From Crocinitomicaceae bacterium (GTDB taxonomy: Bacteria > Bacteroidota > Bacteroidia > Flavobacteriales_D > Crocinitomicaceae), in NCBI GenBank assembly GCA_024639405.1, contig JAHEIL010000051.1:1-34203 (forward strand): a stretch of 34,203 nt of DNA, written 5' to 3'. Below, piece by piece: positions 1 through 34,203 of the stretch; position 1 is the stretch's first letter; every line of letters begins with the position of its first letter. Position numbers and translations under genes: made by a program. The notes under the pieces were generated by a model that was not told the DNA's origin, searched no databases, and saw only the letters and a list, made by a program, of their open reading frames with translations.

Positions 1-359
1 AAAATGATACTTCCTAAAACAGCCATTTGACGTGCAAATGATTTTGAATTTGCGTTTGGCTTGTTGTAAGCATATCCAATCGGACGCGCTTTTTTGTTTT
101 GGATTGTCAATAAAATTCCATCAATAGCGTGGAATAAAATTGATAAGTACGTTAAATACGACATCACCTTGATTAAAGGATTATGTGTCATAAAATACGC
201 ATACTCGTTGAAGGCACGTTTTCCTTCTTCGCCCGCTTTTAGGATTAATTGGAGGTTTCCTAATAGGTGACCTACCAAGAAAAGGCATAAAAACAGACCC
301 GTCAATGCCATCCAATATTTTTTGGCGATTGATGATGATAAAATAGCAGACTTACTCAT
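1..359 (-). CDS. sdhC: Succinate dehydrogenase cytochrome b subunit, partial (3' end outside window)
   Basis: Translating the minus strand from the ATG at 359 gives 119 codons that run off the left edge. The protein begins MSKSAILSSSIAKKYWMALT and continues with a hydrophobic helix containing GLFLCLFLVGHLLGN, then a soluble stretch and a second helix around LSILFHAIDGILLT. This matches the b558-type SdhC family of Bacteroidota and Firmicutes, the heme-b membrane anchor of succinate dehydrogenase/fumarate reductase in the cytoplasmic membrane. The histidines in the two helices are candidate heme ligands (family knowledge; not proven here). sdhA and sdhB would be expected beyond the left edge in the same direction. 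A perfect TAnnTTTG promoter element lies 32 nt upstream. Identification is confident; only the N-terminal part is visible. Confidence 0.9.
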   Translation of the reverse strand, partial: MSKSAILSSSIAKKYWMALTGLFLCLFLVGHLLGNLQLILKAGEEGKRAFNEYAYFMTHNPLIKVMSYLTYLSILFHAIDGILLTIQNKKARPIGYAYNKPNANSKSFARQMAVLGSII

Positions 360-391
360 ACTTACTTAATTTCTAGTTGAAAAATTTAGTG

Positions 392-399
392 CAAATTTA
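392..399 (-). promoter_or_regulatory. -7 promoter element (TAAATTTG) of sdhC
   Basis: On the minus strand this reads TAAATTTG, a perfect match to the Bacteroidota -7 consensus TAnnTTTG, and lies 32 nt before the sdhC ATG. No TTG at the usual 17-23 nt spacing upstream was found. Confidence 0.55.
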
Positions 400-487
400 A
401 TAGATAGAACAATTGAAAAATGGTTTAGTTCTTATTTAGACTCATTTTAGATTAGAGATCGAAAATTTAAAGAGAAATCAGTGCAAA

Positions 488-1390
488 TTATGCTTTCATT
501 TTAGTTAAAACTGTACCATTTTCTGATACATCCAATTGATAATTTGCGCCTAAAACAAGTGCTCTATTATCATTAATGTGCCCAGCAGGAAAATCAAAAG
601 CAATTGGAATTTTTCGGAATTCAAATGGTCGCAAGATGATTTCTTCAATTGAACTTCCAAAAGGAATGGTAGTATCTTCTAAATCCGTCATTCCGCCTAC
701 AATTAAGCCTTTTATCTTGCTTAAAGCACCAGCTTTTTCAAGGGCAAAAATCATGCGATCGATGTGGTATAAATGTTCGGCTAAGTCTTCAATGAAGAGA
801 ATTGAATCCGTAAAATCTAAGGCATCGTTTGTTCCTAATAAACTGTAAACAATGCTTAAATTGCCTCCTATTAATTTACCTGTAGCGCTTCCAAATTTAT
901 TATTTGTGTGAGGAGTTGCTGTTATTTCAGTTAGTGTTCCTGTTAAAGCATCTACCATCGTTGTCAATGCTTCTTGCGAGTTGTCTTTAAAGTTTAGCAC
1001 AACAGAACCATGAATACTTGGCAGGTTGAATTTTTGCATGCGGTGATGAAATACTGTAATATCGCTAAATCCAATAATCCATTTTGGTTGTCTTAGCATT
1101 CCTGCCCAGTTTAATTGATCAACAATTCGCACGCAACCGTATCCACCTCTTGCACATAAAATTGCTTTTACCTCAGGATCATCTATTCCAGCTTGAAAAT
1201 CTGAAGTACGTTTTTCATCTGTTCCAGAAAAATAGTTGAATTGTCCCAAACAATGTGCACTTATTTTAACCTTAAACCCCTTTTTTTCAAGTAGATCTTT
1301 TGCGAAAAAAACATGTTCATGTTCGATTGCTTTCGCAGGAGCTGTGATGTAAATTAAATCACCTGGTTGAAGATAAGGAATTGTTGTCAT
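488..1390 (-). CDS. S66 family peptidase (LD-carboxypeptidase type)
   Basis: This is a 300-aa protein from the ATG at 1390. An upstream TTG at 1435 would add 15 residues, but it lies upstream of a perfect promoter element, so the ATG is preferred. The family cleaves the L,D-peptide bond of murein tetrapeptides during cell-wall recycling in the cytoplasm; relatives include microcin C self-immunity proteins. The S66 catalytic triad can be read: nucleophile Ser109 in GFSDIT, Glu201 in FIEDLAEHLYHIDRM and His271 in FPAGHINDN. The RGGYG motif typical of the family precedes the serine. There is no signal peptide from the chosen start, which fits a cytoplasmic enzyme. The neighbour tadA is divergent, with 78 bp between start codons. 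Family assignment is firm; the exact substrate is inferred. Confidence 0.9.
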   Translation of the reverse strand: MTTIPYLQPGDLIYITAPAKAIEHEHVFFAKDLLEKKGFKVKISAHCLGQFNYFSGTDEKRTSDFQAGIDDPEVKAILCARGGYGCVRIVDQLNWAGMLRQPKWIIGFSDITVFHHRMQKFNLPSIHGSVVLNFKDNSQEALTTMVDALTGTLTEITATPHTNNKFGSATGKLIGGNLSIVYSLLGTNDALDFTDSILFIEDLAEHLYHIDRMIFALEKAGALSKIKGLIVGGMTDLEDTTIPFGSSIEEIILRPFEFRKIPIAFDFPAGHINDNRALVLGANYQLDVSENGTVLTKMKA

Positions 1391-1394
1391 GAAG

Positions 1395-1402
1395 CAAATG
1401 TA
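1395..1402 (-). promoter_or_regulatory. -7 promoter element (TACATTTG), 4 nt from the S66 ATG
   Basis: The minus strand reads TACATTTG, a perfect TAnnTTTG, then CTTC, then the ATG at 1390. With transcription normally starting a few bases after this element, the mRNA would be leaderless or nearly so. The same arrangement recurs before mnmE. Confidence 0.5.
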
Positions 1403-1468
1403 AAAAATATTCAGTGTTTGCTTCGAACCTTTCAAAAATTATATTTCGTAGTTTTATAAAAAAAACGA

Positions 1469-1915
1469 ATGATTACTCCCTATAACGATGCTTATTTCAT
1501 GAAGCAAGCATTGCAAGAAGCGCAGAAAGCTGCTGCACTAGATGAGGTTCCTGTTGGTGCTGTTATTGTGGCAAACAACCAAATTATTGCCCGTTCACAT
1601 AATTTCACTGAGCATTTACAAGATGTAACAGCCCATGCGGAAATTCAGGCAATTACTGCTGCATCTGAATATTTGGGGGCCAAATATTTAACAGGTTGTA
1701 CCTTGTATGTGACAATAGAACCATGTGTGATGTGTGCGGGCGCATTGTATTGGTCACAAATAGACAAAATTGTCTTTGGAGCGCGCGATGAGAAAAGAGG
1801 TGCGGGTCGCTTTCAAAATGAATTGTATCATCCGAAAACGTTAGTAGTAAATGGTGTCATGGAAGCAGAATGTGCTGAATTGATGCAGCAATTTTTTCAA
1901 TCCAAAAGACGTTAA
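1469..1915 (+). CDS. tadA: tRNA-specific adenosine deaminase (A34 to I34)
   Basis: This 148-aa zinc deaminase of the cytidine/deoxycytidylate deaminase superfamily has the normal length for TadA. The zinc and catalytic motifs are intact: His56 and the proton-shuttling Glu58 in TAHAEIQ, and Cys86 and Cys89 in EPCVMCAGA. The N-terminal VPVGAVIV and the later FGARDEKRGAG are also typical of TadA. The enzyme converts adenosine 34 to inosine in tRNA-Arg(ACG), which is essential in most bacteria. It is divergent from the S66 peptidase and convergent with the LacI gene, with only 15 bp between the stop codons, so there is no obvious functional link to its neighbours. A guanine-deaminase-like role is a less likely alternative. 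Confidence 0.93.
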   Translation: MITPYNDAYFMKQALQEAQKAAALDEVPVGAVIVANNQIIARSHNFTEHLQDVTAHAEIQAITAASEYLGAKYLTGCTLYVTIEPCVMCAGALYWSQIDKIVFGARDEKRGAGRFQNELYHPKTLVVNGVMEAECAELMQQFFQSKRR

Positions 1916-1930
1916 TACTCAGTTGAATTA

Positions 1931-2908
1931 TCATTTTCTTCCAATTTTTAGCTCAACATTTATTGCATTTGTTTTGGGATGAAAAGTATTGTCATCTATT
2001 AATTTGAACAATGTGTTTGCAGCTTCATAACCAAGTTTTTTTCCATCGTGGGAAACGTAAGAAACTTCTGGAAATAAAAGTGGTATTGTTGACCCATCAC
2101 TAAATCCGATAACTGAAATTTCATTTAATTTATGTTTTTCTCTTACTGCAGCGATGATTCCAATTAATAATTCATCACTTATTCCGAAAACGGCATCTAT
2201 ATTATTCGAATCAATGAGCGAAATTGTTTTTTCATATGCTTCAATTGAACTTGAAGCATATTCTATTGAATAGGGTAAATTATTTTGACTAAGAATGGAC
2301 GAAAAGCCAATTTTTCTATTTTTTGTAATTGCTAAATTTTCGTGACCAAAAAAGCCGATTATGTTTTTTCTATTTTCATTGATTAATTGTTGTGCACACT
2401 TTTCAGCCATTAATCTGTCATTGATTACAACTTGATGGTAATTTGACGTATTTGCAGCTTTATCAAATATTACTACTGGGATATTGTATGCATCAGCTGT
2501 TTTAAGGTGTTCAACATTTGAAGTTTCAACACTAAGCGACATTAAAATACCGTCAACTCGGTAGTCACAACATTTTTGAATCGCTTCATTTTCTTTTAGA
2601 ATGTCATCATTTGTTGGAAGAATAATTACTTGAAAGTTCCTTTCGTTTACTACAGAAGTAATACCAAAAATAACATCCGGAACGAAACTATTACAAAATT
2701 TAGGGATGATTACACCAATTAATTGACTTTTCTGTTTTCTAAAGTTGGAAGCAAAGCTGTTTGGTTTAAAGTTTAATGCATCGGCAATACCTTTAATTTT
2801 AATTTTCAAGTCTGAACTTATGTCTGGATGGTCTTTTAGGGCGCGTGACACCGTTGAAGGACTAACATTTGCCAATTGTGCAATATCTTTAATTGTAATA
2901 ACTTTCAT
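1931..2908 (-). CDS. LacI-family transcriptional repressor of the sugar locus
   Basis: From the ATG at 2908 the protein has 325 aa; a TTG nine bases further upstream is possible but less likely. The N-terminus (MKVITIKDIAQLANVSPSTV) is a classic LacI helix-turn-helix, residues about 4-24. The hinge region follows, and then a periplasmic-binding-protein-like effector domain (LIGVIIPKF onward) to the C-terminus (KIGRK). Such repressors release their operator on binding a sugar or sugar phosphate. The gene diverges from the TonB-dependent receptor, and a palindromic LacI-type operator sits between them, so it very likely controls the receptor and perhaps itself. Its effector cannot be read from sequence; sucrose, fructose or a phosphorylated product is inferred from the neighbouring enzymes. 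Confidence 0.92.
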   Translation of the reverse strand: MKVITIKDIAQLANVSPSTVSRALKDHPDISSDLKIKIKGIADALNFKPNSFASNFRKQKSQLIGVIIPKFCNSFVPDVIFGITSVVNERNFQVIILPTNDDILKENEAIQKCCDYRVDGILMSLSVETSNVEHLKTADAYNIPVVIFDKAANTSNYHQVVINDRLMAEKCAQQLINENRKNIIGFFGHENLAITKNRKIGFSSILSQNNLPYSIEYASSSIEAYEKTISLIDSNNIDAVFGISDELLIGIIAAVREKHKLNEISVIGFSDGSTIPLLFPEVSYVSHDGKKLGYEAANTLFKLIDDNTFHPKTNAINVELKIGRK

Positions 2909-2977
2909 AAGTGTCAAGGTTGAACTAGTAAAGCAAATATCATTATTATTTCTGTTAAAGTCAAAAAAGATGTTAAC

Positions 2978-3003
2978 CGCAAACGTTTGCGAAATCGTTT
3001 GCG
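2978..3003. promoter_or_regulatory. Twin LacI-family operators in the divergent promoter region
   Basis: Positions 2978-2991 read CGCAAACGTTTGCG, a perfect 14-bp palindrome with the central CG that is diagnostic of LacI/GalR operators. Positions 2990-3003 read CGAAATCGTTTGCG, the same site with two mismatches in the left half. The two centres are 12 bp apart, close to one helical turn, and the sites overlap by 2 bp. They lie 70 bp 5' of the repressor ATG and 85 bp 5' of the receptor ATG. Confidence 0.8.
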
Positions 3004-3087
3004 AAAGTCAAATTGCCATTTATGCATATTAATATGTAAAAACCAACGCTGCTTTTACATAAATTAGCCCAACTAAAACTATGAATT

Positions 3088-5562
3088 ATGAAAAGACAAA
3101 AAAACAAAAAATTTATTGCGTTATTGGCTTTCAGTCAGTTAGCAATTGTTTCACAAGCTTTTTCACAAAATTTAACTCCTACTCAAAAGGAAGATTCTAC
3201 AGCGAAAAAAATTGATGAAATTATTATTACAGGAGTAAGTAATCCAAAAGCATCTGTTTCATCATCTATTTCCGTTTCAACTTTACGATTGGAACAAATA
3301 GAAGCAACAGCACCAAGAACGACCGCTGAAATTTTCAAGCAAATACCTGGAATTCGAACAGAATCTTCTGCAGGTGAAGGAAACACAAATATTTCAGTAC
3401 GTGGTGTACCTTTAGCCACAGGAGGTTCGAAGTATTTATTATTACAAGAAGATGGATTGCCAGTTTTACAATTTGGTGATATTGCATTTGCTACACAGGA
3501 TCAATTTATTCGTGCAGATGCTACATTAAGTAGAATTGAAGCAGTAAAAGGTGGGTCAGCTTCTATATTGGCTTCCAATTCTCCAGCTGGTATAATTAAT
3601 TTTATCAGCAAAGACGGTCGCAAAGAAGGAGGCTCTATTACTAGTTCTGTAGGTTTAGATTATCGTAATTTACGAACTGACGTTGAATATGGTACAAAAA
3701 TTGGAAATGGTTTATACATGCATGTTGGAGGTTTTTACCGTCAAGGTGAAGGGCCAAGAAACATCGGTTATTTAGGAAATGATGGAGGTCAAATCAAGTT
3801 AAATGTAACAAAAGACTTTTCGAGTGGTTATATTAAATTTTATGTAAAATCTTTGCGTGACCATACAGCTGGATATATGCCAATGCCGATGTCAGTTACA
3901 GGAACAAATGACTCTCCTACATGGGGATCAGTAAATGGTTATGACGCAAGTTATGGAGCGTTACAAACGCCATTAATTTCTTCATTAACAGCTTTAAACC
4001 AAGCAAATCAGCCAGAATTGGTAAATGTACGCGAAGGTGTAACATCTAATCTTAATTCAATTGGTTCAGAATTCAAAGTGAATTTGGCTAACAATTGGTC
4101 AATTTTAGGGAAAAGTAGATTTTCTACAATAAATGGTCGTTTCTTAGCACCATTCCCAGCAAATGTTGGAACATCTTCAGCAATTGCCTCAGGATTAGTT
4201 GGCGCAGGAAATACAGCTTTATTAACTTATGCTGATGGTACTGCTTTTAATACAGGTCAATCTGGAAATGACCTATTAATGGTTATGCATTTATTCAACA
4301 CAAAATTGAATAACTTCAATAATATGACAAATGATTTTAGTTTGAATAAAAACTTCAAACGTGTTAAAGTAAATGTAGGGGTTTATCAATCAACACAAAA
4401 CATCAACATGTCATGGTTGTGGAATTCATATTTAATGGATGTTAACAATGATGGTAAATCACATAATCAATTAGTGAACATTGCAAGTGTTAATTCAACA
4501 AATGACACAACAAATTTATCTGAAAACGGATTACTTGCATATGGTGTACCTGCATGGGGTAATTGTTGTCAACGTAATTACGATGTTAACTATTCAATAT
4601 TAGCGCCTAATACAAATATTGATATTGAAGTAAATGACAACATTACATTCTCTTTAGGAGCTCGTTATGACATGGGAAGAGCTAAAGGTACATACAGTGG
4701 AGCTGTTGTTACACCAGTTGATGTAGACAATAATGGAACAATCTCACCAATTGAAAGTAATGTTGCAACAATTAACAATAATCATCCATCACTCGTAAAT
4801 TATTCTTGGAATTATTTATCATATTCAGTTGGAGCAAATTACCGTTTGAAAGAAAATTCTGCACTTTTTGCTCGTTACTCAAAAGGTGGACGCGCAGGAG
4901 CAGATCGTGTTTTATTTAGTAATTATTTAAACAACAAAGGTGGTTTAACGAGTGATAATAACGTAGTTGATTTTACATCACAAGCAGAATTAGGTTATAA
5001 ATACCGTTCAACAAAGTTAACTTTGAATGCGACAGCATTTTTTGCACAAACAGATGAAAAAAACTATGAAGCAACAAATCAAGTTTTCTTAGATAGAACT
5101 TACCAAGCGTTTGGTTTGGAATTAGAAGGTCGTTACACGATCAATAAATTTGCTTTATTTGGAGGATTAACATTGACGAAAGCAACAATTTCAAAAGATG
5201 TTATTACTCCTGCTAATGTTGGTAAAACACCTCGCCGTCAAGCAGGTTTAATTTACACAATCACACCTAGTTACAACTTCAATAAAAAATTATCTGTTGG
5301 TGTAAGTATTATTGGAACGACTCAATCATACGCTCAAGATAACAATGATTTAGTAATGAATGGATATGTTTATTTAAACCCATACATTAGCTATTCTCCA
5401 GCAGAAAACTTCTTTATTTCAATTCAAGCTAATAATGTCTTGAATGCAATTGGAGTGACTGAATCTGAAGAAGGATCGATTACGAACAATGCAACTAATG
5501 TTGTACGTGCAAGATCAATTGCTGGACGTTCAACTTCTATTACTTTGAAATACAAATTCTAA
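3088..5562 (+). CDS. TonB-dependent outer-membrane receptor (probable sugar importer)
   Basis: The 824-aa protein starts with a signal peptide (about residues 1-26, cleaved near AFSQ). A candidate TonB box DEIIITG follows at 43-49. The plug domain (about 55-175) contains VRGVPLATGG and VKGGSASILASNSPAGIINF. A long beta-barrel ends in the terminal aromatic residue (KYKF) used for outer-membrane insertion. It lacks the N-terminal carboxypeptidase-regulatory-like domain of SusC proteins, and no susD gene follows, so it is not a SusCD pair. The architecture resembles SuxA-type sucrose receptors (inference). The gene is divergent from the LacI gene and downstream of the twin operator, with a weak -7-like TAAATTAG at 3060-3067. 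A strong terminator follows directly. The ligand is inferred from context to be a di- or oligosaccharide. Confidence 0.9.
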   Translation: MKRQKNKKFIALLAFSQLAIVSQAFSQNLTPTQKEDSTAKKIDEIIITGVSNPKASVSSSISVSTLRLEQIEATAPRTTAEIFKQIPGIRTESSAGEGNTNISVRGVPLATGGSKYLLLQEDGLPVLQFGDIAFATQDQFIRADATLSRIEAVKGGSASILASNSPAGIINFISKDGRKEGGSITSSVGLDYRNLRTDVEYGTKIGNGLYMHVGGFYRQGEGPRNIGYLGNDGGQIKLNVTKDFSSGYIKFYVKSLRDHTAGYMPMPMSVTGTNDSPTWGSVNGYDASYGALQTPLISSLTALNQANQPELVNVREGVTSNLNSIGSEFKVNLANNWSILGKSRFSTINGRFLAPFPANVGTSSAIASGLVGAGNTALLTYADGTAFNTGQSGNDLLMVMHLFNTKLNNFNNMTNDFSLNKNFKRVKVNVGVYQSTQNINMSWLWNSYLMDVNNDGKSHNQLVNIASVNSTNDTTNLSENGLLAYGVPAWGNCCQRNYDVNYSILAPNTNIDIEVNDNITFSLGARYDMGRAKGTYSGAVVTPVDVDNNGTISPIESNVATINNNHPSLVNYSWNYLSYSVGANYRLKENSALFARYSKGGRAGADRVLFSNYLNNKGGLTSDNNVVDFTSQAELGYKYRSTKLTLNATAFFAQTDEKNYEATNQVFLDRTYQAFGLELEGRYTINKFALFGGLTLTKATISKDVITPANVGKTPRRQAGLIYTITPSYNFNKKLSVGVSIIGTTQSYAQDNNDLVMNGYVYLNPYISYSPAENFFISIQANNVLNAIGVTESEEGSITNNATNVVRARSIAGRSTSITLKYKF

Positions 5563-5570
5563 TATCTTTG
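5563..5570 (+). promoter_or_regulatory. Possible -7 promoter element (TATCTTTG) between receptor and hydrolase genes
   Basis: A perfect TAnnTTTG begins one base after the receptor stop codon. If used, transcription would start near 5575 and immediately cross the terminator hairpin at 5586-5609 before reaching the hydrolase start. In AT-rich DNA this could be chance. Confidence 0.3.
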
Positions 5571-5585
5571 TAATATGTATTATTT

Positions 5586-5616
5586 AGTGAGGTGCTTATG
5601 CGCCTCACTTTTTTTT
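5586..5616 (+). terminator. Intrinsic terminator between the receptor and the hydrolase operon
   Basis: The arms AGTGAGGTGC and GCGCCTCACT form a 10-bp stem with one G-U pair and a TTAT loop, followed by seven Ts (5610-5616). It ends transcripts of the receptor gene, or acts as a partial terminator that sets the ratio of receptor to downstream enzymes. It lies inside the N-terminal extension of the longest hydrolase reading frame (ATG at 5575), which argues against that start. Confidence 0.85.
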
Positions 5617-5625
5617 GAATTAATC

Positions 5626-6807
5626 ATGAGTATCTCGTCAAAAATAGCATCAATACTTGATCAAGTATCTGTTCCAAATGGTTTCTTGGCGACAGCACAT
5701 TCAAGCGATAATTACCGTCGTGTATGGGCGAGAGATAGTGCTATTTTGTCGATTGCCTTAATCGTTTCTGATCAATCAAATTATTTTGAACAGATCAAAA
5801 AATCAATTACAAGTCTTCAAAAATACCAATCTGAAACAGGTGCAATACCATCAAATATACCTGAAAATGAATCAATAAGTCAGAAACCAAGTTTCGGGTC
5901 ATTGGTGGGTCGAGTTGATGCAACTACTTGGTGGTTGATAATGGCGATGAACTTCATTAAAAAAACCTCCGACACAGCATTAAAAAATGAAATGGAGCAA
6001 GCTGTTTTTAATGCACTAAAAGTTTTAGAATGTTGGGAATTTAATAATAGAAACTTAATCTACACTCCGATGGGAGGAAATTGGGCTGATGAATATGTAA
6101 TCTCAGGATATACACTGTATGATAATTTATTAAGGTATTGGTCATTAAAGCTAGTAGCAGAAGTTTATGAAGACGAAAAAACAGCAGAAAAATCTGAATT
6201 AGTTAAGGCAACTATTTTAGCTAATTTTAATCCAGAATCATCTGCAAATAATCTTACTATTCATCCTCGTATACATCACGATTTTCGATCGAATAGTTCC
6301 GCTTTTTGGCCAATGTCATTTGATCCCTCTGGCTATCAATGCACGTGGGATACAGCAGCAAATGCCTTATTATTATTACTTGGATTTCCAGCTGAAAAAA
6401 CGATTGAAGCGTATGAAACTATTGCAAAAAATTATGGACATCATCTAGTTCCCGCTTTTTATCCTGTAATCAACGAATCTGATAAAAATTGGCCGCTTTT
6501 AAAAGAAAATTATAACTATTCGTTTAAAAATTACCCAAACCACTTTCATAATGGAGGAAGTTGGCCGGTTATGTTTGGGTTATTGGGTATGGGTTTTGCT
6601 TTTATTAATGAGCAAAGTTTGACAACTTTAATTTATAATGAATATCTAATTAAGATCACTGAAAATGAAGAAATTAATTTTTCTGAATACATCAATCCTA
6701 TTACAAATCAATTTGGAGGAATGAACGATTTATGTTTTTCTATAGCTGGTTATTTATTTTTGGAAACAGCTGTAAAAAATCCTCTTGCAATAAAACAAAT
6801 ACTTTAA
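5626..6807 (+). CDS. Cytosolic (alpha/alpha)6 glycosidase, GH100 invertase / amylo-glucosidase-like
   Basis: The chosen start, ATG 5626, gives 393 aa (MSISSKIASILDQVS...). The longer frame from 5575 would translate through a terminator hairpin. No signal peptide is present, so the enzyme acts in the cytoplasm. Motifs recall GH100 neutral invertases and related six-hairpin glycosidases: RRVWARDSA (31-39), GRVDATTWW (95-103), NWADEYVISGYTLYDN (152-167) and YPNHFHNGGSWP (303-314), the last closely matching the HNGGSWP block of GH100. Aspartates 98 and 155 are candidate catalytic residues, but I cannot assign the pair with certainty. It is the first gene of a three-gene unit with the kinase (1-nt gap) and the MFS transporter. 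The predicted reaction is hydrolysis of sucrose to glucose and fructose; a glycogen-debranching-type alpha-glucosidase is the main alternative. Confidence 0.75.
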   Translation: MSISSKIASILDQVSVPNGFLATAHSSDNYRRVWARDSAILSIALIVSDQSNYFEQIKKSITSLQKYQSETGAIPSNIPENESISQKPSFGSLVGRVDATTWWLIMAMNFIKKTSDTALKNEMEQAVFNALKVLECWEFNNRNLIYTPMGGNWADEYVISGYTLYDNLLRYWSLKLVAEVYEDEKTAEKSELVKATILANFNPESSANNLTIHPRIHHDFRSNSSAFWPMSFDPSGYQCTWDTAANALLLLLGFPAEKTIEAYETIAKNYGHHLVPAFYPVINESDKNWPLLKENYNYSFKNYPNHFHNGGSWPVMFGLLGMGFAFINEQSLTTLIYNEYLIKITENEEINFSEYINPITNQFGGMNDLCFSIAGYLFLETAVKNPLAIKQIL

Positions 6808-6808
6808 A

Positions 6809-7459
6809 ATGATTGGCGATCAATTAAATATAGCTTCAGAATATTATGCAACGTCATTGGCATTGTATCAGCAATTTATAAAAAAATTTCCTGCACCAAC
6901 TAAATTAGTTGTAGCGATTGCTGGCGAATCAGGTAGTGGTAAATCTGTAACAGCCAAATGTTTTGAGCGTGTGCTTTCAAATCATGATATTTTAACGAAA
7001 ACAGTTCACATGGATGATTATTTTCATTTACCACCTCATACAAATCACATGAATCGCATTGCTTCATTTGACAATGTTGGTTTTAAGGAAGTTGCTATTG
7101 AAAAACTGTCAGATCTAGTGTGCCAATTTAAGTCAAACATTCAATCTATTGAGAAGCCATTAGTTAACTACATTGAAAATTATATTACAACAGAAATCAT
7201 GCATTTTAAAGATGTAGAGGTACTTATTGTAGAAGGAACTTATTCCTTTTTAACTGAAAATGTAGATTTGAAAATATTTATGGAAAGGGATTTTAATCAA
7301 ACAAGATCATCTAGAATAGCTCGTAATCGAGGCGATGAAGCAAATGATCCTTTTGTTGAGAAGGTACTTGAGAAAGAACACCAATTAATTGCCCCTTTTA
7401 TTCATCAAGCGGATTTACTTATTTGCTCAGATTTTTCTGTTAAACAACTTGTCTTATGA
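6809..7459 (+). CDS. Uridine-kinase/phosphoribulokinase-like P-loop kinase in a sugar operon
   Basis: This 216-aa protein has a Walker A motif GESGSGKS at 39-46 and the HMDDYF motif at 67-72, the equivalent of the substrate-binding Asp region of uridine kinase. A Walker-B-like VLIVEGTYSF and an RDFNQTRSSRIARNR lid-type segment follow. These place it in the uridine kinase / PRK family of nucleoside and sugar kinases, although it is not clearly a housekeeping Udk. Its ATG is one base after the hydrolase stop, and its own stop overlaps the transporter start (ATGA at 7456-7459), so translation is coupled. Context suggests that it phosphorylates a product of the hydrolase (glucose or fructose), replacing a conventional ROK or PfkB kinase; this is inference. 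Genuine uridine kinase activity remains possible. Confidence 0.75.
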   Translation: MIGDQLNIASEYYATSLALYQQFIKKFPAPTKLVVAIAGESGSGKSVTAKCFERVLSNHDILTKTVHMDDYFHLPPHTNHMNRIASFDNVGFKEVAIEKLSDLVCQFKSNIQSIEKPLVNYIENYITTEIMHFKDVEVLIVEGTYSFLTENVDLKIFMERDFNQTRSSRIARNRGDEANDPFVEKVLEKEHQLIAPFIHQADLLICSDFSVKQLVL

Positions 7460-8763
7460 ATTTACCTAAGTTAACTTTTTGGCAATTATGGAACATGAAT
7501 TTCGGTTTTTTAGGAATTCAATATAGTTTTGGATTACAACAAACAGCAATTAGCCCAATTTATGTTATGTTGGGTGCGGATCCTGATTCTTTGCCTTTAT
7601 TGAACTTAGCAGGGCCTATGACAGGTTTATTAATACAGCCTATTATTGGCGCATTGAGTGATCGTACATGGAGCAAACGCTTTGGCAGAAGAAAGCCTTA
7701 TTTTTTAGTTGGAGCCATCTTATGTAGTTTGGCGCTCTTCCTTTTTCCATTTAGTTCTTCTTTATGGATGGCAGCAGGTTTACTTTGGATATTAGATGCT
7801 GGCAATAATACTGCAATGGAGCCATATAGAGCCTTTGTGGCAGATGTATTACCCGTTAAAGAACAGAGAAGAGGCTTTATGATTCAAAGTTTCTTTACGG
7901 GGCTTGGAATCACGCTTGCTAATGTTTGTATTTATTTATTGCAACAGAATAGTTGGCTTTCAAAAAAAGCCTTTAACGGTTTGCCTTATTGGGTTTTTAC
8001 CGCTTTTTTTGTTGGAGCTTTTGCTTCTATTTCTTCCATTGTTTGGTCGATGATAAAAACCAAAGAAATCCCACCTTCTGATGAGGAATTGGAAGAACTA
8101 AAATCAGAAAAAACTACTTTTTTAACCCCTTTCCTTTCAATTTACAATGCATTAAGCACCATGCCTAAAACGTTGTGGAAACTAGCTGTTATTTACTTTT
8201 TTCAATGGTATGGATTATTCTGTTATTGGCAGTATTCTTCATTATCTGTCGCCAAAAACGTATTTCATACAGTAGATTTACAATCTAAAGAATATGGATT
8301 AGCAGTCGGTTTTACTGGACTTCTGAATGGAATTTATAACATTATAACTTTTGTATTCGCTATATTTTTGATGCGTATATTAGCAAAAAACTCACCTAAA
8401 AATGTACATGCTATTTGTCTTATTTTAGCTGCATTTGGTTTGTTTTCTTTTTCTTTTATTGAAAACAAAGCGCTTTTAATTGTTTGTGTTGTAGGGTTAG
8501 GAATTGCTTGGGCCAGTATAATGGGTGTGCCATATTTAATGGTTGTGAAAGATATTCCACCAAAACAATATGGTGTTTATATGGGAATTATAAATATGAT
8601 GATTGTTATTCCAATGATTATTCAGACGTTATCATTTGGCCCGATTTATAAATTAATTTTAAATAATAATCCAAATAACGCAATAATATTCTCAAGTGTA
8701 TTTTTGTTTATAGCAGCAATTGGATCGTTTGTTCTTTTTAAATCAAAACAAGAACATTCTTAA
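7456..8763 (+). CDS. MFS sugar:proton symporter of the SLC45 / plant SUC type
   Basis: The 435-aa membrane protein has about 12 hydrophobic segments. Positions 53-70 read GPMTGLLIQPIIGALSDR and 75-81 RFGRRKP, strongly reminiscent of the GPxSGLxVQPxxGxxSD and FGRRRP signatures of plant sucrose carriers and animal SLC45 proteins. DAGNNTAMEPYRAFVADV at about 112-129 corresponds to the next conserved block. It should carry an intact disaccharide across the inner membrane in symport with protons, after the TonB-dependent receptor has brought it into the periplasm. It overlaps the kinase gene by 4 nt. It converges with the pirin gene, with 7 nt between stop codons and no obvious terminator hairpin. 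Family assignment is confident; sucrose as substrate is inferred. Confidence 0.88.
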   Translation: MNLPKLTFWQLWNMNFGFLGIQYSFGLQQTAISPIYVMLGADPDSLPLLNLAGPMTGLLIQPIIGALSDRTWSKRFGRRKPYFLVGAILCSLALFLFPFSSSLWMAAGLLWILDAGNNTAMEPYRAFVADVLPVKEQRRGFMIQSFFTGLGITLANVCIYLLQQNSWLSKKAFNGLPYWVFTAFFVGAFASISSIVWSMIKTKEIPPSDEELEELKSEKTTFLTPFLSIYNALSTMPKTLWKLAVIYFFQWYGLFCYWQYSSLSVAKNVFHTVDLQSKEYGLAVGFTGLLNGIYNIITFVFAIFLMRILAKNSPKNVHAICLILAAFGLFSFSFIENKALLIVCVVGLGIAWASIMGVPYLMVVKDIPPKQYGVYMGIINMMIVIPMIIQTLSFGPIYKLILNNNPNNAIIFSSVFLFIAAIGSFVLFKSKQEHS

Positions 8764-8770
8764 CTAATTT

Positions 8771-9904
8771 TTATCCTTTAATTTCTTCTCTACCGTCTGA
8801 ATGCTTGGCGAAGCGCCCACGTTCACGAGCGTGTACTTGATCATTTTTCGGCCAAGGCCAACCACCAAATTGAGTTTTCTGATAATCTTCAAATGCTTGG
8901 TAAATTTCAGCTTTTGTATTCATAACAAATGGACCGTGTTGCACAACTGGTTCTTGGATTGGTCTACCTTGAAGCACTAATATTTTACCTAGATCTCCGC
9001 CATTTTTAATGCGAATATCTTGAGTCGCATCCACATCTGCAGCGTGGTAATGAGGAATCATTTGATCATTTAGAAAGATTTCATTTCCTTCGTAAAAATA
9101 GATTGTTCTGTTGATTCCAGCTTGTGTAGCAGGTAGAATCCAAGTTGCGTTTGGTTCTAATTGAATGTTGTAAATTGCCACTTCATTATTGGCATCCGCG
9201 GCCCATGAATTTGGAGGAGGAGTAGAGGCGTGGTATTTTCCAAGTTTTCCAACTAAAACTTCAATTTCTGTTTTATTTCCAGCAACATCATTTTCGGAAA
9301 AACGAGGAACTTGGTCGTTCCAAATCATTTTAAAATGAGGTTCTACCATTTTACTTTTCGCTGGAAGGTTGAGCCAAATTTGGAATAATTCTAGTGGATT
9401 GTTTTTATCTGTATGAATCAGTGGGAACATTTCAGAATGTTGCACGCCTTTTCCAGCTGTCATCCATTGCACATCACCATTCCCATAGCGTCCAGCGGCA
9501 CCAGTAGAATCAGCATGATCTACGAGTCCTTCTCTTACAACCGTAATTGTTTCAAAGCCTCTGTGTGGATGACCCGGAAATCCGGGCACTTCCATGCCGT
9601 GGTACATTCTAAAACCATCTTTCACAATAAAATCTTGTCCTAAATAACGACCTTCTAAGTTTGAAATTGGCCCCATTTTTTCATTTCCTGCAGGGAATTT
9701 ATCTTCATGGTGCACGCAAAACAAGAACGGGTCATTCGTTTCCCATTGAAATCCTAGTGCTATAATTTTCAAGATACTTTTTTTTGGTTCCATATTTTTT
9801 TTCGTTGAATAGTCTTCATTACCAAGTAGTGGCAATGAAAGGAGTGATGAAATTCCAAGTGTAAACTTTTGAAGAAAATTTCTTCTGGGCACATTATTTT
9901 TCAT
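8771..9904 (-). CDS. Pirin-family cupin with a Tat-type leader
   Basis: The 377-aa protein has an N-terminus PRRNFLQKFTLGISSLLSLP, which fits a twin-arginine export signal (RRNFLQK plus a hydrophobic segment, residues about 7-27). The pirin core follows: HPHRGFETITVVREG (112-126), with His112 and His114, and GKGVQHSEM (151-159), with His156 and Glu158. These are the four iron ligands of characterised pirins, and a second cupin half follows. Pirins bind iron; some oxidise quercetin, and others act as regulators. Most are cytoplasmic and about 230-300 aa, so export by Tat with a folded metal centre would be notable. The gene stands alone on the minus strand between the sugar locus and the phosphate genes. 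Confidence 0.9.
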   Translation of the reverse strand: MKNNVPRRNFLQKFTLGISSLLSLPLLGNEDYSTKKNMEPKKSILKIIALGFQWETNDPFLFCVHHEDKFPAGNEKMGPISNLEGRYLGQDFIVKDGFRMYHGMEVPGFPGHPHRGFETITVVREGLVDHADSTGAAGRYGNGDVQWMTAGKGVQHSEMFPLIHTDKNNPLELFQIWLNLPAKSKMVEPHFKMIWNDQVPRFSENDVAGNKTEIEVLVGKLGKYHASTPPPNSWAADANNEVAIYNIQLEPNATWILPATQAGINRTIYFYEGNEIFLNDQMIPHYHAADVDATQDIRIKNGGDLGKILVLQGRPIQEPVVQHGPFVMNTKAEIYQAFEDYQKTQFGGWPWPKNDQVHARERGRFAKHSDGREEIKG

Positions 9905-9974
9905 GGACTAAAAAATACTAATTTGTGTGTAAAAATAATGGAAGATTCGCAAAGATTCCTTGACATAGGTCAAT

Positions 9975-10006
9975 AAAAAAAGGCTGCCTATATCAGACAG
10001 CCTTTT
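9975..10006 (-). terminator. Intrinsic terminator downstream of pit
   Basis: Read on the minus strand, AAAGGCTG pairs with CAGCCTTT around an 11-nt loop, followed by a T-rich run. It begins 17 bp past the pit stop codon and marks the end of the DUF47-pit operon. Confidence 0.8.
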
Positions 10007-10022
10007 GTAAGAACTTTTATTT

Positions 10023-11459
10023 TTATTTCAACATCAAAATGATGTAGTAGAACAATGCTGCTAAACCAGCACTTACAGGAATGGTAAGAATCCATGCCCA
10101 CAATAAGTTGATGGTTACGCCCCATCGTACAGCGCTTAAACGTTTTGTTGCTCCAACACCGATAATTGAACCAGTTATGGTATGTGTTGTAGAAACAGGA
10201 ATACCCATTTGAGAAACAGTGAACAAAGTTAAAGCACCTGCTGTTTCAGCACAAACACCTTCTAATGGTGTTACTTTCGTGATTTTAGTACCCATCGTTT
10301 TAACGATTTTCCAACCGCCCATTAAAGTTCCGATACCAATCATGAAATAACAGCCAAAAGAAATCCAGAAAGGCATTGTATCTGAGTGAACTTTCGCTTT
10401 GATTTTATGATCTTTCAATAATTCACCTTCTTCGCTTACGAAGTCTTTAAAGATACCTGCGTGTGAATATTTTGGGTTGATTTTTTTATCGTCAAAGATT
10501 AATTCATTAGAAGCTTGATCGTAGATTTTTTTACCGTTTGTGTAGACAAATAATTTCTCTTCGTTTTCATATTCTGGTTTGAATTTTTCTTTCTTCCCTT
10601 CTTCGTTTTTATATTCAATTTGAATTAATTCAGTAACTTGAAGATCTTTGTGAACTGAAATGTCATTTTGACGGGCATAGTTTCCGTATACCATCAATGC
10701 AGCGCAAATAATACCCATTACTTTTTGAGAATCTGCACCACCATGTCCTAATGAAAAGGCTGCTGAAGAAAGCAATTGTAAGCGTTTGTGCATGTTTGAT
10801 TCTTTCATTGCAGACGGTTTTTTGCCGTAAACTATTTCGAACCAAATGTAAACTAAGATGAAAACAGCAACCATTCCAACAACGATGTATAACATAATTG
10901 GTTTCATATCCATAAATTCAATCATGTAGTTCATGAAGTAGAATGTAATACCTGAAAGAATTAAAATGACTGTCATTTTCTTTAAGAATGAGCGACTTAT
11001 GGTGACCAGCGCAATAATAAATGCAATGATTCCACCAATAAATGGCGCTAAGAAAATAAACAATACTACTTTTAAAATTTCACCTGTTTCAATCACATCA
11101 AATCCTGCATGTGCTACAGCAGCTCCAGCAAAACCACCAATTAGTGTATGTGAAGATGAAGAAGGAATTCCTAACCACCACGTTAATAAATTCCAGAACG
11201 TTGCAGCCAATAAACCAGCTAAAATAACCCATAAGTTAATTGCGCTACTATCAACTGTTTTAGCGACTGTATTTCCAACACTCATGTCAAACACCCAAAA
11301 AGCCAGAATGTTAAAGGCTGCCGCCCAAACTACTGCTTGGAAAGGTGTTAAAACTTTTGTTGAAACCACTGTTGCAATAGAATTTGCTGCATCGTGAAAA
11401 CCATTGACTAAGTCGAACAACAACGCAATGACAATAACAACTATTAATAAAGTAAACAT
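10023..11459 (-). CDS. pit: PiT-family inorganic phosphate transporter
   Basis: The 478-aa membrane protein has the two inverted halves of the PiT family. The N-terminal half contains NGFHDAANSIATVVST (19-34) and PSSSSHTLIGGFAGAA (99-114). The C-terminal half has FSLGHGGADSQKVMG (235-249) and GIPVSTTHTITGSIIGVGAT. These are the phosphate-binding signature regions; the usual GxNDxxK of half two appears here as GGADSQK. The family imports phosphate, often as a metal-phosphate complex, with protons or sodium. Between the helices following GGADSQK and TMPFWISFGC lies a charged hydrophilic insert of about 100 residues (261-360). The gene lies 25 bp downstream of the DUF47 gene, with which it forms an operon, and is terminated by the hairpin at 9975-10006. 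Confidence 0.93.
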   Translation of the reverse strand: MFTLLIVVIVIALLFDLVNGFHDAANSIATVVSTKVLTPFQAVVWAAAFNILAFWVFDMSVGNTVAKTVDSSAINLWVILAGLLAATFWNLLTWWLGIPSSSSHTLIGGFAGAAVAHAGFDVIETGEILKVVLFIFLAPFIGGIIAFIIALVTISRSFLKKMTVILILSGITFYFMNYMIEFMDMKPIMLYIVVGMVAVFILVYIWFEIVYGKKPSAMKESNMHKRLQLLSSAAFSLGHGGADSQKVMGIICAALMVYGNYARQNDISVHKDLQVTELIQIEYKNEEGKKEKFKPEYENEEKLFVYTNGKKIYDQASNELIFDDKKINPKYSHAGIFKDFVSEEGELLKDHKIKAKVHSDTMPFWISFGCYFMIGIGTLMGGWKIVKTMGTKITKVTPLEGVCAETAGALTLFTVSQMGIPVSTTHTITGSIIGVGATKRLSAVRWGVTINLLWAWILTIPVSAGLAALFYYIILMLK

Positions 11460-11484
11460 ATCTTTATTCGATTAAGTAAATAAC

Positions 11485-12132
11485 TTATGCGTATTTTACT
11501 ACGATTGATTCAATAACATTTCCTGCGTCTTCGCATTTATCTGTTACAGTTTCTAACACCATGTATAATTCACGTTTTTTAATCAACTCTTTCGCGTCTA
11601 CATCTGATTCAAATAATTTTTCGATGCTTAAATCGAATAAATCATCCGCATTGTTTTCTGCGCTGTTGATTTTGATGATGCATTCTACAATTTTTTGTGT
11701 GTTTTTCAAATTTCTTAATTCAACAACTGCACTATTTACAGCTAAGACTGCTTGATGAATCGCGTCTGCTGATTTCTGAATACCAGAATCTGTTGTTGGA
11801 TCAATTTTATAGAAATTGATTTTTTTACCACATGCATAAATATAATCTGCGATGTCATCTAAGGCAGAAGCTAAGCTATGGATGTCTTCACGGTCAAAAG
11901 GAGTAATAAAATTACGACCTAATTCTAGGAAAATGTTGTGCGTCAATAAATCATTTTGATGCTCTAAATCTTCCATTTCTTTAATTAAAGCGGCTCTTTT
12001 ATTGAAGTCTGCTTCGTTCACAAGTTGCACTAATTTATTTGCTAAAGTTTCAAGGTTAGCGCTTGCGTTTTCAAAAAGTGTGTAAAACACTCTGTCTTTT
12101 GGTAAAAAGAATTTTAAAATACCTGATGCCAT
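11485..12132 (-). CDS. DUF47 / PhoU-like protein, partner of the phosphate transporter
   Basis: The 215-aa mostly helical protein has the DUF47 (Pit accessory, TIGR00153-like) pattern: KDRVFYTLFENASANLETLA at the N-terminus, the central FITPFDREDIHSLASALDDIADYIYACG, and DKCEDAGNVIESIVVKYA at the end. The FDREDI and LDDIADYI blocks carry the acidic residues that bind metal clusters in PhoU-like folds. It is cytoplasmic and is thought to control activity of the adjacent PiT transporter (family knowledge). It is first in the operon, with a perfect TAnnTTTG element 33 nt before its start, and diverges from the phosphate porin. Confidence 0.9.
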   Translation of the reverse strand: MASGILKFFLPKDRVFYTLFENASANLETLANKLVQLVNEADFNKRAALIKEMEDLEHQNDLLTHNIFLELGRNFITPFDREDIHSLASALDDIADYIYACGKKINFYKIDPTTDSGIQKSADAIHQAVLAVNSAVVELRNLKNTQKIVECIIKINSAENNADDLFDLSIEKLFESDVDAKELIKKRELYMVLETVTDKCEDAGNVIESIVVKYA

Positions 12133-12165
12133 AATAGTCTTGTTTTAAATCAATTATTTTTTTGG

Positions 12166-12173
12166 CAAATGTA
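12166..12173 (-). promoter_or_regulatory. -7 promoter element (TACATTTG) of the DUF47-pit operon
   Basis: The minus strand reads TACATTTG, a perfect TAnnTTTG, 33 nt from the DUF47 ATG. A TTG is present only 10 nt further upstream, not at the standard spacing, which would suit an activator-dependent promoter. Confidence 0.55.
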
Positions 12174-12211
12174 TTTTATATTTCAAGACGAAAACTCTTT
12201 GAAGTAATTTG

Positions 12212-12322
12212 TTAACGTAAAGATAACCTAGCAGAATGTTAAGAAACCATTAACAGATTTAATTTAATGAAAATCAATGGTTTATAAAAACCATTACAAT
12301 CGAATGTTAATTCATTATTAAC
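12212..12322. repeat. Three TTAAC-like direct-repeat pairs with 11-bp phase
   Basis: Pair A: TTAAC at 12212 and ATAAC at 12223. Pair B: TTAAG at 12239 and TTAAC at 12250. Pair C: TTAAT at 12307 and TTAAC at 12318. Within each pair the start-to-start distance is 11 bp, the geometry of PhoB/PhoP half-sites (for example TTAACA direct repeats of Gram-positive PhoP). They are placed nearer the pit side of the region. Confidence 0.45.
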
Positions 12323-12406
12323 TAAAAAACCAACTTATTTTCAAAAAAACTAGTTTAAAACAATGTAAATCAAATAGATATGTGAAAATTTATTCAGTTT
12401 ATGAAT

Positions 12407-12428
12407 GTTACGAAAACGTTACGAAAAT
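12407..12428. repeat. Tandem 11-bp repeat GTTACGAAAAC/T
   Basis: GTTACGAAAAC (12407-12417) is followed directly by GTTACGAAAAT (12418-12428), 10 of 11 bases identical. It is a perfect 11-bp-phased tandem upstream of the porin promoter. Confidence 0.65.
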
Positions 12429-12438
12429 TATTAAAACC

Positions 12439-12476
12439 TTAAGTTATGAATAAGCCAGTATTAAGCCAGTATTAAT
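12439..12476 (+). promoter_or_regulatory. Four-unit 11-bp-phased repeat abutting the porin promoter (candidate Pho box)
   Basis: Five-base units TTAAG (12439), ATAAG (12450), TTAAG (12461) and TTAAT (12472) follow one another at exactly 11 bp. The central pair is an exact tandem of TAAGCCAGTAT (12451-12461, 12462-12472). The array ends 4 bp before the -7 element at 12481, the position expected for a PhoB-like (OmpR-family) activator that contacts RNA polymerase. Confidence 0.6.
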
Positions 12477-12480
12477 CCCT

Positions 12481-12488
12481 TAGTTTTG
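12481..12488 (+). promoter_or_regulatory. -7 promoter element (TAGTTTTG) of the phosphate porin
   Basis: A perfect TAnnTTTG 26 nt before the porin ATG. No clear -33 TTG is present; the 11-bp repeat array occupies that place instead. Confidence 0.6.
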
Positions 12489-12514
12489 CCTCATCAAAAA
12501 TTAAAAATGACAAA

Positions 12515-13717
12515 ATGAGAACGATTACTTTTTTATTAATGTTTGTAAGTATAAGTTTATCTTACAGCCAAGTAAAGTTAGACACTACTTTAAAAAGTGA
12601 GATTAAAAAAGATTCAAAATGGTATGATAAAATTGCCATTAGAGGTTATTTGCAAGCACGATACAATCGTTTGTTGGAAACCAATCCAGATTTAAAATGT
12701 GAGCAATGTGATAAATCAATGGGAGAAAATGGTGGTTTATTTATCCGCCGTATGCGTATAATATTTTCAGGCCAAATTTCAAAAAGAGTTTATTTCTACA
12801 TTCAACCAGATTTTGCTTCTTCAGCTGGTACAACTGGAAATATTGCTCAATTGAGAGACGCATATATGGATTTAGGTTTAGATCCTAATAATGAATTTCG
12901 AATTCGATTAGGACAAAGTAAAGTTCCTTATGGTTTTGAAAACATGCAATCGAGTCAAAACAGACTTCCTTTAGATCGTAATGATGCTTTAAATAGTTCT
13001 GTTTCTAATGAGCGAGACATGGGAGCTTTCTTTTATTGGGCGCCAAAAGCAACAAGAACATTGTATGCAGATTTAGTAAAAGAGGGATTAAAAGGTTCTG
13101 GAGATTATGGTGTTTTTGCATTTGGTGTTTATAATGGTCAAACAGCAAACCAAACAGAGAAAAATGATAATTTACATATTGTTTCAAGATTGTCTTATCC
13201 AATAAAGATAAAAAATCAAATTATTGAACCAGGAATCCAAGCTTATACAGGAAAATACGTTTTGCTTTCAACAAGTAAAGATGTTAAAAAGGTTGCTAAT
13301 TTAGAGTATTTAGACCAACGAGTGGCAGCAAGCTTTATTCTTTATCCTAAGCCTTTCGGTATTCAAGCTGAATACAATGTAGGTAGAGGCCCAGAATTTA
13401 ATAAATTGACTGATTCAATTGAGGTAAGAAATTTACAAGGTGGTTACATTACATTATCATACTTATTTAAAGCAAAAGATCAAGTTTTTATTCCTTTTGC
13501 ACGCTTGCAATATTATAAAGGTGGTAAAAAACATGAGTTAGACGCAAGAAGTTATGAGGTTAATGAATTGGAATTAGGTATAGAGTGGCAACCTTCAAAA
13601 TATTTTGAATTAGTTGCAATGTATACTATGTCACAAAGAAGATTTGAAGATTATACTGTAAAAGATAATTTTCAAAAAGGAAATTTACTTCGATTACAAG
13701 CGCAAATTAATTTTTAA
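12515..13717 (+). CDS. OprO/OprP-type phosphate-selective porin
   Basis: The 400-aa outer-membrane protein has a signal peptide (about residues 1-19, ending near SYSQ). The barrel contains blocks typical of the phosphate-selective porin family: IRGYLQARYNRL, GGLFIRRMRIIFSGQISKRV, YIQPDF, LRDAYMDL and FRIRLGQSKVPYGFENMQSS. It ends in phenylalanine (QAQINF), as outer-membrane barrels do. Arginine- and lysine-rich strands form the anion-binding pore in characterised relatives. It diverges from the DUF47-pit operon, so porin and inner-membrane transporter make a two-membrane phosphate uptake route under what looks like shared control. A strong terminator follows. Selectivity for phosphate over polyphosphate or other anions is inferred from family and neighbours. 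Confidence 0.9.
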   Translation: MRTITFLLMFVSISLSYSQVKLDTTLKSEIKKDSKWYDKIAIRGYLQARYNRLLETNPDLKCEQCDKSMGENGGLFIRRMRIIFSGQISKRVYFYIQPDFASSAGTTGNIAQLRDAYMDLGLDPNNEFRIRLGQSKVPYGFENMQSSQNRLPLDRNDALNSSVSNERDMGAFFYWAPKATRTLYADLVKEGLKGSGDYGVFAFGVYNGQTANQTEKNDNLHIVSRLSYPIKIKNQIIEPGIQAYTGKYVLLSTSKDVKKVANLEYLDQRVAASFILYPKPFGIQAEYNVGRGPEFNKLTDSIEVRNLQGGYITLSYLFKAKDQVFIPFARLQYYKGGKKHELDARSYEVNELELGIEWQPSKYFELVAMYTMSQRRFEDYTVKDNFQKGNLLRLQAQINF

Positions 13718-13737
13718 TTGATAGCAATTTATTATTG

Positions 13738-13765
13738 AAAGGGCAGATTAATCTGCCCTTTTTTT
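13738..13765. terminator. Intrinsic terminator after the porin gene
   Basis: A perfect palindrome AAAGGGCAGATTAATCTGCC plus CTTT (13738-13761) is followed by further Ts. The stem can be up to 12 bp, with a minimal loop in practice near TTAA. Confidence 0.9.
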
Positions 13766-13920
13766 ATTTCTTTTTTATTAATATGCAGAAATGATTTACT
13801 AATTCAATTGAATTTTTAGTTCATAGGAATTATCAATATTAATTAAGTGTACTTTCAAACTACCTAAAAAAATTATCATGTTATTCCAAGCTATTTTAAT
13901 CTTAACGATTAATATATTTT

Positions 13921-16900
13921 ATGGAAAAAAAAGTACACAATTCAAAAAAAATTAAACAGCTTTTCACAATTCTCTTAGTGTTGTTTTCATTTCAAAATGG
14001 GTTAAAAAGTCAAACTTCTATTGTAGTTAACAGTTTAGCAGATGACGGTAGTGCAGGTACCTTACGTTGGGCAATTGGTCAAGCAAATGCTACAGCTGGT
14101 GGAATTTACGATGAAATTACCTTCAGTGTAACGGGAACAATTGTTTTAACATCTCAATTGCCAACAATTACGCAAAGTTTAACGATTACTGGTCCTGGGC
14201 AAAATAATTTATCCATTGATGGAAATAATTTATACCGAACAGTTTATAATTTGTCTGCAATAACAGTTAACTTTTCAAATATTACATTAAAAAAAGGGAA
14301 TGGGATTTCAGGTGGAATTATTTACAACGAAAATGGAACGTTTACATATTCGAACGTGAAATTTTGTGAAATGACAGCTGGTTCTGCGATATTTCAAAAG
14401 CAAGCTGGGGTTATGACGTTTACCGACTGTTTGTTTACTGGTTTAAGCAAAGGAACAGAGTCTGACCATAGTGGTACACCTGCTGCTATGAGTACCAATG
14501 ATTTAGATTATCCGAACCGTATGTATTTTAATACATGCTCATTTACAAGTAATTCATCTGGTATTTATAATTACCGATTTGCAAAAATCACAAATTGTAC
14601 ATTTACAAACAATACTGCTTACGCGGCTTTGATTCAGGGGGTTCACCGTTACCAAGTATACACTTCAAACTTTACTGGAAATGGAACAGCTGTTGTTACT
14701 GGCGCTTGGATTCCAACAAATTGGTCAATGGGTGCGGAAAATCAATTAATTGAAAACAATGTATTTGTAAATAACACTATAGCAATTAGTTTGGGGAATT
14801 CTTGGAACAATGGAACGACTGTTTACAATGGTGTATCTAGTAATTCAATTGCAACTGTAAGAACGAATTGTTTTGCAGGTAATGGAACAGATATTTCTGG
14901 TGTTGCTGGTTATACCTCTACAGGAAATACCATTGTAACGTTGGCTGCGATCACTGGATCTTCATCCGTTTGTTCAGGTTCAACAATTACTTTAGCTAAT
15001 TCAACTTCAGGAGGAATTTGGTCAAGTTCTAATACTGCCATTGCCACCGTAAATTCATCGGGTGTTGTTACACCTATTGCAGCAGGAACAGTTGTTATAT
15101 CTTATTCTATGACTGGAGCATGTGCAAATGCAGCTGTAACAAAAACTATTACTGTCAATGCGCCATCATTTAATACAACGTTAGCATCAGGAAACTTTGT
15201 TTGGTTAGGAACAACTTCAACTGATTGGTCTACAGTCAGTAATTGGGCTTCTTATAATGGAACAGCTTTAGTGCCAGCCACAGCAATCCCGACAACATCA
15301 GCAATTACCATAGTACCATTGAACGGAACATGTGTTTTGAATCAACCAACATTAGCGTCTGGAACAGTAAGTACATCATCTATCATTATTGAATCTGGAG
15401 CGACGTTAACATTGGGATCTGGAACATTAAATGTAGCAGGTGATTTTACGAATAAAGGAACATTCACTGCTGGAACCGGAACAGTTGAGTTCAATGGATC
15501 AGCTCTACAAACCTTAACAGGTTCAACTTCTTTTTACAATTTGACCATGAATAATTCAGCGGGTTTATCGTTGAATAGTCCAATTAAGGTTAGTAATAAC
15601 TTAACACTAACTTCAGGTGTAATCAATGCTTCAAACCCAACTACTCATGTCAATGCGGACGGAACAAGTTTGGCAGGTTGGACAATCTCAGCTACAGGTC
15701 ATGTAATAGTTGATCCTTCGCAAGGAAATACAGGTTCTAGTTTTAAAATTGGCGGTATAGGTTGGAACAATATGTCCATGATTAAAGATATTGGTGAAGA
15801 TTTTAAAAACAAAATTATTCAATTTGATTACCGTCCAACAGGAAGTTCTGGTTTCGCGGGAGTTACTTTTGGAGCACCCATCAGTGGAAGTGGTGGTATT
15901 GGTTTAAATTTGGGTGTTGGAACACAAACAACCAATGGTTTAGGTGATACACAGAATTTCTTATATCAAAATGCGAGTAACAATACCTACACGTTTGTTG
16001 CAGGAACTTGGTATACCATTAAAATTGTAACAGATAATGGAACTGTAGGCGGAACAAAATGGTATGTAAACAATGTATTAGTTGGTAATAGTGGTGTTAA
16101 CGCAATAGGAAGCGGCACGTATATTGGATTTGTTAATAATAACATGAGTACAGCTTCTACAGGTGTTAATTTTGATAATATTTCAATAACTTCAACTGCT
16201 GGAAGTGTTACATTAGGATCAAGTTCAGCATCACCAGGTTCATTAACATATACAGGCGGAACAATCAAAGGAAAGCTTAAGCGTTATTTCAGTGCGGCAG
16301 CAACTACAACAACAGGCGGATTGTTTCCAGTAGGAACAGCAACATACAATCGTTTTGCAAAAGTGAATTTTACAAGTTCACCAGGAACGAATCAGTTTTT
16401 AACAGTTGAATACAAAACAGGTGCTCCGTTAAACGCATCTAATACACCATTGTATGCAGGCTTACCAACAACCATAGCGGGACAACTTGTACAAGTGTAT
16501 TCAGCCGATGGTTACTGGCAAATAGATCCAACTGATAACAACTATGCATCAACGATTTGTACAACACCATACAACTTGACGTTGAATGCAAATAATTTAA
16601 CCAACTTCAATAACCCAAGTACGGTAAGAATCATCAAAGCTGCAGGATCAAATACCTTAGCGAATCACCACGTTTCTTGGCAAGGAGCAGGAACTCACAC
16701 ACCGAATGCAACAACCAATTCAACAGTTGCAGAGATTTCAAGCACGAATTGTACAGGCTTTAGTTGGTTTAATATTGGAACGTGGAACGATCAAGCCTTA
16801 CCAGTAGAATTAACTTCTTTTACAAGTGAATGTAAGGAAACAGGAGTTGATATCAACTGGCAAACCGCTTCTGAACATAACAGTTCGCACTTTACAGTAG

Positions 16901-17349
16901 AAAAATCACGTGATGGCTTGAATTGGAAGCATTTGGCTTCACTTGAAGCGGCTGGAAATAGCTCAAATCTTATCAACTACAGTTATGTTGATGCTGAGAA
17001 AAGTGGAGTTGCTTATTACCGATTACAGCAAGTTGATCAGGATGGAACAGAAAAAACATATGGTCCTATCAGTTCAAACTGCAATAACAACGGAATCAGT
17101 TTGAAAACATTCCCAAATCCAAGTACTAACCACTTCACTCTAACAATAGAAAGTGAGCGAGCAATTGTTTCAGCACATATCACATTAAAAGATGTATTTG
17201 GTCGCGTTATAGCAACAAAACCAGTTTCAATAGTTGCAGGTGAAACTCAGGTTGAATTGTCAGGAGCAGATATTGAAAACGGAATATATTCTGTTACATT
17301 GGAAGAAAATGGAACAGCGATTAAAACGGTAAAACAAGTGATACTCTAA
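13921..17349 (+). CDS. Giant T9SS-secreted multi-domain protein, paralogue 1
   Basis: The 1142-aa protein starts with a signal peptide (about 1-31, ending NGLKSQ). Next comes a right-handed beta-helix-like region (33-340) with the opening GTLRWAIGQANATAGGIYD, and an Ig/BIG2-like domain (about 343-415, IWSSSNTAIATVNSSGVVTP). The WLGTTSTDWSTVSNW motif follows (425-440), then a LamG/concanavalin-like region (about 606-758) and a fibronectin-like module from ALPVELTSF (958). A type A T9SS sorting domain ends the protein (FPNPS near 1063). It is exported by Sec, crosses the outer membrane by T9SS and is probably attached to or released from the cell surface. Adhesin or matrix protein is plausible; no enzymatic domain was recognised. 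It is the first of three tandem T9SS cargo genes, each with its own terminator. The 3' part is nearly identical to paralogue 2. Confidence 0.85.
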   Translation: MEKKVHNSKKIKQLFTILLVLFSFQNGLKSQTSIVVNSLADDGSAGTLRWAIGQANATAGGIYDEITFSVTGTIVLTSQLPTITQSLTITGPGQNNLSIDGNNLYRTVYNLSAITVNFSNITLKKGNGISGGIIYNENGTFTYSNVKFCEMTAGSAIFQKQAGVMTFTDCLFTGLSKGTESDHSGTPAAMSTNDLDYPNRMYFNTCSFTSNSSGIYNYRFAKITNCTFTNNTAYAALIQGVHRYQVYTSNFTGNGTAVVTGAWIPTNWSMGAENQLIENNVFVNNTIAISLGNSWNNGTTVYNGVSSNSIATVRTNCFAGNGTDISGVAGYTSTGNTIVTLAAITGSSSVCSGSTITLANSTSGGIWSSSNTAIATVNSSGVVTPIAAGTVVISYSMTGACANAAVTKTITVNAPSFNTTLASGNFVWLGTTSTDWSTVSNWASYNGTALVPATAIPTTSAITIVPLNGTCVLNQPTLASGTVSTSSIIIESGATLTLGSGTLNVAGDFTNKGTFTAGTGTVEFNGSALQTLTGSTSFYNLTMNNSAGLSLNSPIKVSNNLTLTSGVINASNPTTHVNADGTSLAGWTISATGHVIVDPSQGNTGSSFKIGGIGWNNMSMIKDIGEDFKNKIIQFDYRPTGSSGFAGVTFGAPISGSGGIGLNLGVGTQTTNGLGDTQNFLYQNASNNTYTFVAGTWYTIKIVTDNGTVGGTKWYVNNVLVGNSGVNAIGSGTYIGFVNNNMSTASTGVNFDNISITSTAGSVTLGSSSASPGSLTYTGGTIKGKLKRYFSAAATTTTGGLFPVGTATYNRFAKVNFTSSPGTNQFLTVEYKTGAPLNASNTPLYAGLPTTIAGQLVQVYSADGYWQIDPTDNNYASTICTTPYNLTLNANNLTNFNNPSTVRIIKAAGSNTLANHHVSWQGAGTHTPNATTNSTVAEISSTNCTGFSWFNIGTWNDQALPVELTSFTSECKETGVDINWQTASEHNSSHFTVEKSRDGLNWKHLASLEAAGNSSNLINYSYVDAEKSGVAYYRLQQVDQDGTEKTYGPISSNCNNNGISLKTFPNPSTNHFTLTIESERAIVSAHITLKDVFGRVIATKPVSIVAGETQVELSGADIENGIYSVTLEENGTAIKTVKQVIL
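16222..16882 (+). repeat. Near-identical DNA patch shared with 19808-20468
   Basis: This 661-bp segment aligns without gaps to 19808-20468 (constant offset 3586). It includes an exact match of 169 bp (16445-16613 to 20031-20199). Just upstream the two genes encode similar protein but differ at many synonymous sites, so the patch has a sharp edge, as expected from gene conversion. Confidence 0.85.
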
Positions 17350-17370
17350 ATTTTACAACAAAATAAATTA

Positions 17371-17401
17371 AAAAAAGGGCAAATAAATTTGCCCTTTTTT
17401 T
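17371..17401. terminator. Intrinsic terminator after T9SS cargo gene 1
   Basis: Arms AAAAAAGGGCAAAT and ATTTGCCCTTTTTT are perfectly complementary around AA (17371-17400), with a built-in T run. The symmetry would also serve the other strand. Confidence 0.85.
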
Positions 17402-17491
17402 GGTATATAATATTTTTTTATTTTTTTTGTGAAAATTTTATCACATAGGAGAAACCATTTTTCGAAAATCATAAATTTTACAACATAATTT

Positions 17492-20400
17492 ATGAAAAAA
17501 GAACTTCAAAAAACTGGTTTATTACAAAAATTAATTTTTGCAATCATATTTCTTTTTGCATTTAACATCTCGAATGCACAAACGTCTATCGTTGTAACTA
17601 GTTTAGCTGATAATACGAATGCTGGAACTTTGCGTTGGGCGATTGGTCAAGCAAATGCTACAGCTGGTGGAATTTACGATGCGATAACCTTTAATGTAAC
17701 AGGTACAATCGTATTAACATCTCATTTACCAACGATAACGCAATCAGTAACCATAACTGGGCCAGGTCAGAACAACTTGACGATAGATGGTAATAATTTA
17801 TACAGAGTAATTTACAATACCTCATCCATTGCTATTTCTATTTCTGATATGACGTTAACTAAAGGTTATACAGGAACAATTGACCAAGGTGGTGGTTTAA
17901 TTTGGAATCAAAATGGAACATTGACTATAACGAATGTAAAGTTTACAACAATGACACTTAATGTAACACAATCTGCAGCTTTTTGTCAAAAACAGGCTGG
18001 TGTTACAACTTTTAATAATTGTATTTTCAACAATTTAAATGCAGGTATTAATGCGAATCATGGAAGCACACCAAATCCGACTAGCTCAAATGATGCGGAT
18101 TATCAAAACCGTGTGTATGTGAATAACTGTACTTTTTCAAATAATGTATATGGTATACAAACAGAAAGATTTACAAAAATTGACAATTGTACTTTTTTAA
18201 ATAATACTGTATGTGCGGCATCTCTTCAAGGATTGAATCGTCAAACGGTAATAAATTCAATTTTTTCAAATAATGTCAAAGGCATAAGAACAAGTTGTGG
18301 AATGCCGACTACTTGGACATTAACTTCATTAAATCAATTAATTGAGTATAATACGTTTGAAGCTAATTCAATAGCTGTTGAATTAGCAAATACTTGGACT
18401 GCTACAATGTCTACATCTCCAAATTACATAGCAACTGTTAGAAATAATTGTTTTGTTGGAAACACAACAACAATTAATGGAGTTGCGGGTTATACAGAAT
18501 CTAATAATTTAACAACAATTATTTCGTCAATTACAGGTTCCTCAACGGTGTGTTTAAGTAACAAATTATTTTTATCAAATTCAACGATTGGTGGTACTTG
18601 GTCGAGTTCTAATACAGCGATTGCAACTGTAGATTCACTAGGTGTTGTTTCACCTATAAGTGCTGGTTCTGTAATAATTTATTACACGATTAATTCAGGG
18701 GCTTGTTCAGGAGCAGTAACTAAAAATGTTTCAGTAATTACTCCAACATTTAATACACCGTTTAATTCAGGAGATTACATATGGTTTGGATCATCATCTA
18801 CAGATTGGGCAACTTTAAGTAATTGGCGTATATATGATGGAATTAATTTTAACTTGGCAACACAGTTTCCTGCGAATACTGATTCAATAACTATTCCACT
18901 GACAGGTTTTTGTGTAACCAACCAACCAACGTTAACTTCAGGAAATATAGCTTTGTCTAAAATAATTATTGAACCAGGAGCATATTTAACATTAGGTTCT
19001 GCTACTTTGAGTTTAACAGGTGATTTTATTAATAATGGTTATTTTATTCCTGGAACAGGAACGCTTGAATTTAATGGTTCGTCAATTCAAAATCTCTATG
19101 GTAAAACAAATTTTTATAATTTAACACTTAACAACTCATCAGGATTAGTTTTAAATAGTCCAGTAAAAGTAATAAATAATCTTACTTTAATTGCAGGAAC
19201 AATAAACGCATCAAACCCATCAGTTTGGATGAGTCACGATGGAGCAAGTTTGAATGGTTGGACAGTTTCAGGAGCTGGAGGAGTTGGTGCAAAAATTGAT
19301 CCTTCAATTGGAAATTTAGGCTCAAGTTATAAAATTGGAGGTACAGGTTTGAATAATATGTCAATGAAAATGGATTTAGGTGATAATTTTAAAAATAAAA
19401 TTATTCAGTTTGATTACCGACCAACTGGAACTACAGGATTTGCTGGTGTCACTATTGGCGCACTTTCAACAGGGAGTAGTGGTTTAGGATTAAATCTTGG
19501 TGTTGGAACTCAAACTACATTAGGATTTAATAGTACACAAAACTTTTTATATCAAAATGCGAGCAATAATACATACACATTTGTTGCTGGCACATGGTAC
19601 ACTATCAAAATTGTTACAGACAACGGAACAGTTGGAGGCACAAAATGGTATGTTAATGATGTTTTAGTAGGGAATAGTGGTAGTTTTGCTATTGGTAATG
19701 GGACTTATATTGGATTTGTCAATAATAATATGAGTACAAGTTCTACAGCCGTAAATTTTGATAATATTTCAATAACTTCAACTTCTGGTCAACTGTCGTT
19801 AGGTGAAAGTTCAGCATCACCAGGTTCATTAACATATACAAGTGGAACAATTACAGGAAAGCTTAAGCGTTATTTCAGTGCGTCAGCAACTACAACAACA
19901 GGTGGTTTGTTTCCAGTAGGAACAGCAGCATACAATCGTTCAGCCAAAGTGAATTTTACAAGTTCACCAGGAACGAATCAGTTTTTAACAGTTGAATACA
20001 AAACAGGTGCTCCGTTAGATGCTTCAAACGCACCATTGTATGCAGGCTTACCAACAACCATAGCGGGACAACTTGTACAAGTGTATTCAGCCGATGGTTA
20101 CTGGCAAATAGATCCAACTGATAACAACTATGCATCAACGATTTGTACAACACCATACAACTTGACGTTGAATGCAAATAATTTAACCAACTTCAATAAT
20201 CCAAGTACGGTAAGAATTATCAAAGCGGCAGGATCAAATACCTTAGCGAATCACCACGTTTCTTGGCAAGGAGCAGGAACTCACACACCGAATACAACAA
20301 CCAATGCAACAGTTGCAGAGATTTCAAGCACGAATTGTACCGGCTTTAGTTGGTTTAATATTGGAACATGGAACGACCAAGCCTTACCAGTAGAATTAAC

Positions 20401-20935
20401 TTCTTTTTCAAGTGAATGTAAGGAATCAGGAGTTGATATCAACTGGCAAACCGCTTCTGAATATAACAGTGAGCTCTTTACTTTAGAAAAATCACGTGAT
20501 GGTGAGAATTGGCAACAATTATCCACACAAACAGCAGCAGGAACAAGTACATCGTTACAAAATTACAGTTACACAGATAACGAAAAGAATGGTTTGAGTT
20601 ATTACCGATTACAGCAAATTGACCAAGATGGCAATCAAAAAATGTATGGTCCAATCAGTGCTAACTGCGAATTTGGAGGCTTGAGCGTACTTACATATCC
20701 AAACCCAAGTTCAGATTACGTGAACGTGATGATAGAAAGCGACAAAGCCATTGATAAGGCTACAATCGTATTAAAAGACCAATTAGGGCACTTAGTTTAT
20801 GAAGCAACACGTACAATTGAACGCGGCACGACACAATTGGTATTAAACGATGTGCAATTAGCACCAGGCGTTTATACTTTTGCACTAGCTGAGAACCAAT
20901 TAGAGCTTCACGTAAGCAAGCACATAGTAAGGTAA
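17492..20935 (+). CDS. Giant T9SS-secreted multi-domain protein, paralogue 2
   Basis: The 1147-aa protein has the same plan as the preceding one. It has a signal peptide (about 1-30, ending ISNAQ), a beta-helix-like region opening with GTLRWAIGQANATAGGIYD, and an Ig/BIG2-like domain near 345-420 (WSSSNTAIATVDSLGVVSP). The WFGSSSTDWATLSNW motif, a LamG-like region (about 612-766), an ALPVELTSF module (965) and a T9SS sorting domain (YPNPSSDY at 1068) follow. The last ~95 codons and the 3' untranslated region are not those of paralogue 1 but match gene 3 almost base for base, so this gene is a mosaic of its two neighbours. The likely role is a cell-surface or secreted adhesin; the ligand is unknown. 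A long terminator hairpin follows the stop codon. Confidence 0.85.
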   Translation: MKKELQKTGLLQKLIFAIIFLFAFNISNAQTSIVVTSLADNTNAGTLRWAIGQANATAGGIYDAITFNVTGTIVLTSHLPTITQSVTITGPGQNNLTIDGNNLYRVIYNTSSIAISISDMTLTKGYTGTIDQGGGLIWNQNGTLTITNVKFTTMTLNVTQSAAFCQKQAGVTTFNNCIFNNLNAGINANHGSTPNPTSSNDADYQNRVYVNNCTFSNNVYGIQTERFTKIDNCTFLNNTVCAASLQGLNRQTVINSIFSNNVKGIRTSCGMPTTWTLTSLNQLIEYNTFEANSIAVELANTWTATMSTSPNYIATVRNNCFVGNTTTINGVAGYTESNNLTTIISSITGSSTVCLSNKLFLSNSTIGGTWSSSNTAIATVDSLGVVSPISAGSVIIYYTINSGACSGAVTKNVSVITPTFNTPFNSGDYIWFGSSSTDWATLSNWRIYDGINFNLATQFPANTDSITIPLTGFCVTNQPTLTSGNIALSKIIIEPGAYLTLGSATLSLTGDFINNGYFIPGTGTLEFNGSSIQNLYGKTNFYNLTLNNSSGLVLNSPVKVINNLTLIAGTINASNPSVWMSHDGASLNGWTVSGAGGVGAKIDPSIGNLGSSYKIGGTGLNNMSMKMDLGDNFKNKIIQFDYRPTGTTGFAGVTIGALSTGSSGLGLNLGVGTQTTLGFNSTQNFLYQNASNNTYTFVAGTWYTIKIVTDNGTVGGTKWYVNDVLVGNSGSFAIGNGTYIGFVNNNMSTSSTAVNFDNISITSTSGQLSLGESSASPGSLTYTSGTITGKLKRYFSASATTTTGGLFPVGTAAYNRSAKVNFTSSPGTNQFLTVEYKTGAPLDASNAPLYAGLPTTIAGQLVQVYSADGYWQIDPTDNNYASTICTTPYNLTLNANNLTNFNNPSTVRIIKAAGSNTLANHHVSWQGAGTHTPNTTTNATVAEISSTNCTGFSWFNIGTWNDQALPVELTSFSSECKESGVDINWQTASEYNSELFTLEKSRDGENWQQLSTQTAAGTSTSLQNYSYTDNEKNGLSYYRLQQIDQDGNQKMYGPISANCEFGGLSVLTYPNPSSDYVNVMIESDKAIDKATIVLKDQLGHLVYEATRTIERGTTQLVLNDVQLAPGVYTFALAENQLELHVSKHIVR
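19808..20468 (+). repeat. Near-identical DNA patch shared with 16222-16882
   Basis: Second copy of the 661-bp segment, gap-free at offset 3586. It ends in the fibronectin-like module just before the two genes diverge. Confidence 0.85.
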
Positions 20936-20987
20936 AAACCTTAAAAAATTAAAAAACAAACAAATAAGGGCTGATAAAATGGCCCTT
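20651..20987 (+). repeat. T9SS tail module plus 3' UTR, duplicated at 25251-25587
   Basis: This segment is gap-free at offset 4600 to the third cargo gene. Across 20691-20959 I find two mismatches (20790 and 20913), and the identity runs past the stop codon (20935) into the terminator stem. The unit therefore includes sorting domain, stop codon and terminator. Confidence 0.9.
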
Positions 20988-20998
20988 ATTTGTTTGTT
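20955..20998 (+). terminator. Long-stem intrinsic terminator after T9SS cargo gene 2
   Basis: The arm 20955-20971 (AACAAACAAATAAGGGC) pairs perfectly with 20982-20998 over 17 bp around a 10-nt loop. The 3' arm is U-rich (TTATTTGTTTGTT), so it doubles as the termination tract. Confidence 0.85.
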
Positions 20999-21053
20999 CA
21001 CGTTTGTTTGTATCAATTTTCATTATTAAATTATCTATTTCTAACATTTTCAT

Positions 21054-21061
21054 TAATTTTG
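21054..21061 (+). promoter_or_regulatory. -7 promoter element (TAATTTTG) of T9SS cargo gene 3
   Basis: A perfect TAnnTTTG 19 nt before the ATG at 21081. No clear TTG at -33. Confidence 0.5.
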
Positions 21062-21080
21062 TGCTTTAAAAATCATAAAA

Positions 21081-24000
21081 ATGATTGCAACAACTTTTAC
21101 ACGACTGAAACCAATACTATTCATTGGTTTGTTTTTTTCAATTGGTTTTGTTAATGGACAGACCATAACGATTTCATCTACAGGTCAAACGGGTACTTCA
21201 GGCACTAACTGGAGTTCTTCTGGTATAAACCCAGTCACAATTACCGCAACAGGTGATGCAAATATTAATGCTTCAGTAGTTGTGGGATATTTGAATGCTG
21301 GTAAAAGTGTAATAATTAACAGCAATTCAAATATACAAATAGATAATAATATAGTGTCGACGAGTGCTAATAGCAGTAGCTTGACCTTTAAAGCGAATTT
21401 TCATATTGTTCAAGCAGCTGGTGTCACGATCAGCACGAACGGCGGCAGTGTGACTTATTGGACCGACTCCGACAATAATGGCTCTGGTAATATATTTTTC
21501 TCGGGAGCAGCTAGCGTATCCACTAATGGTGGCAACATCACCTTGGCAGGAGGTGCCGATTCTGGAGGAAGTCCTGCCGGTTATACGTCGCAAATCTATG
21601 CAACTGGCCATTTCACGGCCAGCTCAAACGGTGGAAACATCCTGCTCAAAAGCATTTCGGGCTCTGTCTATACTAGCTCATATTTCGGCAGTGGAGATTT
21701 CAACGCTGGCTCTGGAAGTATTACCTTTGATGCACAACAAATAGGTACACATGTAGGGCTCTTTTTTTCCGGTCCAGTCAATATCACATCAACAAAAAAT
21801 TCAGGGACTGCAATTTCCCTGACAGGTACTGCCAATTCAAGTTATGGTGTCCTTTTTAATTCAGTTGCATCTACGGTGTCTACGATCAAAAGCACTGGCG
21901 GGGGCGCTATTATAATTAATGGCACCAGCGTAAACCCTTCTAGCGGTTCGATCCCGGGTATTTATCTCTTTGCAGATGTTTTATCGAGCTCTGGCGCCAT
22001 CACGATTAATGGCGGTGCTGCTGGAATTGTTATGTCGTCCAGCGGAACGTCCGTGATCGGTCAGAAAACTGGTCAAGTGAATACTAGTAGCAGTAACATC
22101 AGCGTGGTTGCTGACCGGATTGATGCCTCTGACCCTAATACTTTGTTGTCAGTTGTATCCTCTGGTACTGGCAGTATAACGTCTAGTGGCGCCAGTTTTT
22201 CAAACACACTGGATTTAACTCGTATTACTTTTGGCAACACACTCAGTGGTTTGACCCTTGGCAAGCCGAGTAACACTAGCGACATCGGAATTGGGGCCAA
22301 CACAAGTATTGCTGGTCCTGTCAACGTTTTTGCTAATGCTATATTTATCTCTGCAGATCTCAACACTACCAATACCACTACAGGTGATGTTACTTTTAAT
22401 GCGGCAACCGTCACTGGCACCGGCAACATTACTCTAGCTAGTAGTCGTTCATTGAGCGTGACCCAGTCGGCCAACAGCACCTACAGCGGCATTATTTCTG
22501 GAACAGGCAGCAGCTTGACCAAGCTGGGTGCTGGAACCCTCACACTGACAGGGGCTAATAGCTACACTGGCGCCACCAACATCACTACAGGTATTTTGCA
22601 GGTTGGTGATGGCGGTACAACAGGTACCTTGGGCACTGGGAATATCTTCAACAACGTGTCTTTGAATTTTAACCGTTCTAATGACTTGACGGTTGGTAGC
22701 GATATTAGCGGCACTGGTACGATAACTAAGCTGGGTGCTTCCACCCTTACTTTGACAGGGTCCAACAGCTACAACGGCATCACCACTATCAGCGCGGGAA
22801 CACTCCAAATAGGGGCTGGCGGTACTAACGGAAGTCTCGGTACAGCCTCAGTGGTCAACAACGGTACCCTTAGTTTCAACCGTTCTGACGATGTAACTAT
22901 ATCCAATACCATTTCGGGTACAGGACTATTGACCAAGTTAGGCACCAATACCCTAACACTTACAGCAAATAACACTTACAATGATGTCACTACAATTGAT
23001 GCTGGTACTTTAATATTGCAACATAATGCTCCGAATCCAACAAGTAAAACATTTACGGGTACTGGTGCGTTGGTTATTGAGTCGAGTGGTACAGCTTTTA
23101 CAAGTGCTTTTTCAACATTGGGTTGGAATTTTGGGACTACGCTTAGTGCATTAACAATTGGTAAAAGTACCAATACAAGTGATGTCACACTTGGGAGTAC
23201 TACAACTATTAACGGTCCTATCAGTGTAGCAAATGCAGGCTTTATAAACATTACTGCGAATATTACCAGCTTAGCTACGAATGGCTTAGGCATTAGCCTC
23301 AATGCTAAAAGAATACAGCAAACCAATCAAGCGATTACCACTTCTGGTGCTAACATAGTTTACACGGTCACAGGTACAACTCACGATAGCAACAATAATT
23401 TTGGTATTGACTTCACAGCCTTTTCAAATTCACGTGGGTCGATATCAGCAGGGGGTGGCAACATCACTCTCAGTGCATCGTTTGCCGCTGCACCAGGTGT
23501 TGCGGGAGACCGAGCGATAAGGTTGCAGCACGCTGACATTACAACCACAGGTACAGGTACCATCAATATTCTGGGTGACGCAACTAATAATATCACCAAT
23601 GCTTCAGTGCGTGGTATACAAATCACCAATGTGACCCTTGAAAGTGTCAACGGGGCTATAAACGTCACTGGAACGGCTGGTCTGAATGCAGCAAACCGTG
23701 GTGTTGAAGCCAACACAACTAGTTTTAGAGTCTTGTCGCAGTCGGGTGCAATCACTATTTCCGACTTGATGCCTACTGGTTCGACGGCCTACAACGGTAT
23801 GTATTTAAGGCCAAATGTAGCCAATGCTATCATTTTTGGTGCTAGTGAAACCGCTGGCGCTACTAGCAGTAGTTCCGTTACTCTTCGATCTGACAAAATT
23901 ACTTTTGATGCGCTCAATTCGGTCATAAAAACCACAGGAGACGTAGTCATTGAATCTATTGGAAACATTTTTCAAAGTGATTTGACATCGTTCAATTTTT

Positions 24001-25535
24001 TCTCCATCAGTCAACAAATGTCGCCCTCGAGTTTCAGGTTAGGGAAAACCACAAACACTTCAAATATTACCATAGGTTCTGCGACAACAATCGCTGGCCC
24101 TATCACAGTTTACGGTGGAACAATTGCTGTAAACGAAAACCTTTCCTCTAGCAATGGCAGCACAATCGCATTGTATGGCAATTCTCTCAGCGTTGGTGTA
24201 AACAAAACAATAACTTCAAGTGGCCAACTAATTATAGCACCACAGACAGCTGCGACAACCATTGGATTAGCAGGAGCACTAGGAACACTTTCTATACCAT
24301 CATCTTATTTTAGTACCAATTTCACGGATGGTTTTTCGAACATCCAAATTGGAAGTACTGATCAAACAGGAGCAATTGCGACAAATACTTTTACGCTTCG
24401 TGACAACATGACTTTTTTAACAAGTGGCGCTTTAACGCTTGGAGGAAAACCGGTATTGGGAAGCAATCACCTAACACTAGGAACTGGTATCACGACAATA
24501 AATGTTGGTTCACCAGCCAACTACTTCCAAACAAATAGCACTGGAACTGTAAAGCGAACGATAGCAAACAATGTTGCTTTGTTATTTCCAATAGGAAACG
24601 CAGCTTATAACCCATTAACCATTACCAATAAAAACGCAGCGAGTGATTTGTTTTCTGCTAGATTGGCAGATTTGGTTTATTTAAACGGTGGTTCAAGCGG
24701 AACGCTGATTACTACGCCACACGTAAAAGCAACCTGGAATATCTCTAAAACAATGGCGAACACAGGTTCTGGTGTTGATTTTACATTTGGTTGGGAAAGC
24801 TCACAAGAACAAGGCTTTCTTACAACGTTTGGTTTAAATCATTATAATAGCATTGCTCCAGCAAGTTGGGAATTAGCCGCAGGTACTTCAGGTACACCAA
24901 GTGGAACAACTACAAAAACCATCACACATACAGGCTACACTGGTACATTTTCACCTTTTGCAATTGGAGAAAGCGGTTCAGCTTTACCCGTTGAATTAAC
25001 TGCATTTTCAGCAGTGTGTAACGAAGCTGGAGTTGAAGTAGCGTGGCAAACAGCCTCAGAGCACAACACTGGACACTTTGATGTAGAAAAATCCCGCGAC
25101 GGTAACACCTGGGAAATGGTAACTTCTCAAGTTGCTGCTGGCAATAGCAATACGGTGTTAAATTATTCATTTTTGGACACAGAAGCTGCAGATTTGGTGT
25201 ATTACCGACTAATCCAACAAGACCAAGACGGACAACAAAAATTATATGGACCAATCAGTGCTAACTGCGAATTTGAAGGCTTGAGAGTAATTACATATCC
25301 AAACCCAAGTTCAGATTACGTGAACGTGATGATAGAAAGCGACAAAGCCATTGATAAGGCTACAATCGTATTAAAAGACCAATTAGGGCGCTTAGTTTAT
25401 GAAGCAACACGTACAATTGAACGCGGCACGACACAATTGGTATTAAACGATGTGCAATTAGCACCAGGCGTTTATACTTTTGCACTAGCTGAGAACCAAT
25501 TAGAGCTTCACGCAAGCAAGCACATAGTAAGGTAA
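21081..25535 (+). CDS. Chimeric secreted adhesin: autotransporter-type beta-strand repeats with a T9SS tail
   Basis: The 1484-aa protein has a signal peptide (about 1-26, ending FVNGQ). A filamentous-haemagglutinin-like beta-rich region (about 70-450) is rich in STNGGN and SSSG motifs. Three autotransporter-associated beta-strand repeats (about 473-650) follow, with LTKLGAGTLTLTGANSYTG, TITKLGASTLTLTGSNSYNG and LLTKLGTNTLTLTANNTYND. Another beta-rich stretch leads to an ALPVELTAF fibronectin-like module (about 1300) and a type A T9SS sorting domain (YPNPSSDY at about 1406). Such repeats normally belong to type V autotransporter passengers, but no translocator barrel is present here; export would use T9SS. 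Base composition of much of 21400-22980 is clearly higher in GC than the flanks (for example 33/60 in 21541-21600 against 20/60 in 16321-16380). This suggests imported passenger DNA fused to a native tail. The target is unknown. Confidence 0.85.
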   Translation: MIATTFTRLKPILFIGLFFSIGFVNGQTITISSTGQTGTSGTNWSSSGINPVTITATGDANINASVVVGYLNAGKSVIINSNSNIQIDNNIVSTSANSSSLTFKANFHIVQAAGVTISTNGGSVTYWTDSDNNGSGNIFFSGAASVSTNGGNITLAGGADSGGSPAGYTSQIYATGHFTASSNGGNILLKSISGSVYTSSYFGSGDFNAGSGSITFDAQQIGTHVGLFFSGPVNITSTKNSGTAISLTGTANSSYGVLFNSVASTVSTIKSTGGGAIIINGTSVNPSSGSIPGIYLFADVLSSSGAITINGGAAGIVMSSSGTSVIGQKTGQVNTSSSNISVVADRIDASDPNTLLSVVSSGTGSITSSGASFSNTLDLTRITFGNTLSGLTLGKPSNTSDIGIGANTSIAGPVNVFANAIFISADLNTTNTTTGDVTFNAATVTGTGNITLASSRSLSVTQSANSTYSGIISGTGSSLTKLGAGTLTLTGANSYTGATNITTGILQVGDGGTTGTLGTGNIFNNVSLNFNRSNDLTVGSDISGTGTITKLGASTLTLTGSNSYNGITTISAGTLQIGAGGTNGSLGTASVVNNGTLSFNRSDDVTISNTISGTGLLTKLGTNTLTLTANNTYNDVTTIDAGTLILQHNAPNPTSKTFTGTGALVIESSGTAFTSAFSTLGWNFGTTLSALTIGKSTNTSDVTLGSTTTINGPISVANAGFINITANITSLATNGLGISLNAKRIQQTNQAITTSGANIVYTVTGTTHDSNNNFGIDFTAFSNSRGSISAGGGNITLSASFAAAPGVAGDRAIRLQHADITTTGTGTINILGDATNNITNASVRGIQITNVTLESVNGAINVTGTAGLNAANRGVEANTTSFRVLSQSGAITISDLMPTGSTAYNGMYLRPNVANAIIFGASETAGATSSSSVTLRSDKITFDALNSVIKTTGDVVIESIGNIFQSDLTSFNFFSISQQMSPSSFRLGKTTNTSNITIGSATTIAGPITVYGGTIAVNENLSSSNGSTIALYGNSLSVGVNKTITSSGQLIIAPQTAATTIGLAGALGTLSIPSSYFSTNFTDGFSNIQIGSTDQTGAIATNTFTLRDNMTFLTSGALTLGGKPVLGSNHLTLGTGITTINVGSPANYFQTNSTGTVKRTIANNVALLFPIGNAAYNPLTITNKNAASDLFSARLADLVYLNGGSSGTLITTPHVKATWNISKTMANTGSGVDFTFGWESSQEQGFLTTFGLNHYNSIAPASWELAAGTSGTPSGTTTKTITHTGYTGTFSPFAIGESGSALPVELTAFSAVCNEAGVEVAWQTASEHNTGHFDVEKSRDGNTWEMVTSQVAAGNSNTVLNYSFLDTEAADLVYYRLIQQDQDGQQKLYGPISANCEFEGLRVITYPNPSSDYVNVMIESDKAIDKATIVLKDQLGRLVYEATRTIERGTTQLVLNDVQLAPGVYTFALAENQLELHASKHIVR
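22500..23010 (+). repeat. Three PATR-type repeats with an exact 207-bp period
   Basis: The AAGCTG/AAGTTA start of the KLG motif recurs at 22521, 22728 and 22935, an exact 207-bp (69-residue) spacing. Each unit carries the KLGxxTLTLTxxNxY signature of autotransporter-associated beta-strand repeats (TIGR02601-like). Unit 3 is more AT-rich than units 1 and 2, and composition shifts toward the host near 22980. Confidence 0.85.
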
Positions 25536-25587
25536 AAACCTTAAAAAATTAAAAAACAATCAAATAAGGGCTGATAAAACAGCCCTT
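25251..25587 (+). repeat. T9SS tail module plus 3' UTR, copy of 20651-20987
   Basis: Second copy of the tail module. It diverges after an extra T within the terminator stem near 25588. Confidence 0.9.
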
Positions 25588-25597
25588 TATTTGTTTT
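25561..25597 (+). terminator. Intrinsic terminator after T9SS cargo gene 3
   Basis: CAAATAAGGGCT (25561-25572) pairs with AGCCCTTTATTTG (25581-25593) with one bulged T, then TTTT. It is a variant of the terminator after gene 2, with the loop-closing pair changed (T25572-A25581). Confidence 0.8.
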
Positions 25598-25677
25598 CTA
25601 AATCAAGCAGTTAGTTTGGTGTAAGAAGATGTTGTGAATTCTGCTTTTTTTCGAATAAATAACCATAGAATAAATTG

Positions 25678-25685
25678 TAACTTTG
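25678..25685 (+). promoter_or_regulatory. -7 promoter element (TAACTTTG), 4 nt from the mnmE ATG
   Basis: A perfect TAnnTTTG followed by TTGC and then the ATG at 25690. This implies a leaderless or near-leaderless mnmE mRNA. Confidence 0.55.
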
Positions 25686-25689
25686 TTGC

Positions 25690-27057
25690 ATGAATTCAAC
25701 ATTTTCAGATACCATTTGTGCGATTGCAACACCTAATGGAGTAGGGGCAATTGCGATTATTCGTGTTTCAGGAAAAGAAGCTTATCAAAAAGTTTCGGCT
25801 TGCTTTTCTAAAGATTTAGCGGATAAAACTTCGCATACGGTTCATTTTGGCATCTTTAAATCTCCTGTTGGTGTTTTCATAGATGAGGTATTGGTGACTG
25901 TTTTCCAAGAAGGGAAGAGTTTTACAGGCGAAGAAAGTGTTGAGATTGCTTGTCATGCATCGCCCTATATTCAACAGCAAATTATTCTAGCTTTGATTGA
26001 AGTTGGTTGTCGTTTGGCCAATCCAGGAGAATTTTCAATGCGTGCTTTTGCGAATGGTAAAGTTGATTTATCGCAAGCAGAAGCCATTGCAGATTTAATT
26101 GCTGCACAAACTAAAAACGCACACAGCATAGCATTGAAGCAATTAAGGGGTAATTTTTCGTCAGAATTAAAAGATTTACGCGAAAAGTTAATTCATTTTG
26201 CTTCTTTAGTAGAGTTAGAGTTGGATTTTGCAGAAGAAGATGTTGAATTTGCGGATCGCAGCGAATTAAAAACATTGGTAAATGAAGTTCTGGCTTACAT
26301 TCAACGATTAGCAGCCTCATTTGAATTAGGAAACGCAATTAAGAACGGTGTTCCAGTTGCGATTGTAGGCGCCCCAAATACAGGTAAAAGTACGTTGTTG
26401 AATCAATTGTTAGGAGAAGATAGAGCGATTGTAAGTAATATTGCTGGAACGACCCGCGATGTGATTGAAGAAACCTTGAACATCGATGGAATTTTGTATC
26501 GATTAATTGATACAGCTGGAATCAGAGAGAACGCTGAAGAAATTGAAGCGATGGGAATTGAGCGTTCAAGAGAAAAGATCATTCAAGCCAACATTGTTTT
26601 GTGCATGGCAGATAGTTCTGTTCCAAACAGCATTGAAGAAGTCTTGCAATGGGCAAAAGAAATCCAAGAAACGCACCAGGATAAAAAAGTAGTGATTGTT
26701 GCCAATAAACAAGATATTTCAGTTAATTCAATTGAATTTAGCGAAAAAGCACTATTTATTAGCGCGAAAGAAGGTGTTGGAATTGAAGAATTGAAAGAAA
26801 AATTAGTTGAAATTGTTATCGGTGATTTTAGTTTATCCGATGAAACAATTGTATCGAATATTCGTCATTATGATGCCTTAATAAAAACAGCTTATTCCTT
26901 ACAAAAGGCGAAAGATAATTTAGCAACTGGCATAACAGCTGATTTTGTGGCGATGGATATTCGTCAGGCCATGTATGATTTAGGCACAATTACAGGTGAT
27001 ATTTCTACGGATGATTTGTTGGGAAATATCTTTAGTAAGTTTTGTATCGGGAAGTGA
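25690..27057 (+). CDS. mnmE: tRNA modification GTPase MnmE (TrmE)
   Basis: The 455-aa protein has normal MnmE length and all expected parts. An N-terminal formyl-THF-binding domain opens with DTICAIATPNGVGAIAIIRV. The helical domain contains NPGEFSMRAFANGKVDLSQA (111-130). A G domain carries GAPNTGKS (227-234), GTTRD, the DTAG motif and NKQD. The C-terminus ends in FSKFCIGK, the conserved CIGK catalytic-cysteine motif. With MnmG it installs the cmnm5 group on U34 of several tRNAs in the cytoplasm. It is a housekeeping gene between the T9SS cargo cluster and a converging gene of unknown function (12 bp between stops). No terminator hairpin was seen after it. Confidence 0.96.
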   Translation: MNSTFSDTICAIATPNGVGAIAIIRVSGKEAYQKVSACFSKDLADKTSHTVHFGIFKSPVGVFIDEVLVTVFQEGKSFTGEESVEIACHASPYIQQQIILALIEVGCRLANPGEFSMRAFANGKVDLSQAEAIADLIAAQTKNAHSIALKQLRGNFSSELKDLREKLIHFASLVELELDFAEEDVEFADRSELKTLVNEVLAYIQRLAASFELGNAIKNGVPVAIVGAPNTGKSTLLNQLLGEDRAIVSNIAGTTRDVIEETLNIDGILYRLIDTAGIRENAEEIEAMGIERSREKIIQANIVLCMADSSVPNSIEEVLQWAKEIQETHQDKKVVIVANKQDISVNSIEFSEKALFISAKEGVGIEELKEKLVEIVIGDFSLSDETIVSNIRHYDALIKTAYSLQKAKDNLATGITADFVAMDIRQAMYDLGTITGDISTDDLLGNIFSKFCIGK

Positions 27058-27069
27058 TTTATCTCTAAC

Positions 27070-28350
27070 TCATTCATCAAAATAGTTTTCAAAATAGGCA
27101 TCTGTAAATAGTGGATACGTAACAATTTGTCTTTTTTCGTTGAATTGTATTTCTAATTTTTTCACGTTTTTTTGTTCTAACTTTTTAGCAAGAACTAGTT
27201 GAAAGAAAGAGGAGTATACTTCAATAATTTCTTGATAACTATGTGTAATTGTAAATTGATCTATGTTTAAAAGTTGGTTATTCGCTTTCAAGTATTGCTT
27301 CTTTTTAATTAACAAACTCACTTGAAGTAATTGGTAAATTGCAGCGTGAGAAAAATGATATTTTAATTTAATGGTACTTTTTAGTTCTTCGAATTCTTCT
27401 ATACTTTCGCTAAGAATTGTATTGGGAAAAACAATGCATTGAAACCTCGGTTCATAAAGTAATTCTGTTATTAAATGAGGTTCTTTTTTTATACGAATAC
27501 GCATGCTGTTAATCAGTTTTCTTCTTTCAATTGTTGAATTTGTAGTTAGCATTTTTATTCCAAATATTCTACCAAATAAAATGGGATGCTGATTTATAGC
27601 TAAGTTTGGAACGTGTTCTAATGTTGCTGATTCTACTTGTTCGTTCGCAAGTAATAACTGCCAAGTTTTTATGCACGCAATAAAAGTAACTGTTTCAACA
27701 TCTATGTTTTTTTGCTTAGATAAAAAGTCAATCCATTTGCCATATTTACCAAAAAGACGCCCATAATCAACAAATATTTTAACGACCAAATTTCTGAAAT
27801 TAGGCTCTAATAAAAGATTAGATTCTAATTCATCATCTGAGAATTCTCTGAATCCCACACCAACAATAACGCCAATTTGAAGTACGTCATCATAGGTTAA
27901 ATTTGAGAACTGAAATGCAGGTTCTTGAAAAAAAGTTATTAAACTTTTCAAATCACGTTTTCTTATCAATTCACGTAAACAAATGGCAAGTGAAATGGTG
28001 AAATTATCACGTTGTTTTTTTTTTGTTATTAAAAATTTAATAAGTAGCGGTGTATTACCTTGTGAAATAAGCATAAATAAGTGTTCCCAAGTTGGTAATG
28101 AATCTTTTTCTGCAAAGCGGCGACAGAACATTTCGTATGATTGGTATCCGCAATAGCGAGCTAGTAAATCAAGGGAACTTTCTCTAATTTTTCGGTTTTC
28201 TGCCAGCCCGAACAACCTTCTCAAAGTATTGTAAGACAACATTATACCATTTTGTTCGTAGATTGCTTGTGCAAGATCTTCGCAGTCGCCTCGGTTAATA
28301 ATTTTTTTATTAAACGTTTTCTCAATCTCGCTTTTCAGCTCATCTATCAT
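27070..28350 (-). CDS. Unknown 426-aa protein with HTH-like N-terminal domain
   Basis: I do not recognise the full protein. The first ~75 residues (DCEDLAQAIYEQNG, LSYNTLRRLFGL, LDLLARYCGYQSYEMFCRRF) follow a pattern seen at the N-terminus of many Bacteroidota hypothetical proteins. The pattern resembles an XRE-like helix-turn-helix in which SYNTLRRLFGL would be the recognition helix. The remaining ~350 residues are helical and rich in Leu, Ile, Lys and Glu, without signal peptide or membrane segments, and could be TPR-like solenoid repeats (inference). It is probably cytoplasmic. The gene diverges from a small secreted protein across 235 bp that contain 11-bp-spaced direct repeats, so local regulation of that neighbour is possible. 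Confidence 0.7.
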   Translation of the reverse strand: MIDELKSEIEKTFNKKIINRGDCEDLAQAIYEQNGIMLSYNTLRRLFGLAENRKIRESSLDLLARYCGYQSYEMFCRRFAEKDSLPTWEHLFMLISQGNTPLLIKFLITKKKQRDNFTISLAICLRELIRKRDLKSLITFFQEPAFQFSNLTYDDVLQIGVIVGVGFREFSDDELESNLLLEPNFRNLVVKIFVDYGRLFGKYGKWIDFLSKQKNIDVETVTFIACIKTWQLLLANEQVESATLEHVPNLAINQHPILFGRIFGIKMLTTNSTIERRKLINSMRIRIKKEPHLITELLYEPRFQCIVFPNTILSESIEEFEELKSTIKLKYHFSHAAIYQLLQVSLLIKKKQYLKANNQLLNIDQFTITHSYQEIIEVYSSFFQLVLAKKLEQKNVKKLEIQFNEKRQIVTYPLFTDAYFENYFDE

Positions 28351-28499
28351 GCTGTAAATCTATCGGTAATCTAATTTAACGTTTACTCTTAGTCTGTAAA
28401 GCTGAATATTGTTTCATATAATAGTATACCTAACATTTACAAAAAGAAACCATAACAAATATAACTATTCTATGAGCTTCCAATAACGTTTAAAATTAA

Positions 28500-28518
28500 T
28501 GTATCAAGAGTGTATCAA
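28500..28518 (+). promoter_or_regulatory. Direct repeat TGTATCAA, 11-bp spacing, upstream of the secreted-protein promoter
   Basis: TGTATCAA at 28500-28507 and again at 28511-28518, start-to-start 11 bp. The repeat ends 20 bp before the -7 element at 28539. This suits a regulator that binds one helix face as a direct-repeat dimer; the regulator is unknown. Confidence 0.4.
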
Positions 28519-28538
28519 ATTTAACTCGTTGGAAGTTT

Positions 28539-28546
28539 TACTTTTG
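28539..28546 (+). promoter_or_regulatory. -7 promoter element (TACTTTTG) of the 28586 gene
   Basis: A perfect TAnnTTTG 39 nt before the ATG at 28586. Confidence 0.5.
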
Positions 28547-28585
28547 AAGTAGTTTTTATCACCTATCAATATCAAAAATAAACCA

Positions 28586-29485
28586 ATGAAAGTAACAAGG
28601 ATCTATTTAACTGTTTTAGTTTTTAGCTTATTCACTTCTATTTCAATGGCGCAAGTTGGAATAGGAACGAATTCACCAGCGCCCTCTGCACAACTAGATG
28701 TTACAAGTACAGAAAAAGGATTTTTACCTCCAAGAATGACTTCTGCGCAACGTGATTTGATTGCAACTCCAGCAACAGGTTTGTTAATTTTTCAAACTGA
28801 TAATACAGCAGGCTATTATTCTTTCGATGGAACAGCTTGGGTTGGGTTGGGGTCTAATACTACAAATAATTCTACCAACACTAATTCAACCATTGGAATG
28901 ACAATGTATGAAATACAACAATCAAATGCACCAATGTTCAGCACTATTTTGTGTATAAATAATAATAAGTTTTATACAAAAACACCTAAAACAGATGCGT
29001 CTTCATATGCGTTATTATCGTCATCACAAACCACTACCATTGGTTCAACACCATCATTATATAATACTAAGTATGTTATTTCATTTATGGTTAGTGATAC
29101 TTTAGATATTTCATTTAATAGAAATAGTTTTGGAACTTGGAGCAGTCCTGACTTATATGTTGATGATTCTGATATCAATAATGGAATTGGTTTCAGAGTA
29201 AATCAAAATTATCCAAACACATCTTATAATGCACCTTACCTAACTCACAATTACAAACTTTTTCCAGGGCACTTTTATAGAATAGTTGATTCTGCTCCTT
29301 CAGAAGCATTTAGTTTAAAAAACTCTTCTACTTGGTCATGCTCAAATACAAACTTAATAAATCTACAATTTCATAGAATGGAGTCTAGTCAAACTTTATA
29401 CGTTACCACTTCTACTATGATGAGTGGCATTGAATTTGGCATTAGAAATATTACCTCGGCATATAGTTGGGTTATTACAGAATAA
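28586..29485 (+). CDS. Secreted protein with tail-fibre-like N-terminal stalk, unknown C-terminus
   Basis: The 299-aa protein has a signal peptide (about 1-22, ending SISMAQ). It continues with VGIGTNSPAPSAQLDVTSTE, GFLPPRMTSAQRDLI and GLLIFQTDNTAGYYSFDGTAW. This is the VGIGT...LDV...KGFLpPRMT...GLlIYqTD block found at the N-terminus of many Bacteroidota surface proteins and in trimeric fibre-like proteins. After an Asn/Thr-rich linker (about 92-107) the C-terminal ~190 residues match nothing I recognise. No T9SS sorting domain is evident, as the protein ends SAYSWVITE. It may form a surface fibre or receptor-binding tip (inference). It is divergent from the HTH-type gene. Confidence 0.8.
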   Translation: MKVTRIYLTVLVFSLFTSISMAQVGIGTNSPAPSAQLDVTSTEKGFLPPRMTSAQRDLIATPATGLLIFQTDNTAGYYSFDGTAWVGLGSNTTNNSTNTNSTIGMTMYEIQQSNAPMFSTILCINNNKFYTKTPKTDASSYALLSSSQTTTIGSTPSLYNTKYVISFMVSDTLDISFNRNSFGTWSSPDLYVDDSDINNGIGFRVNQNYPNTSYNAPYLTHNYKLFPGHFYRIVDSAPSEAFSLKNSSTWSCSNTNLINLQFHRMESSQTLYVTTSTMMSGIEFGIRNITSAYSWVITE

Positions 29486-29920
29486 TTAAACCCCCTACTT
29501 TTTTAACCTATCCAAAACAACTAACCCGAAATGATGCAATATGGAATGCTCCGTGTTGTGTCATTTTTTTATTGAGACATACTTTCTTATTTCTTTTTTC
29601 AAAAGCGGTAAAATACTCAAATAATAACGTACATTTTTCCATAAAAAAGACGATCTAGGATTACTTTTAACCAATAATCAACCCTAAAAAGATGTATGTT
29701 ACCCATCTCACAAATGAATTTATCAATTTTAATATATATATATAACTAATTAAAAGTCAATTATATATATTATTTAATTGAGTTAATAAGTGTACTTATA
29801 AGGTTTGTTTCACTTGACAAAATGGAATATTTTACCCTAATATGACAAAAATCATCATTTTTTAATAGATAATGTTGTTATTTTGCAAGTTCTTATACAA
29901 CTGAGTCAAAATTTACAACT
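29486..29920. other. 435-bp AT-rich intergenic region before the giant secreted gene
   Basis: It contains the probable terminator at 29530-29570 and an alternating AT tract with imperfect inverted symmetry (about 29728-29780). A near-match to the -7 element occurs around 29886-29893 (TTATTTTG, 27 nt before the ATG). No convincing gene was found; a 63-codon frame from 29467 overlaps the previous stop codon and has no protein-like features. Confidence 0.6.
29530..29570 (+). terminator. Probable terminator downstream of the 28586 gene
   Basis: AATGATGCAA (29530-29539) pairs with TTGTGTCATT (29556-29565), including two G-U pairs, around a 16-nt loop, followed by a T run to 29570. It lies 45 bp past the stop codon. 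The stem is moderate in strength. Confidence 0.5.
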
Positions 29921-32900
29921 ATGGTTAGATTTTTTACTATTTCCAAAAAATATTACTCCTTAAAAAGCCTTTTAGTTTTTGGTGTATTTTTAGTTTCATT
30001 TAGCAACCTTCATTCTCAATTTTATATAACTGTTCCGTTTACAAATGGATTTGTTGGAGATAACGTAGCCAATAATCAATCAACAAGTGCATATTACACA
30101 TCAGGTGTTGCAGGCGTTGGATTAGGTTGGTCAAATATGCAATTTGCTCAAAATTCAACTGCATCCATTTTTACACTACAAGGGAACGATATCGTTGGTA
30201 GCGTAGTTGTTACAGATGCAAGTGGTAGTGAAAAAATAATTAATGGCTTTATCAAATGGCGTGCCCCAAGTGGAACTGTAACTACTATGTGTTTTCAGCC
30301 AACAACAGGTACAAATATAACTTTAGCTACGAATGGTACCAACGGTGCTTCAACCTACACAATTACAGATACAAAATACATTGGATTAACTTTTAATGGA
30401 CAAACATTATCCATTACTGGAGTCCCAGGAACAGTTTCTGGAAATGCAGCAACATCAGGTTTATTAGATGTTTTAAATAACTATTTAGCTACGTTTCCAA
30501 AATTAACGATTGGAAATGCAACTGTGGCGGAAGGTACAGCAACAATAACAGTTCCAGTAACATTAAGTGCTGCGCCAACAGCTGATGTTAAAGTTTATTT
30601 TTCTGTGAGCGATAGTTCAGCAGTTTTAACATCAGATTTCTTGACACCAACAATTCCAGCAGCTGGATATTTTACATTTTTAGCATCTCAACCTACCTTA
30701 CTTACTAAGAATATTACTATTCCAATAGTAAATGATGCCATCAATGAGCCGACTGAATATTTCAAAGTTATTTTGTCTGATCCAACTAATGCGTCGATAA
30801 CCGATGGTTTAGGAATTGTTACGATTACAGATAACGACCCTATTCCAACAGCAGATGCAGGGCCAGCGACGGGGGTAATCTGTTCAAATGGGAACTATAC
30901 AACAACTGGAACTGCAACAAATGGAACGATTGCTTGGACAAGTTCAGGAACAGGAACATTTGCAAACGCAAGCTTAGGCGCAACTTTATATACGCCGAGT
31001 GCAGCAGATATAGCAGCTGGTGCAGTAACATTAACTATGACAGTTACTGGAAATGGCTTGACTGTTTCTGACAATGTTGTATTAACAATTAATGCAGTTC
31101 CTTCAAACATAAGTGCGTCTGTTACTACACAACCTTCAAGTTCAATTTCAACAGGGACAATTACTGTTGTTACACCTACAGGTGCAAATTATTTATACAG
31201 TGTCAATGGATCAAATTATCAATCAGGGTTAACATTTTCAAGTTTAGCTCCTGGAAGTTATTCTGTAACAGTAAAAAATAATACGTCAGGTTGTATATCA
31301 ACCCCTGTAATATTAACAGTTAATACATACATAATACCTCCTTCTCCAGCAGTTGCAGCTGGAACTTGTGACCCTGAGTCATTATATGATTTAATTGTAA
31401 GTGCATTTCATCAATCGGTGGCACAAAAAAATGATGGTTCATGGTCAGGATGGGGACAGCACATGAATTCTGATGGCTCAACACCTGCTACAACCCCACA
31501 AGATATTATTGTAGCAAATTATCCAGGTTTAACCGGAACCCCATTAATTACAACAACTGCTAGTAATATACTTGATGAACAATCGGTGTTATTAACTACC
31601 ACAGGATTATTTGCATGGGGAGTAGAAGGAGTTGCGATTCCAAATGCAGTCACATCAAGTACGACATTTCAGAAATTAACAGTCAATGGTAAAACAGATG
31701 GTTTACCAATAGGAGTTTCTCCATCTGATGTTGTTTCATTGGTTGCAATCAATAAAAATTTAATTGTAAGAACATTAGCTGGAAATGCTTATATTTTGAG
31801 TTGTAATACCTCAGGAGTTACTACTGCAAATTTATATGGTGACGGAAGTACAAGTATCAATAATAATTGGCATCAAGTAAAAATAAATGCAACTACTCCA
31901 CTCGGTAATATTATTGCGTTGAGAGGTCAAGTTGCAAGTGATACAAAAGGTGCATTTGTTGCTTTAACGTACAGTGCTTCAGGTTATAAAGCTTACACAT
32001 GGGGAATGAGTGCTTATAAAGGAGACAATACAAGTGCTTCTGCATTAGGATATGCAACAGAAATGACACTACCAAGTGGAGTAACCCCCAGAATGATTGC
32101 AATAACAGGAGGTTTCTATGATGCAGCAAATACAAACACCCCTTTACAGCGAAATAATTCTTATTATTTAGTAGCTACAAATGGAAATGTTTATGGATTA
32201 GGGGCAAATGATGTAAAGCAATTAGGGGATTTAACAACTACTGAGCGTAAAACTTGGGTGCAGCCAAAGTTAAATGCAACAACGTTTTTAACGGATGTTA
32301 AATATTTAAGTGCACAAGAGCACGATTCGAGGCATCCTGCTGTTGGTGTAATAACCAATACTGGAGATTTATATTTATGGGGTCAGAATGGCGGTAATAT
32401 GTTAGGTAGTAGTAATACTGACGCTTCATTTGATCCCTTTTTTCCAAGTGGATTTACTTCAGGTGTTGATATTGCAAAAGTTCTTGAGGTTGGTGGTCAC
32501 ACAACTGTTTATTTAAAAGAAAACAGTGCTAAATTTTGCTATGTTGGACATAAAACTCAAGGAAGTATGGGGGATGGAATTACAACAAGTTCTAATCCGT
32601 TTACGTTTAATTGTGATGCAACTCCTGTTATGAACATATGTGGTTCTACTGGGTGGGATTTAGGCGACGCTCCTATAGTGTATGAAAATGGAGGCGGTAG
32701 TAATTATGCACAACATTTTTATATTGAGAACAGCACACTTTTATATTTAGGTTCATCTGCTCCTATTGCAAATGATGATAATCCACATAGTGTAATTATT
32801 GCAACAGATAACAATGGTACCAATGGTGATGGAACAGAAGAAAATGGGATAACTACTTTTCCGACAATTTTAAATACAGCAACGTCTTATTCATTTGATG

Positions 32901-34203
32901 TTTCAATGTTGAATAATTCTGGTTTAACAGCGAATTTATATGTTTGGGTCGACTGGAACAACAATGGAAAGTTTGAAGCTTCTGAGTTTAAATCGACTAC
33001 AGCTTCAACAAGTGCTTCTCCACAAACAAAAACAATTTCTTATACTGGTTTATCAGGACTAACAGATGGTAGAAGGTATGTAAGAGTTAGATTAAGTACT
33101 TACGCTCGAACAGATGTTGCAGGAACTACGAATGTTGATGAGAGATCAATTGGTTTGTTGATGGATGGTGAAATTGAAGATTATTCTTTGTTTGTTACAA
33201 CTTCAAATCCTAATCCAAACCAGTTTCCGATTACAAACAACGTAACGAATGCAGGAGTTCTTGCATTAAATGCTCCAGCAACTGATATTGATGATGCTTC
33301 TTCTTCAGATGCAGATGGAATTGTAGTAGCCTACAGAATAAATACCTTACCAACGAATGGAACACTTTATAAACAGGTAGGTTTAAGTTTGATACCACTT
33401 TCAACAAATGAAGCAATTGTAGCGGCTGATTTTGCTGTTTTGAAATATCAACCTTCCGCAAATTTTGGCGGAAGCGATGTGTTTACATATTCAGCAATAG
33501 ATGATGATGGGGCAGAAGATGCTACACCTGCGAATTTCTATATAACTGTTTTTGTTGTTTCTCCATCTTCAGATGCAGGTTTAGCTACAACAACTATTTG
33601 TGCTAATTCAACTTTAAGCTTAAATGGAACAGCTTCTAATGGAACATTATTATGGTCAACTTCGGGTTCTGGAACATTTAGTAATGATACAATCAGTAAT
33701 CCAATTTATACGCCAAGTGCTTCTGATAAAACTGCAGGAACTGTAAAATTAAAATTAACAGTAACAGGAACTTCTTCTTCTGCTGTTGACAGTATCATTG
33801 TTACAATTACTCCTCTTCCAACTGTTGATGCAGGTAATACCTCTGCAGCTGTTTGCTCTGGAAATAATTTATCACTTAATGGAACTGCAGCAAATGGAAC
33901 CTCGGTTTGGACCTCTTCAGGAACGGGGACATTTAATAATGCAAATGCTTTAACAACTTCTTATGCACCAAGTGCAACAGATGTAACAAATGGTTCAGTT
34001 AAAATATTTTTGACCAATACTGGAACTGGAACTTGTTCTTCAGTAATTGTGAAAGATAGTATTCTACTTACCATTACTGCAACACCAAGCACACCAGTAG
34101 GAAGTGTAACGGTTCAGCCAACGTGTGCAACAACAACTGGAACAATCGTCTTTACAACACAATCAGGTGTTGAGTACAGTATTAATGGAACAACGTACCA
34201 ATC
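29921..34203 (+). CDS. Giant secreted multi-domain protein, 3' end beyond the window
   Basis: From the ATG at 29921 I read an uninterrupted frame of more than 1420 codons to the right edge. It has a signal peptide (about 1-28, FLVSFSNLHSQ). A Calx-beta domain (about 197-305) carries VAEGTATITVPVTL and ITDNDP. A PKD-like repeat (about 310-392) is followed by a region with RCC1-like motifs (about 560-910: LFAWGVEG, YTWGMSAYKGDN, NVYGLGANDVKQLGD, DLYLWGQNGGNMLGS). A GEVED domain (about 960-1092) has YVWVDWNNNGKFEASEF and GEIEDYSLFV. A cadherin-like module (about 1095-1210, ANFGGSDVFTYSAIDDDGAED) and further PKD-like repeats (WSTSGSGTF, WTSSGTGTF) close the visible part. It is probably a T9SS cargo with its sorting domain beyond the edge, acting at the cell surface. 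The substrate is unknown. Confidence 0.85.
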   Translation, partial: MVRFFTISKKYYSLKSLLVFGVFLVSFSNLHSQFYITVPFTNGFVGDNVANNQSTSAYYTSGVAGVGLGWSNMQFAQNSTASIFTLQGNDIVGSVVVTDASGSEKIINGFIKWRAPSGTVTTMCFQPTTGTNITLATNGTNGASTYTITDTKYIGLTFNGQTLSITGVPGTVSGNAATSGLLDVLNNYLATFPKLTIGNATVAEGTATITVPVTLSAAPTADVKVYFSVSDSSAVLTSDFLTPTIPAAGYFTFLASQPTLLTKNITIPIVNDAINEPTEYFKVILSDPTNASITDGLGIVTITDNDPIPTADAGPATGVICSNGNYTTTGTATNGTIAWTSSGTGTFANASLGATLYTPSAADIAAGAVTLTMTVTGNGLTVSDNVVLTINAVPSNISASVTTQPSSSISTGTITVVTPTGANYLYSVNGSNYQSGLTFSSLAPGSYSVTVKNNTSGCISTPVILTVNTYIIPPSPAVAAGTCDPESLYDLIVSAFHQSVAQKNDGSWSGWGQHMNSDGSTPATTPQDIIVANYPGLTGTPLITTTASNILDEQSVLLTTTGLFAWGVEGVAIPNAVTSSTTFQKLTVNGKTDGLPIGVSPSDVVSLVAINKNLIVRTLAGNAYILSCNTSGVTTANLYGDGSTSINNNWHQVKINATTPLGNIIALRGQVASDTKGAFVALTYSASGYKAYTWGMSAYKGDNTSASALGYATEMTLPSGVTPRMIAITGGFYDAANTNTPLQRNNSYYLVATNGNVYGLGANDVKQLGDLTTTERKTWVQPKLNATTFLTDVKYLSAQEHDSRHPAVGVITNTGDLYLWGQNGGNMLGSSNTDASFDPFFPSGFTSGVDIAKVLEVGGHTTVYLKENSAKFCYVGHKTQGSMGDGITTSSNPFTFNCDATPVMNICGSTGWDLGDAPIVYENGGGSNYAQHFYIENSTLLYLGSSAPIANDDNPHSVIIATDNNGTNGDGTEENGITTFPTILNTATSYSFDVSMLNNSGLTANLYVWVDWNNNGKFEASEFKSTTASTSASPQTKTISYTGLSGLTDGRRYVRVRLSTYARTDVAGTTNVDERSIGLLMDGEIEDYSLFVTTSNPNPNQFPITNNVTNAGVLALNAPATDIDDASSSDADGIVVAYRINTLPTNGTLYKQVGLSLIPLSTNEAIVAADFAVLKYQPSANFGGSDVFTYSAIDDDGAEDATPANFYITVFVVSPSSDAGLATTTICANSTLSLNGTASNGTLLWSTSGSGTFSNDTISNPIYTPSASDKTAGTVKLKLTVTGTSSSAVDSIIVTITPLPTVDAGNTSAAVCSGNNLSLNGTAANGTSVWTSSGTGTFNNANALTTSYAPSATDVTNGSVKIFLTNTGTGTCSSVIVKDSILLTITATPSTPVGSVTVQPTCATTTGTIVFTTQSGVEYSINGTTYQ

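Follow-up and report, generated by a model that had tools for sequence, protein, structure and literature searches.

Direct repeats of 11-bp period as candidate Pho boxes between the DUF47-PiT and porin genes of a Crocinitomicaceae bacterium

What reads the short direct repeats that recur every 11 bp between the DUF47-PiT gene pair and the divergent porin gene of a Crocinitomicaceae bacterium? The repeats lie in a 382-bp intergenic gap (positions 12133–12514) of the window, the whole stretch of DNA analyzed here, which is an entire contig (34,203 nucleotides) of a 2.63-Mb genome. A preliminary description, made from the letters alone, had proposed them as candidate Pho boxes next to phosphate genes, and the neighbors that it named were confirmed by profile matches. 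The minus strand encodes a PiT phosphate transporter (PF01384, 10023–11459, 2.7e-97) and a DUF47/PhoU_div protein (PF01865, 11485–12132, 8.6e-23), and the plus strand encodes an outer-membrane porin of the Porin_O_P family (PF07396, 12515–13717, 8.2e-28). The PiT and Porin_O_P matches are each the sole one in the genome. No match to the PhoU family (PF01895) was obtained in a profile search of the genome; the absence of a Pst system was dropped as a claim, because a PF12849 protein was matched despite the missing PhoU. Behind the porin gene, two long and similar secreted proteins are encoded in tandem (13921–17349 and 17492–20935).

We compared the gap, which is 77% A+T, with itself. At a lag of 11, 151 matches were found against 120.0 expected (z = 3.57), and every other lag from 6 to 33 remained at z ≤ 1.12; at lag 20, weaker runs were in excess. 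The longest 11-bp identity run (11/11) was equaled in none of 1000 dinucleotide shuffles, as was the number of runs of at least 9/11, and the number of runs of at least 8/11 was equaled in 0.2% of them. The 11-bp-phased pairs of the preliminary description are indeed present at 12208–12229, 12236–12257, 12304–12325, 12405–12426, and 12458–12479. Its array of four units that ends 4 bp before the porin −7 element is likewise there, the repeats ending at 12476 and the −7 element TAGTTTTG occupying 12481–12488. The repeat unit had been given as TTAAC-like; the repeats themselves held up, whereas the core had to be refined to GTTA(A), not TTAAC alone, within a half-site ATGTTAAC. Between the pair at 12405 and the last run, the phase shifts by 2 bases, so the repeats do not form one unbroken array.

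The half-site was learned from promoters of TonB-receptor homologues in relatives, the gap being kept out of the training, by expectation-maximization of a tandem half-site that started from a seed half-site. Collapsing by similarity reduced 28 promoters to 22, of which 13 come from the genus and 9 were hand-picked from other genomes of the family. The promoter of the genome's own receptor (L036) and the 94%-identical L037 and L038 were excluded, as were L047, L051, and L060, for which the gene start was not covered, and L168, for which the start codon is apparently misassigned. Among spacings of 7–16 bp, 11 was best by far, with a log-likelihood of 175.9 (next, 96.7 at spacing 16), and the half-site learned from these 22 non-own promoters reads ATGTTAACTnA. 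Inspection by eye of the ORFs before the receptor in the 9 genomes from outside the genus, one of them without any ORF there, revealed no regulator, and a PhoB neighborhood is therefore not claimed for them.

Transferred to the gap, the model recognized six dimers of at least 9 bits at five places, with five of the dimers on the plus strand and one on the minus strand; the box on the DUF47 side is counted on both strands, and the background was tallied likewise. Only three such dimers occur elsewhere in the 34-kb window. The 6 dimers in 382 bp compare with 8 in 127 background intergenic stretches (27,878 bp, the background being about 13% of the genome), with at most 2 per stretch. At 17 other spacings (5–22 bp), the gap yielded at most one dimer of at least 9 bits each. 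The preliminary description had named the frequency of such repeats in shuffled sequence and upstream of unrelated genes as the measure of its proposal. Run as posed, the first comparison gave none of 2000 shuffles of the gap that reached six dimers or the top model score, and in the second, 7 of 165 background upstream regions of the genome contained a coding-strand dimer of at least 9 bits; here, 2 of 20 background stretches deliberately included pattern matches, which makes the control stricter. Among 207 upstream regions of the genome, the porin ranks first (19.9 bits), the TonB receptor second (17.9 bits), and DUF47 sixth (13.5 bits). Three of the 7 background sites (13.7–15.5 bits) outscore DUF47, and those of the background genes that are named by Pfam are not phosphate genes. 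Two features of a Pho box are found here, namely at least two direct repeats of 11-bp period and their location at phosphate-gene promoters with rarity elsewhere.

We aligned six gaps, including that of the window. Three boxes are kept as blocks among them (the DUF47 box, the central one, and the one beside the porin −7), as are the two −7 elements. On the minus strand, the DUF47-side box AGGTTATCTTTACGTTAACAAA (12208–12229, 13.5 bits) consists of two GTTA half-sites 11 bp apart and also scores on the plus strand (12209–12230, 10.2 bits). It starts 56 bp from the TA of the DUF47 −7 element and ends 34 bp upstream of this element. For the DUF47-PiT promoter, the putative −7 element is TACATTTG (12166–12173, minus strand), which is invariant at 7 of its 8 columns across five rows; TAnnTTTG is described as the flavobacterial sigma-A −7 consensus. 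The second box ATGTTAAGAAACCATTAACAGA (12236–12257, plus strand, 10.5 bits) has no invariant column (0/22) and is present only in the window's own genome and the near-identical G003, out of six rows. The central box ATGTTAATTCATTATTAACTAA (12304–12325, plus strand) is the best-scoring one, with the 19.9 bits that give the porin its first rank, and is found at the aligned place in 6/6 rows (14.7–19.9 bits).

On the porin side, the box ATGTTACGAAAACGTTACGAAA (12405–12426, plus strand, 13.8 bits) has its GTTA pair aligned in 5/6 rows and reaches at least 7 bits in 4/6, the pair being absent from G015. It is followed by the four-unit run (12439–12479, plus strand), whose units at 12439, 12450, 12461, and 12472 read TTAAG, ATAAG, TTAAG, and TTAAT directly upstream of the porin −7. 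Within this run, the model places a dimer GTATTAAGCCAGTATTAATCCC (12458–12479, plus strand, 9.5 bits), the start of which lies 23 bp from the porin −7 in 4/6 rows and 24 bp in one. In G015, no scoring dimer was detected near the porin −7 (1.6 bits). Across five rows, 6 of the 8 columns of the putative porin −7 element (plus strand) do not vary, and a −33-like TTG is absent from the 10–30 bp upstream of it in all six rows. The placement of a box in lieu of the −33 element beside the −7 is thus found on the porin side only. With distances to the −7 of 56 bp for the DUF47 box and 23 bp for the porin box, the two promoters differ by 33 bp, equal to three repeat units. In a count of invariant columns that set aside the row of the near-identical G003 and covered the other five, the boxes at 12208, 12304, and 12458 had 16/22, 12/22, and 8/22, respectively, the box at 12405 had 0/22 (one row with a gap), and the remainder of the gap had 27/256. 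The gap of the sister genome G003, its two promoters included, matches that of the window nearly letter for letter, and the divergent gene of G003 encodes a different porin that is borderline for PF07396 (19.3 bits, cut-off 20.9). The candidate operator region is kept there while the porin differs.

The box on the DUF47 side extends well beyond these six gaps. Upstream DNA was available for 77 of 80 DUF47 loci (missing for L093, L120, and L121), and removal of 7 near-duplicates left 70 promoters, of which 61 contain a dimer of at least 9 bits at spacing 11. At spacing 16, the count drops to 7/70, and at each other spacing from 7 to 16, it is at most 4/70. In 52 of the 63 promoters that reach at least 7 bits, the box lies 55 or 56 bp from a TAnnTTTG element, and 5 of the 63 are without such an element. 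The genus set, which shares several genomes with the 80-locus set, comprises 18 DUF47 orthologs including the window's own (L020, without upstream DNA, was omitted); 16 of these reach 9 bits at spacing 11, and this spacing is the best in 15. The exceptions are L012 (7.7 bits) and L014 of G021, where the DUF47-side score is only 5.0 bits. In L014, the gene divergent from DUF47 encodes a PstS-like PBP_like_2 protein, and GTTAA repeats lie between the two. Three genomes (G015, G009, and G010) have a second DUF47 gene near the first and 23–26% identical to it (L021–L023); the upstream regions of these paralogs score 9.6, 4.4, and −2.2. The DUF47 box persists when its divergent neighbor is unrelated to phosphate, as with the GTPase gene of L016, which we take to be mnmE-like, and the box therefore belongs to DUF47-PiT. 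Outside the family, ten hand-picked TonB-receptor promoters (L172–L181), the gene starts of which are only approximate, gave a mixed picture: spacing 11 was best in 6/10, at least 9 bits were reached in 4/10, and L181 prefers spacing 9. Taken from the sequence, the non-chance repeats, the conserved −7 distances, and the recognition by a model built on TonB-receptor promoters support the proposal of candidate Pho boxes.

Which regulator might bind these boxes? The genome encodes five OmpR-type regulators. Only two of them (L024 and L025) contain the stretch RTIDVH[IV]RKLREK, which we take to resemble PhoB. These two PhoB-like regulators (L029:10299-10970 and 16728-17414) are 53% identical to each other and both flank the TonB-receptor gene in a cluster (L029) that comprises a PhoB-like regulator, the TonB-dependent receptor, a secreted T9SS-tailed protein, the second PhoB-like regulator, and a PhoR-like kinase. 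For both regulators, the PhoB models TIGR02154 and NF053854 are the top two, with scores below the NCBIfam cut-offs (206.6 of 296.2 and 201.7 of 270 bits), and the PhoR-like kinase reaches no NCBIfam PhoR cut-off. In its make-up, the cluster resembles the PhoBR operon of Flavobacterium johnsoniae; the likeness is one of gene content and of the domains of the TonB receptor. The TonB-receptor gene beside phoBR of F. johnsoniae is strongly induced by low phosphate (FC 8.02, FDR 8e-84; PMC8115612, Table 1; the text of that paper gives log2FC where Table 1 gives FC). The OprP gene (PF07396) of the same operon is not induced by low phosphate (FC −1.3, FDR 0.245; PMC8115612), which, by analogy, makes it less likely that the porin responds to phosphate, and the PiT and DUF47 genes are absent from Table 1 of that study.

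A response regulator of the OmpR/PhoB type probably uses the repeats as its operators, and most likely it belongs to the PhoB-like pair encoded in the cluster of the TonB receptor and the PhoR-like kinase; the identity of this regulator, phosphate as the signal, and the sign of regulation are what we infer. In favor of this explanation, spacing 11 stands out in every spacing test that was run. Against it count the lack of conservation of the box at 12236 and the occurrence of the motif upstream of unrelated genes (the 7 of 165 regions above). One protomer would bind each half-site (ATGTTAAC, core GTTA), and the protomers would be arranged head to tail every 11 bp. Enteric PhoB substitutes for a −33-type element next to the −7/−10 element. 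The last dimer of the porin promoter would sit against the −7 and stand in for the missing −33 element, and the further boxes upstream would add cooperativity. At DUF47-PiT, a single box would act from three units (33 bp) farther away on the same helix face, an offset that fits contact with RNA polymerase from upstream. One protein would act from two distances on one helix face. Activation is likely at the porin; at PiT, either activation or repression may apply.

The E. coli Pho box abuts the −10 element, and no −35 element is present there; likewise, the porin box abuts the −7, and no −33 was seen. The differences from E. coli are the half-site, ATGTTAAC rather than the enteric CTGTCAT, as the preliminary description had stated, the −7 element TAnnTTTG, and the second promoter with its distant box. 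According to the available part of one report, Pho boxes are 11-nt direct repeats with a consensus that varies between species, and that of E. coli PhoB is made of at least two 11-nt direct repeats upstream of phosphate genes (PMC4415409), as found here. The Pho box is a known kind of switch, the DNA signature of which is little described in Bacteroidota. Within this phylum, a motif is on record for Riemerella anatipestifer, a member of the Flavobacteriia. In the accessible part of that study, DAP-seq of PhoP gave the motif TTTAACA, noted as ArcA-like, and PhoPR is reported as upregulated under phosphate starvation (PMC9603813). The motif derives from in vitro binding with 583 peaks, and the same part of the study describes neither an 11-bp repeat nor, among the named PhoP targets, phosphate-uptake genes (PMC9603813). 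Because TTTAACA is the reverse complement of TGTTAAA, which matches the half-site core TGTTAA, the Riemerella motif is probably the same site.

OrfA of Sinorhizobium meliloti is a DUF47 relative. The position of the box differs between the two species, as the DUF47 box of the window ends well upstream of the −7 (34 bp) and that of the orfA-pit operon is located near the translation start; in what is available of the S. meliloti work, a PHO box at this pit operon is described, with repression of the operon when phosphate is scarce (PMC3131613). For Bacteroidota, the accessible portions of the literature offer expression data (F. johnsoniae, PMC8115612) and an electrophoretic mobility shift assay in which Bacteroides fragilis PhoB binds the pstC promoter, with no box defined there (PMC3547664), and no operator at the level of repeats. 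In marine bacteria, Pho boxes have been predicted at plcP clusters, as far as the available text goes (PMC4796936). Apart from the Riemerella PhoP motif, no paper that defines a Bacteroidota Pho box was found in the open-access literature searched, and within that literature, the consensus, the two geometries, and the link to DUF47-PiT in Crocinitomicaceae appear to be new. We give roughly even chances to the stronger claim of a defined Bacteroidota Pho box (ATGTTAAC in 11-bp repeats) with two promoter architectures, proximal at 23 bp and distal at 56 bp from TAnnTTTG and three units apart. If it is true, Pho regulons would become predictable from sequence alone in uncultured Crocinitomicaceae, perhaps in Flavobacteriales. 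Given a consensus that is conserved and a promoter geometry that is fixed, one could search uncultured members for the regulon, and a footprint experiment would have a concrete target. The DUF47-PiT operon of Crocinitomicaceae would then stand under a starvation regulator.

The repeats might instead be read by a different regulator of the OmpR type, one that binds GTTA repeats like those of ArcA and serves redox or envelope control; the phosphate genes nearby would then be incidental. E. coli ArcA sites are also direct repeats with 11 bp from center to center, of two to five and often three to five elements, as far as the available part of the source goes; ArcA is described there as a regulator of carbon oxidation, with no link to phosphate genes (PMC3798270). 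The noted similarity of the Riemerella motif to that of ArcA, the presence of five OmpR-type regulators, and a thioredoxin-domain protein behind one of the better background sites point in the same direction. However, it is just the two regulators with the shared stretch (L024 and L025) that flank the TonB-receptor gene, the homologues of which supplied the promoters for the model, and the top two targets among the 207 upstream regions, which represent part of the genome, are the porin and the TonB receptor, so we regard such a regulator as unlikely. Still less probable, in our view, is a purely structural origin of the phasing from phased A-tracts or curved AT-rich promoter DNA without a protein site. 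The high A+T content of the gap and the recurrence of GAAAAC/GAAAAT tracts at 11 bp (12405–12430) would suit it, but the invariant columns of the central and DUF47 boxes are mostly GTTA/TTAA cores, shuffles with the same dinucleotides fail to yield the boxes, and the DUF47 box recurs in the 61 of 70 relatives. Chance or a recent tandem duplication, which could account for the one exact 11-bp copy (TAAGCCAGTAT) and for the non-conserved box at 12236, is the least credible of all and can be dismissed for the whole array, since in the other conserved pairs the copies have diverged and their cores and places recur in relatives, and none of the 1000 and 2000 shuffles matched the gap.

Exact TGTTAWN5TGTTAW was found 4 times in the whole genome versus 16 times for the reversed-pattern control, one of the 4 being the TonB-receptor promoter, and WTRTTAMN4WTRTTAM with at most one mismatch gave 247 matches versus 555, so that across the genome a strict consensus shows no enrichment relative to its reversed form. 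The latter pattern occurs exactly at nine places: in the window, at the TonB-receptor promoter, ppk, gyrB, and L188, and four times inside genes. Upstream of gyrB, where the repeat TTATCAACA is presumably DnaA-like, 2/19 regions reach 9 bits (20 loci, one unreadable). A reverse-oriented box lies 31 bp before the polyphosphate kinase gene ppk (L185, G000:C21:262-279), with a weaker form in relatives. Of the orthologous ppk upstream regions, 11/22 reach 9 bits, 10 of these by the reverse orientation alone, and 3 of the 22 are near-identical. This is suggestive of ppk as a further target, as judged from the sequence comparison; the case for the operators made above draws on the other promoters.

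Two observations concern the neighboring genes in other genomes. The locus L104 (CP034120.1), titled Glaciecola amylolytica, encodes a DUF47 protein 79% identical to that of the window. L177 comes from a different family (f9) of the order; there, the TonB receptor is immediately preceded by a porin fragment with 52% identity to the porin of the window.
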